Shown in pieces: positions 1 to 64,000 of a stretch of 64,000 bases of DNA. A model generated the notes under the pieces. It searched no databases and was not told the origin of the DNA. It saw only the letters and a list, made by a program, of their open reading frames with translations. The translations under genes were made by a program, and so were the position numbers. This DNA is from Pseudomonas synxantha (GTDB lineage Bacteria; Pseudomonadota; Gammaproteobacteria; Pseudomonadales; Pseudomonadaceae), in assembly GCF_900105675.1 (NCBI RefSeq), contig NZ_LT629786.1, positions 6,510,001 through 6,574,000 on the forward strand. Reading direction: 5' to 3'. Every line of letters begins with the position of its first letter. Within the stretch, counting starts at the first letter, position 1.

Positions 1-61
1 GGGCGTGATCACCGCCATGGATGGTGGTAGATTGCCTTCTTCTTACAGGGAGGGTTCTTGA
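1..61 (+). CDS. 3' end of an upstream phage gene (frame uncertain)
   Basis: Two frames are open from the left edge. One stops with TAG at 28-30 and ends in the residues GRDHRHGWW. The other stops with TGA at 59-61 and overlaps the next ATG as TGATG, the coupling arrangement used by other genes of this cluster. In lambda-like phages a tail assembly chaperone gene lies here, before the tape measure. The piece is too short to identify the product or to choose the frame. Confidence 0.3.
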   Translation, partial: GVITAMDGGRLPSSYREGS

Positions 62-372
62 TGGCCAAGTTTAAATTTTCAGTGATTTTTTTGGCTTTGT
101 TTGCGTCTTCATCTTTTGTTCAGGCGGATGACGAGAGCTGCAACGCCATGGCCTTTTTAGCAAAGCAAATAATGGCTGGAAGGCAGGCCGGTGTGCCCAT
201 GACAAAGGCTATCGAACTAAGCAAGAACGAGAATCAGACAATTGAAAAAATATCTCGTCTATTTGTCATTGCTGCGTATGAAGAACCTGCTTACAGCACA
301 AAGGCCATGCAAGAAAAAGCGATCAATGAGTTTGAGAACAAAATGTATCTTCCTTGTATTAAGGAAGGCTAA
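61..372 (+). CDS. small exported protein encoded before the tape measure
   Basis: The product is 103 residues. The ATG at 61 is preferred over the TTG at 58 because a GGGAGGG Shine-Dalgarno sequence lies about 6 bases upstream. An N-terminal signal peptide (KFKF, a hydrophobic stretch, then SSSFVQA-DD) predicts export. The mature part is about 80 residues with two cysteines (DESCNAM and LPCIKEG) that could form a disulfide. The gene is visibly richer in A/T than the tape measure gene that follows. Its place among lambda-type tail genes, with its own hairpin terminator, is typical of a moron (a gene added to a phage genome that benefits the lysogen). HK97 carries superinfection-exclusion gene 15 near this position, so exclusion is a reasonable but unproven role. 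I do not recognise the family with certainty. Confidence 0.75.
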   Translation: MAKFKFSVIFLALFASSSFVQADDESCNAMAFLAKQIMAGRQAGVPMTKAIELSKNENQTIEKISRLFVIAAYEEPAYSTKAMQEKAINEFENKMYLPCIKEG

Positions 373-386
373 ATAATCAAGGCTGT

Positions 387-410
387 AAACCCGCCCTAAG
401 CGGGTTTTTT
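387..410 (+). terminator. hairpin plus T-run after the small exported gene
   Basis: The stem AAACCCGC (387-394) pairs with GCGGGTTT (400-407) across a 5-base loop and is followed by T residues. The next Shine-Dalgarno (CTGGAG) begins a few bases later, so the hairpin sits within the tail operon. Confidence 0.65.
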
Positions 411-429
411 AATGCCTGGAGAAAAGTAA

Positions 430-3400
430 ATGGCATCTCGATCTCTTGGCACGCTGACTCTGGATCTGATAGCCCGTATTGGCGGCTTCCAGCAAGGAAT
501 GGATCGCGCATCCCGGTCTGTTGCCAGCACTGGGGCCGCTGCTGATGCCGCATCGGCACGAATCAATGCGCTACAGGGTCAATTCCTGTCGCTATCGAGC
601 GTCGCGTCAAAGATTGCTGGCCCTTTGGCGGCGGCATTCAGCCTAAACAGCGTATATCAGGCCACCGAGGCCTATAGCTCCTTAACGAATCGTCTCAAGC
701 TCGTAACGAATGGGTCGGACGAACTGGTTGCGGCTCAGAAAGCTGTTTTCGACATTGCCCAAAGCTCTCGGCAGCCATTGTCGGCAACTGCTGAGTTATA
801 TCAGCGAATTGCCACCAATCAGACAGCTCTCAAGTTGTCTGGAGAGGGTGTTGCTGGGGTCGTTGGGACGATCAGCAAGACTCTGGCGATCTCGGGTGCT
901 TCAGCGGAGAGCGCTAACGCGGCGCTTATCCAATTAGGGCAGGCTTTTGCGTCCGGCGTGCTGCGCGGTGAAGAACTGAACTCCGTGATGGAGCAGGCCC
1001 CGGCGTTGTCCCAGGCAATTGCGGCAGGCATGGGCAAAACCGTTGGGCAGTTGCGCACGATGGGGGCTGCCGGTGAGCTTACTGCGCAGGCAGTGGTCAA
1101 GGCGCTACAAAGCCAAGCGGGCGCGGTGGACACCCTATTTGCCAAGACCGCCACGACAATCGGCAACAGCTTTACCGCGATCAGCAACTCAATGACTCGG
1201 CTTATCGGCGAATTGGATCAGGCCACCGGTGCGAGTGCGAAGGTGGCCGCTGAGTTTGTCGGATTGTCAAAAGCGATAGACGGAAGTTTGCCGGGCGCGC
1301 TGACCTCGTTGCGAAACAATTCCGACGCGCTCGCGCAAGCTATGACAACTGGGCTATACGTGGCGCTGGGGCGAGTCGCCGGTGGATTTGCTCAGCAAGG
1401 GGCTCAAGCTCTTTACGCTGCCGCTTCAAACCAAACGCTGTTGACCGCTACTGCCGCAACAGCGAAGGGCGACTTGTACGCAGCGCAGGCAAAGCAAATT
1501 GATGCGAAGGCTTTACTTCAACGTGCCAATCTTGAAATCGCCTCGGCACAAGGAAAGGTAGCTTCAGATCGTGTCAGGCAGGCATCTGAGCTCGCAAGCA
1601 TCACGACCGTTCAGGCGTCCCTGGCAGCAGAGCGCTTGCTGGAGCAGCAGCGGCTGGCGGCACAAATAAATGATACCGGCCGGGCCGCGTCGATCTCCCG
1701 CATTGCGGAACTTCGACTCGCTGAAGTTGCAGTCACAAAGAAAGTTGAGCAGGCCGAGCGTTCTCTTGCCTCGACTACCGTTGCGACCTCGCTGGAGATA
1801 CAGGCGGCATATGCGAAAAGAACAGCGGCTGCATTAGCGTACGGAGAAACCACTGCGGTCGTTAATGCTGCTGCGGTTGCATCCGACAGAGCTGCCGCTG
1901 CAGCCAGTATCGCCGGTCGTGCATTTGGTGTGATGGCCGCAGCAGGCCGCGGATTACTGGCTTTGATGGGCGGCCCGGTTGGTCTGCTTTTCGTTGCTGG
2001 CGCCCTAGCACTCTCGTTCGCCGACTTCCGCTCCAGCACCGAGAAGGCGGCTCAGGGCCTTGAGGGCTTGAAAGGTCCGCTCGACGAGGTTATTGCCAAA
2101 TTCCAACAGCTGACACGCGACCAAAAAGCTGCAGCCATGATTCGCTGGGGGGAAGCTGAGGCAGAGGGTATAAAGGCGGCTGGCGAGGAGTACGACAAAC
2201 TCCAGAAAATGCTTAAAACAGGTTTGGTGGGCCCCCGATCGAGTGCGAGCGGAACCGCCATTTTTCTTGAGTACAAGAAAAAAATTGAGGAAGCATCCGC
2301 AGCTGGCAAGGATCTTTCGCCGATCCTGGAAGAGCTGAGATCTAACAGCCAGGTCGACCCCAAGTTCGTCGATTCGCTAGTAAAAAGAGCCGGCGCCTAT
2401 TCCTTGGTTAAAACCGCGCAAGCCGAAGCGCGGGATCGTCTCAATGCCCTGAACAGCGAGATGAACAAAGGAGTGGCTGTCACGACTGGCGCTACCCAGG
2501 CGACCACGGGTATGACCGCTGCTGGTGAGAAGTACCTGAAAGCCCTGCAAACCCAACTCGGAAAACTCCAAGACAATAACGATGAGGTAAAGGAGGCAAA
2601 CCGTTATATCGCTGAGCACAAAGAGCTATCCGAGGCGGACAAGACTGCAATCATGTCAGCCGCCTACGCGTCCAAGGCCCAGGCAGACGCGAATAAGGCT
2701 GCCACGAAAGAAACCCAGAGCCATACCTCCGCGCTCAAGGCAAACCTCAAAACCTTTGAGGATGCCGAGGAAAACTACAAGCGCCAGATTGCCTTGATCG
2801 ACGAAACATCGGGGAAAAAGCAGAAAGCGACCGAGGTTGAGAAGCTGGCGTTTGAAATCGCCAGCGGCAACTACGCCAAGCTCAGTGAGGCCAGGCAGAA
2901 AGAACTGCAAGGGCTGGCCGCTGATCTCGATGCGAAGAAAGCGTTGGTAAAGGCCAATCAGGACGCCGCGAAGCTCGCCGCCCTGGGCTACAACCTCAAA
3001 GAAAGTAATCAGTCAGCCAAGGATGGGTTTGACCGGGAGCTCGCTGGTGCTGGTGAGGGTGACAAGTACAAGGCTCGGCTAAAAGAGTTTCTGTCGATTG
3101 ACCAGGACTTCAACAAACAGCGCCGGGAAATGTACAAGGAGTACAAGGACGCAACGCTGGCTGGCGATCCTGATGCACAGGAGAACTACGACAAGGAAAC
3201 CGCTCTCTTGGAGGAGGCTCTGGCCGAGAGAATCGTCATTCAGCAGGACTACTACAACCAACTCGACGAAGCTCAATCGAACTGGATGGATGGTGTCAGC
3301 AGCGCATGGCAGAACTACGTCGACGCGGCAACGGATTATTCAGCGATGGCGGCCGATGCGACTTCTTCCGTCCTGGGTGGAGCAAAGAGCAGCCTCAGCA

Positions 3401-4077
3401 CTTTCCTCTCTGATGTTGCAAGTGGGGCAGAAGACGCTGGCGATGCTCTGGGTGACTTGGTAGCCAACTTCGCCAAGTCAACCTTGCAGGCTCTTTCCGA
3501 TATGGCTGCGCAGTGGCTGGTCTATCAGGCGGTGCAGATGCTGGTGGGCAAGACCACCCAGGCGAGTGCGGTGCCGACACTGGTGGCCAATGCCCAGGCA
3601 ACGGCCTTCCAGGCAAGCCTCGCAGCGTTCGCCTCGACAGCGGCGATTCCTATCGTGGGGCCGGCCGCTGCACCTGCAGCTGCCGCAGCAGCCGCTGCTG
3701 CCACCGCACCAATGGTTGCCGGCGTTGCAAGTGCAGCGCTTGCGGGTATGGCGCATGACGGTATGGGAAATATCCCCAAAGAAGGCACCTGGCTTCTCGA
3801 TGGCGGTGAGCGGGTCGTGGCGCCGGCGCAGAACAAGGACCTTACCAACTTCCTAGCGCGGCAAACCTCGGCAACGGAAAGCGTCGGCAGCGAACGTGCT
3901 GGCGGTGGGGGTGGGATTCACATCAGTGCTCCCGTCACGGTCCAGGCTCAGCCGGGAATGAGTGGAGATGATGCACGGAAACAGGGGGAGGCGGCTGGCC
4001 AGGGGCTGGTGGCTGAGATTCGCCGTGTGCTTCAGGCTGAAATGGGGCAGGGCGGTTTGCTCTGGAGGCGAATCTGA
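430..4077 (+). CDS. phage tail tape measure protein (lambda gpH-like)
   Basis: This 1215-residue protein sets tail length and probably helps DNA or effector passage through the host envelope. The N-terminal 300 residues contain the tape-measure domain, recognisable from GVLRGEELNSVMEQAP and QAIAAGMGKTVGQLRTMG. A long alanine-rich helical and coiled-coil middle follows, with a hydrophobic segment near residues 500-530 (AGRGLLALMGGPVGLLFVAG). A second hydrophobic, alanine-rich stretch lies near residues 1060-1110. The C-terminal region matches the lambda-type tape-measure C-terminal pattern (GGERVVAPAQN). The ATG is preceded by GGAG at 8 bases. The stop overlaps the start of the next gene as TGATG, suggesting coupled translation. 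The length exceeds lambda H (853 residues), implying a longer tail. Confidence 0.93.
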   Translation: MASRSLGTLTLDLIARIGGFQQGMDRASRSVASTGAAADAASARINALQGQFLSLSSVASKIAGPLAAAFSLNSVYQATEAYSSLTNRLKLVTNGSDELVAAQKAVFDIAQSSRQPLSATAELYQRIATNQTALKLSGEGVAGVVGTISKTLAISGASAESANAALIQLGQAFASGVLRGEELNSVMEQAPALSQAIAAGMGKTVGQLRTMGAAGELTAQAVVKALQSQAGAVDTLFAKTATTIGNSFTAISNSMTRLIGELDQATGASAKVAAEFVGLSKAIDGSLPGALTSLRNNSDALAQAMTTGLYVALGRVAGGFAQQGAQALYAAASNQTLLTATAATAKGDLYAAQAKQIDAKALLQRANLEIASAQGKVASDRVRQASELASITTVQASLAAERLLEQQRLAAQINDTGRAASISRIAELRLAEVAVTKKVEQAERSLASTTVATSLEIQAAYAKRTAAALAYGETTAVVNAAAVASDRAAAAASIAGRAFGVMAAAGRGLLALMGGPVGLLFVAGALALSFADFRSSTEKAAQGLEGLKGPLDEVIAKFQQLTRDQKAAAMIRWGEAEAEGIKAAGEEYDKLQKMLKTGLVGPRSSASGTAIFLEYKKKIEEASAAGKDLSPILEELRSNSQVDPKFVDSLVKRAGAYSLVKTAQAEARDRLNALNSEMNKGVAVTTGATQATTGMTAAGEKYLKALQTQLGKLQDNNDEVKEANRYIAEHKELSEADKTAIMSAAYASKAQADANKAATKETQSHTSALKANLKTFEDAEENYKRQIALIDETSGKKQKATEVEKLAFEIASGNYAKLSEARQKELQGLAADLDAKKALVKANQDAAKLAALGYNLKESNQSAKDGFDRELAGAGEGDKYKARLKEFLSIDQDFNKQRREMYKEYKDATLAGDPDAQENYDKETALLEEALAERIVIQQDYYNQLDEAQSNWMDGVSSAWQNYVDAATDYSAMAADATSSVLGGAKSSLSTFLSDVASGAEDAGDALGDLVANFAKSTLQALSDMAAQWLVYQAVQMLVGKTTQASAVPTLVANAQATAFQASLAAFASTAAIPIVGPAAAPAAAAAAAAATAPMVAGVASAALAGMAHDGMGNIPKEGTWLLDGGERVVAPAQNKDLTNFLARQTSATESVGSERAGGGGGIHISAPVTVQAQPGMSGDDARKQGEAAGQGLVAEIRRVLQAEMGQGGLLWRRI

Positions 4078-4421
4078 TGGTTGAAACATTCAGCTACTGC
4101 GTTCAATTGGGTGGCGATGGGGAGATTGACCAGCGTACCTGGGAGAACGATTTCGGTGACGGCTACACCCAGGCGGGCGGTATTGGCATCAACACCAAAA
4201 GCGAGACCTGGAACTTGACGCACTCTGGTGTCATGGCCGTAGGTGAGGAGTTGCCCTTGGTTAGGGATTTCATCGATCGGCATGAGGGATACAAGGCGTT
4301 CATCTGGACGCCTCCCGGTGGAGTTCAGGGTCGATACCGCTGCAAGGGATACAAGTCCAAGCCGCTCGGCGCCGGCTTGTGGACGCTCTCGTTCACGTTC
4401 AAACAGACCTACACGCCGTAA
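4077..4421 (+). CDS. phage minor tail protein (gpM-like)
   Basis: The 114-residue protein matches the lambda gpM family, a tail-tip component placed between the tape measure and the L, K, I and J genes. Supporting signs are its size, its position, and the motifs RTWENDFGDGYTQ and GYKAFIWTPPGG. It begins on the last base of the tape measure stop codon (TGATG), so translation is probably coupled. A hairpin with a T-run separates it from the L gene. Confidence 0.88.
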   Translation: MVETFSYCVQLGGDGEIDQRTWENDFGDGYTQAGGIGINTKSETWNLTHSGVMAVGEELPLVRDFIDRHEGYKAFIWTPPGGVQGRYRCKGYKSKPLGAGLWTLSFTFKQTYTP

Positions 4422-4437
4422 CCGTAAACTTCACCAG

Positions 4438-4459
4438 ACCCCGCCAAATGCGGGGTTTC
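4438..4459 (+). terminator. intercistronic hairpin with T-run between the M and L genes
   Basis: ACCCCGC (4438-4444) pairs with GCGGGGT (4450-4456) across a CAAAT loop, followed by TTCTTG. The Shine-Dalgarno of the L gene (GAGG) follows directly. It resembles the hairpins at 387, 6566 and 12443. Confidence 0.55.
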
Positions 4460-4475
4460 TTGTTTCTGAGGTCCC

Positions 4476-5180
4476 ATGAATTACAACGCCGACATTCAAA
4501 AGCTCGAGCCGGGCAACCAGATCAGGCTTTACGAGTTGGACGCTACGCGCCTGGGCGGCATGCTCTGGCGGTTCCACGGCCATGCCCATGAGGGCGACAT
4601 CATCTGGCAGGGGCAGCTCTACTCGCCGCTCCAGATCGAGGCCAAGGGCTTCGACATACGCGGTGATGGGCGCCCGGCCACACCAACGCTGCAGGTGGAT
4701 GACGAGCTCGGCGGCGTGCGCGGCGCGATTACTGCTCTGTGTTTTCAGTTCCGCGACCTGGCCGGCGCCCGGGTAAAGGTGATCGAGACGTTCCGCCACT
4801 TCCTGGACGCGGCCAACTTCCCCGACGGCAACCCGGAAGCCAGCGACCAATCGAAAACGAACCTCTGGTTTATCGAGCAGAAGACTGAGGCGCTGCCCAG
4901 CATCTCGGTCACGTTCTCGCTGTCCAGCCCCACGGATATGGAAGGGCATATGCTGCCCTCCCAGCAGATCACCAAGCTCTGCCGCTGGGCCTGCCGGGGC
5001 GGTTACCGGCAAGAGGCCTGTGCTTATACCGGCACCGCGATGTTCGACAAAAAGAACCAGCCCACGGATAACCCCGCCCTCGATCGCTGCGGCGGTTGGT
5101 GGAGCAGCTGCAAACTTCGCGGCAACACGCGGCGCTTCGGTGGGTCCATGGGCGCAAGCCTTATTGCAAGTTCGAGGTAG
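4476..5180 (+). CDS. phage minor tail protein (gpL-like, iron-sulfur type)
   Basis: This 234-residue protein matches lambda gpL, a tail-tip subunit whose C-terminal domain binds a [4Fe-4S] cluster. The C-terminal third holds a cysteine group, LCRWACRGG..QEACAYTG followed by DRCGGWWSSCKLRGN, which is the family pattern for cluster binding. The N-terminal half is the beta-rich tail-tip domain. The ATG follows GAGGTCCC. The K-like gene begins 2 bases after the stop codon. Confidence 0.9.
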   Translation: MNYNADIQKLEPGNQIRLYELDATRLGGMLWRFHGHAHEGDIIWQGQLYSPLQIEAKGFDIRGDGRPATPTLQVDDELGGVRGAITALCFQFRDLAGARVKVIETFRHFLDAANFPDGNPEASDQSKTNLWFIEQKTEALPSISVTFSLSSPTDMEGHMLPSQQITKLCRWACRGGYRQEACAYTGTAMFDKKNQPTDNPALDRCGGWWSSCKLRGNTRRFGGSMGASLIASSR

Positions 5181-5182
5181 CC

Positions 5183-5965
5183 ATGCGAATCAACCAAAAA
5201 TTACAGGATGAGATCCGCGCGCACGCCGAGCGGAACTATCCGGCCGAGGCTTGCGGGGTGGTCATCAAGTCCGCCGCCGGCCGTGAGTACGTGCCTTGCG
5301 TAAACTTGGCCACCACGCCGCGCGAACACTTCCAGATCGACCATAAGGACATGGCCCGGGCGGAAGATAGAGGCGAGGTTCTGGCGATCATCCATAGCCA
5401 CCCCGACAAGGCGCCGGCGCCGAGCATGGCCGACCGCGTCAGTTGCGAGTTGCACGAATTGCCCTGGGGTATTGTCGGCTGGCCCGGCGGTGACTTCGAG
5501 TGGTTCAAGCCTTCGGGCTTCCAGGCACCGCTGCTGGGTCGTGACTTCTCCCATGGGCTGCTTGACTGTTGGGCGGCCTGCCGCGACTGGTACGCGCGCG
5601 AGGCGGGCCTGGAGTTGCCAAACTTCGAACGCTCCGACCTGTGGTGGGAGGATAAGGATGGCCCAAGCCTCTACGAGGACAACTTCGCGGCGACTGGTTT
5701 CTACCAGGTCAACGAGGCGCGCCGCGGCGACATGCTGGTGTTGCAGATCCCCACGCCAGGCCGGGAGTGCTATTTCCCGAATCACGCAGTGATTTACCTG
5801 GGTGATGAGCCGTCGCTGATCAGTGAATCGGGACCGAAACTTGGTGGCTCCGGCCCGTTCATTTACCACCACATGCCTGGCCGCCTGGCTGCCCGTGAAA
5901 TCTACGGTTGGTCGATGGCGAACCGCGTCAAATTGATCCTCAGGCACAAGGACTACCACCCATGA
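5183..5965 (+). CDS. tail-tip protein with JAMM peptidase and NlpC/P60 domains (gpK-like)
   Basis: The product is 260 residues with two hydrolase domains in the order seen in lambda gpK. Residues 1-110 carry a JAB/MPN domain with the JAMM motif HSHPDKAPAPSMADR. Residues about 120-260 are an NlpC/P60 domain with the likely catalytic cysteine in LLDCWAACRDWY and a later histidine in FPNHAVIYLG. Such proteins act during tail-tip assembly and probably cut peptidoglycan cross-links on entry. ATG 5183 is used because an upstream in-frame extension would overlap the L gene. The stop overlaps the next ATG as ATGA. Confidence 0.92.
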   Translation: MRINQKLQDEIRAHAERNYPAEACGVVIKSAAGREYVPCVNLATTPREHFQIDHKDMARAEDRGEVLAIIHSHPDKAPAPSMADRVSCELHELPWGIVGWPGGDFEWFKPSGFQAPLLGRDFSHGLLDCWAACRDWYAREAGLELPNFERSDLWWEDKDGPSLYEDNFAATGFYQVNEARRGDMLVLQIPTPGRECYFPNHAVIYLGDEPSLISESGPKLGGSGPFIYHHMPGRLAAREIYGWSMANRVKLILRHKDYHP

Positions 5966-6549
5966 CCATGCGTACCATCAAGCTCGGCGGCGTGCTGGGC
6001 AAGAAGTTTGGCAAGCAGTACACCCTGGACGTTCACAGCTTCCGTGATGCCATGGCGGCGCTGTGCATGATGAAGCCGGGCTTTGAGAAGTACCTGCGCA
6101 CCGCCGAAGAGCGCGGCCTTGTGTTCGCCGTGTTCGTCGATGAGCGCAATCTGGGCGAGCAGGAGCTTGACCTTGTGGGCCGAGGTGAGGGCGACATCCG
6201 CATTCAGCCGATTATCCAGGGCAGCAAACAGGCGGGCATGTTTCAGACGCTTCTCGGCGTGGTGCTGATCGTGGCCGGCCTATTTACTGGCGGCACCACC
6301 TCAACTCTGGGGATGGGCCTTCTCGCCGCCGGCGCCGCTGTCGGCCTGGGTGGCGTTGTTCAAATGCTGTCGCCGACCACCAAGGCCACTGCCGATGGCC
6401 AGAACGATGACGGCAACAACCCGAGCTACGGCTTCGGCGGGGCGGTTACGACTATTGCCCAGGGCAACCCATACCCACTGCTTTACGGCGAGCGCGAGAT
6501 CGGCGGCGCGGTCGAGTCTGGCGGGATCTACACCCAAGACAACATCTGA
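5962..6549 (+). CDS. tail assembly protein I (gpI-like)
   Basis: The 195-residue protein belongs to the lambda gpI family, needed for tail-tip assembly together with J, L and K. It has an N-terminal ubiquitin-like domain (IKLGGVLGKKFGKQYTLDV), a glycine-rich hydrophobic segment near residues 95-130, and the conserved ending NPYPLLYGEREIGGAVESGG. It overlaps the K gene by four bases. A second ATG six bases downstream is possible. Confidence 0.9.
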   Translation: MTMRTIKLGGVLGKKFGKQYTLDVHSFRDAMAALCMMKPGFEKYLRTAEERGLVFAVFVDERNLGEQELDLVGRGEGDIRIQPIIQGSKQAGMFQTLLGVVLIVAGLFTGGTTSTLGMGLLAAGAAVGLGGVVQMLSPTTKATADGQNDDGNNPSYGFGGAVTTIAQGNPYPLLYGEREIGGAVESGGIYTQDNI

Positions 6550-6565
6550 TTCAGTTACCACAACC

Positions 6566-6587
6566 AACCCGCTTCGGCGGGTTTTTG
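6566..6587 (+). terminator. UUCG-loop hairpin with T-run between the I and J genes
   Basis: AACCCGC (6566-6572) and GCGGGTT (6577-6583) enclose a TTCG tetraloop, followed by TTTTT. The J gene's Shine-Dalgarno (CTGGAGG) begins about ten bases later. Confidence 0.65.
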
Positions 6588-6602
6588 CATTCTGGAGGGC
6601 GC

Positions 6603-9600
6603 ATGAGCGCAGTAGCAAAGAAGGCGCGCCGCGCAGCACCTCGTAAGCGCCGGGCCGTAATTGGCGGAAAGGGCGGACAGGCCAAGCAGAAGCAGCCGAG
6701 CATCGCCTCCAATAGCGTGCCATCGATCTCCACCGCGCGAATCACCTACCTGTGGAGCTGGGGTCCTATTGTTGGTCCGGTCGACGACTTGCGCTCAGTC
6801 AAGCTCAACGGAACGCCCGTGAAGGCCGCTGACGGCACGATCAACTATCCCAGTGTGAAGTGGCAGTTCCGTTCTGGAGAGCTGAATCAGGAGCGCCTGG
6901 AGGGAATACAGGAATCCAGTAACGAGATCGACGTCAAGAAGGAATTGATCTACGGAACGCCATGGCTGTACACCATCACCAACTCGATGAGCGATGCCGC
7001 GCGCATCCGCCTGAGCTGGCCAACGCTTCGCAGTCAGGACGCCGCCGGTAACATCAATGGCGTGCGTATCGATTATGCCGTGGACATATCCACCGACAAC
7101 GGCCCCTACGTTGAAGTGCTGGTATCGGCCGTAGATCGCAAGAACATCACGGAGTACGAGCGAGCGCACCGCCTGGAGTTGCCCGCCGGAACCCGCTGGA
7201 CTATTCGCGTCCGCCGCCTGACCCCAAATGCAAACTCCGACCTGGTTGTCGATCAGATGATCGTCAAGGCAATTGCCGAGGTGGTCGACAGCGATCAGGA
7301 ATACCCGCTCACCGCCGTCAGCTGTCTTGAGTACGACGCCCAGACTTTCGGCGGCGATATCGCCAAGATCGCCGTCCTCATGCGTGGCCGCATTATTCGT
7401 GTGCCCAGCAACTACGACGCGACAACCCGCACCTACGCAACGTCGGGCACCGGCACAAGCAACGGTATTTGGGACGGCACCTTCAAGGAGGTCTACACCA
7501 ACAACCCGGCGTGGATCTTCTACGACCTGGTGCTGCACCCGTACTACGGGCTCGGCGACCGGATCGACGCGACAATGGTTGATCGCTGGTCGCTCTATCG
7601 CATCGCGCAGTACTGCGACCAGATGGTGCCGGATGGGAAGGGGGGCATGGAGCCGCGCTTCACCTGCAACCTCTATTTCCAGAAGCAGGCCGAAGCCTAC
7701 GCCGTGCTTCAGGACCTGGCGTCAATATTCCATGGCCTGGCCTACTGGGACGGCAGCCAGATCGTGGTCAATGCCGATATGCCAGGCGATCCGGTGTACA
7801 CGTACAACCAGACGCAGATCCTGAACAATGGCGCTATCAAGTACGAAGGCACCCGCGCGCGCGATCGGCACACGCTCTACATGGTGTCCTGGGATAATCC
7901 GGACCAGGGTTTTGAAACCGACAAGGAGCCGGTGTTTGATGATGAGGCGATGGTCGAGCTTGGCGGAATCGTGCGCGACACCACCATCGACGCCATCGCC
8001 TGCACATCCCTGGGTCAGGCGCAGCGCGCCGGGCAGTGGGCGGCGCTGACCGAAAAGCTGCAGACCCAGGGCGGTGTGTTTCGGGTCGGGCTCGACGGTG
8101 ATATTCCAAAGCCTGGTCAGGTGATCGCCGTGGCCGACCCGATGCTGGTTGGCCGGAACAACGGCGGCCGGATCGCTGCGGCCGCCGGACGTGTGGTTAC
8201 GCTCGATCGCGATACCGTGGTGCCGGTCGGCGCGCGCCTGATGGTCAACCTGCCAAGCGGCAAGTCCGAAGGGCGGGTGGTGAAGTCGGTTGCTGGGCGC
8301 GACGTCACCGTGATGGCCGATTTCAGCGAGCAGCCCCAGGCCGAGTGTGGCTGGATATTGGACTACGAAGACCTGAAGCTGATGCAGTTCTACGTCCGCA
8401 ACGTCACGCGGCCGGAGTGGCACCAGTTCCAGTTTGAAGTTATTCAGCACGACCCGAGCAAGTTTGAAGCAATCGACAACGGGGCCGTGGTGGACCCTCG
8501 GCCAATAACCGGTATTCCCGTGGGTAGTCAGGACGCTCCGGCCCGGGTGATGCTCAGCCAGCACGTTGTCATCGAGCAGGGGATTGCGGTCACCGTCATG
8601 TCCATCGCGTGGGACGCGGCGCCGAACGCTGTGGCTTATGACGTTGAATGGAAGTGGGGCGCGCGCGAATGGGTCACTGTGCCGCGCACCGCCGAGCAGA
8701 TGGTCGACGTGCGCGGCATTTACTCCGGTCAATACATGGCCAGGGTGCGGGCGGTGAGCGCGCTCAATGTGTCCTCGATCCCGACCACGTCGGCACTGAC
8801 CAGCCTGGAAGGGAAGGTCGGCCTGCCGCCGGCGGTGGCGTTCCTGACCACCACCAGCGAGCTGTTCGGCATCGGCATCAAGTGGGGATTCCCCGCCGGC
8901 GCCGAGGACACCCAGCGCACCGAGCTGTGGTATGGCCCGGCCAATGATTTGTCGGTGGCTACCAAGCTGACGGACCTGGCCTATCCGCAGGCCGATTACC
9001 GCATGCAGCAACTGTTGGCGGGCGCCACGTTGTTTTTCTGGGCGCGCCTGGTGGACCGTACCGGCAACATCGGGCCGTTCTATCCGGTGGTGAATGGGGT
9101 GATGGGGCAGGCCAGTTCGGATGCCGGGCCGATTCTTGAGCAGATCAAGGGGCAGATAGACGAGACCGCCCTGGGTCAGCATTTGAAGGACCGGATCGAC
9201 CTCATCGACGGGACGGGGCCTGGCTCTGTCAATGGCCGCATCGAAGCAGCCAAGGACGAACTGGAAGGGCTGATTGACCAGATCGTCGACGCGCTTGAGT
9301 ACGACCCTGCGAAGGCGTACGCGCTTAACGATATCGTGCGCATGGGGCAGCACCTGTATCAGGCCAACGGCCCGGTTCCGGCGAACAGCCCGCCGCCGAA
9401 CGCTACTTACTGGACCGACATCGGCACGGTAACGCAGACGGTCAACGCCCTGGTGACTCAGGTTCAGCAGAACTCGGCGACGATCAACCAGCACGGCCAG
9501 GACATCACCGCCCAGGCGCAACAGCTCAATGCGGTGAAGGTCACGGTCAACGACCCAGTCACCGGCGTGAACGCCACGGCCAGCGGGCTAAGTACCCTCA

Positions 9601-10391
9601 AAGCCACGGTTACCACGCTCGACGGCAAGGTCACCACCACGGCGCAGCGAGTAGACGGCATCTACCTGCAGGTCAACCCGCCGCTTCAGGGTGATGACAG
9701 TGCCTTGATGGGGTCGGAGGCCAGTTATGTAGGCGTCTGGTCCGTTCAATCCGCCCTGATCGAGGGCGACCTGGTGCAGGGGCAGCGAACCGACACAGTG
9801 GAAGTGAAGGTGGCCAACAACGCCGCCGCAGTCGTTGCTGAGCAAACCGCCAGAATCAATGCCGTCGGAGCGCTGTCGTCCAGCATCGAAACGGTCAAGA
9901 ACTCGGTCAACGGCAACACCCTGGCCATCCAGACCAACACCACGGCCATTCAAACGGTCGACGGTAAGGTCACGGCGAATTGGTCGGTGCGGATGCAGTA
10001 CGAAACCGCCACCGGGCTGTACAAGATCGCCGGCATTGGGCTTGGGCTGGAGAACGGCCCAGGGGGGTTGCAGTCGCAATTCATCGTGGACGCTGACAGG
10101 TTTGCCATCGGCCAGGCGGAGACGGTGCCCTTTGCGGTCACAGGTGGGCAGACCTTTATCAAGGCTGCGTTTATCCAGGACGGCACTATCACCAACGCCA
10201 AGATCGGGTCTTACATCAGTTCGACCAACTACATCGCAGGCCAGCAAGGATGGATCCTCAACAAGGACGGAACCTTCGAGATTAACGGCGTAGTGCCAGG
10301 GCAAGGTCGCTCGATTATGACGAATCGATCTTTGCGATTCTGGGATGTTAATAACGTGAAGCGGGTTCAGATCGGAGACTTGAGCGAATGA
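6603..10391 (+). CDS. host specificity / central tail fibre protein J (gpJ-like)
   Basis: This 1262-residue tail-tip protein is the lambda gpJ type, which forms the tip hub and central fibre and decides receptor choice. The first 600 residues carry the conserved hub (PSISTARITYLWSWGPIVGP, NPAWIFYDLVLHPYYGLGD). Fibronectin type III-like repeats follow (around IAWDAAPNAVAYDVEW), then a coiled-coil and DUF1983-like C-terminal region (TTLDGKVTTTAQRVDGIYLQ, GGQTFIKAAFIQDGTITNAKIG). ATG 6603 follows GGAGGGC. The protein is somewhat longer than lambda J (1132 residues). Its last residues overlap the start of the next gene (ATGA). Confidence 0.95.
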   Translation: MSAVAKKARRAAPRKRRAVIGGKGGQAKQKQPSIASNSVPSISTARITYLWSWGPIVGPVDDLRSVKLNGTPVKAADGTINYPSVKWQFRSGELNQERLEGIQESSNEIDVKKELIYGTPWLYTITNSMSDAARIRLSWPTLRSQDAAGNINGVRIDYAVDISTDNGPYVEVLVSAVDRKNITEYERAHRLELPAGTRWTIRVRRLTPNANSDLVVDQMIVKAIAEVVDSDQEYPLTAVSCLEYDAQTFGGDIAKIAVLMRGRIIRVPSNYDATTRTYATSGTGTSNGIWDGTFKEVYTNNPAWIFYDLVLHPYYGLGDRIDATMVDRWSLYRIAQYCDQMVPDGKGGMEPRFTCNLYFQKQAEAYAVLQDLASIFHGLAYWDGSQIVVNADMPGDPVYTYNQTQILNNGAIKYEGTRARDRHTLYMVSWDNPDQGFETDKEPVFDDEAMVELGGIVRDTTIDAIACTSLGQAQRAGQWAALTEKLQTQGGVFRVGLDGDIPKPGQVIAVADPMLVGRNNGGRIAAAAGRVVTLDRDTVVPVGARLMVNLPSGKSEGRVVKSVAGRDVTVMADFSEQPQAECGWILDYEDLKLMQFYVRNVTRPEWHQFQFEVIQHDPSKFEAIDNGAVVDPRPITGIPVGSQDAPARVMLSQHVVIEQGIAVTVMSIAWDAAPNAVAYDVEWKWGAREWVTVPRTAEQMVDVRGIYSGQYMARVRAVSALNVSSIPTTSALTSLEGKVGLPPAVAFLTTTSELFGIGIKWGFPAGAEDTQRTELWYGPANDLSVATKLTDLAYPQADYRMQQLLAGATLFFWARLVDRTGNIGPFYPVVNGVMGQASSDAGPILEQIKGQIDETALGQHLKDRIDLIDGTGPGSVNGRIEAAKDELEGLIDQIVDALEYDPAKAYALNDIVRMGQHLYQANGPVPANSPPPNATYWTDIGTVTQTVNALVTQVQQNSATINQHGQDITAQAQQLNAVKVTVNDPVTGVNATASGLSTLKATVTTLDGKVTTTAQRVDGIYLQVNPPLQGDDSALMGSEASYVGVWSVQSALIEGDLVQGQRTDTVEVKVANNAAAVVAEQTARINAVGALSSSIETVKNSVNGNTLAIQTNTTAIQTVDGKVTANWSVRMQYETATGLYKIAGIGLGLENGPGGLQSQFIVDADRFAIGQAETVPFAVTGGQTFIKAAFIQDGTITNAKIGSYISSTNYIAGQQGWILNKDGTFEINGVVPGQGRSIMTNRSLRFWDVNNVKRVQIGDLSE

Positions 10392-10720
10392 GTTCCGGTC
10401 TGAGGATATGGTCATCGGCTGGTGTGCTGGAATTCGATACGGGTACCTCAACTTATAGGGTTGTTCTGTCCGTACTTGTTTCATATGCGGGCGAGGGTAG
10501 ATCCACGAAAACGTTTTCAGTGCCTGGATGCAGCCCTAGCAATTCAGTATGTTTCATGCTGCCGATCAACAATAATAATGATGACAGCTTGGCAACTAAT
10601 AGGCAGTTGGAGTGCGAGATGGGGAATGGAGTAGTCTCTGTAAGAAACTTTCTAGGTCAGAGGCCGAATGATTCTATTTCCCAGGCGACGATGCGCTTAA
10701 TAGTTATGAGGTGGATTTAA
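10388..10720 (+). CDS. small tail-tip accessory protein of unknown function
   Basis: The product is 110 residues, beginning with SSGLRIWSSAGVLEFD. This resembles the start of the next gene product (SYGLEVANDAGAVSLDS), so the two may be related beta-rich tip or fibre proteins of the DUF6453 kind. It overlaps the J gene by ATGA, and its stop overlaps the next ATG as TAATG, so J and both small genes form one coupled unit. Base use shifts to more A/T here, as is common where fibre modules have been exchanged. No precise function can be given. Confidence 0.75.
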   Translation: MSSGLRIWSSAGVLEFDTGTSTYRVVLSVLVSYAGEGRSTKTFSVPGCSPSNSVCFMLPINNNNDDSLATNRQLECEMGNGVVSVRNFLGQRPNDSISQATMRLIVMRWI

Positions 10721-11367
10721 TGAGTTATGGTTTAGAGGTGGCTAATGACGCTGGCGCCGTCTCTCTTGATTCCGAATATGCGAGGCTGTGTGTTTTTCAC
10801 AAAGGCACGTATACAGCGGGCGTTTCCATCGTTTTTGCTTCGGTTATTGACACGCAGGAGCCTCCACTTGTCTTCGTTCGGCCTCAAAGTAACGGATCGC
10901 TCATTCAGCTTGGCGTTCTCCTAGTAGGAACGCCAGGCGCCTGGACGGGGTGTAGTGTCACATCAGGTCAAGCCCACTCAGGCGCTATTTTTGTCGCGGC
11001 ATTTTCATCGAAACCTACTGCCTCATATGGATTGAGATTGTGGGATGCGACTGGAAAGCAAATATTTGATTCTGGAACCCAAGCAGCAGTATTTACCAGG
11101 GCCTTACAAAACTGGACCTACACACATACGACCTATAGCGGACAGGGGCTGCCTACTAATTGGTACTCTGTTCCGATGAGTTATGAGCTTGGCGATTATT
11201 TGATGGTAAATAATTCCAGAATGCCGATGATGGGCGGGAATAATGAATCCCGCGGGATTGGGCTTAGGTATGATTTTGCAGCCTCGCTTTTGAGATTTAG
11301 CGTTACGACTGTATCAAATCCAATCTACTTTTTGCTTCCTGCGATATTTGGAAAAATAACCGCTTAA
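10720..11367 (+). CDS. tail-tip or fibre protein of unknown function (DUF6453-like)
   Basis: The 215-residue product starts at ATG 10720, sharing a base with the preceding stop. A GTG nine bases earlier is less likely. It is beta-rich with many small and aromatic residues and has no signal peptide or transmembrane segment. Motifs such as YGLRLWDATGKQIFDSG resemble small proteins encoded just after J in F-type pyocins and related prophages. The gene is AT-rich relative to J and probably belongs to an exchangeable receptor-binding module. Confidence 0.72.
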   Translation: MSYGLEVANDAGAVSLDSEYARLCVFHKGTYTAGVSIVFASVIDTQEPPLVFVRPQSNGSLIQLGVLLVGTPGAWTGCSVTSGQAHSGAIFVAAFSSKPTASYGLRLWDATGKQIFDSGTQAAVFTRALQNWTYTHTTYSGQGLPTNWYSVPMSYELGDYLMVNNSRMPMMGGNNESRGIGLRYDFAASLLRFSVTTVSNPIYFLLPAIFGKITA

Positions 11368-11391
11368 ATGTAATTTACAAGGAACATCTAA

Positions 11392-11859
11392 ATGGCTAGG
11401 CAAGAAATTAATGTCGGCACGGCCCCAACAGGCGCCGGCGGCGACACTACCCGAAGCGCCGCTGTAAAAATCAATTCGATGACGGCAGAGCTATATGCGA
11501 AGACTAATAGCCTGGGTAGTGCGGCAACTCGGAATGTTGGCATCGCTTCGGGAAACGTCATGGAGATTTCACCAGCGCAACTGGTCGACGGGAACTCAGC
11601 GTTTATTGTTGAGGGTAGTCGGTTCCTATCCTACGGGGAAGGGACCACGGGTGGCCCACCTGGCGTTACCTATGCATCCGGCATCCGTTCAAGATTCTAC
11701 GATGGTTCTTTTTTTGCTGTTGATATTGTCGGGAATATTCTGAACGGCAATCTTTACTGGCGAACAGTTAACTCGGTCGGGGTGCAGAACGGCTGGCGAA
11801 CTATCTACGACACTTCCAATACCACCCGTGCCCAAGACGGCACCTTAAAGGCGATCTGA
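11392..11859 (+). CDS. tail fibre protein with a pyocin-knob-like C terminus
   Basis: The 155-residue product begins MARQEINVGTAPTGAGGDTTRSA, a common start for Pseudomonas phage and pyocin fibre proteins. It ends with NLYWRTVNSVGVQNGWRTIYDTSNTTRAQDG, which matches the knob domain ending (tryptophan-rich, then an N-T-T motif). It probably binds a surface saccharide or forms the fibre tip. The ATG follows AAGGA at 8 bases. It is short for a complete fibre, so it may work with the 215-residue protein upstream. Confidence 0.8.
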   Translation: MARQEINVGTAPTGAGGDTTRSAAVKINSMTAELYAKTNSLGSAATRNVGIASGNVMEISPAQLVDGNSAFIVEGSRFLSYGEGTTGGPPGVTYASGIRSRFYDGSFFAVDIVGNILNGNLYWRTVNSVGVQNGWRTIYDTSNTTRAQDGTLKAI

Positions 11860-11861
11860 AC

Positions 11862-12422
11862 ATGGCAAGAGCAGCAATCAACATCGTGGGCGAAACCGGC
11901 GCCCTGTTTGACATCACATCGCTCGGAGGCAAGGACGTAGATAGTTACCGCTCTGGTGTCGGCGTGTACTGCGTCACGGGCACCCTGGGCATGGTTCCTT
12001 TTCCGCCATTAGATCAGGGCTGGGGCTACTCGCTGCATCCTTCGGAGGACACCGCGAAGGTCGATATCGCTTTCGCTGAAGGCCTGCTGACCGTGACCGT
12101 CACTATGGATGGCGAACCCTACGATCTGAAAACGATGATCACGCTTCACATAATGGTTCCGGACTTGCCGGTTCCGAAAATGCCCGAGGCGCCGCCGGTT
12201 GTTACTGACCCTTTGAAAGAGGCGCAGGCCGAGATTACCCGTCTACGAGCCATAGCAGACTACGCCGTCGCGCCGCTGCAGGATGCGGTCGATGTGGACG
12301 AAGCCACTGACGCCGAGATTGCTTTGCTCAAGGTCTGGAAGAAGTACCGCGTTGCGCTGAGCCGAGTGCCCGAGCAAGAGCATTACCCGGACGCTATCGA
12401 GTGGCCCGTGGTTCCGGCCTGA
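11862..12422 (+). CDS. fibre-tip / tail fibre assembly fusion protein
   Basis: The product is 186 residues. The N-terminal 100 residues (MARAAINIVGETGALFDITS) form a small beta-rich domain seen in Pseudomonas phage tail proteins. After a proline-rich linker (PKMPEAPPVV) a helical C-terminal part ends in LLKVWKKYRVALSRVPEQEHYPDAIEWP. This is the signature of tail fibre assembly chaperones (Tfa type). I infer a chaperone for the fibre encoded 2 bases upstream. It is the last structural gene before the lysis genes. Confidence 0.78.
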   Translation: MARAAINIVGETGALFDITSLGGKDVDSYRSGVGVYCVTGTLGMVPFPPLDQGWGYSLHPSEDTAKVDIAFAEGLLTVTVTMDGEPYDLKTMITLHIMVPDLPVPKMPEAPPVVTDPLKEAQAEITRLRAIADYAVAPLQDAVDVDEATDAEIALLKVWKKYRVALSRVPEQEHYPDAIEWPVVPA

Positions 12423-12442
12423 CCGCCGACCTGGAAACCATC

Positions 12443-12464
12443 ACCGCCTTGTGCGGTTTTTTTT
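12443..12464 (+). terminator. hairpin with T-run between tail and lysis genes
   Basis: ACCGC (12443-12447) pairs with GCGGT (12453-12457), followed by eight T residues. The Shine-Dalgarno of the lysin (CTGGAGAAAAG) follows at once. It is the fourth hairpin of this pattern in the cluster. Confidence 0.65.
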
Positions 12465-12479
12465 CGTCTGGAGAAAAGC

Positions 12480-12905
12480 ATGAACGCAATCGAGAGAGAC
12501 CGAGACATCCTGGCGCGCACGCTGTGGGGCGAAGCCCGCGGTGAGGGGCTGGACGGGCAGATCGCCGTGGCCTGGACCATCCGCAACCGTGTGTTCGATG
12601 GCAAGGCCAAGTCATGGTGGGGCGAGGGCTATGCCGGTGTGTGCCTGAAGCCATGGCAGTTCAGCTGCTGGAACCAGAACGACCCGAACTACGCCTACCT
12701 GAGTGGCGCCAAGCAGATCCCGGCCGCGCAGTTCGCCCAGGCCCAGCGTGCGGCTGATCAGGTGATGTCGGGTGCGGTATCGGATCCAACCGGTGGCGCC
12801 ACGCACTACTACGCAAACACGATGCCGGAGGCCCCGGCCTGGGCGGCGAAGGCTAAGCAGACCCTGCGCCTCGGGCACCACGTTTTCTTCAAGGATGTGC
12901 CGTGA
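12480..12905 (+). CDS. endolysin, SleB-type cell wall hydrolase
   Basis: This 141-residue protein matches the SleB/Hydrolase_2 family of peptidoglycan-cutting enzymes. The N-terminal motif LARTLWGEARGEG contains the expected catalytic glutamate, and the family patterns AVAWTIRNRV and FSCWNQNDPN follow. It has no signal peptide, so export would need a holin, but none is encoded beside it in the window. The stop overlaps the Rz start (TGATG), joining it to the spanin genes. This is a lysis module at the far end of the tail genes. Confidence 0.88.
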   Translation: MNAIERDRDILARTLWGEARGEGLDGQIAVAWTIRNRVFDGKAKSWWGEGYAGVCLKPWQFSCWNQNDPNYAYLSGAKQIPAAQFAQAQRAADQVMSGAVSDPTGGATHYYANTMPEAPAWAAKAKQTLRLGHHVFFKDVP

Positions 12906-13450
12906 TGACGCCTGCACAGAACCTGATCGGCCTGGGGCTGGCAATCCTGCTGGCGCTGGCCATCGGCTTTGGCGGGGCATGGAAGGTTCAGGACTGGCGC
13001 CTGGGCAAGAAGATGGCCGAGCGTATCGCGGAGCAGGGCGCCCACCACCAGAAGGAACTGGATGCAATCACTGGCGAGGCCTGGCTTCAGCAGTCGGCCG
13101 AGCTGGATAAGCGCCTGGCCACCGAGGAAAAGCTCGCTCTCCAGGACCAACAACACACCAAGGAATTATCCGATGCCCAGCGCAACCAGGCTGTTCTGCG
13201 CGATCGTCTTGCCACTTCTGATGTCAGGCTGTCAGTCCTTATCGACTCAGCGGATACAGCCAGTGGCTGCAACGTGCCTACATCCACCAGCGCCGTCGGC
13301 GTGGTTCATGCAGCCCGTCGAGCCCAACTTGACCCAGCGCATGCTCAACGAATTCTCGCCATCACCGGTGACGGGGACCAAGGACTGATTGCGCTGCGGG
13401 CGTGCCAGGCTTATGTCAAAACGGTTGCAGGGCAAGGTGCGGGGAAATGA
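12905..13450 (+). CDS. Rz-like inner-membrane spanin subunit
   Basis: The 181-residue product has one N-terminal membrane segment (LIGLGLAILLALAIGFGG) followed by a long periplasmic coiled coil (residues about 35-105), the layout of phage i-spanins. These join with a small outer-membrane lipoprotein to fuse the two membranes at lysis. ATG 12905 shares a base with the lysin stop. An Rz1-like lipoprotein is encoded inside it in another frame, strong support for the assignment. Confidence 0.87.
   Translation: MTPAQNLIGLGLAILLALAIGFGGAWKVQDWRLGKKMAERIAEQGAHHQKELDAITGEAWLQQSAELDKRLATEEKLALQDQQHTKELSDAQRNQAVLRDRLATSDVRLSVLIDSADTASGCNVPTSTSAVGVVHAARRAQLDPAHAQRILAITGDGDQGLIALRACQAYVKTVAGQGAGK
13173..13388 (+). 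CDS. Rz1-like outer-membrane spanin lipoprotein nested in Rz
   Basis: The 71-residue product lies wholly inside the Rz gene in another frame. It starts MPSATRLFCAIVLPLLMSGC, a lipoprotein signal with lipobox LMSG-C and cleavage before cysteine 20. The mature part is short and has several prolines (HPPAPSAW, SPSPVTG), as expected for o-spanins. The ATG at 13173 has an AAGGA Shine-Dalgarno about 8 bases upstream. A longer in-frame extension to 12969 is open but would hide the signal sequence. Confidence 0.82.
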   Translation: MPSATRLFCAIVLPLLMSGCQSLSTQRIQPVAATCLHPPAPSAWFMQPVEPNLTQRMLNEFSPSPVTGTKD

Positions 13451-13524
13451 TGTTTCAGATGGGCGGCTCTGTGGATAACTCGCGAGCCTCAGAAAACAAT
13501 GTACGTCTATTTGTACGTATTGCA

Positions 13525-13562
13525 GAAAAACAAAGGGCCTGCATCGCTGCAAGCCCTTGTTT
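13525..13562 (-). terminator. terminator downstream of tRNA-Thr
   Basis: On the minus strand, beyond the tRNA 3' end, AAGGGCTTGCA and TGCAGGCCCTT pair (one bulged base), followed by TTGTTTTT. It ends tRNA-Thr transcription and sits at the boundary with the phage genes. Confidence 0.7.
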
Positions 13563-13566
13563 TAAA

Positions 13567-13642
<76 letters not shown>

Positions 13643-13656
13643 GTGTTAGGGCGACG

Positions 13657-13684
13657 ATTATAGCGATTGGAAAGCTTCTGTAAA
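13657..13684 (-). promoter_or_regulatory. sigma70-type promoter of tRNA-Thr
   Basis: On the minus strand TTTACA (13679-13684) and TATAAT (13657-13662) are separated by 16 bases. The -10 box lies about 15 bases before the tRNA 5' end. Confidence 0.75.
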
Positions 13685-14160
13685 CCCCTGAATTCTGACT
13701 ATTTTTGCAGAAGGAGAGGTTTTCTTCGAATGGCGGGTTTTCCTCGTCCCTCAAGCGTCAATTCCCATCCCCGCAATCCACGGTGAATTTCATCTATTCC
13801 ATCACCCTGCCTCTGCTCTTTGGAACCGAGGTAGGTCATATATGCGTGCATTCACCACGCCGCAGCCTGGCTGTCTCGCGCAGCTTTGCGGCTGCTGAAA
13901 GGCCCAAAAAAAACCGCATAAATTACGCTTTATACGTTTACCCCAAATGCTTATGCACAATCGGCAGGTAGATAACGTGATGAAGCAGCCGTTTTGTGAC
14001 AGCGTTCTATACGCGCCGCAACTGCCTGTTTTGCGTGCGTTTTATTTTGTGAACAAAAAATGACCAGGGTCGATTTTGGCCTGTAACGCAGATAGATACT
14101 GGCTCGGTAAAGATTTAATCAACAGAGTTATCCACAGGGGCGTGTGGGAAATTTCGCCCC
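13685..14160. other. gene-poor interval right of tRNA-Thr
   Basis: This stretch of roughly 480 bases holds no coding frame I can support. A small open frame at 13705-13971 lacks a good start signal and family resemblance. A perfect DnaA-box sequence TTATCCACA lies at 14128-14136. A GGGGCG/CGCCCC inverted repeat at 14137-14160 abuts the stop of the minus-strand methyltransferase gene but has no clear T-run. Confidence 0.5.
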
Positions 14161-15139
14161 TTAATCGCGCTCGGCCAGCACCATCAAGTTGCGCGGCGTC
14201 AGCGCTGTTTCACAGAAGCTGCCGACCTCGACGTTGTAACCTCGCTCTTGCAGGAACAATGCTCGATCGAGCACCAGCCACATTTCCAGCGGGCGTCGAA
14301 ACAGGCCTCTTACCAGCTCCAGGTTTCGCACCTCGGCCAGGCGGTGCCAGCCGTGTGCCTCCAGCGCCGTCCAATCCTGTTCGCCTGTGGATAAACCCTT
14401 TAGGTTCGCCAGTTCCTGGCAGTAGTCAGCGTAAGGTTTGTCCAGCCAACTGGCGGGCAGGGACGGCGTTGGCAGGTATTCGTCGCAACCGCGCAGCTGG
14501 CGTTGCAGTCGGTCGAAGCCCAGGCGTCGGGCCATGGACGTATCCCGTTGCTGGCGCACGCGGTTGCCGGCGGTGACGGTTTCGCTCAGGGGCAGGCCTA
14601 GATCTTCTATGGATAGTTGCAGTCGGGATGCGCGCCCGGCAGCGGACAATGCCTGGTAGCGGTCGGCGGTGATGCGGTTGTAGCAGCAGGGCGCCAGTGC
14701 CAGTTGTTTGCAGCCGGCGGCGCTGGCCAGTTGTAGCAGGCGCACGTGCAAATCGCCGCAGGCATGCAGGGCGACTGGTGTGTGTTGGGGGTTGATCGCC
14801 ATATCCGCCATGACGTTCTGCAGGCGATGGGCTGCGGGTAGGTTATGGCGGTCACTCAGGGCTTGGCCGGATGCGACCAGGGCAGGGTCGTATTCCAGGC
14901 AGGTCAACTGTTGGCCGGGTTGCAGCAGGCGGCGGCTTAGATGGCCCTTGCCGGCGCACCAGTCCAGCCAATGGGTGGGCGTTTCGGCAAAATTCAGCGC
15001 GGCACCGAAGGCTTCGATCTGTTGCCACTTGCGTCCGGGTACGTCGACATTCAGGCGGTGGCGAGCAGGTTCAAGCATGTGCGTGGGTAGTTTATCCACA
15101 GCACTGAGGTGTAGCGCTTGAGCGGCCAGCTGTGGAAAA
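14128..15139. other. cluster of DnaA-box-like nonamers
   Basis: TTATCCACA occurs perfectly at 14128-14136, 14386-14394 (reverse strand) and 15092-15100. A variant, TTTTCCACA, is at 15131-15139 (reverse strand). Three lie inside the methyltransferase gene. Binding is not shown; only the sequence matches are. Confidence 0.35.
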
Positions 15140-15348
15140 GGTGCAGGCGCAGGCAGATCGTGGGGGGAGTTGTGACTGGCTTCGGCTTCGGCCAACGAGC
15201 GCTGGCGCAGCCATCGGGACAGCGCCGGGTGGTTGGTTTCCCAGGGTAAGTGCAGATGGGTGAAGGGCCGTGGTCGCCACAGCCCTTGGTGCTCGATCAG
15301 GAACCCATCCAGCGCCTTGAAGCGTGCCTCAGCGTCCTTGGCACGCAT
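14161..15348 (-). CDS. SAM-dependent methyltransferase family protein
   Basis: The 395-residue protein has a Rossmann methyltransferase core in its middle: motif I THWLDWCAGKGHLSRRLL and an acidic residue at TCLEYDPALV. A cysteine-containing segment, LALAPCCYNRI, follows. This pattern resembles the Methyltransf_32 / Trm13-like group. The substrate is unknown; RNA is likely from family resemblance. ATG 15348 is preferred; a longer frame to 15384 would extend further into the permease gene. It overlaps the hisM-like gene by 20 bases and is the last gene of that operon, though not obviously related to transport. Confidence 0.75.
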   Translation of the reverse strand: MRAKDAEARFKALDGFLIEHQGLWRPRPFTHLHLPWETNHPALSRWLRQRSLAEAEASHNSPHDLPAPAPFPQLAAQALHLSAVDKLPTHMLEPARHRLNVDVPGRKWQQIEAFGAALNFAETPTHWLDWCAGKGHLSRRLLQPGQQLTCLEYDPALVASGQALSDRHNLPAAHRLQNVMADMAINPQHTPVALHACGDLHVRLLQLASAAGCKQLALAPCCYNRITADRYQALSAAGRASRLQLSIEDLGLPLSETVTAGNRVRQQRDTSMARRLGFDRLQRQLRGCDEYLPTPSLPASWLDKPYADYCQELANLKGLSTGEQDWTALEAHGWHRLAEVRNLELVRGLFRRPLEMWLVLDRALFLQERGYNVEVGSFCETALTPRNLMVLAERD

Positions 15349-16060
15349 CGACGCGCAGCCATTTTTCCAGCAGTTTGAAGCCACGCACGAGGATGTAGGC
15401 CATCAGCAGGTAGAACAGCCCGGCCGCGAAGAAGATCTCTACCGGCAGGTAAGTGCGGGCGATGATGGTCCGCGCCATGCCGGTCAGTTCCAGCAGGGTC
15501 ACGGTACTGGCCAGGGCGCTGGCCTTGAGCATCAGGATCACTTCGTTGCTGTAGGCCGGCAGGCCGATGCGCGAGGCGCGGGGCAGGATGATGTAAAACA
15601 GCGTCTTGGGCTTGGACATGCCCAGGGCGCGCGCCGCTTCGATTTCACCTGGCGGGATGGCCTGGATAGCACCGCGCAGGATCTCGGCGATATAGGCGGC
15701 GGTGTGCAGGGTCATGGTGACAGTGGCGCACCAGAACGGATCTCGCAGGTACGGCCACATGAAGCTGTTGCGCACCGCATCGAACTGCGCCAGGCCGTAG
15801 TAGACCAGGAACAATTGCACCAGCAACGGCGTGCCACGGAAGAAGAAGATGTAGCCGTAGGGCAGGGCGCTCACGTACCAGCGGCGCGACGAGCGAGCGA
15901 TGCCGAGCGGGATCGCCAGCAGCAGGCCGGCGATCACCGCGATTGCCACCAGCTCCAGGGTCAGGGTTGCGCCCTGGGCCAGTTTGGGCAGCCACTTGAT
16001 GATCACGGCCCAGTTCAGGCCCAGGTCGAAGTGCGATAGCCAGCTGTAGTCGCCGCTCAT
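15329..16060 (-). CDS. hisM: basic amino acid ABC transporter permease (HisM type)
   Basis: The 243-residue inner-membrane permease has about five hydrophobic segments and the EAA loop motif EIEAARALGMSKPKTLFYIILPRA that contacts the ATPase. The pattern FFFRGTPLLVQLFLVYYG is typical of HisM/ArtM proteins. It pairs with the hisQ-like permease, from which it is separated by a 4-base overlap. The operon order is ATPase, binding protein, HisQ, HisM, methyltransferase. Whether histidine, arginine or ornithine is the main substrate cannot be told from sequence alone. Confidence 0.88.
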   Translation of the reverse strand: MSGDYSWLSHFDLGLNWAVIIKWLPKLAQGATLTLELVAIAVIAGLLLAIPLGIARSSRRWYVSALPYGYIFFFRGTPLLVQLFLVYYGLAQFDAVRNSFMWPYLRDPFWCATVTMTLHTAAYIAEILRGAIQAIPPGEIEAARALGMSKPKTLFYIILPRASRIGLPAYSNEVILMLKASALASTVTLLELTGMARTIIARTYLPVEIFFAAGLFYLLMAYILVRGFKLLEKWLRVDACQGR

Positions 16061-16752
16061 TGGGTGCTCCTTGCAAAGCCGCGGGCGGCGCGTTTTTCCA
16101 GGAAGTGCATGCTGATCATCGCCAGCACGGTCAGGCCCAGGTACATGAACGCTGCGACCATGAAGAAGGTGAACGGTTGCTTGGTGACGGTCACGCCGAT
16201 CTGCGCGTGGCGCATGATTTCTTCAAGGCCGATCACCGACACCAGTGCAGTGTCTTTCATCAGGATCATGAACAGGTTGCCCAGGCCCGGCAGGGCGATG
16301 CGCCACATCTGCGGCATGATCAAGCGCGTGAAAATCCGCAGTTTCGACAAGCCCAACGCCACACCGGCTTCGCGGTGGCCCTTGGGAATGGCGAGGATCG
16401 CGCCGCGGAACACTTCGGTGGCGTAGGCGCCAAAGCATAGGCCCAGGGCAATCACCCCGGCGGCAAAGGCACTCAGGGACAGGTCGGGGTTACCGAAGAA
16501 CTCCCCCAGGGCACGCATCAGGTTGACCGTGCCGAAGTAAATCAGCAGCACCCACAACAGCTCGGGAATACCGCGAACGATGGTCGAATAAGCACCGCCC
16601 AGCCATTGCAGCGGCTTGTACGGCGAAGTCTTGGCCAAGGCGCCGGCAAGGCCGAGCACCAGCCCCAGGCACAGGGCCGTGAGCGCCAGTTTGACGGTCA
16701 TCAGCGCGCCAGCGGCAAGCGCCGGGCCGAATCCGTAGAGATCGAAATTCAT
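16057..16752 (-). CDS. hisQ: basic amino acid ABC transporter permease (HisQ type)
   Basis: The 231-residue permease is the partner of the HisM-type protein. Hydrophobic segments begin near residue 10, and the EAA loop HREAGVALGLSKLRIFTRLIMPQM is present. IVRGIPELLWVLLIYFG matches HisQ-family proteins. It lies between the binding-protein gene (74-base gap) and hisM (ATGA overlap). Confidence 0.88.
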   Translation of the reverse strand: MNFDLYGFGPALAAGALMTVKLALTALCLGLVLGLAGALAKTSPYKPLQWLGGAYSTIVRGIPELLWVLLIYFGTVNLMRALGEFFGNPDLSLSAFAAGVIALGLCFGAYATEVFRGAILAIPKGHREAGVALGLSKLRIFTRLIMPQMWRIALPGLGNLFMILMKDTALVSVIGLEEIMRHAQIGVTVTKQPFTFFMVAAFMYLGLTVLAMISMHFLEKRAARGFARSTQ

Positions 16753-16826
16753 GGTGTTTTCATATCGCGGCAGGCATTGCTGAAAGCCGACGCGCTCACA
16801 GGAGCGCGCCGGGCAGGCCGTTCAGG

Positions 16827-17579
16827 TCATTCGATGCTGAACGGGAAGTACTTGTCGTTGATTTTCTTGTAGGTGCCGTCTGCCTTGATCTCTGCCAGGG
16901 CTTTGTTCAGGCGCTCGCGCAGCGGGTCGCCCTTGCGTACGGCGATACCGATCTTGTCGCTTTCTACCACCGGGTCGCCTTTGAATTCATAGGCCGAACC
17001 GTCTTTGCTCTTGAGCCACTCGTACTGCACGTACTTGTCGGCGAGGATGCCGTCCAGGCGCCCGGAGGTCAGGTCGAGGTAAGCGTTTTCCTGGGTGTCG
17101 TAGAGCTTGGCTTCGGTGTCCGGCAGCTTGTCTTCCAGGTAGGTACCGGCCAGCGTTGCACGCTGTGCACCGATCACCTTGCCCTTCAGATAGGCGGCGT
17201 CTGTCTTGAAGTCCGCTGTGGCTTTGGGTGCGATGAATTGCAGCTTGTTGGAGTAGTACGGGTCGGTGAAATCGACAGCCTGCTTGCGTTCATCGGTGAT
17301 CGACAGCGAGGACACCAGGAAGTCGAACTTCTTGGCGTTCAGGGCCGGGATGATGCCGTCCCAGTCGGACACGTACACTTCGCACTTCTCGACTTTCATC
17401 TTGGCGCACAGGGCGTCGCCGATGTCTTTGTCAAAGCCCACCACATTGCCGCTGGCGTCTTTATTGTTGAACGGCGGGTAGGCCGCTTCGATCCCCATTT
17501 TCAAGGTTTCTGCCATGGCCGTGGCGCTGAACGCCATCGAGACGGCCGCAGCCAGAAGGAATTTTTTATAGTTCTGCAT
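16827..17579 (-). CDS. periplasmic lysine/arginine/ornithine/histidine-binding protein
   Basis: The 250-residue solute-binding protein has a signal peptide (MQNYKKFLLAAAVSMAFSAT, then AMA-ETLKMG). The start is the ATG at 17579; a longer frame to 17645 would mask the signal. The SBP_bac_3 pattern is clear: MGIEAAYPPFNNKDASGNVV, GFDKDIGDALCAKM, DWDGIIPALNAKKFD, and the ending IKADGTYKKINDKYFP. It delivers basic amino acids to the HisQMP complex and resembles HisJ/ArgT. The gene follows the ATPase gene by 13 bases. Confidence 0.88.
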   Translation of the reverse strand: MQNYKKFLLAAAVSMAFSATAMAETLKMGIEAAYPPFNNKDASGNVVGFDKDIGDALCAKMKVEKCEVYVSDWDGIIPALNAKKFDFLVSSLSITDERKQAVDFTDPYYSNKLQFIAPKATADFKTDAAYLKGKVIGAQRATLAGTYLEDKLPDTEAKLYDTQENAYLDLTSGRLDGILADKYVQYEWLKSKDGSAYEFKGDPVVESDKIGIAVRKGDPLRERLNKALAEIKADGTYKKINDKYFPFSIE

Positions 17580-17592
17580 GCATGTTGCTCCG

Positions 17593-18366
17593 TTAGCGGT
17601 TGCTGGACATGAATTGTTTGCAGCGCGCCGAAAGCGGGTTTTCAAATACCTGCTGTGGCGATCCTTGCTCTTCTACCAGACCCTGGTGCAGGAACACCAC
17701 TTCGCTGGACACCTGGCGGGCAAAGCCCATTTCATGGGTGACCAGCAGCATGGTGCGGCCTTCTTCGGCCAGTGCGCGGATCACATTAAGTACTTCCTGA
17801 ACCATTTCCGGGTCAAGGGCCGAGGTGGGCTCATCGAACAGGATGACTTTAGGCTGCATGGCCAGGGTGCGTGCAATCGCCGCCCGCTGCTGCTGGCCGC
17901 CGGAGAGTTGGGCTGGGTAGGCGTGGCGCTTATCGCCGATGCCGACCTTGGCCAGCAGGGCCTCGGCCACTTCTATCGCTTCGGCCTTGCTTTGGCCGAG
18001 CACGCGGCGTGGCGCCTCGATGATGTTGTCGAGGATGCTCATGTGCGGCCACAGGTTAAAGTTTTGAAACACAAAACCGATTTCGCTGCGCAGGCGGTTG
18101 ATCTGCTTGCCGTCGGCGGCCATCAGCTCGCCGTTTTTCGCGGCCTTGAGCTTGAGCTCTTCACCGGCCACCAGGATCTGGCCCTGATGCGGGTTCTCCA
18201 GCAGGTTGATACAACGCAGGAAGGTGGACTTGCCGGAACCGGAAGAACCCAGGATCGAGATCACGTCGCCGTCGCGTGCGGTCAGCGAGATACCCTTGAG
18301 TACCTCCAGCTCACCATAGCGTTTATGCAAGTTGCGGATTTCAAGCGCGGGCGTGGCCTCGGCCAT
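17593..18366 (-). CDS. hisP: basic amino acid ABC transporter ATPase (HisP type)
   Basis: The 257-residue ATPase has Walker [10 protein letters not shown], a Q-loop in [12 protein letters not shown], signature [16 protein letters not shown], Walker [14 protein letters not shown] and the H-loop histidine in [11 protein letters not shown]. It powers uptake of basic amino acids with the permeases encoded downstream. It is the first gene of the minus-strand operon; the 554-base region upstream should hold its promoter. Confidence 0.93.
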
Positions 18367-18920
18367 GTGCGGTCCTCATTGTGTTCGGTGCGTGCTTCGC
18401 TGTTGGGCCGCCTTCCTGGCGAGGCGCCAAGCTAGCATAGCGTTTGGATGACAGCCAACAGCGCTGCGGACGGTTAACCGGTGGTCTGCGGCAAGGTGTC
18501 GCATCGGCACAGTAGCGTGTCGCGCCATCAACAACCGAACAGCCGTTTGAACCGGAAAAGCCACAGGCTTCGCGTAAAAAAGGGCGCGATGGTGCCAGCT
18601 TTGGCCGGGGGTTGGAAGGGTTAACCGGGCAAACGGTCCATATCAGCCCTTATATGGAGCGTCACGTACTTTTTGTGTGTGTTTTTGGTGCGCCTGTTCG
18701 TCTTGGATGTGGGTCGCACGGTAACGCTATAGCGGAATGCCATTGTTCTCAAAGACTTGCGATGACTGTTGAATTGTCCTACAGCCCGCGTCAATCGTGG
18801 TTTCGTAACATTTTGGCGCAAATCTTGCGTAAAAAATAAAGAACGCCCTGTTGGTTTCTTTTCACGAAAGAGGCAGCAACTGGGCGAACCGTTTTCGCAA
18901 TTCCTCGCAAAGGTGTGTCA
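18367..18920. other. divergent regulatory region between hisP and gabP
   Basis: This 554-base interval separates two divergent transport genes. I find no convincing gene; an open frame at 18612-18839 has no start signal or family match. A sigma54-type promoter for gabP is at 18814-18829. I see no clear promoter for hisP. Confidence 0.6.
18814..18829 (+). promoter_or_regulatory. sigma54-type promoter for gabP
   Basis: TGGCGCAAATCTTGCG has the -24 GG and -12 GC at the exact spacing of the consensus TGGCACG-N4-TTGCW. It lies 92 bases before the gabP ATG. An enhancer-binding activator (GabR-, NtrC- or CbrB-like) would be expected; I could not identify its site. Confidence 0.65.
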
Positions 18921-20312
18921 ATGAGTAGTACGCAAAGCTCCAATGACCTCGAACAGGGGCTCAAACCGCGTCACGTCACCATGCTGTCAATTGCCGGCGT
19001 GATCGGTGCCGGTTTGTTTGTCGGCTCCGGCCATGCGATTGCTGCCGCTGGCCCGGCTGTGCTGTTGGCCTACGCGGCCGCCGGCACGCTGGTGGTGTTA
19101 GTGATGCGGATGCTGGCCGAGATGGCCGTTGCGTCACCGGACACGGGTTCTTTCTCAACTTATGCCGACCGCGCAATCGGCCACTGGGCCGGTTTTACCA
19201 TCGGTTGGTTGTACTGGTGGTTCTGGGTACTGGTGATACCGTTGGAGGCCAACGCGGCGGCGACCATCCTGCATGCCTGGTTCCCCGATGTGGCGATCTG
19301 GGCCTTTACCCTGATCATTACGCTGCTGTTGACTGCGACCAATTTGTTCAGCGTGAAGAACTACGGTGAGTTCGAGTTCTGGTTTGCGTTGATCAAAGTC
19401 GTGGCGATCGTAGGCTTTGTGATCCTCGGCCTGGCGGCGATTTTCGGCTTCTTGCCCACCAGTCAGGTCAGCGGTGTGTCGCACCTGTTCGACACCCAGG
19501 GCTTTATGCCCAACGGCATGCGCGCGGTCTTGGCGGCGATCCTGACCACCATGTTCTCCTTCATGGGCACCGAGATCGTCACCATCGCCGCAGCGGAATC
19601 GAAGAACCCCGGCCAGCAGATCACCAAGGCCACCAACTCGGTGATCTGGCGGATTGGTTTGTTCTACCTGCTGTCGATCTTCATCGTGGTGTCCCTGGTG
19701 CCATGGAACGATCCGACCTTGGCTGCCGTAGGTTCCTATCAGACCGTGCTGGAACGCATGGGCATCCCGAATGCCAAGCTGATCGTCGATCTGGTGGTAC
19801 TGGTTGCTGTAACCAGCTGCTTGAACTCGGCGCTGTATACCGCTTCGCGCATGCTGTTTTCCCTGGGGCGTCGCGGTGATGCGCCGGCTGTAGCCAAGCG
19901 CACCAACAAGAGCGGCACGCCTTACTGGGCGGTGCTGCTGTCCACCGGTGCGGCATTCCTGGCGGTGTTTGCCAACTATGTGGCGCCGGCTGCCGTGTTC
20001 GAGTTCCTGCTGGCCAGCTCCGGCGCCATCGCCTTGCTGGTGTACCTGGTGATTGCTGTGTCGCAACTGCGCATGCGTCAGAAACGTGCGGCGGCGGGCG
20101 AGAAGATCGTGTTCAAGATGTGGCTGTTCCCTGGACTGACCTACGCGGTGATGGTGTTTATCGTCGGCACCTTGACCATCATGCTGTTCCAGGAAGCGCA
20201 CCGGGTCGAGATCATCGCCACCGGGATCCTGAGCTTGCTGGTAGTGCTGGCGGGGTTGTTCGTGGCGAGCCGCCGCAAGGCCCAGAAGCTAGGCGCAGCA
20301 GTGCTCAACTGA
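18921..20312 (+). CDS. gabP: GABA permease (amino acid-polyamine-organocation family)
   Basis: The 463-residue transporter has about 12 membrane segments and the APC-family start RHVTMLSIAGVIGAGLFVGSG. Other family patterns are FSFMGTEIVTIAAAES and NSALYTASRMLFSLGRRGDAP. These match GabP-type permeases that import 4-aminobutyrate, though related proline or other amino acid permeases cannot be excluded. ATG 18921 follows AAAGG; a GTG two codons earlier is less likely. The 3' end (last 16 codons and stop) is duplicated downstream together with a REPIN. Confidence 0.85.
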   Translation: MSSTQSSNDLEQGLKPRHVTMLSIAGVIGAGLFVGSGHAIAAAGPAVLLAYAAAGTLVVLVMRMLAEMAVASPDTGSFSTYADRAIGHWAGFTIGWLYWWFWVLVIPLEANAAATILHAWFPDVAIWAFTLIITLLLTATNLFSVKNYGEFEFWFALIKVVAIVGFVILGLAAIFGFLPTSQVSGVSHLFDTQGFMPNGMRAVLAAILTTMFSFMGTEIVTIAAAESKNPGQQITKATNSVIWRIGLFYLLSIFIVVSLVPWNDPTLAAVGSYQTVLERMGIPNAKLIVDLVVLVAVTSCLNSALYTASRMLFSLGRRGDAPAVAKRTNKSGTPYWAVLLSTGAAFLAVFANYVAPAAVFEFLLASSGAIALLVYLVIAVSQLRMRQKRAAAGEKIVFKMWLFPGLTYAVMVFIVGTLTIMLFQEAHRVEIIATGILSLLVVLAGLFVASRRKAQKLGAAVLN

Positions 20313-20329
20313 CGGAATGTGATGCAAAT

Positions 20330-20414
20330 GTGGGAGGGGGCTTGCTCCCGATACAGTGTGTCAGTCGCTGAGATGTCGACTGACACTCTGCATCGGGGGC
20401 AAGCCCCCTCCCAC
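20330..20414. repeat. REPIN, 85 bp
   Basis: Two inverted arms, GTGGGAGGGGGCTTG at the left and its complement at the right, flank a variable centre. It lies 17 bases after the gabP stop and is the first of two copies made by the local tandem duplication. Confidence 0.9.
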
Positions 20415-20551
20415 ATTTTGATACGTGTCAGTCTGCTGGAGTTGTCAGCGACTGAGATGCTGAGCTTGCAGGTGGTATTGGGAGTGGCGAGCCGCCGCAA
20501 GGCCCAGAAGCTAGGCGCAGCAGTGCTCAACTGACGGAATGTGATGCAAAT

Positions 20552-20638
20552 GTGGGAGGGGGCTTGCCCCCGATGGTGGTGTGTCAGTCACTTGGATGTT
20601 GACTGAGACTCTGCTATCGGGAGCAAGCCCCCTCCCAC
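20552..20638. repeat. REPIN, 87 bp
   Basis: This is the second, diverged copy within the tandem duplication. The left arm and flank equal those of the copy at 20330, but the centre differs. It ends 14 bases before the stop codon of the convergent gene. Confidence 0.9.
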
Positions 20639-20651
20639 ATTTCGATATGTG

Positions 20652-21065
20652 TCAGTCTGTTGAGGCTGTCAGTGCCTGGGATGCTGCCACGTAGTCTGCC
20701 TGGAACTGCGGCGATTCGATCCAAGCCAGCGCAGCGGCCTCGTCATCGCTGTCCGTCGCCCACTGCCGATATTCAATCAGCGCCGCCAGGATAAAGTCGG
20801 TCGCTTCCTCTTCGCCTTCCTGCTCCAGCACCAGCGCCAGCAGCGGGTGTGCCAGGAATACCGCGCACAGTGCTTGCTGGCTGGTCTCCCCTGCGGTGCG
20901 CATCTCGACGAACAGTTCGGTCAAGTCCACAGACTCAAGATCGATACGGCTGTCGTCGCCTGCGAACGCATCCGGCTTGGCCGCGACGGCGCGCTGGGTG
21001 CGGTTTTGCTTGGCCTTGGTCTTTGCCCGCTGGGCGCGTTTTTGCTGCTTGTTCGGCGAGGCCAT
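20652..21065 (-). CDS. conserved hypothetical protein, lysine-rich N terminus
   Basis: The 137-residue protein starts MASPNKQQKRAQRAKTKAKQ, a basic tail. An acidic, helical remainder follows, with pairs of acidic residues (LEQEGEEEATDF, DSDDEAAALAW). No signal peptide or membrane segment is seen and I do not recognise a function. ATG 21065 is chosen because the longer frame has no better start. The last codons (TASTD, stop) lie in sequence that also appears in the tandem duplication, so the natural C terminus may have been altered. It converges on gabP. Confidence 0.65.
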   Translation of the reverse strand: MASPNKQQKRAQRAKTKAKQNRTQRAVAAKPDAFAGDDSRIDLESVDLTELFVEMRTAGETSQQALCAVFLAHPLLALVLEQEGEEEATDFILAALIEYRQWATDSDDEAAALAWIESPQFQADYVAASQALTASTD

Positions 21066-21222
21066 GGGCTCAACGTCCTTGGGTTCTGGATCTGGGTGGG
21101 GTATTGAAGCGCAGGTTGAGGTAAATCCCAAGGAAATCCGGGCGGGTTTGGTCGTTCGTCGCGCTCGACCGTCAGGCCATAGATCAATAGGCTACGCCTT
21201 TGTCATCTGCCAGAGCGTCCTC

Positions 21223-22188
21223 ATGACCCGCGATGCCCTTGAGCATAACCAGATCCCTCTCTATTTTGTCGCCATCCTGCTGGCCGCTGCCTGTGGTGTA
21301 TACACGCCGCTACTGGCTCACGGTTTGAGCGTATTGATCACGCCCGCCATCGCGGTATTGATGTACGCGATGTTCCTGCAAATTCCCTTCCTCGATCTGC
21401 GCCAGGGTTTGGGCAATATCCGCTTTGTCTCGGCGTTGTTATTGGCCAACTTTGTTCTGGTGCCATTGCTGGTGTGGGCGCTGACCCGTGGCCTGCTGGG
21501 GCATCCCGCGTTGTTGGTGGGGGCATTACTGGTGTTGTTGACGCCCTGTATTGATTACGTGGTGGTGTTCACCCACATCGGCAAGGGTGACTCGCGGTCG
21601 ATGCTGGCGGCCACGCCGTTGTTGTTGCTGTTGCAGTTGGCACTGCTGCCGGTGTACTTGGGTTTTATGCTGGGCGCACACTCGGGTGTGGTGGTTGAGA
21701 TCGGCCCGTTTATCGAGGCATTCCTGTTGTTGATCGTGGTGCCGATGCTGCTGGCTGTGCTGACGGCCTACCTGGCGCGACGATCAACGCTTGTCGACAA
21801 ATGGAGCAGTGCGTGGGCGTGGTTGCCGGTGCCGGCGATGGCCCTGGTGCTGTTCGTGGTGATCGGGTCGCAAATCACATCGGTGATGCGCGACATCGAC
21901 CTGTTGCTGCCAGTGCTTGCGATCTACCTGGGCTTCGTCCTGCTGGCGCCGTTGATGGGGATCCTGGCTGCGCGACTGTTTGCGCTGCCTGCGCCAAGTG
22001 CACGGGCGGTGACGTTCAGTGCGTCAACGCGCAACTCGCTGGTGGTATTGCCGTTGGCGCTGGCGTTGCCGGAGGACGTGCGCGGGTTGGCTGCCGCGGC
22101 GGTGATCCTGCAAACCCTGGTCGAGTTGGTGGCCGAGTTGGTCTATGTTCGCCTGATCCCGGCAGTGGTGTGGCCCGCAAGTCGGTAA
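21223..22188 (+). CDS. bile acid:sodium symporter / ACR3-like membrane transporter
   Basis: The 321-residue protein has about ten hydrophobic segments. The pattern LLTPCIDYVVVFTHIGKGDSR and the later ASTRNSLVVLPLALALP are typical of the BASS superfamily that includes ACR3 arsenite efflux and bile-acid type symporters. No arsC or arsR gene is nearby, so arsenite is not supported as substrate. ATG 21223 is preferred over a much longer frame that would overlap the divergent gene. Confidence 0.72.
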   Translation: MTRDALEHNQIPLYFVAILLAAACGVYTPLLAHGLSVLITPAIAVLMYAMFLQIPFLDLRQGLGNIRFVSALLLANFVLVPLLVWALTRGLLGHPALLVGALLVLLTPCIDYVVVFTHIGKGDSRSMLAATPLLLLLQLALLPVYLGFMLGAHSGVVVEIGPFIEAFLLLIVVPMLLAVLTAYLARRSTLVDKWSSAWAWLPVPAMALVLFVVIGSQITSVMRDIDLLLPVLAIYLGFVLLAPLMGILAARLFALPAPSARAVTFSASTRNSLVVLPLALALPEDVRGLAAAAVILQTLVELVAELVYVRLIPAVVWPASR

Positions 22189-22275
22189 AAACGTGAATGT
22201 TCAGGTTCGTTCAGGCGCTATTCAGGGCTGCGGTCGGCACCATACGCCAGCGCTTCCCACCTGACAGGTCACCCG

Positions 22276-23883
22276 ATGGATCATCGCAACCGTATTCGCC
22301 TGGAGTCCCTGGGCCTCTTTCTGATTGCCCTGTTGTTGTTCACGTTGGGAATCTGGGATCAGCAGCCCCAGGGCTTTGATGGGCGCTGGGCGTTGTTTAT
22401 GCAGGAAATGTTTCGCCACGGCGCAAGCTTTTTTCCCACCACCTACGGTCAGCCTTACGCGGACTACCCAGGCACTGCGACTTTCTTCAGTTTTGTATTC
22501 GCCCGCTGGTTTGATGCACCGAATCATTTGGCGAATGTATTGCCCACCGCGCTTGCGTCGGCCGGTGTGATCGCGCTGGTGTACCGCTTGCTGGCGCCGT
22601 CCAGTCGCCCATGGGCGTGTTTGACAGTGCTGCTGACGCTGCTCACCACCCAGTTGCTCGAAAAATCGCGCTCGGTCTGCCTCGACCAGATGACCGCGCT
22701 ACTGTGTGTCGGCAGTTTCTATCTGCTGCACAGTGGCGAGCGCCTGGGGTCGCGGCTGCGGCAACTGGCGGTGTTCCCGTTGTTCGTCCTGGCCTTTGCA
22801 ATCCGTGGCCCCCTGGGGTTGATTGAGGTCTGTGGGGTGGTGTGCGTGTATTGGGCGCTGGGCAGGCCGGGCGAACGCGTCCGGCAAGTCCTGATCCACG
22901 GCGTTATCGGCCTGGTGCTGCTAGCAGTGTGCTGGTGGCTGCTGATGAAGCTTGCGCGATTGAGCGGCGGGGACGCCTTTGCCGATGAAGTGTTCAAGAT
23001 GCAAGTCGGCGGGCGCCTGGATGAGTCCGGTGAGCCGTTCTATTTCTATTTCCAGCTGAGTTTGTACCGTTACTTCCCGGTGGTGCCGCTGGCGTTGGCC
23101 ACCCTGGTCGCGCTCCGCCATCGCTGGCCGGAGCGCTGGGTCGACGGGCAGCTGCAAGTGCTGGTGCGCCTCGGGGCGTGTGGCTTGATGATTCTGCTCG
23201 GGTTGTCGGTGCCGCACTTCAAGCGCGCTTATTACATCTTGCCGATGGTGCCGATGTTTGCGGCTGTTGCGGCCTATGGGCTGCTCCAGGCGCAAGGTTG
23301 GCTGTTGGGCGTGCGCCGTTGTTACGAAGGGCTTGTCGCAGCGTTACCGGCGTTGTGCGTGGTTGTGTTGTTTGTGTGTCGGAACGCCTGGCACAAGCAG
23401 GGCTATTGGCCGGATATTTCCCTGCCGCTGATGATTGGTGCGTTGGTGGTGTTGCAACTCGCGGCGTTGATTGCCTGGCGCCGGCCGTTGCGTTTGGTAT
23501 GGCTCAGCGTGATCGCACTGGCGGCGCAATGGTTGTTGTTGGTCGCGGTGATAGAACCGGCCAAGGACCTGCAATTCGACACCCGACGGTTTGTCAGCCA
23601 GGTGGAGGCACTGCGTGAGTCGCAGCCTGGCCCTTTGGTGTTTGTCGACCTGGCCCGGGACACCTGGGCGGTGCGCTACATGATGAACCTGGATCACGAT
23701 GAGCAGCCACTGTTTGTCGGGCGTCACCAGCTTGAGAAACTGAGTGAGCTGCCCCGGCCATCCTGGGTGATTGTGCCGCGCAAGGAGACTGCGCTGTTGA
23801 AGGGCTCGCCGGTGGAGCAATTGGCGCCAAGCTTTGCGGGGCGGTTGAATGACAATCCGTTGATGGTGTTTTTGCTGAAGTGA
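22276..23883 (+). CDS. membrane glycosyltransferase (ArnT/GT-83-like)
   Basis: The 535-residue protein has many membrane segments. An N-terminal acidic, substrate-facing loop (LGIWDQQPQGFDGRWALFMQEM) and the following YADYPGT segment resemble ArnT and related GT-C lipid-linked sugar transferases. It lacks most of the ArnT C-terminal soluble domain but has a small one ending at residue 535. It probably moves a sugar from a polyprenyl carrier to an envelope molecule; the acceptor is unknown. No other saccharide gene is adjacent. Confidence 0.7.
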   Translation: MDHRNRIRLESLGLFLIALLLFTLGIWDQQPQGFDGRWALFMQEMFRHGASFFPTTYGQPYADYPGTATFFSFVFARWFDAPNHLANVLPTALASAGVIALVYRLLAPSSRPWACLTVLLTLLTTQLLEKSRSVCLDQMTALLCVGSFYLLHSGERLGSRLRQLAVFPLFVLAFAIRGPLGLIEVCGVVCVYWALGRPGERVRQVLIHGVIGLVLLAVCWWLLMKLARLSGGDAFADEVFKMQVGGRLDESGEPFYFYFQLSLYRYFPVVPLALATLVALRHRWPERWVDGQLQVLVRLGACGLMILLGLSVPHFKRAYYILPMVPMFAAVAAYGLLQAQGWLLGVRRCYEGLVAALPALCVVVLFVCRNAWHKQGYWPDISLPLMIGALVVLQLAALIAWRRPLRLVWLSVIALAAQWLLLVAVIEPAKDLQFDTRRFVSQVEALRESQPGPLVFVDLARDTWAVRYMMNLDHDEQPLFVGRHQLEKLSELPRPSWVIVPRKETALLKGSPVEQLAPSFAGRLNDNPLMVFLLK

Positions 23884-23905
23884 GGGGGCAACTTGGCGGG
23901 CCTCC

Positions 23906-25067
23906 TCATGGATAAGGTTTATCCAGCTGCTCAGGGATAAAGCCTTCTTCGCGCAGGGATTTGATAACCCCTCTGATCAAATAATTATTTGAGAACCCGA
24001 TTGTGTACTGCCGAGCACCTGGACTGATGGGAAGCAGCATCCCTTGGTCGACCATTTTTTTTATTTGATAGGTTCTTTGGGCGGCGGACAGTGTCGGTAG
24101 AGCGTCAGCGATATCGCCCGACTTGACCACCTTCAGTTGGATCGCTGTGCTCAGAATTTTCTCTTCAAGAGGCGTTATCCATGCGCGGTCTTTCGCCAAT
24201 GCAATGGTGGGGGCAAGAATGTGCCTGGTCAGGTAGCCGTAGTCCGTCAGCCTGCTGACTTTCTCTAATTCATCTCTAATGCCTGCCAGCACATACGTAC
24301 ACCAAGCCTCAAGGCCTTCCTTGGTGCCTGTGTCAGCGGTGGAAAGCATCGAGTAATACTTTTCGCGGTCGATACAGAAGACTGCCGTCGGATTCAGGAC
24401 TCGGCCGCCAGCGCTGACGTTGAAGCCGTACTTCATCAACATTGCGTACGTCAGAAGGCGCACGACGCGGCCATTGCCGTTGCCAAATGGGTGGATCCAG
24501 CCAAACCGGTGGTGGGCCAGCGCGACTTTCATCAGATCGTACTTGGGGGCATCCTGCTTATTCACAAAGGCGACGAGTTCTTGCATGTAGCCTGGCACCA
24601 TCACCGCCTCGGGCGGGAGGTGATCGGACTGGGCAATGCTGACCCCGGACTCGCGGTAAGCACCTGGCGTACGATCACCTTCGCGTTGCAGTCCCTGGAC
24701 GGTGATTGAGTGAAGCTCTCGAATCGCAAACTCCGTGAGATCAGCGCCGGTCTGCATGATGCTTTCGACGTAGTCCATGGGCCTTTTCGATATTCGCAAT
24801 TTCCCGCAACGGATCTGAAGCCTCGGCGGCCCCTTCAACTTTGCTTTCGATGTAGTCGGCCAGTGTCGTGTGGTTGCCCTCGATACGTGCAGAGCCCAGG
24901 CTTTCCAGCGTATGAAACAGGGCTTTCAACTGGAAAAAAACAGCAGGCGGTGTATCGCCACCCAGTTGCAGGCGGCGCAGGTGTTCCAGCTCGCTCAGAA
25001 CATCAACCAGGCCCGAGTCGAACGAGGGGTTCAATAGCTCCAGATCGTGATGAGCAAACTCGGGCAT
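23906..25067 (-). pseudogene. Fic family protein gene broken by a single-base frameshift
   Basis: Two adjacent frames encode consecutive parts of one Fic (AMP-transferring) protein. The N-terminal part (25067 down to about 24780) includes the inhibitory-helix motif LGSARIEGN, the S/T-x-x-x-E-G/N type of class II Fic proteins. The C-terminal part (to 23906) has the active-site motif [12 protein letters not shown] and a winged-helix-like tail. The frames would join if one C were removed from the GCCCATG run at 24779-24781: REIANIEKA would then read on into MDYVESI. The gene is thus probably inactive, unless the shift is a sequencing error. The last gene on the left is convergent with it. About 380 residues are expected when intact. 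Confidence 0.85.
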
Positions 25068-25264
25068 ATGGAAAGTATCTCCAATTGATATTTTGATTAT
25101 CTCGAAAGCAGGCTGATTTGATGCCCGTAGGGAAGGCGTTAGGGGCTGATGAGGCCCTACACCATCTCAAAAAAACAGTTCGGATAAGTGAAAAACATCC
25201 CAAATGAAACTAGGTCCGGTTGGCTTTGGTCAGGGTGCCCAAGCTGTATCCGGACGGGAGCAAG

Positions 25265-25936
25265 CTATTTGCAGCGATACCCCTCAGGCATCGTCACCGT
25301 GTAATTGCGCTGCACGCGGTCCTGGAAGTTCAGGTTCTGCAGGCCCTGCTGCACCAGGAAGGCTTCGACTTTGGCCGCCTGGCAATCGTCGTTATAGGAC
25401 GATACTCGAAGCACGTACACGGCGCGCCTGCTCGCCTCGTCCCGAGCGGTAGCCCGGAAGGTGGTGAGGGTGGTGTAGCCGGTGCGTTCCGATGTGCCTA
25501 CCGGGCCATAGGAGGTGTTCGGGGTGCTGGTGCAGGTCAGTTGATCGGTCTTTTTCTTGTTCTTCTTGCACTGTGTGGTGGTGCTGTTTGCCACCTGGCC
25601 ATACTCGGTAGCGGTGTAGCGGTAAGTGACCTGCTTGCTTTCGACGTCAAGGGTGATGGTCATTTTGATCGGTGCATGGTTCTTGGGCAGGGTGGTGTCG
25701 GTAAAGACATTGCGAAAGCCCTGGTCCTTCATGGCGCTGACCATGTCGCGCAGGTAGTAGCGGGCATTGAGTGCGTTTTCGTCGCTGCCCCCGACGGACG
25801 TCACCAGTACGGTTGCCTGGCGGTCGAAGTGATAGTCCGGATCGGGTGTCGCGTTGATCGCTACGTCCATTTGCGTGGCGCATCCACTGAGTAGTGCAGT
25901 CAGCAGTAATAGCGAGCAGAGCAAGAGGCGTGTCAT
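25265..25936 (-). CDS. lipoprotein of unknown function
   Basis: The 223-residue product has a lipoprotein signal, MTRLLLCSLLLLTALLSG-C, with lipobox LLSGC. The mature part contains SVGGSDENALNARYYLRDMV and several cysteines near the middle (TTTQCKKNKKK and LTCTSTP). It is likely to be anchored in the outer membrane, as position +2 is alanine rather than aspartate. ATG 25936 is chosen because an upstream extension would hide the signal. I do not recognise the family. Confidence 0.75.
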   Translation of the reverse strand: MTRLLLCSLLLLTALLSGCATQMDVAINATPDPDYHFDRQATVLVTSVGGSDENALNARYYLRDMVSAMKDQGFRNVFTDTTLPKNHAPIKMTITLDVESKQVTYRYTATEYGQVANSTTTQCKKNKKKTDQLTCTSTPNTSYGPVGTSERTGYTTLTTFRATARDEASRRAVYVLRVSSYNDDCQAAKVEAFLVQQGLQNLNFQDRVQRNYTVTMPEGYRCK

Positions 25937-26066
25937 GAAAGAAACCTTACAACTGAGAATTTGGTAAAGGCTGAACGATTGAGTCCAGCGAAAAATAACC
26001 CTCAATCGTCCTGCTGCGACATTGTGTCCAGAAGTACTCCGGGCGCATTAAATCGCAGGCAATAAA

Positions 26067-26099
26067 AAACCCCAAGGAACATATTGTTCCTTGGGGTTT
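26067..26099 (-). terminator. terminator downstream of tRNA-Phe
   Basis: A 14-base perfect stem (AAACCCCAAGGAAC with its complement, loop of 5) is followed on the minus strand by a TTTTTTATTG run. It may act on both strands. Confidence 0.8.
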
Positions 26100-26109
26100 C
26101 TCAATATTT

Positions 26110-26185
26110 TGGTGCCCAGAGACGGAATCGAACCGCCGACACGGGGATTTTCAATCCCCTGCTCTACCGACTGAGCTATCTGGGC
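26110..26185 (-). tRNA. tRNA-Phe (anticodon GAA)
   Basis: A 76-base cloverleaf with encoded CCA. The acceptor stem begins GCCCAGA and ends TCTGGGC. The anticodon stem GGGGA/TCCCC encloses TTGAAAA, giving anticodon GAA. Confidence 0.96.
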
Positions 26186-26195
26186 AACGGGGCGC

Positions 26196-26224
26196 ATTAA
26201 ACGGGTTTTTCAGGGGGTCGTCAA
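26196..26224 (-). promoter_or_regulatory. sigma70-type promoter for tRNA-Phe
   Basis: On the minus strand TTGACG (26219-26224) and TTTAAT (26196-26201) are separated by 17 bases, about 10 bases before the tRNA start. Confidence 0.75.
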
Positions 26225-26288
26225 GCAAGTTTTCAAAAAATATTTAATTATTACCGTCGCTTACGTGCAGACCCCGGTTTTTGATCAA

Positions 26289-26561
26289 TTATTGAGCAGG
26301 CGGCACGTAGCCGTCGGCCTTGGCGTATTCCTCGCCGGAAAAGAACTTGTCCATTTCGCCGGCCAGGTATTTGCGGTCTTCGGCGTTCATCATGTTCAGG
26401 CGTTTTTCGTTGATCAGCAGGGTCTGGTGTTTCAACCAGTCACCCCAGGCCTTGGCGGAAACGTTGTCGTATATGTCCTGGCCCTTGGCGCCCGGGTACG
26501 GAGGGCGTTCCAGTCCTTCCAGTTCTTCTTTGTACTTGCGGCACATTACGGTGCGGGTCAT
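26289..26561 (-). CDS. yggX: Fe(2+)-trafficking / oxidative damage protection protein YggX
   Basis: The 90-residue protein matches Ygg[22 protein letters not shown], with the conserved cysteine 7, and the tail [17 protein letters not shown]. It helps protect iron-sulfur proteins from oxidants and may traffic iron. It overlaps mutY by four bases. MutY contains a [4Fe-4S] cluster, and mutY-yggX linkage is common in gammaproteobacteria. Confidence 0.95.
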
Positions 26562-27625
26562 GACGAAACTCCTGCGTTCAATACGTCGGCCGCGCGCTTG
26601 AGCAATGTTTTCACCGGGGCGGCAAGGCCCAGGCGCGGCGGGGTGGCGAGGTTATACCAGAGCCAGTCGGCCTCGGCCACGTGATGGGCGGATTCCTCGA
26701 CCTGGACCAGCCAGGGTTCGATGGCCAACTGGAAGTGGCTGAAGGTGTGGACCAATCCGGGGAGCTCCTGATGCTTGCCCAGTTGCAGCGCGTGCTGGTT
26801 GGCCAGGTGATCGAGGTCTTCCAGGTCGTCCAGTTCCGGCAAGCTCCACAAGCCGCCCCACAAGCCCGTGGAAGGGCGACGGTAGAGCAGAATCGCGCCC
26901 TCGCTGTTCGCCAGCATCGGCATCAGCGTGCGCTTTTGCGGGATGGTCTTGCGCGGCTTGGGGATCGGGTAGCGTGTCTCCAGGCCAAGCATATGGGCTT
27001 CGCAGCCTTTTTCCAGCGGGCACAGCAGGCAGCTGGGTTTGCTGCGGGTGCAAAGGGTGGCACCCATGTCCATCATCGCCTGGGTGTAGGCGTTGACGCG
27101 CTCAAAGGGTGTGAAGCGCTCTGCGGTGGCCCACAGTTGTTTGGCCACCTTGGGCTCGCCCGGGTAGCCCTCCTGCGCGGTAAAGCGTGCCAGCACGCGC
27201 TTGACGTTGCCGTCGAGGATCGGCGCGCGCAGGCCCATGCTCAGGCTGGCAATCGCGCCAGCGGTGGACAGGCCGATACCGGGCAGCTCGGTGAGTTTTT
27301 CCACGTCGCGGGGAAACTCGCCGCCGTACTCGTTCACCACGATCTTGGCGGTCTTCTGCAGGTTGCGCGCCCGGGTGTAGTAGCCCAGGCCGGTCCACAG
27401 GTGCAGCACTTCGTCTTCCGGCGCGGCCGCCAGGGCTTCGACTGTCGGCAGAGACGCCATGAACCGGTCGAAGTAATTGAGCACGGTGCTGACCTGGGTC
27501 TGTTGCAGCATGATCTCCGACACCCACACCCGGTAAGGCGTGATGCCCTGCTGCCAGGGCAGGTCATGACGGCCGTGGCGGTCGTACCAATCGAGTACCG
27601 CCGCTGAAAACTGCTCGTCTCTCAT
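26558..27625 (-). CDS. mutY: adenine DNA glycosylase MutY
   Basis: The 355-residue protein removes adenine mispaired with 8-oxoguanine. The catalytic glutamate lies in [14 protein letters not shown]. The helix-hairpin-helix and catalytic aspartate are in [19 protein letters not shown] and [10 protein letters not shown]. The iron-sulfur cysteines are spaced C-x6-C-x2-C-x5-C ([17 protein letters not shown]). The C-terminal Nudix-like domain that senses 8-oxoG is present. It is translationally coupled to asmA (4-base overlap) and yggX. Confidence 0.96.
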
Positions 27626-29844
27626 CGGTTGAACAGACCTTTCAAGGCGTCCTTGATTTTTGGATTGACCTTGTCGAGCTTCTCTTCCAATTTCTCGTTA
27701 AGGCGATTGCCGGCAGCCTTGAGGGCGACCTGGCCAAGGCCATCCTTGTCCAGGCGGCAGGCCTTGGCACCCAGTTCCAGTGGGCCGCGGCAGCGTAACG
27801 GCACTTCGATACCCTGGAAGTTGGTGCCGACCTGGCAGGCCGGGTCTGGCACCTCGCGCTGGTCGCCTTCGACGATGATGCCGAGGCGGTAGTCCATGCC
27901 CAGCACGCGCAAGTCGACATCGCCGTTGCCGTTGACTGTCAGCCCCGGGATGCGCACTTTCAGGTCGGGGTTGCTGGCCACGCCGTTACGGAACGTCAGG
28001 TTACCGCGCAGTTCCTGGAACGGAGTGTCTTTGCCTGGCGGCGTGCTGCTCAAGGTCTTGCGGTTGAGCAGGGCGATACCGGTGCAGACCTGTTGCTCGA
28101 TGTTGGCGTTGAGCAGCACGCCATTATTGATCACGAAGCTGGCGGTACCGTTGAGGCTGTCGATCAATGCCTTCTGGCTGTTGCCACGCCCGGTCAGGTT
28201 GCTGTCCAGGGTGACCTGGCCTTTCACTGGCGGGTTTTTCCCCTGGGCTTGCAGGATCTTTTCCACCGGCACTTGCTTGATTTGGGTTTGCAGTGCGAGC
28301 AGTGGGAGGTCCTGGCGCACATCGAGCGTGCCGTTGGCCTGGAAGGTGCCGTTGTAGAGCCCGCCACTCAGGCTGTCGAGCTTGAGCTGACCGTCGATAC
28401 CCGAAGCTTTCAGCGCTGCGTTCTGGATCGGCAACTGGCTCAGGGTGAGTTGGCCGAACGCCAGGTCGGCGTTGATATCCAGGCTGCGCAGGCGGGTCAG
28501 TGGCAGCAGTTTGTCCGTGCTCCAGGCGCCTTTGGTCGGTGCGTCCGGCAATGGCGTGCTGCCCCCGGCTGCCATGGCGCCGGCTTCGCTGCTTTGCACT
28601 TCGGCCTGGCGTGCGGCGGTTGCGCCTTTGGCCGCTTCGGATTTGGCCGGCAGGTAATTGTCGGCGTTGAAGGTATCGGCCTTGAGCTGTACACGCAGGG
28701 ACTGCTGGGCGAAATCGTCCACAGCGACGCGGCCAGTGAAAGTGCTTTCGTCAAGTTTCAGGTTCAGGTTTTCCAGGGCCACGCTGGTGGGCGTGCCCTT
28801 CAGACGGCTGACCAGCTCGACCTTGCTCAGGCTGCCTGGAGCCATGGCCGGCAGCGGGTGGCCAATGCTGTCGAGAAACTTGGCCAGGTCAAACTGGGCC
28901 ACAGACAGGGCGCCGCTGATTTGCGGGGTCTTGTCCAGGTCGTTGGCCTTGAGCTCGCCCAAGGCGCGCAACTGGTTGGCCGAGAGTTTCAGGTTGGTCC
29001 ATTCGGCGACGTTGGCCGCCAGGTCCACCAGCAGTTGGCCCTGGGTGGAGAAGCTCACGGTCTTGCCTTGCAACGGTTCGCCAGTGGCTTCGCCGCTAAA
29101 GCGCATGTCTTCGAACTGGTAGCGCTTGAGGGCACGCTGAATGCGCAAGTTGCCGTTCAGCTCGGTCTTGACGCGCATCAGCGGCTGGTTGCTGCCCAGG
29201 AACGCGGTGAGTTTCAGTGGAATGCTGGCGCCTTCGTGGATCGCACCGGCACTGAGCTGGATGCTTTCGGCACTGAATTGCTTGCCGGTCTGTTCATCGT
29301 TATATTCGACGCGGGCGTTGTTGATGGTCAGGCTGTCGATATCCAGGCGGATCGGTTGTGGCGGTTTCTCCGGCTTGGTTTCAGCCACCGGTTCCACTGG
29401 CGCAGGGACGGCTGCGGGGGCTTCGGCAGTCGCATCGGGTACGTTCTTGCCGATGTCTTCCCAGTTGCCATGGCCTTGCTTGTCGCGGTTCAGGCGCAGG
29501 TTCAGGCCCTCGACACGCACATCGCTCATTTGTACTTCGCGGCGCAGCAGCGGCAGCACGCGCACCGACAGGCCAAGCATCTGCAAATCGGCGAATGGTT
29601 GAGTCGGTGCGGTCAGGGTCGCGACGCTGGCCTCGTGCAATTCCAGGCCCAGCCAGGGGAACAGGCTCCAGCCGATATCGCCATTGAGCGTCAGCTCGAT
29701 GTGGGCCTTGTCGCGGGCTATCTGGCGAATTTCTTCTTTGTAGTCGTTGGGATCGAAGAGGTGGGTCAGGGCAAAGCCGAGCGCCACAATGATCAGCAAC
29801 AGCCCGAGAAGTACCAGACCCAGGATTTTGCCGAACGCTTTCAT
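27622..29844 (-). CDS. asmA: AsmA-family envelope protein
   Basis: The 740-residue protein has an N-terminal anchor (KILGLVLLGLLLIIVALGFA) and the AsmA signature FDPNDYKEEIRQIARDKAHIELTLNGD. Large beta-rich regions follow, with C-terminal AsmA-like repeats (LTFRNGVASNPDLKVRIPGL). Members are thought to carry or sort lipids between membranes. ATG 29844 gives the typical short cytoplasmic start; a longer frame to 29871 is less likely. It heads the asmA-mutY-yggX operon. Confidence 0.85.
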   Translation of the reverse strand: MKAFGKILGLVLLGLLLIIVALGFALTHLFDPNDYKEEIRQIARDKAHIELTLNGDIGWSLFPWLGLELHEASVATLTAPTQPFADLQMLGLSVRVLPLLRREVQMSDVRVEGLNLRLNRDKQGHGNWEDIGKNVPDATAEAPAAVPAPVEPVAETKPEKPPQPIRLDIDSLTINNARVEYNDEQTGKQFSAESIQLSAGAIHEGASIPLKLTAFLGSNQPLMRVKTELNGNLRIQRALKRYQFEDMRFSGEATGEPLQGKTVSFSTQGQLLVDLAANVAEWTNLKLSANQLRALGELKANDLDKTPQISGALSVAQFDLAKFLDSIGHPLPAMAPGSLSKVELVSRLKGTPTSVALENLNLKLDESTFTGRVAVDDFAQQSLRVQLKADTFNADNYLPAKSEAAKGATAARQAEVQSSEAGAMAAGGSTPLPDAPTKGAWSTDKLLPLTRLRSLDINADLAFGQLTLSQLPIQNAALKASGIDGQLKLDSLSGGLYNGTFQANGTLDVRQDLPLLALQTQIKQVPVEKILQAQGKNPPVKGQVTLDSNLTGRGNSQKALIDSLNGTASFVINNGVLLNANIEQQVCTGIALLNRKTLSSTPPGKDTPFQELRGNLTFRNGVASNPDLKVRIPGLTVNGNGDVDLRVLGMDYRLGIIVEGDQREVPDPACQVGTNFQGIEVPLRCRGPLELGAKACRLDKDGLGQVALKAAGNRLNEKLEEKLDKVNPKIKDALKGLFNR

Positions 29845-30169
29845 GGGCGAGTCCTTGTATGTCGATTTCAAAATTTAGCCGCAGAGTATAACGCCCGACG
29901 GCCTGCGTCAGTTCACGGATCGTTACATTGTATCCAGTGACGCGGAAATAGGATTTTGACGTCAGAAAAATGCAGATAATCCAAAAAGGTAGTGGCAGTT
30001 TGATTTTTCTGTCATCCACTGGTGCTAATCTCTGCACGTTCGTCCGCCTTCTGCGACTTAACGTCGCGCCTAAAAGGGAGCTTCACTCAACAAAACGGCC
30101 ACGCTTTGCGTGCAAGGCCGAGGGAGAGAGCGCCTGACGGACGCATATTAATAACTGGGGGAAACACCA
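29845..30169. other. divergent intergenic region between asmA and the MFS gene
   Basis: This 325-base interval has no supported gene. A TATACT-like -10 sequence for asmA is at 29885-29890 (minus strand) with no clear -35 partner. The Shine-Dalgarno GGGGGAAA of the MFS gene lies at its right end. Confidence 0.45.
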
Positions 30170-31831
30170 ATGAGCACTAGCACTGTGGCCGGCGCCGTCG
30201 CCGCACAGCCCGCGTTCCTGTCCAAGGAACGCATCATCGCCAAGCCGGGGTTCAACCGCTGGCTGGTTCCACCGGCCGCCCTGGCCATCCACTTGTGTAT
30301 CGGCATGGCCTACGGCTTCTCGGTATTCTGGCTGCCATTGTCCAAGGCGCTGGGGATCACCGCACCGGTGGCCTGCGCGCCGCACATGAGCTTCATCGCC
30401 CAAGTCTTCTCGTCTCAATGCGACTGGCCCATCTCCATGCTGGGCTGGATCTACACCCTGTTCTTCATCTTCCTGGGCTGCTCGGCAGCGATCTGGGGCG
30501 GTTGGCTGGAACATGCCGGGCCGCGCAAGGCCGGGGTTGTCTCGGCACTGTGCTGGTGCGGTGGCTTGCTGATTTCTGCGCTGGGTATCTATACCCACCA
30601 GATCTGGCTGATGTGGATCGGCTCCGGGGTCATTGGTGGTATCGGCCTGGGCCTGGGCTATATCTCGCCCGTATCGACCCTGATCAAGTGGTTCCCGGAC
30701 AAGCGCGGCATGGCGACCGGCATGGCGATCATGGGCTTCGGCGGTGGCGCGATGGTGGGCGCACCCCTGGCCGCAGCGCTGATGGGCCACTTCTCTTCGC
30801 CGACCAGCGTGGGCGTATGGCAGAGCTTCGTGGTCATGGCGGCGATTTACTTCGTGTTCATGATCGGTGGCGCATTGCTGTACCGCGTGCCGCCGACCGG
30901 CTGGAAGCCTGAGGGCTGGACCGCGCCGGCGAAAAAAGCCAGTAACGCGATGATCACTCATCGCCACGTGCATGTGAATGTCGCGTGGAAAACCCCGCAA
31001 TTCCGCCTGGTATGGCTGGTGTTGTGCCTGAACGTATCGGCCGGTATCGGCATCCTCGGCATGGCCTCGCCACTGTTGCAGGAAGTGTTCGGCGGCAAGC
31101 TGCTGGGTGTTGACGTGCCATTTGGCCAGTTGGATGCTGGTCAGCTTGCCTCCATTGCGGCCATTGCTGCTGGCTTTACTGGCCTGCTGAGCCTGTTCAA
31201 CATCGGGGGCCGGTTCTTCTGGGCGTCGTTCTCCGATTATCTGGGGCGTAAAAACACCTACTTCGTGTTCTTTGCACTGGGCTTTGCCCTGTACGCGCTG
31301 ATCCCGAACCTGGGGCACCTGGGTAACGTCGCGCTGTTCGTGGCCGCGTTCTGCATCGTGCTGTCGATGTACGGCGGTGGTTTTGCCACCGTCCCGGCTT
31401 ACCTGGCTGACCTGTTCGGTACCCAGATGGTGGGTGCCATCCACGGTCGCCTGCTGACCGCTTGGGCGGCTGCGGGCGTGTTGGGGCCGGTACTGGTGAA
31501 CTACCTGCGTGAATACCAGCTGAGCATCGGCGTTGAACGCGCTGCGGCTTACGACATCACCTTGTATATCCTCGCCGGCCTGCTGGTGCTGGGCTTTATC
31601 TGCAACATGCTGGTGCGCCCGGTGGCCGACAAGTACTTCATGACCGATGCGGAACTGGCCGCCGAACAGGCGCTGGGGCATGACAAAGGTGCCGATGCGA
31701 CCACCGTGCTGGAGTGGAAAGCGTCCGCCGGCAGCAAGCCGTTGGCGGTTGCCGCCTGGCTGGTGGTAGGTATTCCGTTGGCGTGGGGTGTGTGGGTGAC
31801 CCTGCAGAAGACCGCGGTACTGTTCCACTAA
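30170..31831 (+). CDS. OFA-family MFS transporter (oxalate/formate antiporter-like)
   Basis: The 553-residue protein has about 12 membrane segments and the MFS loop motif in YGFSVFWLPLSKALG and ISPVSTLIKWFPDKRGMATGMAIMG, which are typical of the OFA subfamily (OxlT/YhjX). Motif A-like RFFWASFSDYLGRKN lies in the middle. It is longer than OxlT, with an insertion between the first helices and a C-terminal extension with one more helix. The substrate is unknown; pyruvate, oxalate or another organic acid is possible. Confidence 0.8.
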   Translation: MSTSTVAGAVAAQPAFLSKERIIAKPGFNRWLVPPAALAIHLCIGMAYGFSVFWLPLSKALGITAPVACAPHMSFIAQVFSSQCDWPISMLGWIYTLFFIFLGCSAAIWGGWLEHAGPRKAGVVSALCWCGGLLISALGIYTHQIWLMWIGSGVIGGIGLGLGYISPVSTLIKWFPDKRGMATGMAIMGFGGGAMVGAPLAAALMGHFSSPTSVGVWQSFVVMAAIYFVFMIGGALLYRVPPTGWKPEGWTAPAKKASNAMITHRHVHVNVAWKTPQFRLVWLVLCLNVSAGIGILGMASPLLQEVFGGKLLGVDVPFGQLDAGQLASIAAIAAGFTGLLSLFNIGGRFFWASFSDYLGRKNTYFVFFALGFALYALIPNLGHLGNVALFVAAFCIVLSMYGGGFATVPAYLADLFGTQMVGAIHGRLLTAWAAAGVLGPVLVNYLREYQLSIGVERAAAYDITLYILAGLLVLGFICNMLVRPVADKYFMTDAELAAEQALGHDKGADATTVLEWKASAGSKPLAVAAWLVVGIPLAWGVWVTLQKTAVLFH

Positions 31832-31846
31832 CACTGCAAAACCCTT

Positions 31847-31933
31847 GTGGGAGGGGGCTTGCTCCCGATGGCGGCGCATCAGTCAGTGCATTGTTGACTG
31901 ATCTACCGCTATCGGGAGCAAGCCCCCTCCCAC
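31847..31933. repeat. REPIN, 87 bp
   Basis: Inverted GTGGGAGGGGGCTTG arms flank a centre that is also partly self-complementary. It begins 15 bases after the MFS gene stop and ends before the hisB promoter region. Confidence 0.92.
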
Positions 31934-32019
31934 ATTGGTTATGCATGTATGCACATGTCTATCCCCGACACTCCATCAGTCTTATCCCCTCCGATGTTTC
32001 TGTTTAGCGCCCGCGCCCC

Positions 32020-32025
32020 TATAAT
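32020..32025 (+). promoter_or_regulatory. candidate -10 box for the his genes
   Basis: TATAAT lies 38 bases before the hisB ATG. A clear -35 hexamer is not seen upstream, so the promoter call is weak. Confidence 0.4.
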
Positions 32026-32063
32026 GGCTGCCTTTTTCGCCCAATGATTTTGCGGAGCTGGTG

Positions 32064-32660
32064 ATGGCCGAACGTAAGGCGTCTGTCGAGCGCGACACTC
32101 TGGAAACCCAGATCAAAGCCTCGATCAACCTGGATGGCACCGGAAAGGCCCGATTTGATATCGGTGTACCTTTTCTTGAGCACATGCTGGACCAGATCGC
32201 CCGTCATGGGCTGATCGACCTGGATATCGTCGGCAAGGGCGACCTGCACATCGACGACCACCACATGGTGGAAGACGTGGGCATCACCCTCGGCCAGGCC
32301 TTTGCCAAGGCCATCGGCGACAAGAAAGGCATCCGTCGCTACGGCCATGCCTATGTCCCGTTGGACGAAGCGCTGTCGCGTGTGGTCATCGACTTCTCCG
32401 GCCGTCCAGGCCTGCAGATGCACGTGCCCTACACCCGCGCCAACGTGGGCCGCGGCTTTGACGTCGACCTGTTCCAGGAATTCTTCCAGGGCTTCGTCAA
32501 CCATGCACTGGTCAGCCTGCACATCGACAACCTGCGCGGCACCAACACCCACCACCAGATCGAAACCGTGTTCAAGGCTTTCGGCCGCGCGTTGCGCATG
32601 GCTGTGGAAGTCGATGAGCGCATGGGCGGGCAAATGCCGTCGACCAAGGGCGTCCTGTAA
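32064..32660 (+). CDS. hisB: imidazoleglycerol-phosphate dehydratase
   Basis: The 198-residue enzyme catalyses step six of histidine synthesis. Metal-binding histidine motifs [19 protein letters not shown] and [20 protein letters not shown] are present. It lacks the phosphatase domain of the E. coli fused HisB, as is normal in Pseudomonas. ATG 32064 is chosen over the GTG three bases earlier. The stop overlaps the hisH ATG (TAATG). Confidence 0.96.
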
Positions 32661-33298
32661 TGCAGACGGTCGCGGTTATCGATTACGGCATGGGTAACCT
32701 GCACTCGGTGGCCAAGGCCCTCGAGCACGTAGGGGCCGGCAAGGTGCTGATCACCAGCGATGCCAATGTGATTCGCGAAGCCGACCGCGTGGTGTTCCCC
32801 GGTGTTGGCGCGATTCGCGATTGCATGGCCGAGATCCGCCGCCTGGGCTTTGACAGCCTGGTACGCGAGGTCAGCCAGGATCGCCCCTTCCTCGGTATCT
32901 GCGTGGGCATGCAAGCCTTGCTCGACAGCAGCGAAGAGAACGACGGCGTCGACTGCATCGGCCTGTTTCCGGGCCAGGTGAAGTTCTTCGGCAAAGGCCT
33001 GCATGAAGACGGCGAACATTTGAAAGTCCCGCACATGGGCTGGAACGAAGTGCGCCGCACCGTCGACCACCCGCTGTGGCATGAGATCCCGGACATGGCG
33101 CGCTTCTACTTCGTGCACAGCTATTACATCGCCGCCGGTGACCCGCGCCAGGTGGTGGGGGGTGGACACTACGGCGTTGATTTCGCCGCAGCCCTGGCCG
33201 ACGGTTCGCGCTTTGCCGTGCAATTCCACCCGGAGAAGAGCCATACCCATGGCCTGCAATTGCTGCAGAACTTCGCCGCGTGGGACGGTCGCTGGTAA
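32660..33298 (+). CDS. hisH: imidazole glycerol phosphate synthase, glutaminase subunit
   Basis: The 212-residue class I amidotransferase supplies ammonia to HisF. The nucleophile cysteine is in [12 protein letters not shown] and the catalytic HxE pair in [15 protein letters not shown]. It overlaps hisB by one base and hands over to a small DUF2164 gene. Confidence 0.96.
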
Positions 33299-33556
33299 AT
33301 GGCCAAGAAACCGAAACCGCCGATCTTGAACCTCACGCCCGAACAGGAGCGTGAGGCCACCGACAAGATCAAGCGGTTCATGGAGGACCGCTTCGAGCTC
33401 AAGCTGGGTTCGTTCGAGGTCGCCGAAATTCTTGAGTTGTTCACCACCGAAGTGGCACCGCATTATTACAACAGGGCGATTTTCGATACGCAGACGCTCC
33501 TCAAAGAAAGGTTCGAAAGCATCGAAAGCGACTTGTGGTCGCTTGAGAAACCCTGA
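33299..33556 (+). CDS. DUF2164 family protein within the his operon
   Basis: The 85-residue protein matches DUF2164: LTPEQEREATDKIKRFMED and FFTTEVAPHYYNRAIFD-like spacing (here LFTTEVAPHYYNRAIFDTQ). It starts on the base after the hisH stop, so it is co-transcribed between hisH and hisA. Its function is unknown; no transmembrane segment or signal peptide is visible. Confidence 0.8.
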   Translation: MAKKPKPPILNLTPEQEREATDKIKRFMEDRFELKLGSFEVAEILELFTTEVAPHYYNRAIFDTQTLLKERFESIESDLWSLEKP

Positions 33557-33595
33557 TTTCCCAAGCATTGCTGAATATCGAATAAGGTTTGCCAG

Positions 33596-34333
33596 ATGCT
33601 GATTATCCCCGCTATCGATCTCAAGGACGGCGCATGTGTACGTCTGCGCCAGGGCCGCATGGAAGATTCCACGGTGTTCTCCGATGACCCGGTGAGCATG
33701 GCCGCCAAATGGGTGGAAGGGGGCTGCCGTCGCCTGCACCTGGTGGACTTGAACGGTGCCTTCGAAGGCCAGCCGGTCAATGGCGAGGTGGTCACCGCGA
33801 TCGCCAAGCGCTACCCGAACCTGCCAATCCAGATCGGCGGCGGTATCCGTTCCCTGGAGACCATCGAGCACTACGTGAAAGCCGGCGTGAGCTACGTGAT
33901 CATCGGCACCAAGGCGGTGAAAGACCCAGCCTTCGTCGCCCAAGCCTGCCGTGCATTCCCGGGCAAGGTTATCGTCGGCCTGGATGCTAAAGACGGTTTC
34001 GTCGCCACCGACGGTTGGGCAGAAATCAGCACCGTGCAGGTGATCGACCTGGCCAAGCAGTTCGAAGCCGACGGCGTGTCCGCCATCGTTTATACCGATA
34101 TCGCCAAAGACGGCATGATGCAGGGTTGCAACGTGCCGTTCACCGCTGCCCTGGCGGCGGCGACGAAAATCCCGGTGATCGCCTCCGGCGGCATTCACAA
34201 CCTGGGCGACATCAAGTCGCTGCTGGACGCCAAGGCCCCCGGCATTATCGGCGCCATCACTGGCCGTGCGATTTACGAAGGCACCCTGGACGTCGCCGAA
34301 GCTCAGGCTTACTGCGACGCCTACAACGGCTGA
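33596..34333 (+). CDS. hisA: ProFAR isomerase
   Basis: The 245-residue (beta/alpha)8-barrel enzyme isomerises an intermediate of histidine synthesis. It begins [20 protein letters not shown] with the catalytic aspartate in AIDL. The phosphate-binding motifs IQIGGGIRS and IASGGIHN are present. It lies between the DUF2164 gene and hisF. Confidence 0.96.
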
Positions 34334-34342
34334 GGACTGACC

Positions 34343-35113
34343 ATGGCGCTGGCCAAACGCATCATCCCTTGCCTGGACGTCGACAACGGTCGCGTGGTCA
34401 AGGGCGTCAAGTTCGAGAACATCCGCGATGCCGGCGACCCGGTGGAAATCGCCCGTCGCTACGATGAGCAAGGTGCCGACGAAATTACCTTTCTCGACAT
34501 TACCGCCAGCGTCGACGGTCGTGATACCACCTTGCATACCGTCGAGCGCATGGCCAGCCAGGTGTTTATCCCGCTGACCGTGGGCGGTGGCGTGCGCACC
34601 GTGCAAGACATCCGCAACCTGCTCAATGCTGGCGCGGACAAGGTCTCGATTAACACCGCCGCCGTGTTCAACCCCGAGTTCGTCGGCGAAGCCGCGCAGC
34701 ATTTCGGCTCGCAATGCATCGTCGTCGCCATCGATGCCAAGAAAGTTTCCGGCCCGGGCGAAACTCCGCGCTGGGAGATCTTCACCCACGGCGGGCGCAA
34801 GCCTACCGGGCTGGACGCAGTGGAGTGGGCGATGAAGATGGAAGGCCTGGGCGCTGGTGAAATCCTGCTGACCAGCATGGACCAGGACGGCATGAAAAAT
34901 GGCTTCGACCTAGGCGTCACCCGCGCCATCAGCGATGCCCTGGGCATCCCGGTAATCGCCTCCGGCGGTGTCGGCAACCTACAGCACCTGGCCGATGGCG
35001 TGATCGAAGGGCATGCCAGCGCGGTACTGGCGGCGAGTATCTTCCACTTCGGCGAATACACCGTCCCCGAGGCAAAGGCCTACATGGCCGCGCGCGGTAT
35101 CGTCGTCCGCTAA
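34343..35113 (+). CDS. hisF: imidazole glycerol phosphate synthase, cyclase subunit
   Basis: The 256-residue barrel partner of HisH. It starts [21 protein letters not shown], with catalytic aspartates at CLDVDNG and [15 protein letters not shown]. It follows hisA by nine bases and closes the his gene group. Confidence 0.97.
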
Positions 35114-35179
35114 ACGCTGCTGGACACCATGGCAGGCTCGCGGCACTCTCTGCGCTTGCCATGGATCCCGGTAGCCTTC

Positions 35180-35935
35180 ATGTTCAAACACCTGCTGCTC
35201 GCCCTCGCCAGTTCCTCCATGCTCATGGTGGCTACGGCACACGCCGATGAATCGTCTGACACTTCCCTGGTGCTGCTGACGGAAAATTTCCCGCCCTACA
35301 ACATGGCGAAAAACGGCAAGAACTTCGCCAAGGACGAGAACATCGAAGGCATCGGCGTGGACATCGTGCGCGAGACCTTCAAGCGCGCCGGCATTTCCTA
35401 CAACCTCACCCTGCGTTTTCCTTGGGAGCGAATCTACAAGCTCGCCCTGGAAAAGCCCGGCTACGGTGTATTTGTCATGGCGCGGCTGCCGGACCGTGAA
35501 GCCTTGTTCAAATGGGTCGGCCCCATCGGCCCGGATGATTGGGTGTTACTGGCCAAGGCCGACAGCAAGATCCAGCTCAACGACCTTGAGCACGCCCGTG
35601 CCTACAAGATCGGCGCCTATAAGGGTGATGCCATTGCCGACACGCTCGATAAGCAGGGTCTCAAACCTATCGTCGTGTTGCGTGATCAAGACAATGCGCA
35701 AAAGCTCATGGACGGCCAGATCGATCTTTGGGCGACCGGCGATCCCGCAGGCCGTTACCTGGCGCGTCAGGTTGGTGTGACAGGGCTCAAGACCGTGCTG
35801 CGGTTCAACAGCGCGCAGCTCTATCTTGCGTTGAACAAGGACGTGCCTGATGAGGTGGTCGCCAAGCTCCAGGCGGCGCTGGATGAATTACGCAAGAGCG
35901 GTCGTGTAGACGAAATCATGGCGCGTTACCTCTAA
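35180..35935 (+). CDS. periplasmic solute-binding protein (SBP_bac_3 type)
   Basis: The 251-residue protein has a signal peptide (MFKHLLLALASSSMLMVATA-HA). The binding-domain pattern is LTENFPPYNMAKNGKN, GIGVDIVRETFKRAG, RFPWERIYKLALEKPGYGVF and KSGRVDEIMARYL. It has no permease or ATPase neighbours, so it may serve another transporter or act as a sensor partner. ATG 35180 is preferred over 35129, as the longer N terminus would precede the signal. Its ligand is unknown. Confidence 0.8.
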   Translation: MFKHLLLALASSSMLMVATAHADESSDTSLVLLTENFPPYNMAKNGKNFAKDENIEGIGVDIVRETFKRAGISYNLTLRFPWERIYKLALEKPGYGVFVMARLPDREALFKWVGPIGPDDWVLLAKADSKIQLNDLEHARAYKIGAYKGDAIADTLDKQGLKPIVVLRDQDNAQKLMDGQIDLWATGDPAGRYLARQVGVTGLKTVLRFNSAQLYLALNKDVPDEVVAKLQAALDELRKSGRVDEIMARYL

Positions 35936-35991
35936 AGCTGGCAGTTCCCTTGCAGCGCAGGGGAATCAGCAGAATAAACGCGGTCAAAAAT

Positions 35992-36092
35992 GTGGGAGGG
36001 GGCTTGCTCCCGATGGCGGAGTGTCAGTCAATACATTCGGGGCTGGCCCACCGCATCGGGAGCAAGTCGAATCGTCGCACCGCCCCTCCCAC
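35992..36092. repeat. hybrid REPIN, 101 bp
   Basis: The left arm is the usual GTGGGAGGGGGCTTG, but the right arm reads ATCGGGAGCAAG, then TCGAATCGTCGCACCG, then CCCCTCCCAC. The 16 extra bases interrupt the usual AAGCCCCCTCCCAC arm, so the two ends are no longer perfect partners. The inserted sequence resembles another repeat type seen in Pseudomonas. Confidence 0.8.
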
Positions 36093-36114
36093 ATTGGATC
36101 TTCGCAACCTTCAT

Positions 36115-36894
36115 TTAGCGGTAAATGCCGTTTTTGCCGTGCCCGGCCATAGCCCGATTACTGCGCACACTGATCATCAACTTGATATCGATCCACTCCA
36201 CGCCCTGGGCCTTGAGCTTGGGCAGTTCGCGCTCCAGCACCGCCAGGGTCTGTGGGTAAGGGTGCCCGATCATCACCGCCGACCCCTGCTTATGCGCCAG
36301 CTTGATTGCGGTTTGCAGTTGGGTGGTAATCGCCGCCTCGGTGCGTTCGTCATCGAGGAATACATCCCGCGAAACATGGGCCAGGCCGATCTTCTGCGCC
36401 TCGGCGGCGGCGACGGTTTGCGCGCTGGTACGGCTGTCTACGAAGAACTTGTGACGTCGCTGCAGCTCAGCCATCAACCATGCCATCGCCTGCGGCTGCG
36501 CGGTCATGCGGCTGCCCATATGGTTGTTGATGCCGGCTGTATAGGGCACGGCCTGGAACGCGGCGTCCAGGCGCTTGCCGAGTTCTTCCACCGGCAGTTC
36601 GGGGTGCCAGGCGAAGGGCCCGGTGGCCGGGTCCATGGGCATGTGCAGGATCACGATCTTGCCGGCCTTGTGGGCCTCGCGGGCGAATTCGGCGGCGTGG
36701 GGCGTGTCGGGCATGATCGCGGTGGTTACCGGCCCAGGCAGGGCCAGCACACGACGATCCCGGGTCAGGTTTTGCCCGAGGTCGTCGATGATGAGGGTCA
36801 GGTAGGCTTCGTGTGGCTCGCTGGCCGAGGTCGCTTGAGCGACCCCGGCCAGGCTGCACAGCACAGCGATGATCAGGAAAAAACGCATGATCAA
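36115..36894 (-). CDS. divergent polysaccharide deacetylase family protein (YibQ type)
   Basis: The 259-residue exported protein has a signal peptide (MIMRFFLIIAVLCSLAGVAQA-TS) and a polysaccharide deacetylase-like fold: LIIDDLGQNLTRDRRVLALPG, ILHMPMDPATGPF, NNHMGSRMTAQ, KFFVDSRTSAQT. It overlaps ctpA by four bases and is the last gene of an envelope operon with envC and ctpA. The enzymatic role is not established from sequence. Confidence 0.82.
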   Translation of the reverse strand: MIMRFFLIIAVLCSLAGVAQATSASEPHEAYLTLIIDDLGQNLTRDRRVLALPGPVTTAIMPDTPHAAEFAREAHKAGKIVILHMPMDPATGPFAWHPELPVEELGKRLDAAFQAVPYTAGINNHMGSRMTAQPQAMAWLMAELQRRHKFFVDSRTSAQTVAAAEAQKIGLAHVSRDVFLDDERTEAAITTQLQTAIKLAHKQGSAVMIGHPYPQTLAVLERELPKLKAQGVEWIDIKLMISVRSNRAMAGHGKNGIYR

Positions 36895-38207
36895 CGGCTG
36901 CGGGTGATGCTCAGGCCCTTGAGCAGGCTCAGCGCCTGGGCCAACTGATAGTCATCGTCCTGCGGCATCGGCTTGGCTTTGGCGCCGCTGCCGGTCGGCT
37001 GGTCGGCGCCGCCGTTGCCATTGCCCAGGTGACCTTGCAGGTCGGCCTCTTTGTAGTACTCGCTGTCGATCTCGTTGGTGATCTTGGCCTTGCGCACTTC
37101 GATGTCCGGCACGATGCCCTGGGCCTGGATCGAGCGGCCGTTCGGCGTGTAGTACAGCGCCGTGGTGATCTTCAGCGCCCGCTCGTTGTTCAGCGGCAAC
37201 ACGGTTTGCACCGAGCCCTTGCCGAAGGTGGTGGTGCCCATCAGGACGCCGCGCTTCTGATCCTGCAAGGCGCCGGCGACGATTTCCGAGGCCGATGCGC
37301 TGCCGCCGTTGATCAGTACCGCCAGCGGCACGTTCTCGCTCAGGTCGTTGCCGGTGGCCGAGAAGCGCAGTTCGGAGTTGGCGATACGACCCTTGGTGTA
37401 GACAATCAGGCCCTTGGTAATGAAGTGGTCGACCACTTCCACCGCCGATTGCAACACGCCGCCTGGGTTGTTACGCAGGTCGAGCACGATGCCGTTGAGT
37501 TTCTTGCCGTTGTCCTTGCGCAGCTTGGCCAGGGCCTTGGCCACTTCATCGCCGGTCTTGACCTGGAACTGGGTGATGCGGATATAGCCGTAGCCAGACT
37601 CCAGCAATTGGCTCTTGACGCTCTTGACCGTGATGGTCGCACGGGCCAGGGTCACGTCAAACGGGTTGCCGCCGTCTCGTACCAGGGTCAGGGTGATTTT
37701 CTGGCCGAGCTTGCCGCGCATCTTGTCGACGGCCTCGGTCATGCTCTGGCCGCGGGTCGGCTGGCCGTTGATCTTCACGATCAGGTCGCCGGCCTGGATG
37801 CCGGCCTTGGACGCCGGAGTGTCGTCGATGGGCGAGACCACTTTGATCTGGCCGTCCTCGGAGCCCACTTCGATGCCCAGGCCGCCGAACTCACCGCTGG
37901 TGCTTTCCTGCAGTTCGGCAAAATCTTCCGGGCCCAGGTAGGCAGAGTGCGGGTCGAGGTTGCTGAGCATGCCCTTGATGGCATTTTCCAGCAGGGTCTT
38001 GTCGTCTACGGGTTCGACATAAGCTGCCTTGATCCGGTCCATGACCTCGGCAAAGGTGCGCAACTCGTCCAGCGGCAACGGTGCCTTGGTAGTCGCGGCC
38101 ATGGCGGCGGGCGCAGCCGGTGCGGCCTGGTCGGCAAAAGCCAGAGGCGCGCCGATCACCAGGGCGATCGTCAGTGCCAACGAAGTGAGGCGGGACAAAT
38201 GCAGCAT
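36891..38207 (-). CDS. ctpA: S41 family C-terminal processing peptidase
   Basis: The 438-residue periplasmic protease has a signal peptide, a PDZ domain (GGLGIEVGSEDGQIKVVSP to DLIVKINGQPT) and the S41 catalytic region. The nucleophile serine lies in NGGSASASEIVAGALQD, and the general-base lysine in GTTTFGKGSVQT. CtpA-type proteases trim or degrade peptidoglycan hydrolases and their partners; envC next to it fits that role. Confidence 0.9.
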   Translation of the reverse strand: MLHLSRLTSLALTIALVIGAPLAFADQAAPAAPAAMAATTKAPLPLDELRTFAEVMDRIKAAYVEPVDDKTLLENAIKGMLSNLDPHSAYLGPEDFAELQESTSGEFGGLGIEVGSEDGQIKVVSPIDDTPASKAGIQAGDLIVKINGQPTRGQSMTEAVDKMRGKLGQKITLTLVRDGGNPFDVTLARATITVKSVKSQLLESGYGYIRITQFQVKTGDEVAKALAKLRKDNGKKLNGIVLDLRNNPGGVLQSAVEVVDHFITKGLIVYTKGRIANSELRFSATGNDLSENVPLAVLINGGSASASEIVAGALQDQKRGVLMGTTTFGKGSVQTVLPLNNERALKITTALYYTPNGRSIQAQGIVPDIEVRKAKITNEIDSEYYKEADLQGHLGNGNGGADQPTGSGAKAKPMPQDDDYQLAQALSLLKGLSITRSR

Positions 38208-38237
38208 GTCGAACGAACTCCTAATGTAGATGCGACC

Positions 38238-39533
38238 CTATCCTTGGGATCTGCACCATTGTGCAGGATCGCTCGGGCGACCCTGCTGACGAATAGCGAA
38301 GTACAGCGCCGGGGTGTCCTGGCCGCCACTGGTACCGACAGTGGAGATGGATTCACCGGCTTTTACAACATCACCTGCCGACTTGAGTAATGTCTGATTG
38401 TGGCCGTAAAGGCTCAAATAGCCATTGCCGTGGTCGAGAATCACCAGCAAGCCGGCGCCCCGCAGCCAATCGGCAAACACCACGCGCCCACCGTGGACGG
38501 CATGGACCTGGCTGCCGGCGGAGGCGCTGATCATCACCCCATCCCACTTGGCGCGGGTGTCATCGCCACGGGTTTCACCGAAGCGTGCCAGTAGTCGACC
38601 ATCAACTGGCCATGGAAGTTTGCCCCGGGCTGATGCAAAAGGGCCGCCGAAGGACTCGCCGCTGCTGGACACCAGCGGGCCAGGGGCTGCGCGTGCCGGT
38701 TTGCGCGGTGCTGGCGCGTCGCTGCTGGCGGCCAGTTCGGCCTCACGCTGGCGCTTTTTTTCCGCTTCCTGCTGGGCGATCAGCGCTTTTTGCCGCGCCT
38801 CTTCGGCCTCGCGTGCCTGGCGGGCCAGGGTTTCTTCGATGGTCTTGAGCACTTTGGCCAGGTCGGCCTGGTCCTGCTCGCGGGCCTGGAGCTTGGCGTC
38901 GCGGGCTTTCACGTCGTTGTTGAGCTTGGCCAGCGCTTGCTGGCGTTCCTTGCGTACCTTGTCCAACTGGTCGCGCTGGGTATCCAGGGCGCTTTTCTGG
39001 TCGAGCAGTTGTGACTGCTGGTCGGCAATTTCCTGTTCGACATTGGCCAACTGGCGCAGGGTTTCGTTAAAACCCTTCAATTGCGCCAGGCGCGCCTGGC
39101 TCAGGTAATCGTAATACGTGAGGGTGCGGGCGAATTTTTCCGGGTTCTGCTGGTTGAGCAGCAGCTTGAGGTATTCCTGGCGGCCGCTCTGGTACGCGGC
39201 ACGGGCCTGGATCGCGATCAGGCGTTGCTGTTCAACGCGTGCGCTCTGGAGTTTTTTTTTCTCAGCGTCGAGTCGCTCCAGTTCCGACTCGCTCTTCTTT
39301 AATTCTTTTTGCAACTCCTGGACCTGCTTCTCGAGCTTGCCCATTTCGGTTTCCGTGCCGCGCAGGTCTTTCTGCACGCCGGATTTTTCTTCCTGGAGCT
39401 TGCCCAGCAGCTTTTTCAGCTCGGCAATGTCCTGACGCGTAGCGTCCAGTTGTTGTTGGGTTTGTGCACGCTCATCGGCAAAGGCCGGTTGGAGCAGGCA
39501 GACAAGAGCGAGGGTTATCAAGGCGCGAAGCAT
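38238..39533 (-). CDS. envC: murein hydrolase activator EnvC
   Basis: The 431-residue periplasmic protein has a signal peptide (MLRALITLALVCLLQPAFA-DE). A long N-terminal coiled coil (residues about 25-260) follows, with a C-terminal LytM domain (VHAVHGGRVVFADWLRGAG, GYLSLYGHNQTLLKSAG). The LytM domain appears catalytically degenerate: the first metal histidine is replaced (KWDGVMIS). EnvC activates amidases at the division site. Its gene is adjacent to ctpA and yibQ. ATG 39533 is chosen because an upstream extension would mask the signal peptide. Confidence 0.87.
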   Translation of the reverse strand: MLRALITLALVCLLQPAFADERAQTQQQLDATRQDIAELKKLLGKLQEEKSGVQKDLRGTETEMGKLEKQVQELQKELKKSESELERLDAEKKKLQSARVEQQRLIAIQARAAYQSGRQEYLKLLLNQQNPEKFARTLTYYDYLSQARLAQLKGFNETLRQLANVEQEIADQQSQLLDQKSALDTQRDQLDKVRKERQQALAKLNNDVKARDAKLQAREQDQADLAKVLKTIEETLARQAREAEEARQKALIAQQEAEKKRQREAELAASSDAPAPRKPARAAPGPLVSSSGESFGGPFASARGKLPWPVDGRLLARFGETRGDDTRAKWDGVMISASAGSQVHAVHGGRVVFADWLRGAGLLVILDHGNGYLSLYGHNQTLLKSAGDVVKAGESISTVGTSGGQDTPALYFAIRQQGRPSDPAQWCRSQG

Positions 39534-39680
39534 AGAGGCGGGCGACACCAGGGAAAGGGACGGCCTAGTATGCCCGCCAAGCGCTGCAAAAAAAACGCCC
39601 AATTGGGGCTTGCGGGCAAGATAGGTGCCGAGTGGCAGTGGTATGGCAAAAAGATATCTACCAAACGCTGCAAAGCTAAT

Positions 39681-39767
39681 GTGGGAGGGGGCTTGCTCCC
39701 GATTGCGGTGGGTCAGCTACTTATAAGCTGACTGATACACCGCTATCGGGAGCAAGCCCCCTCCCAC
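39681..39767. repeat. REPIN, 87 bp
   Basis: Inverted GTGGGAGGGGGCTTG arms separated by a variable centre. It lies between gpmI and envC, both on the minus strand. Confidence 0.92.
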
Positions 39768-39790
39768 ACTGTTTTGTGGTGATGTCGAAA

Positions 39791-41317
39791 TCAGACCAGG
39801 ATTGAGGTCCCGGTCATCTCCTTCGGCTTCTCCAGCCCCATCAGCATCAGCATGGTCGGCGCCACATCCGCCAGCACGCCGCCATCACGCACCTTGAAGT
39901 TGCGTTTGCCAACGTAGATGAACGGCACCGGCTCGGTCGTATGGGCGGTATGCGCCTGGCCGGTGGACTCGTCGGACATCTGCTCGCAGTTGCCATGGTC
40001 GGCGGTGATCAACGCTTCGCCGCCGACTTTTTCCAGGGCGTCGACAATGCGGCCAACGCACAGGTCCAGGCATTCAACGGCCTTGACCGCCGCTTCCAGG
40101 TTTCCACTATGGCCGACCATGTCGCCGTTGGCGTAGTTGACCACGATCACGTCGTAACGCTGGTTGTCGATGGCATCGACGATCTTGTCGGTAACTTCCG
40201 GCGCGCTCATTTCCGGCTGCAGGTCGTAGGTGGCGACTTTTGGTGACGGGATCAGGATGCGCTCTTCGCCCGGGAACGGTTCTTCACGGCCGCCGGAGAA
40301 GAAAAAGGTCACGTGGGCGTATTTCTCGGTTTCGGCGATGCGCAGCTGGGTTTTGCCGTTCTTCGCCAGATAGTCGCCCAGCACGTTTTCCAGGCTGCCC
40401 GGGGCGAAAGCCGATGGGGCCGGGATGTTGGCGGCGTATTGGGTAAGCATGACGAACTCGACTTTCGGCTGGCGTGCGCGCTCGAAGTCCTTGAAACCCT
40501 CATCGACAAACACATGGCTCAACTCGCGGGCACGGTCGGCGCGGAAGTTCATGAACACCACGGCGTCGCCATCTTCGACCTTTACCGGCTCGCCGATGGT
40601 AGTGGCCTTGACGAACTCGTCGCTTTCGCCGCGGGCGTAGGCGGCTTCCAGGCCTTCCTGGGCGGTGGCGGCATGGAATTCGGCCTGGCCGTCGACGATC
40701 AGGTTATAGGCCTGGGACACGCGGTCCCAGCGGTTGTCGCGATCCATGGCGAAGTAACGGCCAACCAGGCTGGCGATACGGCCCTTGCCGAGGGCGGCGA
40801 AGGTGGTGTCTAGCAGTTCGATGGACGATTGCGCGCTTTTCGGCGGGGTGTCGCGACCGTCGAGGAAGGCGTGCAGGTAGATCTTGTCAGCCCCGCGCTT
40901 GAAGGCCAGTTCAGCCATGGCCACCAAGTGGTCCTGATGGCTGTGTACGCCGCCGTCGGAGAGCAGGCCCATGAAGTGCACGGCCTTGCCGGCGGCGACG
41001 GCTTTATCGACCGCAGCGCAGATGGTCGGGTTCTCGAAGAACTCGCCATCGCGGATCGCTTTGGTGACACGGGTGAAGTCCTGGTATACCACTCGTCCGG
41101 CGCCGAGGTTCATGTGGCCGACTTCCGAGTTGCCCATCTGGCCGTCCGGCAGGCCCACGTCCATGCCGGAACCTGAGATCAAACCGTTGGGTACGGTGGC
41201 GGCCAGGCGATCCAGTACCGGCTTGTTGGCCGAGTACACGGCGTTGTCGTGGTGGCTTTCACTGTGTCCGAAGCCATCGAGAATTATCAGGACCAAAGGT
41301 TTAGGCGTAGTAGTCAT
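39791..41317 (-). CDS. gpmI: 2,3-bisphosphoglycerate-independent phosphoglycerate mutase
   Basis: The 508-residue metalloenzyme interconverts 3- and 2-phosphoglycerate. The start motif [16 protein letters not shown] and the catalytic serine motif [16 protein letters not shown] are clear. Metal ligands appear in [14 protein letters not shown] and [17 protein letters not shown] 41317 is used; a longer frame to 41395 has no support. The divergent rhodanese gene begins 151 bases away. Confidence 0.96.
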
Positions 41318-41468
41318 AGATCCTCTCGCGGCGGTAATAAAGGAAGACAATTGAAAAGGGAGTGGCAGTTTAAAGCGAAGTTCCAACCACGTCACCGCTT
41401 TACGGGGGTTGGCCGCCCCTGGCGCCTGTGTATACTTACCGCCATTTTAACGCCCTGGAACCTCCTTG

Positions 41469-41882
41469 ATGGTTGATCACCTGATTGCATTTGCCACTGC
41501 CCACTACCTGCTCGTGGGTGCCTTCGTCATCCTGCTGGCGCTGCTGATCGCTCATGAACTGAGCCGCGGTGGTCGCAGCCTGAGCACGTCGGAGCTGACC
41601 GCGCTGGTCAACAAGGATGAGGCCGTTGTCGTCGATATTCGCCCGGCCAAGGATTTTGCCGCCGGTCATATCGTCGGTGCCCTTAACATCCCGCAGGACA
41701 AGCTGATCGCACGCTTGGCCGAGCTGGAAAAATACAAGGCCAAGACCATCATCCTGGTCGACGCCCAAGGCCAGCACTCCGGCACCCACGCCCGCGAGAT
41801 GCTCAAGTCCGGCTTTACCGCCGCCAAGCTGTCGGGTGGTATCAGCAGCTGGCGTGGCGATAACCTGCCGCTGGTGAAGTGA
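41469..41882 (+). CDS. rhodanese-like membrane protein without the usual active-site cysteine
   Basis: The 137-residue protein has an N-terminal membrane segment (YLLVGAFVILLALLIAHEL) and a rhodanese-fold domain: VDIRPAKDFAAGHIVGALNIP and SGGISSWRGDNLP. Where active enzymes have a cysteine, the loop reads ILVDAQGQHSGTHARE, with no cysteine. Catalytic sulfur transfer is therefore doubtful; it may be a binding or scaffold protein. It is followed by grxC after one base, in an operon also carrying secB. Confidence 0.8.
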   Translation: MVDHLIAFATAHYLLVGAFVILLALLIAHELSRGGRSLSTSELTALVNKDEAVVVDIRPAKDFAAGHIVGALNIPQDKLIARLAELEKYKAKTIILVDAQGQHSGTHAREMLKSGFTAAKLSGGISSWRGDNLPLVK

Positions 41883-41883
41883 T

Positions 41884-42138
41884 ATGAGCCAGGTTGTCGT
41901 GTATTCCAGCGATTATTGCCCTTATTGCATTCGAGCCAAGCAGTTGCTCCAAAGCAAGAAGGTGGCCTTCGAAGAGATCAAGGTCGATGGCAAGCCCCAG
42001 GTGCGCGCTGAAATGGCCCAGAAGGCCGGCCGCACGTCGGTCCCGCAGATCTGGATCGGCGCCAGGCATATCGGTGGCTGCGATGACCTGTTCGCCCTGG
42101 AGCGCGCCGGTAAACTCGACGCGCTGCTGCTCGTCTGA
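41884..42138 (+). CDS. grxC: glutaredoxin 3
   Basis: The 84-residue protein has the dithiol motif SDYCPYCIRAKQLLQ and the glutathione-binding pattern GRTSVPQIWIG and HIGGCDDLFALE. It reduces disulfides with glutathione. It begins two bases after the rhodanese stop and precedes secB by 42 bases, a gene order typical of Pseudomonas. Confidence 0.95.
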   Translation: MSQVVVYSSDYCPYCIRAKQLLQSKKVAFEEIKVDGKPQVRAEMAQKAGRTSVPQIWIGARHIGGCDDLFALERAGKLDALLLV

Positions 42139-42180
42139 CTCCTAACCCCTTAAAGACCCCAAGATAGAGAAGGATCTGCG

Positions 42181-42660
42181 ATGACTGACCAACAGAACAC
42201 CGAAGCAGCAGAAACCCAAGGCCCACAGTTTTCTCTGCAGCGCATCTACGTGCGTGACCTGTCGTTCGAAGCGCCGAAAAGCCCGGCCATCTTCCGTCAG
42301 GAATGGACCCCAAGCGTTGCGCTGGACCTGAACACCCGTCAGAAAGCCTTGGAAGGCGACTTCCACGAAGTCGTGCTGACCCTGTCGGTTACCGTCAAGA
42401 ACGGCGAAGAAGTAGCCTTCATCGCTGAAGTGCAACAGGCCGGTATCTTCCTGATCCAGGGCCTGGACGAAGCGTCCATGAGCCACACCCTGGGTGCGTT
42501 CTGCCCGAATATCCTGTTCCCGTATGCCCGCGAAACCCTGGACAGCCTGGTCACCCGTGGCTCGTTCCCGGCGCTGATGCTGGCTCCGGTGAACTTCGAT
42601 GCTTTGTACGCCCAAGAGCTGCAGCGCATGCAACAGGAAGGCGCGCCGACGGTTCAGTAA
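42181..42660 (+). CDS. secB: protein-export chaperone SecB
   Basis: The 159-residue protein matches Sec[23 protein letters not shown], then [12 protein letters not shown] and [23 protein letters not shown]. It keeps precursors unfolded and delivers them to SecA. The ATG follows GAGAAGGATCTGCG. Confidence 0.97.
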
Positions 42661-42685
42661 TCTCGAACCCGACGCAGCACCCAAT

Positions 42686-42772
42686 GTGGGAGGGGGCTTG
42701 CTCCCGATAGCGGTGGAACAGTCACTTAGATGTCGACTGACACTCCGCCATCGGGGGCAAGCCCCCTCCCAC
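42686..42772. repeat. REPIN, 87 bp
   Basis: Inverted GTGGGAGGGGGCTTG arms after secB, lying between the convergent secB and trmL genes. Confidence 0.92.
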
Positions 42773-42786
42773 ATTTGTTTTGTGTG

Positions 42787-43242
42787 TTACTTGAAACCGA
42801 GCTGACGCCAGCCTTCGTAGACGGCGACGGCCACGGTGTTGGACAGGTTCAGGCTGCGGCAGCCCTCGCGCATCGGCAAGCGCAGGCGGTGGCCGTCGGG
42901 CAGGGCGTCGAGCACGTCGGCCGGCAGGCCACGGCTTTCCGGGCCGAACAGGAAGGCGTCGCCTTCGGCAAAGCTGGCATCATGAAACGGCCGTGAGCCC
43001 TTGGTGGTGAACGCAAACAGCCGTGGATGGCCCAGGCTTTCCAGGCAGCTGGCCAGGTCGGCATGGCGCTGGAGGGTGGCGTACTCGTGATAGTCCAACC
43101 CGGCGCGGCGTAGGCGCTTGTCGTCCATGTCAAAGCCCAGCGGCTCGATCAAATGCAGGTGGCAGCCACTGTTGGCGCACAGCCTGATAACGTTGCCGGT
43201 ATTCGGCGGAATTTCTGGTTGAAAAAGGATGACGTGAAACAT
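42787..43242 (-). CDS. trmL: tRNA (cytidine(34)-2'-O)-methyltransferase TrmL
   Basis: The 151-residue SPOUT enzyme methylates the wobble base of tRNA-Leu. The start MFHVILFQPEIPPNTGNVIRLC and the knot region FLFGPESRGLP and LRLPMREGCRSLNLSNTVAV are diagnostic. ATG 43242 is chosen; a frame open to 43845 runs across a repeat and RNA region and is not supported. Its start codon overlaps the start of the divergent gene by two bases. Confidence 0.95.
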   Translation of the reverse strand: MFHVILFQPEIPPNTGNVIRLCANSGCHLHLIEPLGFDMDDKRLRRAGLDYHEYATLQRHADLASCLESLGHPRLFAFTTKGSRPFHDASFAEGDAFLFGPESRGLPADVLDALPDGHRLRLPMREGCRSLNLSNTVAVAVYEGWRQLGFK

Positions 43243-43681
43243 GCACGGCTCCGAAGGCAAAGATGCGCTGCATTCTACCCCTGAAGACGACCCCAGGCCG
43301 AAGCTATTGCCGAGGGTCTTGGGTTCGTTGGCGATTGTCGGCTTGATGATTGGCCTGATGATTGGTCGCCTGACCACCCCAGACCCGGTTGAGCTGCAGC
43401 AAATAGAGACGGCGACGGACGGCATCGTGGTGTGGTTCAACAGCGAGCCCAAGCTGCATGGCGAACATATTGATGGCACCGTGGCGCTGCTGTTCGACGC
43501 ACTGGGCAAACCTGCCGGCGGGCAACTTAAGGTCAATGACAAGGATGTGAACTGGCGCGTGCGCAAGACCGATGGCGGTTTGCTGCTGAACCTGGTGGCG
43601 GCGCGGCCATTGCGAGGGGAATGGAAAGGCGAGCAGGTCGATGACCGCTGGCGGCTGGAGGTCCATCTCCAAGAGCAATAA
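43241..43681 (+). CDS. conserved membrane-anchored hypothetical protein
   Basis: The 146-residue protein has one membrane segment near residues 25-45 (VLGSLAIVGLMIGLMIG) and a presumably periplasmic remainder (FxH-like WFNSEPKLHGEHIDGTVALLF; VNWRVRKTDGGLLLNL). Family function is unknown. In other Pseudomonas a small gene at this position also sits between ntrC and trmL. Its ATG at 43241 overlaps the trmL ATG by two bases, so the two genes diverge from the same point. A Shine-Dalgarno-like AAGGA lies about 11 bases upstream, within trmL. Confidence 0.72.
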   Translation: MHGSEGKDALHSTPEDDPRPKLLPRVLGSLAIVGLMIGLMIGRLTTPDPVELQQIETATDGIVVWFNSEPKLHGEHIDGTVALLFDALGKPAGGQLKVNDKDVNWRVRKTDGGLLLNLVAARPLRGEWKGEQVDDRWRLEVHLQEQ

Positions 43682-43799
43682 AAGAGGGAGTTCCCGGCCT
43701 GCCTGTACCAGGGCTCCCAAAAGCGTGAAGCCCAAGGGCTCCGTATAAAAGAGGGGATTCTCGGCCTGCCTGTACCAAGGTCCCCGAAACTGGGTCGTA
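43676..43799 (-). ncRNA. nrsZ: nrsZ-like nitrogen-regulated small RNA
   Basis: Two hairpin units, 43681-43718 and 43748-43785, differ at six of 38 bases, and every difference is a compensatory pair change (positions 9 and 35, 10 and 34, 14 and 31 of the unit). This is the pattern of a conserved RNA structure. Transcription on the minus strand would start about 43799, just below the sigma54 promoter at 43810-43825. It would end after the second hairpin, which is followed by TCTTTTATT. NrsZ (previously P11) of P. aeruginosa is an NtrB/NtrC- and sigma54-dependent RNA next to ntrC with tandem stem-loops. The position next to ntrC, the promoter and the structure fit. The exact ends are my estimate. 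Confidence 0.75.
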
Positions 43800-43809
43800 C
43801 CAGGGTTAT

Positions 43810-43825
43810 TGCAGGGGGCGTGCCA
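43810..43825 (-). promoter_or_regulatory. sigma54-type promoter of the nrsZ-like RNA
   Basis: On the minus strand TGGCACGCCCCCTGCA matches TGGCACG-N4-TTGCW, with GG and GC at the correct distance (one mismatch at the T before TGC). It lies 11-12 bases before the predicted RNA start. Confidence 0.75.
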
Positions 43826-43859
43826 GAGTCGTCGATTTGTGCCAAATAATGTCTTCAGA

Positions 43860-43897
43860 AAGCCCAAAGCGCCGGATTACGGGGCTTTGGTGTTTTT
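43860..43897 (+). terminator. hairpin with T-run, possible terminator
   Basis: CCAAAGC (43864-43870) pairs with GCTTTGG (43884-43890), followed on the plus strand by TGTTTTTG. It could end plus-strand transcripts from the hypothetical gene at 43241. An alternative pairing exists on the minus strand but lacks a clear T-run. Confidence 0.4.
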
Positions 43898-43966
43898 GCA
43901 GCTCAATATTTTCCGGGCTGTTCGGTTGTTTCATCTTTGAAAGGTCTGCCCGATGCCGGTTCATGG

Positions 43967-43983
43967 TGCATCGAAGCGGTGCA
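43967..43983 (-). promoter_or_regulatory. candidate NtrC-binding site upstream of the nrsZ-like RNA
   Basis: TGCATCGAAGCGGTGCA matches the NtrC consensus TGCACC-N5-GGTGCA with two changes in one arm. It lies about 150 bases upstream of the sigma54 promoter, a usual enhancer distance. Confidence 0.5.
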
Positions 43984-44012
43984 CAATCCTGCGGCCTTGT
44001 AGAGATCCAAAT

Positions 44013-44099
44013 GTGGGAGGGGGCTTGCTCCCGATAGCGGTGTATCAGTCAGCAACTCTGTAGCTGACCCACCGCCATCGGGAGCAAGCCCCCTCCCAC
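44013..44099. repeat. REPIN, 87 bp
   Basis: Inverted GTGGGAGGGGGCTTG arms downstream of the ntrC stop codon (33 bases away), between ntrC and the nrsZ-like RNA. Confidence 0.92.
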
Positions 44100-44131
44100 A
44101 TTAGACTTTCCAGTGGATCTGAGAGGTGTGA

Positions 44132-45568
44132 TCAGGCGTCATCGCTTTCGTCGTCATCCCCCCCATCCACCTTCATCCCCAGCTCCTTGATCTTGCGCGT
44201 CAGGGTATTGCGTCCCCAACCGAGCAACACTGCCGCATCGCGACGACGACCGGCGGTGTGCTTGAGGGCAGTCTCGATCATGATCCGCTCGAACGCCGGA
44301 ACGGCGCTGTCCAGCAGGTTCGACTGGCCGCGGGCCAGGGCCTGGTCGGCCCATTGGCGCAAGGCCTGTTCCCAGTTGGTCACCGGGGCCGAATCCTGCG
44401 GCAGGCTGAGCAGCTCAGGCGGCAGGTCGCTGATATGCACTTCGCGCCCGGACGCCATCACGGTGATCCAGCGGCAGGTGTTTTCCAGCTGGCGCACATT
44501 GCCGGGCCACGGCAGGTTCTTGAGGTATTCCTCGGTCTCGCTTTTGAGCAGCTTCGGCTCTACGGCCAGCTCCAGGGCGGCGCGGCTGAGGAAATGGCGG
44601 GCGAGGGTGGGAATGTCTTCGCGGCGGTCCGACATGCGTGGGATATGGATGCGGATCACATTGAGGCGATGGAACAAGTCCTCACGGAATTTGCCCGCGT
44701 GTACCAAAGTTTCCAGGTTCTGGTGGGTGGCCGCAATGATGCGCACATCGACCTTGACCGGCGTATGCCCGCCGACGCGGTAGAACTCACCGTCTGCCAA
44801 TACCCGCAGCAAGCGCGTTTGGGTATCGGCCGGCATATCACCGATTTCATCGAGGAATAGCGTACCGCCGTCGGCCTGTTCAAAACGCCCGCGCCGCAGG
44901 TTGGCGGCGCCGGTGAATGCACCTTTCTCATGACCGAACAGCTCTGACTCCATCAAGTCCTTCGGGATCGCCGCCATGTTCAGCGCGATAAACGGCGAGG
45001 CCGCCCGTGGGCTGTGGCGGTGCAGTGCATGAGCCACCAGCTCTTTGCCGGTACCTGACTCGCCGTTGATCAGCACGGTGATGTTGGAGTGGCTCAAGCG
45101 CCCGATGGCGCGAAACACTTCCTGCATCGCCGGCGCTTCACCGATGATTTCCGGGGTGCGGGTCAGGGTGGGCGGGGCTTCCTGGTTCTGTTGTTCCTGG
45201 GCGTGCTGGTTGGCACGCTTGACCAGCGCCACTGCCTCATCCACGTCAAACGGCTTGGGCAGGTACTCAAAGGCGCCGCCCTGGTAGGACGCGACAGCGC
45301 TGTCCAGGTCCGAGTGCGCAGTCATGATGATCACTGGCAGGCGCGGGTGCTGCTCGCGGATGCGTGCGAGCAAGTCCAGGCCACTGGCGCCGGGCATGCG
45401 GATGTCGGAGATGATCACGTCTGGCTGCTGGCGCGCCAGGCGGCTCATCACGCCGTCGGCGCTGTCGAAGCTCTGGGTGGTCATGCCTTCCTGTTGCAAG
45501 GCTTTCTCCAGGACCCAGCGGATAGAACGGTCGTCATCGACGATCCAGACAGTTTCACTACGGCTCAT
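44132..45568 (-). CDS. ntrC: nitrogen regulation response regulator NtrC (sigma54 activator)
   Basis: The 478-residue enhancer-binding protein has a receiver domain with aspartate in [12 protein letters not shown]. The AAA+ domain has Walker [16 protein letters not shown] and the sigma54-contact loop [16 protein letters not shown]-terminal Fis-like helix-turn-helix ends [21 protein letters not shown]. It activates glnA and other nitrogen genes under nitrogen limitation. It overlaps ntrB by four bases. Confidence 0.97.
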
Positions 45569-46650
45569 GTCGTGGGGGCTCCTTGTTCCAATGGCAGGAA
45601 GATCGAGAACGTGGTGTGGCCAGGATGGCTTTCACATTCGATCAGGCCCTGGTGCTGGCTGATGATGTTCTGGGTAATGGCCAGGCCCAGCCCGGTACCG
45701 TCCGGGCGGCCGCTGACCATGGGAAAGAAGATGGTTTCCTGCAATTCGGTCGGGATGCCCGGGCCGTTGTCGATTATCTCGACCTTGGTTACCAGGCGAT
45801 GGCGCACATGGCCGATGGTGAACTGGCGCAGGGCGCGGGTGCGCAGGCTGATGCGGCCCAGGCGCAGCTCGTTCTGGCTGCTGATGGCCTGCATGGCGTT
45901 GCGCACGATATTGAGCACCGCCTGGATCATCTGCTCGCGGTCGATCAATACGTCGGGAATGCTTGGGTCGTAGTCGCGTACCAGGGTGATGCAGCCCTGG
46001 CTCTCGGCCTCGACCAGATGGCACACGCGCTCCAGCACCTCATGCACGTTGGTCAATGCCAGGGACGGCAGCTTGTTGGAGCCGAGCATGCGGTCCACCA
46101 GGTTGCGCAGGCGGTCGGCCTCTTCAATGATGACGTTGGTGTAGTCCTTGAGATGCTCCTCCGGCAGCTCGCGGGCCAGCAACTGCGCGGCGCCGCGAAT
46201 GCCGCCCAGGGGGTTCTTGATCTCATGGGCCAGGCCGCGTACCAGCATCTTGCTGGTTTCCTGCTTGGACAGTTGCGCCTCTTCCTTGGTGATGCGCAGC
46301 AATCGGTCGCGAGGATGCACTTCGAGCAACAGCAGGGTGGCGCCGTTGCTCAGGATCGGGGTCACGGCGTAATCGACGGTCAGGGTCTGGCCGGTGAGAG
46401 CAGTGAGCATTGCTTCGCGCTTGGTGAACGGGTGCGCCTGCTCCACCGCCTGGCGCAACGAGCTCAAGGCCTCGGCCGACTCGGTGAACAACTCGCTGAT
46501 GAACTGCCCATGGCTGCGCTGGCCGCTGATGGCCAGAAGCATCTCGGCCGCCGGGTTCATGTACTCAAGGCGCAGGTCGGCATTGAGCAGGATGGTCGCG
46601 GTGGTCAGGTTGTCGAGTAACAAACGGTGCAGTGCATCGCTGATGGTCAT
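45565..46650 (-). CDS. ntrB: nitrogen sensor histidine kinase NtrB
   Basis: The 361-residue kinase has an N-terminal PAS-like region (LLNADLRLEYMNPAAEMLL), a phosphoacceptor histidine in LVRGLAHEIKNPLGGIRGAAQ, and ATP-binding motifs NIVRNAMQA, DNGPGIP and GTGLGLAIT. It phosphorylates or dephosphorylates NtrC in response to PII. No transmembrane segment is present, as expected for NtrB. An NtrC-type site lies about 200 bases before the start. Confidence 0.97.
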   Translation of the reverse strand: MTISDALHRLLLDNLTTATILLNADLRLEYMNPAAEMLLAISGQRSHGQFISELFTESAEALSSLRQAVEQAHPFTKREAMLTALTGQTLTVDYAVTPILSNGATLLLLEVHPRDRLLRITKEEAQLSKQETSKMLVRGLAHEIKNPLGGIRGAAQLLARELPEEHLKDYTNVIIEEADRLRNLVDRMLGSNKLPSLALTNVHEVLERVCHLVEAESQGCITLVRDYDPSIPDVLIDREQMIQAVLNIVRNAMQAISSQNELRLGRISLRTRALRQFTIGHVRHRLVTKVEIIDNGPGIPTELQETIFFPMVSGRPDGTGLGLAITQNIISQHQGLIECESHPGHTTFSIFLPLEQGAPTT

Positions 46651-46850
46651 CGGGACCTCTTTTGGAGCAAGGCGCGGGCTTGAGGCACACGCTGATACGA
46701 GGAAAATGCAAAAACCAAACCAAGGCTCCGAAAAGAAGCGTTAAAGCCCTGAAATAGGCGTTTGTGGCGCGAAACTGTGGCGTTCTGCCAGCTTATACGG
46801 GAAGTTTCGAACCAAAATGGGCTGTGGCTGGAGTGAGGGTGCAACCTATC

Positions 46851-46865
46851 GCACCAATATAGTGC
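46851..46865 (-). promoter_or_regulatory. NtrC-type binding site upstream of ntrB
   Basis: On the minus strand GCACTATATTGGTGC matches the NtrC consensus GCAC-N6-GGTGC exactly and equals the core of an E. coli glnA site. It suggests autoregulation of ntrBC. Confidence 0.7.
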
Positions 46866-46926
46866 GGTTTCGTGAAGGTTGTTCAGGAAGCTGCCAGAGA
46901 TGGCCCTGAATGCATACAGCCCAAAT

Positions 46927-47013
46927 GTGGGAGGGGGCTTGCTCACGATAACGGTGGGTCAGTCAAACCAATGTCGACTGACACACCGCTATCGGGAGCA
47001 AGCCCCCTCCCAC
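46927..47013. repeat. REPIN, 87 bp, variant left arm
   Basis: Inverted arms as in other copies, but the left arm continues GCTCACGAT rather than GCTCCCGAT. It lies between the chorismate mutase gene and the ntrB control region. Confidence 0.9.
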
Positions 47014-47035
47014 ATTTTTACCGGGTTTGCAGTCA

Positions 47036-47572
47036 TTAACCTTTATAGATGCAGAGTTCGGCGGTGGCGCGGATCATTGCCAGTTGGCGCAGCGGATCGT
47101 TCAAAGGCTCATGCACCGCCTCGGCCAGCCACTGCGGGCACTGCGGGTCGGTGCGTTGTGGGGTGAAGTCGGCCAGTTGTTGCAGCAGACGTTTTTGAAG
47201 CTCATCCAACTGCGGGCGAATCTGCTTGACCAGGTCCGGGCGCGGATCGTCCGGTGCCTTGCCCTGGAACTGCCAGTCGGACAGGTGGGTGTATTGCACC
47301 AGTTTGTTCGCTTCGATCTGTGCCGAGAAAAACTGCTCGGCGGCGGCGGGGTCAAGCTTGTAGCTCGGGGCTTGGGCGACGACGCTGGCGATCACTTCCT
47401 GCTCGCGTTTTTGGTCTTCGACGGGCTTGTGGCTGTCCCATTTGCTCAAGGCCACCTGGTCGGCAATCTCCAGGCGTTCGGCGATGCTGTTGAGCAGTGG
47501 CTCCAAGGTAGGTGGGGCGGCGTAAACACCGGCGCTGACGACCAGCAGGGCGAACACGAATTTATGTTTCAA
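47036..47572 (-). CDS. secreted chorismate mutase (AroQ gamma type)
   Basis: The 178-residue exported protein has a signal peptide (KHKFVFALLVVSAGVYA-AP) and the AroQ-gamma catalytic pattern: SIAERLEIADQVALSKWDSHKP and DQKREQEVIASVV, then IEANKLVQY. It converts chorismate to prephenate in the periplasm, a function of unclear purpose. The start is the TTG at 47572, preceded by a strong AAGGAG at 7 bases. A longer frame to 47692 runs through a REP and would mask the signal. Confidence 0.85.
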   Translation of the reverse strand: MKHKFVFALLVVSAGVYAAPPTLEPLLNSIAERLEIADQVALSKWDSHKPVEDQKREQEVIASVVAQAPSYKLDPAAAEQFFSAQIEANKLVQYTHLSDWQFQGKAPDDPRPDLVKQIRPQLDELQKRLLQQLADFTPQRTDPQCPQWLAEAVHEPLNDPLRQLAMIRATAELCIYKG

Positions 47573-47585
47573 CGCAGATCTCCTT

Positions 47586-47611
47586 GTGGGAGGGAGCAAG
47601 CCCCCTCCCAC
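47586..47611. repeat. collapsed REPIN (26 bp)
   Basis: GTGGGAGG, GAGCAAG, then CCCCCTCCCAC: the outer parts of two REP arms joined without the usual centre. It directly abuts the AAGGAG Shine-Dalgarno of the chorismate mutase gene. Confidence 0.75.
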
Positions 47612-47660
47612 CTTTTTGATTGGGTTTGCAGATTTGAAGCTGCATAACTCCCAGGCAAAA

Positions 47661-47684
47661 AAAGACCTCCCGGAGGAGGTCTTT
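47661..47684 (-). terminator. glnA terminator (bidirectional)
   Basis: A perfect 10-base stem, AAAGACCTCC and GGAGGTCTTT, with a CGGA loop, has T-runs on both strands. It lies 33 bases after the glnA stop. Confidence 0.85.
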
Positions 47685-47716
47685 TTCATCACGCCACGTT
47701 AAGCAGCGCTACCGGA

Positions 47717-49123
47717 TCAGCAGCTGTAGTACAGCTCGTATTCCAGTGGGTGTACGAAGGTGCGAACCTTGATTTCTTCTTCGCTTTTCAGCTCGATGTA
47801 GGCATCGATGAAGTCGTCGCTGAATACGCCGCCCTTGGTCAGGAACGCACGGCCCTTGTCCAGCTCTTCCAGGGCTTCTTTCAGGCTGCCGCACACTTGT
47901 GGGATCTCTTTGGCCTCTTCAGGCGGCAGGTCGTACAAGTTCTTGTCGGCGGCATCGCCTGGGTGGATCTTGTTCTGGATGCCGTCCAGGCCGGCCATGA
48001 CCAGGGCAGCGAAGGCCAGGTATGGGTTGGCCGCTGGGTCCGGGAAACGCGCTTCGATACGGCGAGCGCGAGGGCTGGACACGTAAGGAATACGGATCGA
48101 GGCGGAACGGTTGCGGGCCGAGTAGGCCAGCATTACCGGCGCTTCGAAACCTGGCACCAGACGCTTGTAGGAGTTGGTCGACGGGTTGGTGAAGCCGTTC
48201 AGGGCCTTACCGTGCTTGATGATGCCGCCGATGAAGTACAGGGCGGTGTCGGACAGGCCGGCATAACCTTCGCCAGCGAAGGTGTTCTTGCCTTCTTTGG
48301 CGATGGACAGGTGAACGTGCATACCCGAACCGTTATCGCCGTACAGTGGCTTAGGCATGAAGGTCGCGGTACGGCCGTACGCATCGGCCACGTTATGTAC
48401 GCAGTACTTCAGGGTTTGTACTTCGTCAGCCTTGGCGACCAGGGTGTTGAACTTCACACCGATTTCGTTTTGGCCGGCAGTGGCCACTTCGTGGTGGTGA
48501 ACTTCGATGACCAGGCCCATTTCTTCCATGGCGTTGCACATGGAGGTACGGATTTCGTGGTCGTGGTCGAACGGCGGAACTGGGAAGTAGCCACCTTTGA
48601 TGCCCGGACGGTGGCCCTTGTTGCCGCCTTCGATGTCTTGGTCGGACATCCACGAACCCTGTTCGGAGAAGATCTTGAACATGGAACCGGAGATATCGGA
48701 CTTGAACTTGACCGAGTCAAAGATGAAGAACTCTGGCTCAGGACCAACGAATACGGTGTCACCGATACCGGTGGACTTCAGGTATTCCTCGGCACGCTTG
48801 GCGATCGCACGTGGGTCGCGGTCGTAGCCTTGCATGGTCGAAGGCTCGATCACGTCGCAGACGATGATCAGGGTTGGGTCTTCGGTGAACGGGTCGAGCA
48901 CGGCAGTGCTGTCGTCCGGCATCAGGATCATGTCGGAAGCTTCGATGCCTTTCCAGCCAGCAATGGAGGAGCCGTCGAACATTTTGCCTTCTTCGAAGAA
49001 AGCGTCATCCAGCGCGTCGCGAGCCGGCATGGTCACGTGGTGCTGAGTGCCTTTGGTGTCCGTGAAGCGCAGATCAATCCATTTAACGTCATGATCTTTG
49101 ATGAGTTGAACCGACTTCGACAT
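47717..49123 (-). CDS. glnA: glutamine synthetase type I
   Basis: The 468-residue enzyme makes glutamine from glutamate and ammonia. The start [21 protein letters not shown] and the family patterns [33 protein letters not shown] and [11 protein letters not shown] are present. The adenylylation tyrosine is in [15 protein letters not shown] sigma54 promoter lies about 100 bases upstream, fitting NtrC control. Confidence 0.98.
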
Positions 49124-49224
49124 GGTGTCCTCCGGGTGGCTTCGGGCTGGGTAGTGGAGTTAGCCCTTAGAATGTGGGTGATGCCGGCGCGGATACTCCG
49201 CCATGGCAACCTGCCTCACAAGAG

Positions 49225-49240
49225 AGCAAATTGCATGCCA
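49225..49240 (-). promoter_or_regulatory. sigma54 promoter of glnA
   Basis: On the minus strand TGGCATGCAATTTGCT matches TGGCACG-N4-TTGCW with one mismatch. It lies 102 bases before the glnA ATG. Confidence 0.85.
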
Positions 49241-49361
49241 GTGCGCCAACATGGCCGTTTTGCCTCAAAATGGCCCCTATAAAGGTGCAATCCGTCAAAA
49301 CGCAATAAATAGCGCACTGCAATGTAGCGTTTATTTGTGCAAATGACCCGTTTTGGTGCGT

Positions 49362-49376
49362 TGCACAAGCGGTGCA
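49362..49376. promoter_or_regulatory. imperfect NtrC-like palindrome upstream of glnA
   Basis: TGCACAAGCGGTGCA has the two arms of the NtrC consensus, but its spacing is two bases shorter. It lies about 120 bases upstream of the promoter. Confidence 0.35.
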
Positions 49377-49456
49377 TATTAACTGGTTAAACCTTGAGCG
49401 ATTTCCGCTATAATCCGCGCCCCCCTTTTTCAGCAGGCCCGGCGCGCGCTGTTTCC

Positions 49457-50911
49457 ATGAAATTAATCGTTAAAGTCTTCCCCGAGATCACCATCAAGAG
49501 CCGACCGGTACGGACGCGTTTCATCCGTCAGTTGGCCAAGAACATCCGTGCCGTGCTCCGTGACCTGGACCCGGCTGTGGTGGTGAACGGCGTGTGGGAC
49601 AATCTCGAGCTGGAAACCCGTATTACCGACGCCAAAGCCTTGAAGGACATGACCGAGCGCCTGAGCTGCATGCCGGGCATCGCGCATTTCCTGCAGGTGG
49701 ATGAGTACCCGCTGGGTGACTTCGACGACATCACCGACAAGTGCAAGCAGCACTACGGCAGCTCGCTGGAAGGCAAGGTTTTTTCGGTGCGTTGCAAGCG
49801 TGCCGGCAAGCACCCGTTCAGCTCCATGGACGTCGAGAAATACGTCGGCAGCAAGCTGCGTCGCGAGTGCGGCGCCGCTGGAATTTCCCTCAAGGCGCCG
49901 CAAATTGAAGTGCGCATGGAAATTCGCGACCAACGGTTGTTTGTGATTCACAGCCAGCACGACAGCATCGGCGGCTACCCGTTGGGCGCCCTGGAACAGA
50001 CCCTGGTATTGATGTCCGGCGGTTTCGATTCCACGGTGGCGGCCTACCAGATCATGCGCCGCGGCCTGATGAGCCACTTCTGCTTCTTCAACCTGGGCGG
50101 GCGTGCACATGAATTGGGCGTGATGGAAGTCGCGCACTACATCTGGAAGAAGTACGGCAGCTCCCAGCGTGTGCTATTTGTGAGCGTGCCGTTCGAGGAA
50201 GTGCTGGGGGAAATTCTCGGCAAAGTCGATAACAGTCATATGGGCGTGGTATTGAAGCGTATGATGTTGCGCGCTGCCTCGCGAATTGCCGATCAACTGC
50301 AGATCGACGCGCTGGTGACCGGCGAAGCGATTTCCCAGGTATCCAGCCAGACGCTGCCGAACCTGTCGATCATCGACTGTGTTACCGAGAAGCTGGTGCT
50401 GCGCCCGCTGATCGCCAGCCACAAGCAGGACATCATCGACCTGGCAGAACAGATCGGCACCGCCGATTTTGCCAAGCATATGCCTGAGTACTGCGGGGTC
50501 ATCTCGGTGAACCCCAAGACCCACGCCAAGCGGCATCGCGTGGAGCATGAAGAGAAAGAATTCGACATGGCGATTCTGGAGCGTGCGCTCGAGAATGCCA
50601 AGCTGGTGCCAATCGATCGCGTCATCGACGAGTTGGGCCAGGATGTGCAAATCGAAGAAGTCAGTGAGGCCCTGGCCGGCCAGATCGTCATCGACATCCG
50701 TCACCCGGACGCCGCTGAAGACGAGCCGCTGGAAATTACTGGCATCGACGTGCAAACGCTGCCGTTCTACGCACTGAACGCGCGTTTCAAGGAACTGGAT
50801 AACAGCCGTCAGTACCTGCTGTATTGCGACAAAGGCGTGATGAGTCGCCTGCATGCCCACCATTTGCTCAGTGAGGGGCATGCCAATGTGCGCGTTTATC
50901 GACCGAGCTAA
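49457..50911 (+). CDS. thiI: tRNA 4-thiouridine synthase ThiI with rhodanese domain
   Basis: The 484-residue enzyme sulfurates uridine 8 of tRNA and supplies sulfur for thiazole synthesis. It has a ferredoxin-like and THUMP region ([18 protein letters not shown]), the PP-loop [11 protein letters not shown] and a C-terminal rhodanese domain with the active cysteine in [17 protein letters not shown] 49457 is the expected start; a longer frame from 49394 is unsupported. Confidence 0.96.
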
Positions 50912-51050
50912 GAGCCCGGGGCTGTTTGCCTGTGGCCTGCGTCACCGGCCCCCCGACTCTGCCGTCAAGCTGTAACGGCAAGGCCTGACTCTACTGTTAA
51001 TCGCTGCCACGACCTGTCAGCACACCGAATCCTCTGATCGAGATACACAA

Positions 51051-52871
51051 GTGATCGAAAATCTACGTAACATCGCCATCATTGCCCACGTTGACCATGG
51101 TAAAACCACCCTGGTAGACAAACTCCTGCGTCAATCCGGCACCCTGGAGCGCAACGAGCTCAACGACGAGCGCGTGATGGACTCCAACGACCAGGAAAAA
51201 GAGCGCGGTATTACCATCCTGGCAAAAAACACCGCTATCAACTGGAACGGCTACCACATCAACATCGTGGATACCCCGGGCCACGCCGACTTCGGCGGCG
51301 AAGTAGAACGCGTAATGTCGATGGTTGACTCCGTTCTGCTGCTGGTTGACGCTCAAGACGGCCCTATGCCGCAAACCCGTTTCGTGACCAAGAAGGCCTT
51401 CGAAGCCGGCCTGCGTCCGATCGTGTGCATCAACAAGGTTGACCGTCCAGGCGCGCGTCCGGACTGGGTTCTGGACCAGATCTTCGACCTGTTCGACAAC
51501 CTCGGCGCCACCGAAGAACAGCTCGACTTCCAGGTTATCTACGCCTCGGCCCTGAACGGCATTGCTGGTCTTGACCACAACGACATGGCTGAAGACATGA
51601 CCCCGCTGTACCAGTCGATCGTCGACAACGTACCGCCGCCGAAAGTTGACCGTGAAGGCCCGTTCCAGATGCAAATCTCGGCACTGGACTACAACAGCTT
51701 CCTGGGTGTTATCGGCGTTGGCCGTATCGCTCGTGGCAGCGTCAAGCCGAACACCCCGGTTGTCGCTATCGGTGCCGACGGCAAGAAGCGTAACGGTCGT
51801 ATCCTGAAGCTGATGGGTCACCACGGCCTGCACCGCATCGACGTTGAAGAAGCGTTTGCCGGCGACATCGTGTGCGTGAGCGGCATGGACTCGCTGTTCA
51901 TCTCCGACACCCTGTGCCAGCCAGACAACGTCGAGGCGATGAAGCCTCTGACCGTTGACGAGCCAACCGTTTCCATGACGTTCCAGGTAAACGACTCGCC
52001 GTTCTGCGGTAAAGAAGGCAAGTTCGTGACCTCCCGTAACATCAAGGAGCGTCTGGACAAAGAGCTGCTGTACAACGTTGCACTGCGCGTTGAAGAAGGC
52101 GACTCGGCTGACAAGTTCAAAGTCTCCGGCCGTGGTGAGCTGCACCTCTCGGTACTGATCGAAACCATGCGTCGCGAAGGCTTCGAAATGGGTGTTGGTC
52201 GTCCGGAAGTGATCATCCGTACTGTTGACGGCGTGAAGCAGGAACCGTTCGAAAACGTCACCATCGACACCCCTGAAGAATCCCAGGGCAAGGTCATGGA
52301 AGAGATGGGCCTGCGTAAGGGCGACCTGACCAACATGGTGCCGGATGGCAAGGGCCGTGTACGTCTGGAATACAACATCCCTGCTCGCGGTCTGATCGGT
52401 TTCCGTAACCAGTTCCTGACCCTGACCAACGGTGCTGGCATCCTGACCTCGATCTTCGATCGTTACGACACCATGAAGTCCGGCGACATGTCCGGCCGTC
52501 AGAACGGTGTTCTGGTATCGGTAGAAACCGGCAAGGCGCTGACCTACTCCCTGGAAACCCTCCAGGCGCGTGGCAAGCTGTTCGTTGAACACGGTCAAGA
52601 GATCTACAACGGCCAGATCGTTGGTCTGAACAGCCGTGACAACGACATGGGCGTCAACCCAACCAAAGGCAAGAAGCTCGACAACATGCGTGCTTCGGGC
52701 AAAGACGAAACCATCGCTCTGGTCCCACCTGTTCGCTTCACCCTGGAACAGGCCCTGGAATTCATCCAGGATGACGAGCTGTGCGAAGTCACGCCTAAGT
52801 CGATCCGCCTGCGTAAGAAGATCCTGGACGAAGGCGAGCGTACCCGCGCTGCCAAGAAAGCCAAGAACTGA
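51051..52871 (+). CDS. typA: translational GTPase TypA (BipA)
   Basis: The 606-residue GTPase binds ribosomes and helps assembly and stress growth. The G1 motif is [16 protein letters not shown]3 [15 protein letters not shown] and G4 [13 protein letters not shown]-like domains and the BipA C-terminal domain ([20 protein letters not shown]: [18 protein letters not shown]) follow. It uses a GTG start at 51051. A strong terminator follows the gene. Confidence 0.97.
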
Positions 52872-52891
52872 GTTAACTCAGGCTGAATGAA

Positions 52892-52926
52892 AAACGCCCC
52901 CGGTCGAAAGGCCGGGGGCGTTTTTT
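52892..52926 (+). terminator. typA terminator
   Basis: AACGCCCCCGG pairs with CCGGGGGCGTT, followed by seven T residues. Confidence 0.92.
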
Positions 52927-52962
52927 TATGCCTGCTGGTTTTGTGCTGACTGTACCGGCCTC

Positions 52963-53035
52963 ATCGGGGGCAAGCCCCCTCCCACATTTTGTTCTGTGAA
53001 CACATTCGAAGTGTGGGAGGGGGCTTGCCCCCGAT
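52963..53035. repeat. inverted REP pair (outward-facing arrangement)
   Basis: The left element reads ATCGGGGGCAAG...CCCTCCCAC (52963-52985) and the right element GTGGGAGG...CCCCGAT (53013-53035), separated by 27 bases. The arms are in the opposite order from all other REPINs here. Confidence 0.85.
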
Positions 53036-53065
53036 AGGGCCCTTGAGAACCCCACAAACCCTGGA

Positions 53066-53500
53066 TCAGAACTTATCGAGAGTCTTGAAGTTGGTCTCGC
53101 GCACCACTTCTTTCGGCTTATACGCACAATACCCCGGTCGCGGCCCGATTTTCGGGTGGTTGCGGCAAGTATCCGGGCGCTTGTCATAAATAGTGCAGAA
53201 GCGCGTCTTACGATCCAGGTACAGGCAGTCGTTGTTGCTCATGCGCTGCAGGGTAAAAATCTCGGATTTGTTGTTGTAGCGCTCGACGATGCCTTCCTTC
53301 TGCAAGCGCTTGGCGATGTTCTTCGGCGGGTCGCCGCGCTCGAACTCATCTACGATGCCAATGCGGATCAGGTCTTTGATCTTCACCTCCACCGGCAGGG
53401 TGCAGCAGCTGGACACGCAGCCGCCGCACATATGGGCGGAATATTTCTGCCACGTTTCGAGACGGTCGAGTTCCGCGGCGGCGATCAGTTGAGGCTTCAT
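53066..53500 (-). CDS. YkgJ-family cysteine cluster protein
   Basis: The 144-residue protein has a cysteine pattern of the YkgJ/zinc- or iron-binding family: HMCGGCVSSCC, then NDCLYLDRKTRFCTIYDKRPDTCRNHP and PGYCAY. Function is unknown; metal binding is likely from the cysteines. It is the minus-strand neighbour of the REP pair and of the glgP gene on the other side. Confidence 0.85.
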   Translation of the reverse strand: MKPQLIAAAELDRLETWQKYSAHMCGGCVSSCCTLPVEVKIKDLIRIGIVDEFERGDPPKNIAKRLQKEGIVERYNNKSEIFTLQRMSNNDCLYLDRKTRFCTIYDKRPDTCRNHPKIGPRPGYCAYKPKEVVRETNFKTLDKF

Positions 53501-53727
53501 CAGGGTTCCAAGGTGGGGCGGTGTCCGGGCGCGCGATCATACCGGGATTGATGATTTTTTGAACAATATTTTCAGGTTTTTCATCTTCGGTGGCGTTCGG
53601 GCACGACCCCTGCATCTAATCCCTTTAACAGTGAATGAGTTAAAAAACTGACGAACCAGAGCCTGCGCCGTGTGTCAGAGCGTCTAGGCTCTAGCAACTC
53701 CTTCTATCTCGCCCGAGGTCGCAACTG

Positions 53728-56178
53728 ATGTCTCAGGAACCACTTGCACGAGAAGCAGAGGTAGCCGCATTCCGCGATGCTGTCTTGACCAAACTCACCT
53801 ACGCGGTGGGCAAGGACCCGGATCACGCCTTCGACCATGACTGGTTCGAAGCCATTGCCCTGGCCGCCCGCGACCAAATGGTCGAACGCTGGATGGACCA
53901 TACGCGACGTATTTACCGAAAAGGCCAAAAGCGCGTTTACTACCTCTCCCTGGAGTTCCTCATCGGCCGTTTGCTCTACGACAGCCTGAGCAACCTTGGC
54001 GTGCTGGAAATCGCCCGCGAAGCCTTGTCCGAGCTGGGTGTCGACCTGGAACGGATCCGCCTGCTGGAGCCCGACGCGGCTCTCGGCAACGGTGGCTTGG
54101 GGCGCCTGGCCGCCTGCTTCATGGAAAGCATGTCGACCCTGGGCATTGCCGGCCACGGTTATGGCATCCGTTATGAGCACGGTCTGTTCCGCCAGGCCAT
54201 TGTCGACGGCTGGCAGCAGGAACAAACCGAACGCTGGCTGGATTTCGGCAACCCGTGGGAATTTGAACGCGCCGAGGTAATTTACCCGATCGGCTTTGGC
54301 GGCAGTGTCGAAACGATTGCGGACGCCTCCGGCAAGATGATCCAGGTGTGGTCGCCCAACGAGACCGTACGCGCAGTAGCCTATGACACTCCGGTAGTCG
54401 GCTGGCGCGGCGCCAGCGTCAACACCCTGCGCCTGTGGCGTGCACGGGCCGTAGAAGACTTGCACCTGGAGCGCTTCAATGCCGGTGACCACTTGGGCGC
54501 CGTCGCCGAAGTCGCCCGCGCCGAAAGCATCTCCCGCGTGCTGTACCCGGCCGACAGCACCGAAGCCGGGCAGGAATTGCGCCTGCGCCAGGAATATTTC
54601 TTCGTCTCCGCTTCACTGCAGGATCTGCTGCGCCGCCACAAGAACATGCACGGCTCGGTGCTGAGCCTGGGGGAACACGCCGCCATCCAGCTCAACGATA
54701 CCCACCCGTCCATCGCCGTGGCCGAGTTGATGCGCCAGCTGGTCGACCTGCATGACATACCGTGGGAAGCCGCGTGGGACGTCACCGTCGAAACGCTTTC
54801 CTACACCAACCACACCTTGCTACCCGAAGCGCTGGAAACCTGGCCTGTAGGTTTGATGGAGCGCATGCTGCCCCGGCACATGCAGATCATCTACCTGATC
54901 AACGCCCAGCACATTGACTCGCTGCGCGCCAAGGGCATCCACGACTTCGACGTACTGCGCGCCGTGTCACTGATCGAAGAAGACAACGGCCGCCGCGTGC
55001 GCATGGGCAACCTGGCGTTCCTCGGCTCCCATAGCGTCAACGGCGTGTCCGGCTTGCATACCCAGCTGATGCGCAGCACGGTGTTCTCCGAACTGCACAA
55101 GCTTTACCCCGAACGGATCAACAACAAGACCAACGGCATCACCTTCCGCCGCTGGCTCTACCAGGCCAACCCCAAGTTGACCGCGATGCTGGTGGAGGCC
55201 CTGGGCCCGGACATTCTCGATAGCATGGAAACCCGCCTGACGGAGTTGGAAACCTTCGCCGAGAAACAGACCTTCCGCAAATCCTTCGCCGAACAGCGCT
55301 TGCACAGCAAGCGTGCACTGGCCGAGATCATTCATGAGCGCCTGGGCATCGCGGTCAACCCGGCGGCGATGTTCGACGTGCAGGTCAAGCGTATCCACGA
55401 ATACAAGCGCCAACTGCTCAACCTGCTGCACACCGTGGCCCTGTACCAGGCGATTCGTGCCGAACCCGAGGTCGACTGGGTGCCAAGGGTGAAAATCTTC
55501 GCCGGCAAGGCTGCGGCCAGTTACCACCAGGCAAAGCTGATCATCAAGCTGACCAACGACATCGCCCGCACCGTCAACAACGACCCGACCGTACGTGGTC
55601 TGCTCAAGGTGGTGTTCCTGCCCAACTACAACGTCAGCCTGGCGGAAAGCATCATCCCGGCGGCGGACTTGTCGGAGCAGATCTCCACGGCCGGTTTCGA
55701 GGCGTCAGGCACCAGCAACATGAAGTTCGGCCTCAACGGTGCGTTGACCATCGGCACCATGGACGGCGCCAACGTGGAGATGCACGAGCGTGTCGGCGCC
55801 GAGCACATGTTTATCTTCGGCCTCAGTGCCCAGCAGGTGGAAGCGCGCAAGCACGCCGGAGAGTTCAACGCCGGGCCGGACATCGCCGTGTCCCACCGTT
55901 TGAGTGACGTGCTGCAAGCGATCCGCGGCGGGGTGTTCTCGCCGGATGATCCGGGGCGTTATGTCGGCCTGATCGACGGGCTGATCGACTACGACCGCTT
56001 CTTGGTGTGTGCCGATTTCGATTCCTACTGGGATGCCCAGGCACGGGTCGAGGCGCATTGGCATGACTCCAAGGAATGGTGGCGTTCGGCGGTGCTGAAT
56101 ACGGCAAGGATGGGCTGGTTCTCCTCGGACCGTACCATCCGCGAATACGCCACCGAGATCTGGAAAGCCCTCGACTAA
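53728..56178 (+). CDS. glgP: glycogen/starch/alpha-glucan phosphorylase
   Basis: The 816-residue enzyme releases glucose-1-phosphate from alpha-glucans. The PLP-lysine motif is GTSNMKFGLNGALTIGTMDGANVEM. Other family patterns are YYLSLEFLIGRLLYDSL, DAALGNGGLGRLAACFMES and KRIHEYKRQLLNLLH. No glgA, glgB or glgX gene is adjacent in the window. A REPIN follows the stop codon. Confidence 0.95.
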   Translation: MSQEPLAREAEVAAFRDAVLTKLTYAVGKDPDHAFDHDWFEAIALAARDQMVERWMDHTRRIYRKGQKRVYYLSLEFLIGRLLYDSLSNLGVLEIAREALSELGVDLERIRLLEPDAALGNGGLGRLAACFMESMSTLGIAGHGYGIRYEHGLFRQAIVDGWQQEQTERWLDFGNPWEFERAEVIYPIGFGGSVETIADASGKMIQVWSPNETVRAVAYDTPVVGWRGASVNTLRLWRARAVEDLHLERFNAGDHLGAVAEVARAESISRVLYPADSTEAGQELRLRQEYFFVSASLQDLLRRHKNMHGSVLSLGEHAAIQLNDTHPSIAVAELMRQLVDLHDIPWEAAWDVTVETLSYTNHTLLPEALETWPVGLMERMLPRHMQIIYLINAQHIDSLRAKGIHDFDVLRAVSLIEEDNGRRVRMGNLAFLGSHSVNGVSGLHTQLMRSTVFSELHKLYPERINNKTNGITFRRWLYQANPKLTAMLVEALGPDILDSMETRLTELETFAEKQTFRKSFAEQRLHSKRALAEIIHERLGIAVNPAAMFDVQVKRIHEYKRQLLNLLHTVALYQAIRAEPEVDWVPRVKIFAGKAAASYHQAKLIIKLTNDIARTVNNDPTVRGLLKVVFLPNYNVSLAESIIPAADLSEQISTAGFEASGTSNMKFGLNGALTIGTMDGANVEMHERVGAEHMFIFGLSAQQVEARKHAGEFNAGPDIAVSHRLSDVLQAIRGGVFSPDDPGRYVGLIDGLIDYDRFLVCADFDSYWDAQARVEAHWHDSKEWWRSAVLNTARMGWFSSDRTIREYATEIWKALD

Positions 56179-56195
56179 ACACCGCAACACAAAAT

Positions 56196-56282
56196 GTGGG
56201 AGGGGGCTTGCCCCCGATGACGGAGTGTCAGCATTGACTGTATCAGCTGATCCACCGCTATCGGGGGCAAGCCCCCTCCCAC
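56196..56282. repeat. REPIN, 87 bp
   Basis: Inverted GTGGGAGGGGGCTTG arms between glgP and the DUF2339 gene. Confidence 0.92.
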
Positions 56283-56334
56283 ATTGCTTCTGCGTCGATA
56301 TACTGGCCTTCGGTTCGCTCAGGGAATATCGACC

Positions 56335-59300
56335 ATGCAATGGATTTTCATGCTGATTGGCCTGGTACTCGGCTGGGCGCTCGATGAGTCTTTCAGCGAT
56401 GCGGGTATCGGTGCATTGTTTGGGTTGGGCATCGGCCAGGCGCTCCGCCTGTCGCAGTTGTCGGCCCAGGCGCAGCAGCAGGCCAGTCAGTTGGAAACCA
56501 CGCAGAAGGCGCTGATAGCCTTGGGCGAGCGCCTGCGGCAGCTGGAAGTGCCCACGCCGACCAGCAACGTTGCAGCCGACCCCCCTGTGCCTGAGCCGGC
56601 ACCTGTCGCCAAACCGTCCGAACTGGTTTGGGAGCTGCCTGCTGAATTGACGCCTGGGGCCATGATTGCCGAGCCGAGCCGGCCGCTACCGGATGACGCC
56701 TGGACGCCCAATGCCACGCCTCGGCCACCTGAACCACTACGCAGCCCCAACCTGATCGAACGCGCCATTACCGCTGCACGCAATTGGCTGTTCGGCGGCA
56801 ATACCGTGCTGCGTGTCGGTTTGGTGCTGTTGTTCCTTGGCCTGGCGTTCCTGCTGCGCTACGCCACGGAAGGCATGGTAGTGCCGATCCAGCTGCGGTA
56901 CGCCGGAGTAGCGACGGCTGCCATCGGCCTGCTGGGCCTGGGCTGGTGGTTGCGGCGGCGTAACAGCAATTACGGCCTGATGCTGCAAGGTGCCGGTATC
57001 GCAGTGCTGTACCTGACGGTATTCGCCGCGATGCGCTTGCACCCGTTGATCGACCCGGGCACGGCGTTTGGCCTGTTGGTGGTCGTGACCGTTTTTTCCG
57101 CGATTCTGGCGCTCACTCAAGATGCGCTGGGCCTGGCCTGCGCGGCCGCGCTGGGCGGTTTTGCTGCGCCGCTCCTGGCGTCTACCGGTGCCGGCAGCCA
57201 TGTGACGTTGTTCAGCTACTTCGCCCTGCTCAATGCCGGCATCCTTGCCATCGCCTGGTTCAAGGCTTGGCGCCCACTCAATCTGATCGGCTTTGTCGGC
57301 ACCTTCGGTATCGGCTTCGCCTGGGGCATGCGTTCCTATACGCCGGATATGCTCCGGAGCACTGAGCCGTTCTTGATTGTATTTTTCCTGATGTACCTGG
57401 CCGTCGGCTTGTTGTTTGCCCGGCGCAAGTTGCAGGAGTTGGGTGACGCGCCTGAGGGCGACAGCCGTGGCGCGTTGCTGCGTTGGTCGGCGGCCAAAGG
57501 CGATTACGTCGACGGCAGCCTGCTGTTCGGTCCGCCGCTGTTGGGCTTTGGGTTGCAGTTCGCATTGGTACAGCATCTGGAATTTGCCGCAGCGTTCAGT
57601 GCCTTGGCACTGGGCATTCTCTACATGGCCCTGGCGCGCTGGCTGAGCGGCGGGCGTGCCTTGTTGCTGGCGCAAACCTGCCTGGCCCTTGGGGTGATTT
57701 TCGCCAGCCTGGCGATTCCCCTGGGGCTCGATGCGCGTTGGACCACGGCGGCCTGGGCAGTAGAGGGCGCCGGAATCTTCTGGCTCGGCTTGCGCCAACA
57801 GCGGCTATTGGCGCGGGCATTTGCCTTGTTGCTGCAGCTAGGCTCGGCACTGGCTTTTTTCAGCGAGTTGCGCCCCGGTACAGACACGCTGCTGGAGGGG
57901 CCTGCACTGAGTGCGTTGTTGCTAGGCGCAGCGTCGCTGTTCACGTTTTATCAGGTTCACAAAGCTGCGCCTGAGCTCGCCCACGCTTGGGAACGTAAAG
58001 GCGCACCGTGGCTTGCGGCGCTCGGCCTGGGCTGTGGATATCTGCTGGCGCCGTTGCTGTGGTCGACCCAGGGCAGCGTCATCGGCTGGTCGCTCGCCGG
58101 ACTGGTAACGGCGTGGGCAGGCCAGCGGCTCGGTTCGCAGGCTTGGGTGCGTTGTGCTGTGGCCGTGCAACTGCTCAGCGGCATCAGCTTTGCGCTCGAC
58201 CCTGTCAGTAATTTCTACACACCGATGATCATCGCCCTGGCCGCAATGACCAGCGCCTGGTGTTTGCGGCAGCAGCAATCGACCCGCAGCTCCAAACTGC
58301 TGCTGGGCTGGGGCGTGGTGTGGTGGGGGCTGGCCGTGCTCGGCGAAGTGTGGCGCTCAGCCCCGACGGATTGGCACGCAACCTGGTTATACGCGGCAGC
58401 GGCGCTGAGCACAGGGTTGTGGTGCTGGCTGGCGCTGCGCCTGCGTTGGGTGGCGCTCGGGGCGGTGTGCACCTTGCTGATGCCGGTTGCCGGTATGGTG
58501 CTGCTTGGCACATGGGACGAGTACTACCATCCGGCCGCCAACCTCGCCGGGTTGGCATGGGTTGCGGTTTTCGCGCTGCACTTCGTTTCACTGCGCCGCC
58601 TGGCGTTGCTGGTGCCGCAGCAAGCGCTGAGTGTTGCCCATGTGCTCGGCTGCTGGATGTTGATCGGCGCGCTGACGCTGGAGCTGCGCTACGGCCTGAT
58701 GCAGCTGTCGAGCGAGTACAACGCCTGGCGCTGGCTGGGTTGGGCGATTCTGCCAAGTCTGTATCTGGTGCTCGCGGCACCACCACGTGCCTGGCCGTGG
58801 CCGGTGTCGGCCTATCCGCGTGAGTACCGCGTGCTGGCCACGCTACCCCTGGCCGTATTGATGCTGGGGTGGTTCTGGCTGGCGAATATGTTCAGCGACG
58901 GTACCGCCAAACCGATGCCCTACGTGCCGCTGATCAGCCCGCTGGACCTGGGCCTGCTGTTTGCGTTGCTCGGGGTGTACCTGTGGTCGCGCAGCGTGGC
59001 GCTGCAGCGTGGGGCGCAAGTGACATTGATTGCCCAGGCGGTGGTGGGTGCCTCGTTGTTTGCTTTCTTTACCGCGCTGGTGATGCGCACCGCGCACCAT
59101 TGGAGCGGTGTGCCGTTCCATTTGGATGCGCTGCTGGAGTCGATGCGGGTCCAGGCAGGGTTGTCGATTGTCTGGACCCTGATCGCCCTCGGCCTGATGA
59201 TCGGCGGTCACCTGCGCCATCGTCGCGAAGTATGGCTGGTCGGTGCGGTGCTGATTGCGGTGGTGGTGGCCAAGCTGTTCTTTGTCGAGTTGAGTAACCG

Positions 59301-59412
59301 CGGCGGCCTGGCGCGAATCGTGTCGTTCATCGGCGTGGGTGGGTTGCTGCTGGTGGTGGGGTATTTCGCACCGCTGCCGCCCAAGCGGGCTGAGCCTGCG
59401 GGCAGGCCTTGA
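56335..59412 (+). CDS. large DUF2339 membrane protein
   Basis: The 1025-residue protein has a small N-terminal anchor (QWIFMLIGLVLGWALDE), a coiled-coil-like acidic stretch (about residues 40-120), and then about 25 hydrophobic segments, the DUF2339 pattern (LFGGNTVLRVGLVLLFLGLAFLLRY; RIVSFIGVGGLLLVVGYFAPLP). Function is unknown; no catalytic motif is recognisable. ATG 56335 is preferred over a frame open to 56284, which would begin in the REPIN. Confidence 0.82.
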   Translation: MQWIFMLIGLVLGWALDESFSDAGIGALFGLGIGQALRLSQLSAQAQQQASQLETTQKALIALGERLRQLEVPTPTSNVAADPPVPEPAPVAKPSELVWELPAELTPGAMIAEPSRPLPDDAWTPNATPRPPEPLRSPNLIERAITAARNWLFGGNTVLRVGLVLLFLGLAFLLRYATEGMVVPIQLRYAGVATAAIGLLGLGWWLRRRNSNYGLMLQGAGIAVLYLTVFAAMRLHPLIDPGTAFGLLVVVTVFSAILALTQDALGLACAAALGGFAAPLLASTGAGSHVTLFSYFALLNAGILAIAWFKAWRPLNLIGFVGTFGIGFAWGMRSYTPDMLRSTEPFLIVFFLMYLAVGLLFARRKLQELGDAPEGDSRGALLRWSAAKGDYVDGSLLFGPPLLGFGLQFALVQHLEFAAAFSALALGILYMALARWLSGGRALLLAQTCLALGVIFASLAIPLGLDARWTTAAWAVEGAGIFWLGLRQQRLLARAFALLLQLGSALAFFSELRPGTDTLLEGPALSALLLGAASLFTFYQVHKAAPELAHAWERKGAPWLAALGLGCGYLLAPLLWSTQGSVIGWSLAGLVTAWAGQRLGSQAWVRCAVAVQLLSGISFALDPVSNFYTPMIIALAAMTSAWCLRQQQSTRSSKLLLGWGVVWWGLAVLGEVWRSAPTDWHATWLYAAAALSTGLWCWLALRLRWVALGAVCTLLMPVAGMVLLGTWDEYYHPAANLAGLAWVAVFALHFVSLRRLALLVPQQALSVAHVLGCWMLIGALTLELRYGLMQLSSEYNAWRWLGWAILPSLYLVLAAPPRAWPWPVSAYPREYRVLATLPLAVLMLGWFWLANMFSDGTAKPMPYVPLISPLDLGLLFALLGVYLWSRSVALQRGAQVTLIAQAVVGASLFAFFTALVMRTAHHWSGVPFHLDALLESMRVQAGLSIVWTLIALGLMIGGHLRHRREVWLVGAVLIAVVVAKLFFVELSNRGGLARIVSFIGVGGLLLVVGYFAPLPPKRAEPAGRP

Positions 59413-59507
59413 ACTCTATTGGAGTTAAATCCTCTGATTAGAGGAAATACACCTCGACTCGCGCTAAACTGCGCGGGTTTTCAGCCCCCCATTCTCCGGA
59501 GCCGTCC

Positions 59508-60518
59508 ATGTCCCGCGTTACCCTGAGTCGCTATTTGATCGAGCAGACCCGCAGCAACAACACGCCTGCTGATCTGCGCTTCCTTATCGAAGTGGTGGCG
59601 CGTGCTTGCAAGGAAATCAGCCACGCCGTATCCAAAGGCGCCCTCGGTGGCGTGCTGGGCAGCATGGGCACTGAGAACGTGCAAGGCGAAGTGCAGAAGA
59701 AACTCGACGTAATCTCCAACGAGATCCTGCTCGAAGCCAACGAATGGGGTGGTCACCTGGCTGGCATGGCGTCCGAAGAAATGGACAATGCCTACCAGAT
59801 CCCGGGCAAATACCCGAAAGGCGCGTACCTGCTGGTATTCGATCCACTGGACGGCTCGTCCAACATCGACATCAACGCACCAGTCGGCACCATCTTCTCG
59901 GTACTGCGTTGCCCAAGCGAATACCTGAGCCAGAACGAAGCCCTGAACGAAAAGGCCTTCCTGCAGCCAGGCACTGAGCAGGTGGCTGCCGGCTATGCGA
60001 TCTACGGCCCACAGACCATGTTGGTGCTGACCCTGGGCGACGGCGTCAAGGGCTTCACCCTCGACCGCGAAATGGGCAGCTTTGTGCTGACCCACGAAGA
60101 CATTTCGATTCCTGCCTCTACCCAGGAATTCGCGATCAACATGTCCAACCAGCGTCACTGGGAAGAGCCGGTGAAACGTTACGTCAACGAGCTGATGGAA
60201 GGCGAAGAAGGTCCGTTGAAGAAGAACTTCAACATGCGCTGGGTCGCCGCGATGGTGGCCGACGTGCATCGCATCCTGACCCGTGGCGGCCTGTTCATGT
60301 ACCCACGCGACAGCCGCGAGCCGTCCAAGCCGGGCAAGTTGCGCCTGATGTACGAAGCCAACCCGATGTCGTTCCTGGTCGAGCAGGCGGGCGGTGCGTC
60401 CACCGATGGCCACCAGCGTATCCTCGATATCCAGCCCGAAGGCCTGCATCAGCGCGTGGCGGTGTTCCTGGGTTCGAAGGAAGAAGTTGAGCGTGTGACC
60501 GGCTACCACAAGAAGTAA
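59508..60518 (+). CDS. fbp: fructose-1,6-bisphosphatase class I
   Basis: The 336-residue gluconeogenic enzyme has the metal-binding motif [22 protein letters not shown] and the ending [20 protein letters not shown]. It removes a phosphate from fructose-1,6-bisphosphate. A terminator follows. Confidence 0.96.
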
Positions 60519-60568
60519 TACACGGCGATAAATTATCCGCCGTGTTGTGAGGCCGTTCACCCTTGAAG

Positions 60569-60606
60569 AAGCCCCGAAACGTTTCAGCGTTTGCGGGGCT
60601 TTTTTG
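60569..60606 (+). terminator. fbp terminator
   Basis: AAGCCCCG (60569-60576) and the CGGGGCTT ending at 60602 form a stem with an inner AAACG/CGTTT helix, followed by TTTT. Confidence 0.75.
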
Positions 60607-60694
60607 TTTTCGCTCGTCGGGAACCAGACACCTCTTTTCCCTTCTAAGCTTCTGGCAGATACCCCAGCTGCTTTGTCTCTCCAGGAGCTTTTCC

Positions 60695-60949
60695 ATGTCT
60701 TTACGCCGTCTCGCCCTGCTGGCTTTTTGCGTGCTGTTAGCCGCTTGCAGCAAGGTCACTCAAGAAAACTACCAGAAATTGTCGGCCGGCATGGCCAAGG
60801 CCGAGGTAGAGTCGTTGCTGGGCAAGCCAACCGATTGTTCCGGCGCACTGGGCATGTCCAGCTGCACCTGGGGCGATAAAAACAGCTTTATCAGCGTGCA
60901 GTACGCCGGTGACAAAGTTCTGATGTTTTCCGGGCAAGGCCTGAAGTAA
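60695..60949 (+). CDS. small BamE-like lipoprotein
   Basis: The 84-residue product has a lipoprotein signal with lipobox LLAAC (MSLRRLALLAFCVLLAA-C). The mature part, YQKLSAGMAKAEVESLLGKPTDC, resembles the SmpA/BamE fold start. It is shorter than BamE. ATG 60695 is preceded by CAGGAG at 8 bases. A distinct role is likely; function is unknown. Confidence 0.7.
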   Translation: MSLRRLALLAFCVLLAACSKVTQENYQKLSAGMAKAEVESLLGKPTDCSGALGMSSCTWGDKNSFISVQYAGDKVLMFSGQGLK

Positions 60950-60979
60950 ACCGGGGCGCGAGCCTGCGGGAGAAGAAGA

Positions 60980-61549
60980 ATGATGCGTTTTGTTTTGTTC
61001 CTTTGCGCCAGCCTGTTTTTGGCGGGCTGTGCCAGCCATTCTGGCGATGATCTGCAACCCAAGACCGCGAGCAACGTCAACCTCAAGCGTTACCAGGGCA
61101 CCTGGTATGAGTTGGCGCGTTTGCCCATGTACTTTCAGCGCAACTGCGCGCAATCCGAAGCGCGCTATACCTTGCTGCCGGACGGTGACATGTCGGTGTT
61201 CAATCGCTGCCTGACACCTGAATGGAAGTGGCAGGAGGCCAAAGGCACGGCCACGCCGCAAGTGCCCGGCAAGACCGACAAGCTTTGGGTCGAATTCAAT
61301 AACTGGTTCACGTCACTGCTGCCGGGCGTCGCCAAGGGCGATTACTGGGTGCTGTATGTGAGCGATGACTACAAGACCGCCATCGTCGGCAGCCCGAGCC
61401 GGCGCTATATGTGGATCCTGTCGCGCACGCCGACGGTGAGCGCCGATACCCGTGAAGACTTGCTCAGTAGGGCGCGGCAGCAGGGGTATGACACCACGCG
61501 GTTGATCTGGCGTACTTCAGATAAACAAATGGCCAAGACTTCGCAGTAA
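60980..61549 (+). CDS. outer-membrane lipocalin-family lipoprotein (Blc type)
   Basis: The 189-residue lipoprotein has lipobox LAGC (MMRFVLFLCASLFLAG-C). The lipocalin signature is RYQGTWYELARLPMYFQRNC, with the family end motif YWVLYVSDDYKTAIVGSPSRRYMWILSRTP. Such proteins bind fatty acids or lysophospholipids. The start is ATG 60980 or 60983. It follows the small lipoprotein gene by 30 bases. Confidence 0.9.
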   Translation: MMRFVLFLCASLFLAGCASHSGDDLQPKTASNVNLKRYQGTWYELARLPMYFQRNCAQSEARYTLLPDGDMSVFNRCLTPEWKWQEAKGTATPQVPGKTDKLWVEFNNWFTSLLPGVAKGDYWVLYVSDDYKTAIVGSPSRRYMWILSRTPTVSADTREDLLSRARQQGYDTTRLIWRTSDKQMAKTSQ

Positions 61550-61555
61550 TTAAAT

Positions 61556-61641
61556 GTGGGAGGGGGCTTGCTCCCGATGCAGTGTGTCAGCCAGTACATC
61601 TGATACTGACACACCGCTATCGGGAGCAAGCCCCCTCCCAC
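61556..61641. repeat. REPIN, 86 bp
   Basis: Inverted GTGGGAGGGGGCTTG arms just after the lipocalin stop codon, between it and the convergent hutF gene. Confidence 0.92.
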
Positions 61642-61660
61642 ATGTGTTAGGTGTTGGCCG

Positions 61661-63025
61661 TTAGCCCAACAGATCTCTCAAGACTTGCGTGAATACCCGG
61701 CTGCTTTCCTCTTCACCAGCATGCCGCCCGTCCCGCACCACCCACTTGCCATTGACCAGCACATCGCGCACCTGGCGATCGCCACCGGCGAACAGCCAGC
61801 GATTGAGAATCCCATCCTCACTGGCGGTGGCCAGGTACGGATCGTTACCGTCCAGCACGATCCAATCCGCACGCTTACCCACTTCCAAGCGACCAATCGG
61901 CTGGCCCAGTGCCTGTGCGCCACCGTCCAGCGCAGCATCGAACAGCGTGCGCCCAACCATCGGCTGATCACTGCGATACAGGCGATTACGCCGTTGATCG
62001 CGCAGACGCTGGCCGTATTCCAACCAACGCAGTTCTTCCACCACGCTCAGTGATACATGGCTGTCGGACCCGATACCCATGTGTCCACCCTGGGCGAGGA
62101 AATCCACCGCCGGAAAAATCCCATCGCCCAGGTTCGCTTCGGTGGTCAGGCACAAACCGGCAATCGCTCGACTCTTGGCCATGCGTGTCACTTCATCGGG
62201 GTCGGCGTGGGTGGCGTGCACCAGGCACCAGCGTTCATCCACTTCAACATTGTCATACAGCCATTGCAGCGGGCGCTTGCCGCTCCAGGCCAGGCAGTCG
62301 TCGACTTCTTTTTGCTGCTCCGCGATATGGATATGCACCGGGCAAGTCTTGTCACTGGCGGCCAGGACGTCGTGGATTTGCTGGGGGATGACGGCGCGCA
62401 GAGAGTGGAAACACAGGCCCAGTTGCTGCGCGGGTTGTGCCGCCAGGATCGGCTGCAAGCGTGCTTGCAGGTCCAGGTAGTTTTCGGTGCTGTTGATAAA
62501 ACGGCGCTGGCCTTCATTCGGCGCCTGGCCGCCGAAGCCTGAGTGGGTATAGAGCACCGGCACCAACGTCAGGCCGATCCCGCTGCTGGCGGCCGCCAGG
62601 CTGATCTGGCGCGACAGCTCGGTACGGTCGGCATAGGGCTGGCCGCTGACATCGTGGTGCACGTAATGAAACTCGGCCACCGAGGTGTAGCCGGCCTTGA
62701 GCATTTCGATATACAACTGGCGGGCGATGACCTGCAATTGCTCGGGGCTGATCTTGCCGACCATGCGGTACATCAGGTCGCGCCAGGTCCAGAAACTGTC
62801 ATTGGGGTTGCCTGCCACTTCGGCCAAACCCGCCATGGCGCGCTGGAACGCATGGGAATGCAGGTTAGGCATGCCCGCCAATACCGGGCCTCTGAGCCGT
62901 TCGGCGCCGTCTGCACTGGCATTGGCCTCCACCTGGGCCAGCAGGCCATCGGCGCTGACCTCAAGACGTACATCGTTGGCCCATCCATTAGGCAGCAGCG
63001 CGCGTTCGGCAAAGAAAGCGGACAT
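61661..63025 (-). CDS. hutF: formimidoylglutamate deiminase
   Basis: The 454-residue amidohydrolase hydrolyses N-formimino-glutamate in histidine breakdown. The metal-binding start is GMPNLHSHAFQRAMAG. Later histidines lie in VHIHIAEQQKEV and CLVHATHADPDE, and the metal aspartate is in GIGSDSHVSLS. ATG 63025 is used. It diverges from hutC with a 108-base gap containing a HutC-like operator. Confidence 0.95.
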   Translation of the reverse strand: MSAFFAERALLPNGWANDVRLEVSADGLLAQVEANASADGAERLRGPVLAGMPNLHSHAFQRAMAGLAEVAGNPNDSFWTWRDLMYRMVGKISPEQLQVIARQLYIEMLKAGYTSVAEFHYVHHDVSGQPYADRTELSRQISLAAASSGIGLTLVPVLYTHSGFGGQAPNEGQRRFINSTENYLDLQARLQPILAAQPAQQLGLCFHSLRAVIPQQIHDVLAASDKTCPVHIHIAEQQKEVDDCLAWSGKRPLQWLYDNVEVDERWCLVHATHADPDEVTRMAKSRAIAGLCLTTEANLGDGIFPAVDFLAQGGHMGIGSDSHVSLSVVEELRWLEYGQRLRDQRRNRLYRSDQPMVGRTLFDAALDGGAQALGQPIGRLEVGKRADWIVLDGNDPYLATASEDGILNRWLFAGGDRQVRDVLVNGKWVVRDGRHAGEEESSRVFTQVLRDLLG

Positions 63026-63054
63026 GATCAAGGCACCCCGGTCGTGTGTTTATT

Positions 63055-63064
63055 TGTATATACA
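63055..63064. promoter_or_regulatory. HutC-type operator
   Basis: TGTATATACA fits the TGTA-N2-TACA inverted repeat bound by HutC in Pseudomonas. A further TATACA follows at 63065-63070. It lies between the divergent hutF and hutC starts. Confidence 0.65.
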
Positions 63065-63133
63065 TATACAGACGTTTGCCTGCTCGGTAAACTCCGGCAA
63101 TCTATGCATCTTTTCTTCCTGCAAGGATTCCCT

Positions 63134-63883
63134 GTGCCGACTCCGCCCGCCAAGTCTTCGCTGGCTGCCCACATGGACGAAAGTCCGGCGCCCTTGTACG
63201 CCCGCGTCAAACAGATGATCAGCCAGCAGATTCTCAACGGCAACTGGCCGCCCCATTACCGCGTGCCGTCGGAGAGCGAGCTGGTCAGCCAGTTGGGCTT
63301 CAGCCGCATGACCATCAACCGCGCACTGCGCGAACTGACCGCCGAAGGGATGTTGGTGCGCATGCAAGGGGTCGGCACGTTCGTCGCCGAACCGAAGAGC
63401 CAGTCAGCGCTGTTTGAGGTGCACAACATCGCCGATGAGATCGCTTCCCGCGGGCATCGGCACACGTGCCAGGTCATCACCCTGGGCGAAGAAGCCGCCG
63501 GTTCCGAGCGTGCCGTGGCCCTGGAAATGCGCGAAGGCGGACGGGTGTTTCATTCGTTGATCGTGCATTACGAGAACGATATTCCGGTGCAAATCGAAGA
63601 CCGTTTCGTCAATGCCCTGGTCGCGCCGCAATACCTGCAACAGGATTTCACCCAGCAGACTCCCTACGCCTACTTGAATCAGGTCGCGCCATTGACCGAG
63701 GGCGAGCATGTGGTTGAGGCGATCCTTGCCGACGCCGCCGAGTGCAAGTTGTTGCAGATCGAGCCGAGCGAACCGTGCCTGTTGATTCGTCGCCGCACCT
63801 GGTCAGGTCGCCAGCCGGTCACCGCTGCGCGGTTGATCCACCCCGGTTCCCGTCACAGCCTGGAAGGGAGGTTCAGCAAATGA
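63134..63883 (+). CDS. hutC: histidine utilisation repressor HutC (GntR family)
   Basis: The 249-residue repressor has an N-terminal winged helix (SPAPLYARVKQMISQQILNG; PSESELVSQLGFSRMTINRALRELTAEGMLVRMQGVGTF) and a C-terminal UTRA ligand domain that senses urocanate. The GTG at 63134 is chosen because AAGGA lies 6 bases before it; an ATG at 63104 is also possible. The stop overlaps the hutD start (ATGA). Confidence 0.93.
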   Translation: MPTPPAKSSLAAHMDESPAPLYARVKQMISQQILNGNWPPHYRVPSESELVSQLGFSRMTINRALRELTAEGMLVRMQGVGTFVAEPKSQSALFEVHNIADEIASRGHRHTCQVITLGEEAAGSERAVALEMREGGRVFHSLIVHYENDIPVQIEDRFVNALVAPQYLQQDFTQQTPYAYLNQVAPLTEGEHVVEAILADAAECKLLQIEPSEPCLLIRRRTWSGRQPVTAARLIHPGSRHSLEGRFSK

Positions 63884-64000
63884 GTGAAGTCAAGATCTGG
63901 CGCGCCGCTGACTATGTGCGCATGCCGTGGAAAAACGGCGGCGGCAGTACCGAAGAGATCACCCGTGATGCGGGCACTGGCCTGGATGGATTTGGCTGGC
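63880..64000 (+). CDS. hutD: HutD family protein, partial
   Basis: The first 40 residues (SEVKIWRAADYVRMPWKNGG and TEEITRDAG) match HutD, a cupin-fold protein of the hut operon. The gene runs off the right edge. It overlaps hutC by four bases (ATGA). Confidence 0.9.
   Translation, partial: MSEVKIWRAADYVRMPWKNGGGSTEEITRDAGTGLDGFGW

What the first reader, a model, noticed from the sequence alone, without database searches (positions are those of the whole stretch)
43676..43825. Small RNA between ntrC and the trmL-adjacent gene with two covarying hairpins and a sigma54 promoter
Two 38-base units (43681-43718, 43748-43785) differ at six positions, and the six form three base pairs that switch together (A-T to G-C, G-C to A-T, C-G to T-A). 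This is strong evidence for a conserved RNA stem. A near-perfect sigma54 promoter (TGGCACG, then CTGCA at the right distance) drives the minus strand, and a candidate NtrC site lies about 150 bases upstream. Location and layout match NrsZ of P. aeruginosa. Open points are whether the two units are processed apart and what they target here.
Basis: partly seen in the sequence, partly recalled or inferred. Interest (0 to 1): 0.7.

Follow-up and report, generated by a model that had tools for sequence, protein, structure and literature searches.

The report
Two-hairpin NrsZ nitrogen small RNA
This is the known Pseudomonas nitrogen-starvation small RNA NrsZ in a short, two-hairpin form; by itself it is ordinary, but relatives carry from one to eight copies of the same hairpin, some of them at other places in the genome.

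Summary
Two 38-base units differ at six positions that form three compensatory pairs, and the interval matches Rfam NrsZ (RF02695) on the minus strand, 86.9 bits against a cut-off of 76.9. A sigma54 box with one mismatch (43810-43825) and NtrC-type sites TGC-N11-GCA (43967-43983, 43954-43970) are conserved in relatives. The addition is comparative. NrsZ is built from a 43-base module (covarying stem, nearly fixed loop UACAGGCAGG, U-rich tail), found in 291 of 298 genus genomes with one to eight copies (tallied). Copy number changes at least 38 times on an ntrC tree of 135 rows. Nineteen of 168 distinct arrays, all single-module, had neither ntrC nor trmL in the DNA fetched, yet kept the sigma54 box. 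Rfam's model passes its cut-off in 203 of those 298 genomes. An exact-match search found no conserved mRNA partner. Transcription, processing and targets in this organism are not shown. New member of a known family; copy-number elasticity is the interesting part.

The parts
43652..43799 (-). NrsZ small RNA gene (3' end uncertain; +1 near 43799 inferred from the -12 element)
   Evidence: Rfam RF02695, 86.9 bits, 43652-43796; start inferred
43747..43789 (-). module 1: hairpin plus U-rich tail
   Evidence: module model R1, 66.9 bits
43680..43722 (-). module 2: hairpin plus U-rich tail
   Evidence: module model R1, 67.9 bits
43765..43774 (-). loop decamer UACAGGCAGG of module 1
   Evidence: decamer in 93 of 100 module hits
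43698..43707 (-). loop decamer UACAGGCAGG of module 2
43810..43825 (-). sigma54 promoter box TGGCACGCCCCCTGCA
   Evidence: conserved in relatives
43865..43889 (.). hairpin between enhancer-like sites and promoter, conserved; probably the ntrC transcription terminator
   Evidence: conserved block; role inferred
43967..43983 (.). NtrC-type site TGC-N11-GCA
   Evidence: site form as described in PMC6606865 (passage)
43954..43970 (.). overlapping second TGC-N11-GCA; a third conserved block TGA-N11-GCA follows at 43947-43963
44132..45568 (-). ntrC, upstream neighbour
43241..43681 (+). 146-aa hypothetical ORF on the opposite strand; its stop codon touches the tail of module 2
   Evidence: no Pfam match
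42787..43242 (-). trmL-like methyltransferase, downstream neighbour
   Evidence: frame, start; name recalled

Best explanation
The interval encodes NrsZ. Under nitrogen limitation phosphorylated NtrC binds the TGC-N11-GCA sites and, across the ntrC terminator hairpin, activates RNA polymerase with sigma54 at 43810-43825. The transcript carries two copies of one functional module: an 11-pair hairpin that presents an 8- to 10-nt loop (UACAGGCAGG), followed by a U-rich tail suited to Hfq binding and nuclease cleavage. The modules are probably cut apart and act in trans by pairing of the loop with mRNA leaders, as reported for rhlA in P. aeruginosa. Module number is an evolutionarily elastic dose setting: more copies give more loops per transcript. 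Shown: identity, module structure, promoter and site sequences, conservation and copy-number range. Inferred: activation by NtrC here, processing, Hfq binding, the pairing mechanism, the dose effect.
For: Rfam NrsZ above the curated score; one Rfam match in the genome, and its two module hits are both here. Covariation, 0 of 500 shuffles. Loop decamer in 93 of 100 module hits over 50 loci, 30 of them from outside the window's genus (the model itself favours the loop). Sigma54 box before the first module in 168 of 168 distinct arrays: 165 by script with a loose pattern set after looking (149 with a stricter one; none in shuffled controls) and three by eye, where a changed first module had been missed. 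TGC-N11-GCA in 125 of 170 upstream regions against a shuffle mean of 17.9 and maximum 27, mostly at -157 to -160 and -145 of the box. Review passages: NtrB/C and RpoN control, processing, first 60 nt sufficient, motif ACAGGCAG, target rhlA.
Against: No expression data for this organism. The stretch is not unusually stable for its composition. No conserved complement of the loop was found near starts of orthologous genes. Of 32 mostly single-module or other-genus loci that I listed, 21 show no TGC-N11-GCA within 320 bases of the box, and in the other 11 its place varies, so NtrC control outside the window's clade is not supported by sequence; spacing 10 also occurs in 55 of 170 regions. Hfq: NrsZ appears in one CLIP-seq set with a difference that was not significant (passage), and two reviews list Hfq binding as not described or ND. 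In four genomes of group g3 the last module has a changed loop, which a strict one-loop view does not predict.
Confidence: 0.8

Rival explanations
1. NrsZ is an RNA-binding-protein sponge: each module is a binding site for a protein (Hfq or another), and arrays with more modules titrate more of it. The loop is fixed because a protein reads it.
For: Near-fixed loop over many genera with no conserved mRNA complement found by exact search; copy number from one to eight is easy to explain by stoichiometry; each hairpin has a U-rich tail.
Against: Reviews for P. aeruginosa describe post-transcriptional activation of rhlA with the first 60 nt sufficient, and single-module forms are the usual form in many genera. 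No protein that reads this loop came up in my calls.
Confidence: 0.15
2. The hairpins act in cis, as terminator-like or antisense elements for the opposite-strand 146-aa ORF that ends in module 2, and the NrsZ likeness is secondary.
For: The ORF's stop codon lies at 43679-43681, in the tail of module 2, and a relative of this ORF was found beside the array in 31 of the 50 loci listed.
Against: Module and sigma54 box persist in 19 of 168 arrays with no such neighbour in the fetched DNA; what is conserved (loop, box, U tail) reads on the minus strand.
Confidence: 0.04
3. It is a decaying remnant: the two-module form lost the modules that matter in the three-module relatives.
For: The window's nearest relatives form a two-module group of 11 rows nested among three- and four-module arrays.
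Against: Both modules keep the decamer, score like those of relatives, and differ within the hairpin only by compensatory changes; single-module forms are common (79 of 291).
Confidence: 0.03

Closest known systems
NrsZ (RF02695) of Pseudomonas aeruginosa
   Same: Rfam match over the cut-off, place next to ntrC, loop motif ACAGGCAG, sigma54 box, tandem stem-loops
   Different: Two modules here; the Rfam consensus has 236 positions. Target rhlA is reported for P. aeruginosa; whether the window's genome has rhlA was not searched.
NfiR of Pseudomonas stutzeri A1501 (PMC6606865; abstract, passages and four sections seen)
   Same: Short, one stem-loop, NtrC-bound TGC-N11-GCA sites, NtrC- and Hfq-dependent, a sigma54-like site
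   Different: Its sequence, read by eye from the printed Northern probe and primers, lacks ACAGGCAG; it lies beside a nitrite reductase gene; its authors relate it to P11, not to NrsZ
sRNA released from the glutamine synthetase mRNA of Enterobacteriaceae (PMC9731577; title and start of abstract only; the name GlnZ is recalled)
   Same: Nitrogen-responsive base-pairing sRNA
   Different: Comes from a 3' UTR; no relation was tested

Membership tests
NrsZ (RF02695) | Covariance-model match at or above Rfam's gathering score | tested here: met
   86.9 bits against 76.9
NrsZ (RF02695) | Gene lies just downstream of ntrC, same strand as ntrC | tested here: met
NrsZ (RF02695) | Stem-loop modules with loop motif ACAGGCAG | tested here: met
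   two modules with the motif
NrsZ (RF02695) | Sigma54 promoter | tested here: met
   sequence only: one mismatch, exact spacing, conserved
NrsZ (RF02695) | NtrC control | tested here: inconclusive
   site sequences present and conserved in the clade; binding and expression not testable
NrsZ (RF02695) | Induction under nitrogen limitation and processing into short forms | not testable with these tools
   needs RNA
NrsZ (RF02695) | Activation of rhlA | not tested
   rhlA was not searched for in this genome
NfiR | Same RNA sequence or loop | tested here: not met
   NfiR sequence read by eye lacks the loop octamer
P11 | Match to the P11 family | tested here: inconclusive
   43500-44200 gives no P11 row at E <= 1 against 4227 Rfam families; that P11 is one of them is recalled, not checked

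The most novel reading that the evidence does not exclude
NrsZ is not a fixed multi-hairpin RNA but a dose-tunable tandem array of one 43-nt loop module. Selection keeps the loop while recombination adds and removes modules, so that species set the strength of their nitrogen response through module number (one to eight). The module with its sigma54 box is also a portable cassette found at other chromosomal places, and its main partner across the family is a still unknown RNA or protein rather than rhlA.
Probability: 0.25. Interest if true: 0.6.

Novelty: new member of a known kind. Interest (0 to 1): 0.35.

Why it matters
For the window itself little: a catalogued sRNA in a further species. 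For the family it matters that the working unit seems to be the single 43-nt module: 291 of 298 genus genomes hold it, but only 203 of the same 298 pass the cut-off of the 236-position Rfam model, so annotation by that model may miss NrsZ in many species. Natural arrays of one to eight copies are a ready series for testing how sRNA valency sets regulation. The nearly fixed loop across genera suggests (inference) a shared, unidentified partner, which is unlikely to be rhlA in all of them; the spread of rhlA was not searched.

Tried and rejected
Targets. The complement of the loop decamer, CCTGCCTGTA, was searched in five genomes: 48 hits, 11 of them the NrsZ modules themselves, against 20 for the pattern read backwards. 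All 37 others were read in context. What recurs (gltB, a phosphoenolpyruvate-synthase regulator, nadB; names recalled from sequence) always codes Thr-Cys-Leu-Tyr, so codon use can explain it and part of the excess. Single hits near starts, such as one ahead of iscS in G028, were not found again in the other four genomes. One attractive hit, 14 bases with one G-U (paired by eye) at codons 16-20 of sucC in G028, is poorly kept: 4 of the 30 sucC loci read have CCTGCCTGTA, 13 have CCTGCCCGTA, 13 other forms (58 of 59 genomes had sucC). A pattern with CTGCCTGT ahead of a ribosome-binding site and ATG gave 42 places in eight genomes against 13 for the reversed pattern; 30 of the 42 were read: the two genes that recur (ttcA-like, glutathione-transferase-like; names recalled) are hit inside their coding frames, no other gene recurs among those read, and 12 places were not read. 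Three complements in the window lie in intergenic or coding DNA with no leader role seen. Exact matching only; G-U and split pairing were not covered, so a shared target is not excluded.

NfiR as a one-module NrsZ: looked likely from its size and NtrC control, dropped on reading its sequence.

Occurrence outside the family: in an order-wide sample (14 of 293 genomes with a match) only one lies outside the family, G557 at 28.1 bits, inside a 421-aa frame on the other strand and without the loop decamer: taken as chance. No module in viral contigs by one exact pattern, none like the window's in plasmid or phage records.

NtrC consensus TGCACCANNNTGGTGCA (recalled): 3 of 170 regions come within two mismatches and 24 more within three, better than shuffles but a loose description; TGC-N11-GCA fits better, a form adopted after reading PMC6606865.

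Rows left out and hand work: L042 (contig ends before the site) and L070 (no array beside ntrC) were dropped from the second tree; with them it was 39 changes in 137 rows. It is a quick tree of 747 columns with 53 of 134 inner branches open, so 38 is rough. Modules were counted through the exact octamer, which misses changed loops; for 12 loci the counts were put in by hand. The tally was copied by hand into; those counts are genome-wide, made with strict filters, and so are lower bounds not checked to lie in one array each.

Full report
What is there. The minus strand of 43652-43796 matches the Rfam family NrsZ (RF02695, nitrogen-regulated small RNA) with 86.9 bits, over the gathering score of 76.9; it is the only NrsZ match in the window and in its whole genome. 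The gene follows ntrC (44132-45568, minus) and runs into the end of an opposite-strand 146-aa ORF (43241-43681) without Pfam match. The two units of the finding differ at six of 38 positions, which are three pairs changed on both sides; each folds into an 11-pair hairpin with loop ACAGGCAG.

Is it more than chance. From the loci then in hand (those with two or more octamers; 363 units) came 114 distinct units of 46 bases. I picked 42 for variety and aligned them over 43 columns. There 96.3% of cells pair (shuffles 91.6), 20 cells show changes on both sides (shuffle mean 4.8, 0 of 500 as high; sliding the partner gives at most 10), and 5 of 11 pairs have such a change (5 of 500 shuffles reach that); the number of pair types is not exceptional (105 of 500). 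The selection required the octamer, so loop identity in that set proves nothing. In the model search over 50 loci, 30 of them from outside the window's genus, 93 of 100 hits carry UACAGGCAGG, one the octamer only and six neither; two of those six are chance hits in L125 and four are the last module of g3 genomes. The model itself favours the loop. Against: the 149-nt stretch folds no better than shuffles.

Control region. The box TGGCACGCCCCCTGCA (43825-43810) has the exact spacing of a -24/-12 promoter and one mismatch to the recalled consensus. An alignment of 99 upstream regions (loci up to L111) shows conserved blocks: the box and what follows; a terminator-like hairpin AAAGCCCCG...CGGGGC; and, above it, gTGCACCgc..cAAtGCACc and tGAaCCg..ATcG.GCA. 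The upper blocks hold the TGC-N11-GCA form that PMC6606865 gives for NtrC (passage). It occurs in 125 of 170 upstream regions against a shuffle mean of 17.9 (maximum 27); other spacings from 8 to 14 occur in 10 to 55; most sites stand at -157 to -160 and -145 of the box. In the window they are at 43967-43983 and 43954-43970. The plan is enhancer-like sites, ntrC terminator hairpin, promoter, modules; that NtrC binds is inferred.

The module as the unit. A covariance model of the 43-nt module (R1) found it in 291 of 298 genomes of the genus sample (285 of 288 of those at least 90% complete and at most 5% contaminated). Copies per genome: one in 79, two in 56, three in 115, four in 28, five in 7, six in 1, seven in 4, eight in 1 (tallied). 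Of the seven genomes without a match four are under 90% complete; G037, G157 and G273 are 99-100% complete but in 80 to 1200 contigs. The Rfam model has a match in the same 291 and passes its own cut-off in 203 of 298. In the family sample 162 of 198 genomes and 15 of 19 genera have the module at E <= 0.01: usually one copy outside the window's genus, but one to five in group g3 and three to five in g128. On a quick ntrC tree of 135 rows copy number changes at least 38 times (57-66 in 100 label shuffles), so it is inherited but labile. The window belongs to a two-module group of 11 rows with P. khavaziana, P. libanensis, P. orientalis, P. poae, P. trivialis, P. paracarnis, P. paralactis and unnamed others, set among three- and four-module relatives. 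In six long arrays (L002, L003, L004, L007, L022, L204; repeats taken from one loop to the next, compared without gaps) the inner repeats are 76-99% alike, leaving out the last repeat of L003, L004 and L007, while the first is 45-62% like the others. This points to recent tandem growth inside the array behind a separately kept first module. One genome has five modules at a 43-base period, without spacer (L205).

Place. Of 168 arrays distinct in sequence, 149 have ntrC, trmL or the 146-aa ORF in the DNA fetched; 19 do not (14 in group g2, 3 in the window's genus, 2 in g126), and all 19 are single modules. For 14 of the 19 only 1.5 kb on each side was read; trmL is usually within about 1 kb of the array but 2 kb away in L193, so a few may still lie near it. 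Neighbours read include a DUF6701 protein and a solute-binding protein (L188), or a META-domain protein and a DinB-like polymerase (L118). One genome, G594, holds two single modules, one beside trmL and one beside a DUF6701 gene 2.4 kb from ntrC. The sigma54 box stands before the first module in all 168 (165 by script, three by eye), 149 of them by the stricter pattern; the loose pattern was set after looking. Of 32 loci that I listed from this side of the family, 21 show no TGC-N11-GCA. So promoter plus module is conserved more than the address, and NtrC control at the other addresses is open.

How it works. From review passages: NrsZ of P. aeruginosa is made under nitrogen limitation by NtrB/C and RpoN, is cut into shorter species, the first 60 nt suffice, the motif ACAGGCAG is named and rhlA translation is raised. 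The original paper was not held; I recall, without a call, that it speaks of three similar short modules. The window's sequence has what these statements need. A shared mRNA partner of the loop was not found, by exact complements only. A protein sponge remains possible.

What is new. The identity is known. I found no statement of the copy-number range, single-module forms or other addresses in what I saw: passages in seven papers that hold 'NrsZ' (for PMC6606865 also four sections; for PMC7291925 only a reference-list entry) out of 30 that hold the word, 29 of them listed and some plainly unrelated, and the listings; 'RF02695' gave no paper. The original NrsZ paper was not readable, so this is no claim that nobody has seen it.

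Noticed in passing
window 44010-44102 and others: A REP-like hairpin (GTGGGAGGGGGCTTGC and its inverse; the name REP is recalled) lies between ntrC and the NtrC-type sites; the 16-mer occurs 22 times in the window against 0.04 expected. Rfam's sub-threshold miRNA matches there look like artefacts of the hairpin.
   Followed up: partly
L205 (G001), 3017-3231: Five modules in tandem at exactly 43-base period, with no spacer.
   Followed up: partly
L166 and L167 (G594): One genome with two separate single-module loci, one on the trmL side and one on the ntrC side beside a DUF6701 gene, as if the usual locus had split with a module on each part.
   Followed up: partly
L070 (Pseudomonas sp. JUb42): No module found in the 6.35 kb around ntrC; a short unrelated frame follows ntrC instead. 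The rest of the genome was not searched.
   Followed up: no
L122, L123, L124, L180 (group g3), last module: The terminal module keeps the stem but has a changed loop: ACCAGGCAGG in three, TTCAGGCAGG in one.
   Followed up: no
L222/L254 (G028), sucC codons 16-20: 14-base complementarity (one G-U, by eye) to the NrsZ loop region near the sucC start; the decamer complement is kept in 4 of 30 sucC loci read.
   Followed up: yes
L118 and other single-module loci of group g2: A GC-rich inverted repeat follows the module within about 25 bases (by eye), likely a terminator, which would give an RNA of about 100 nt.
   Followed up: no
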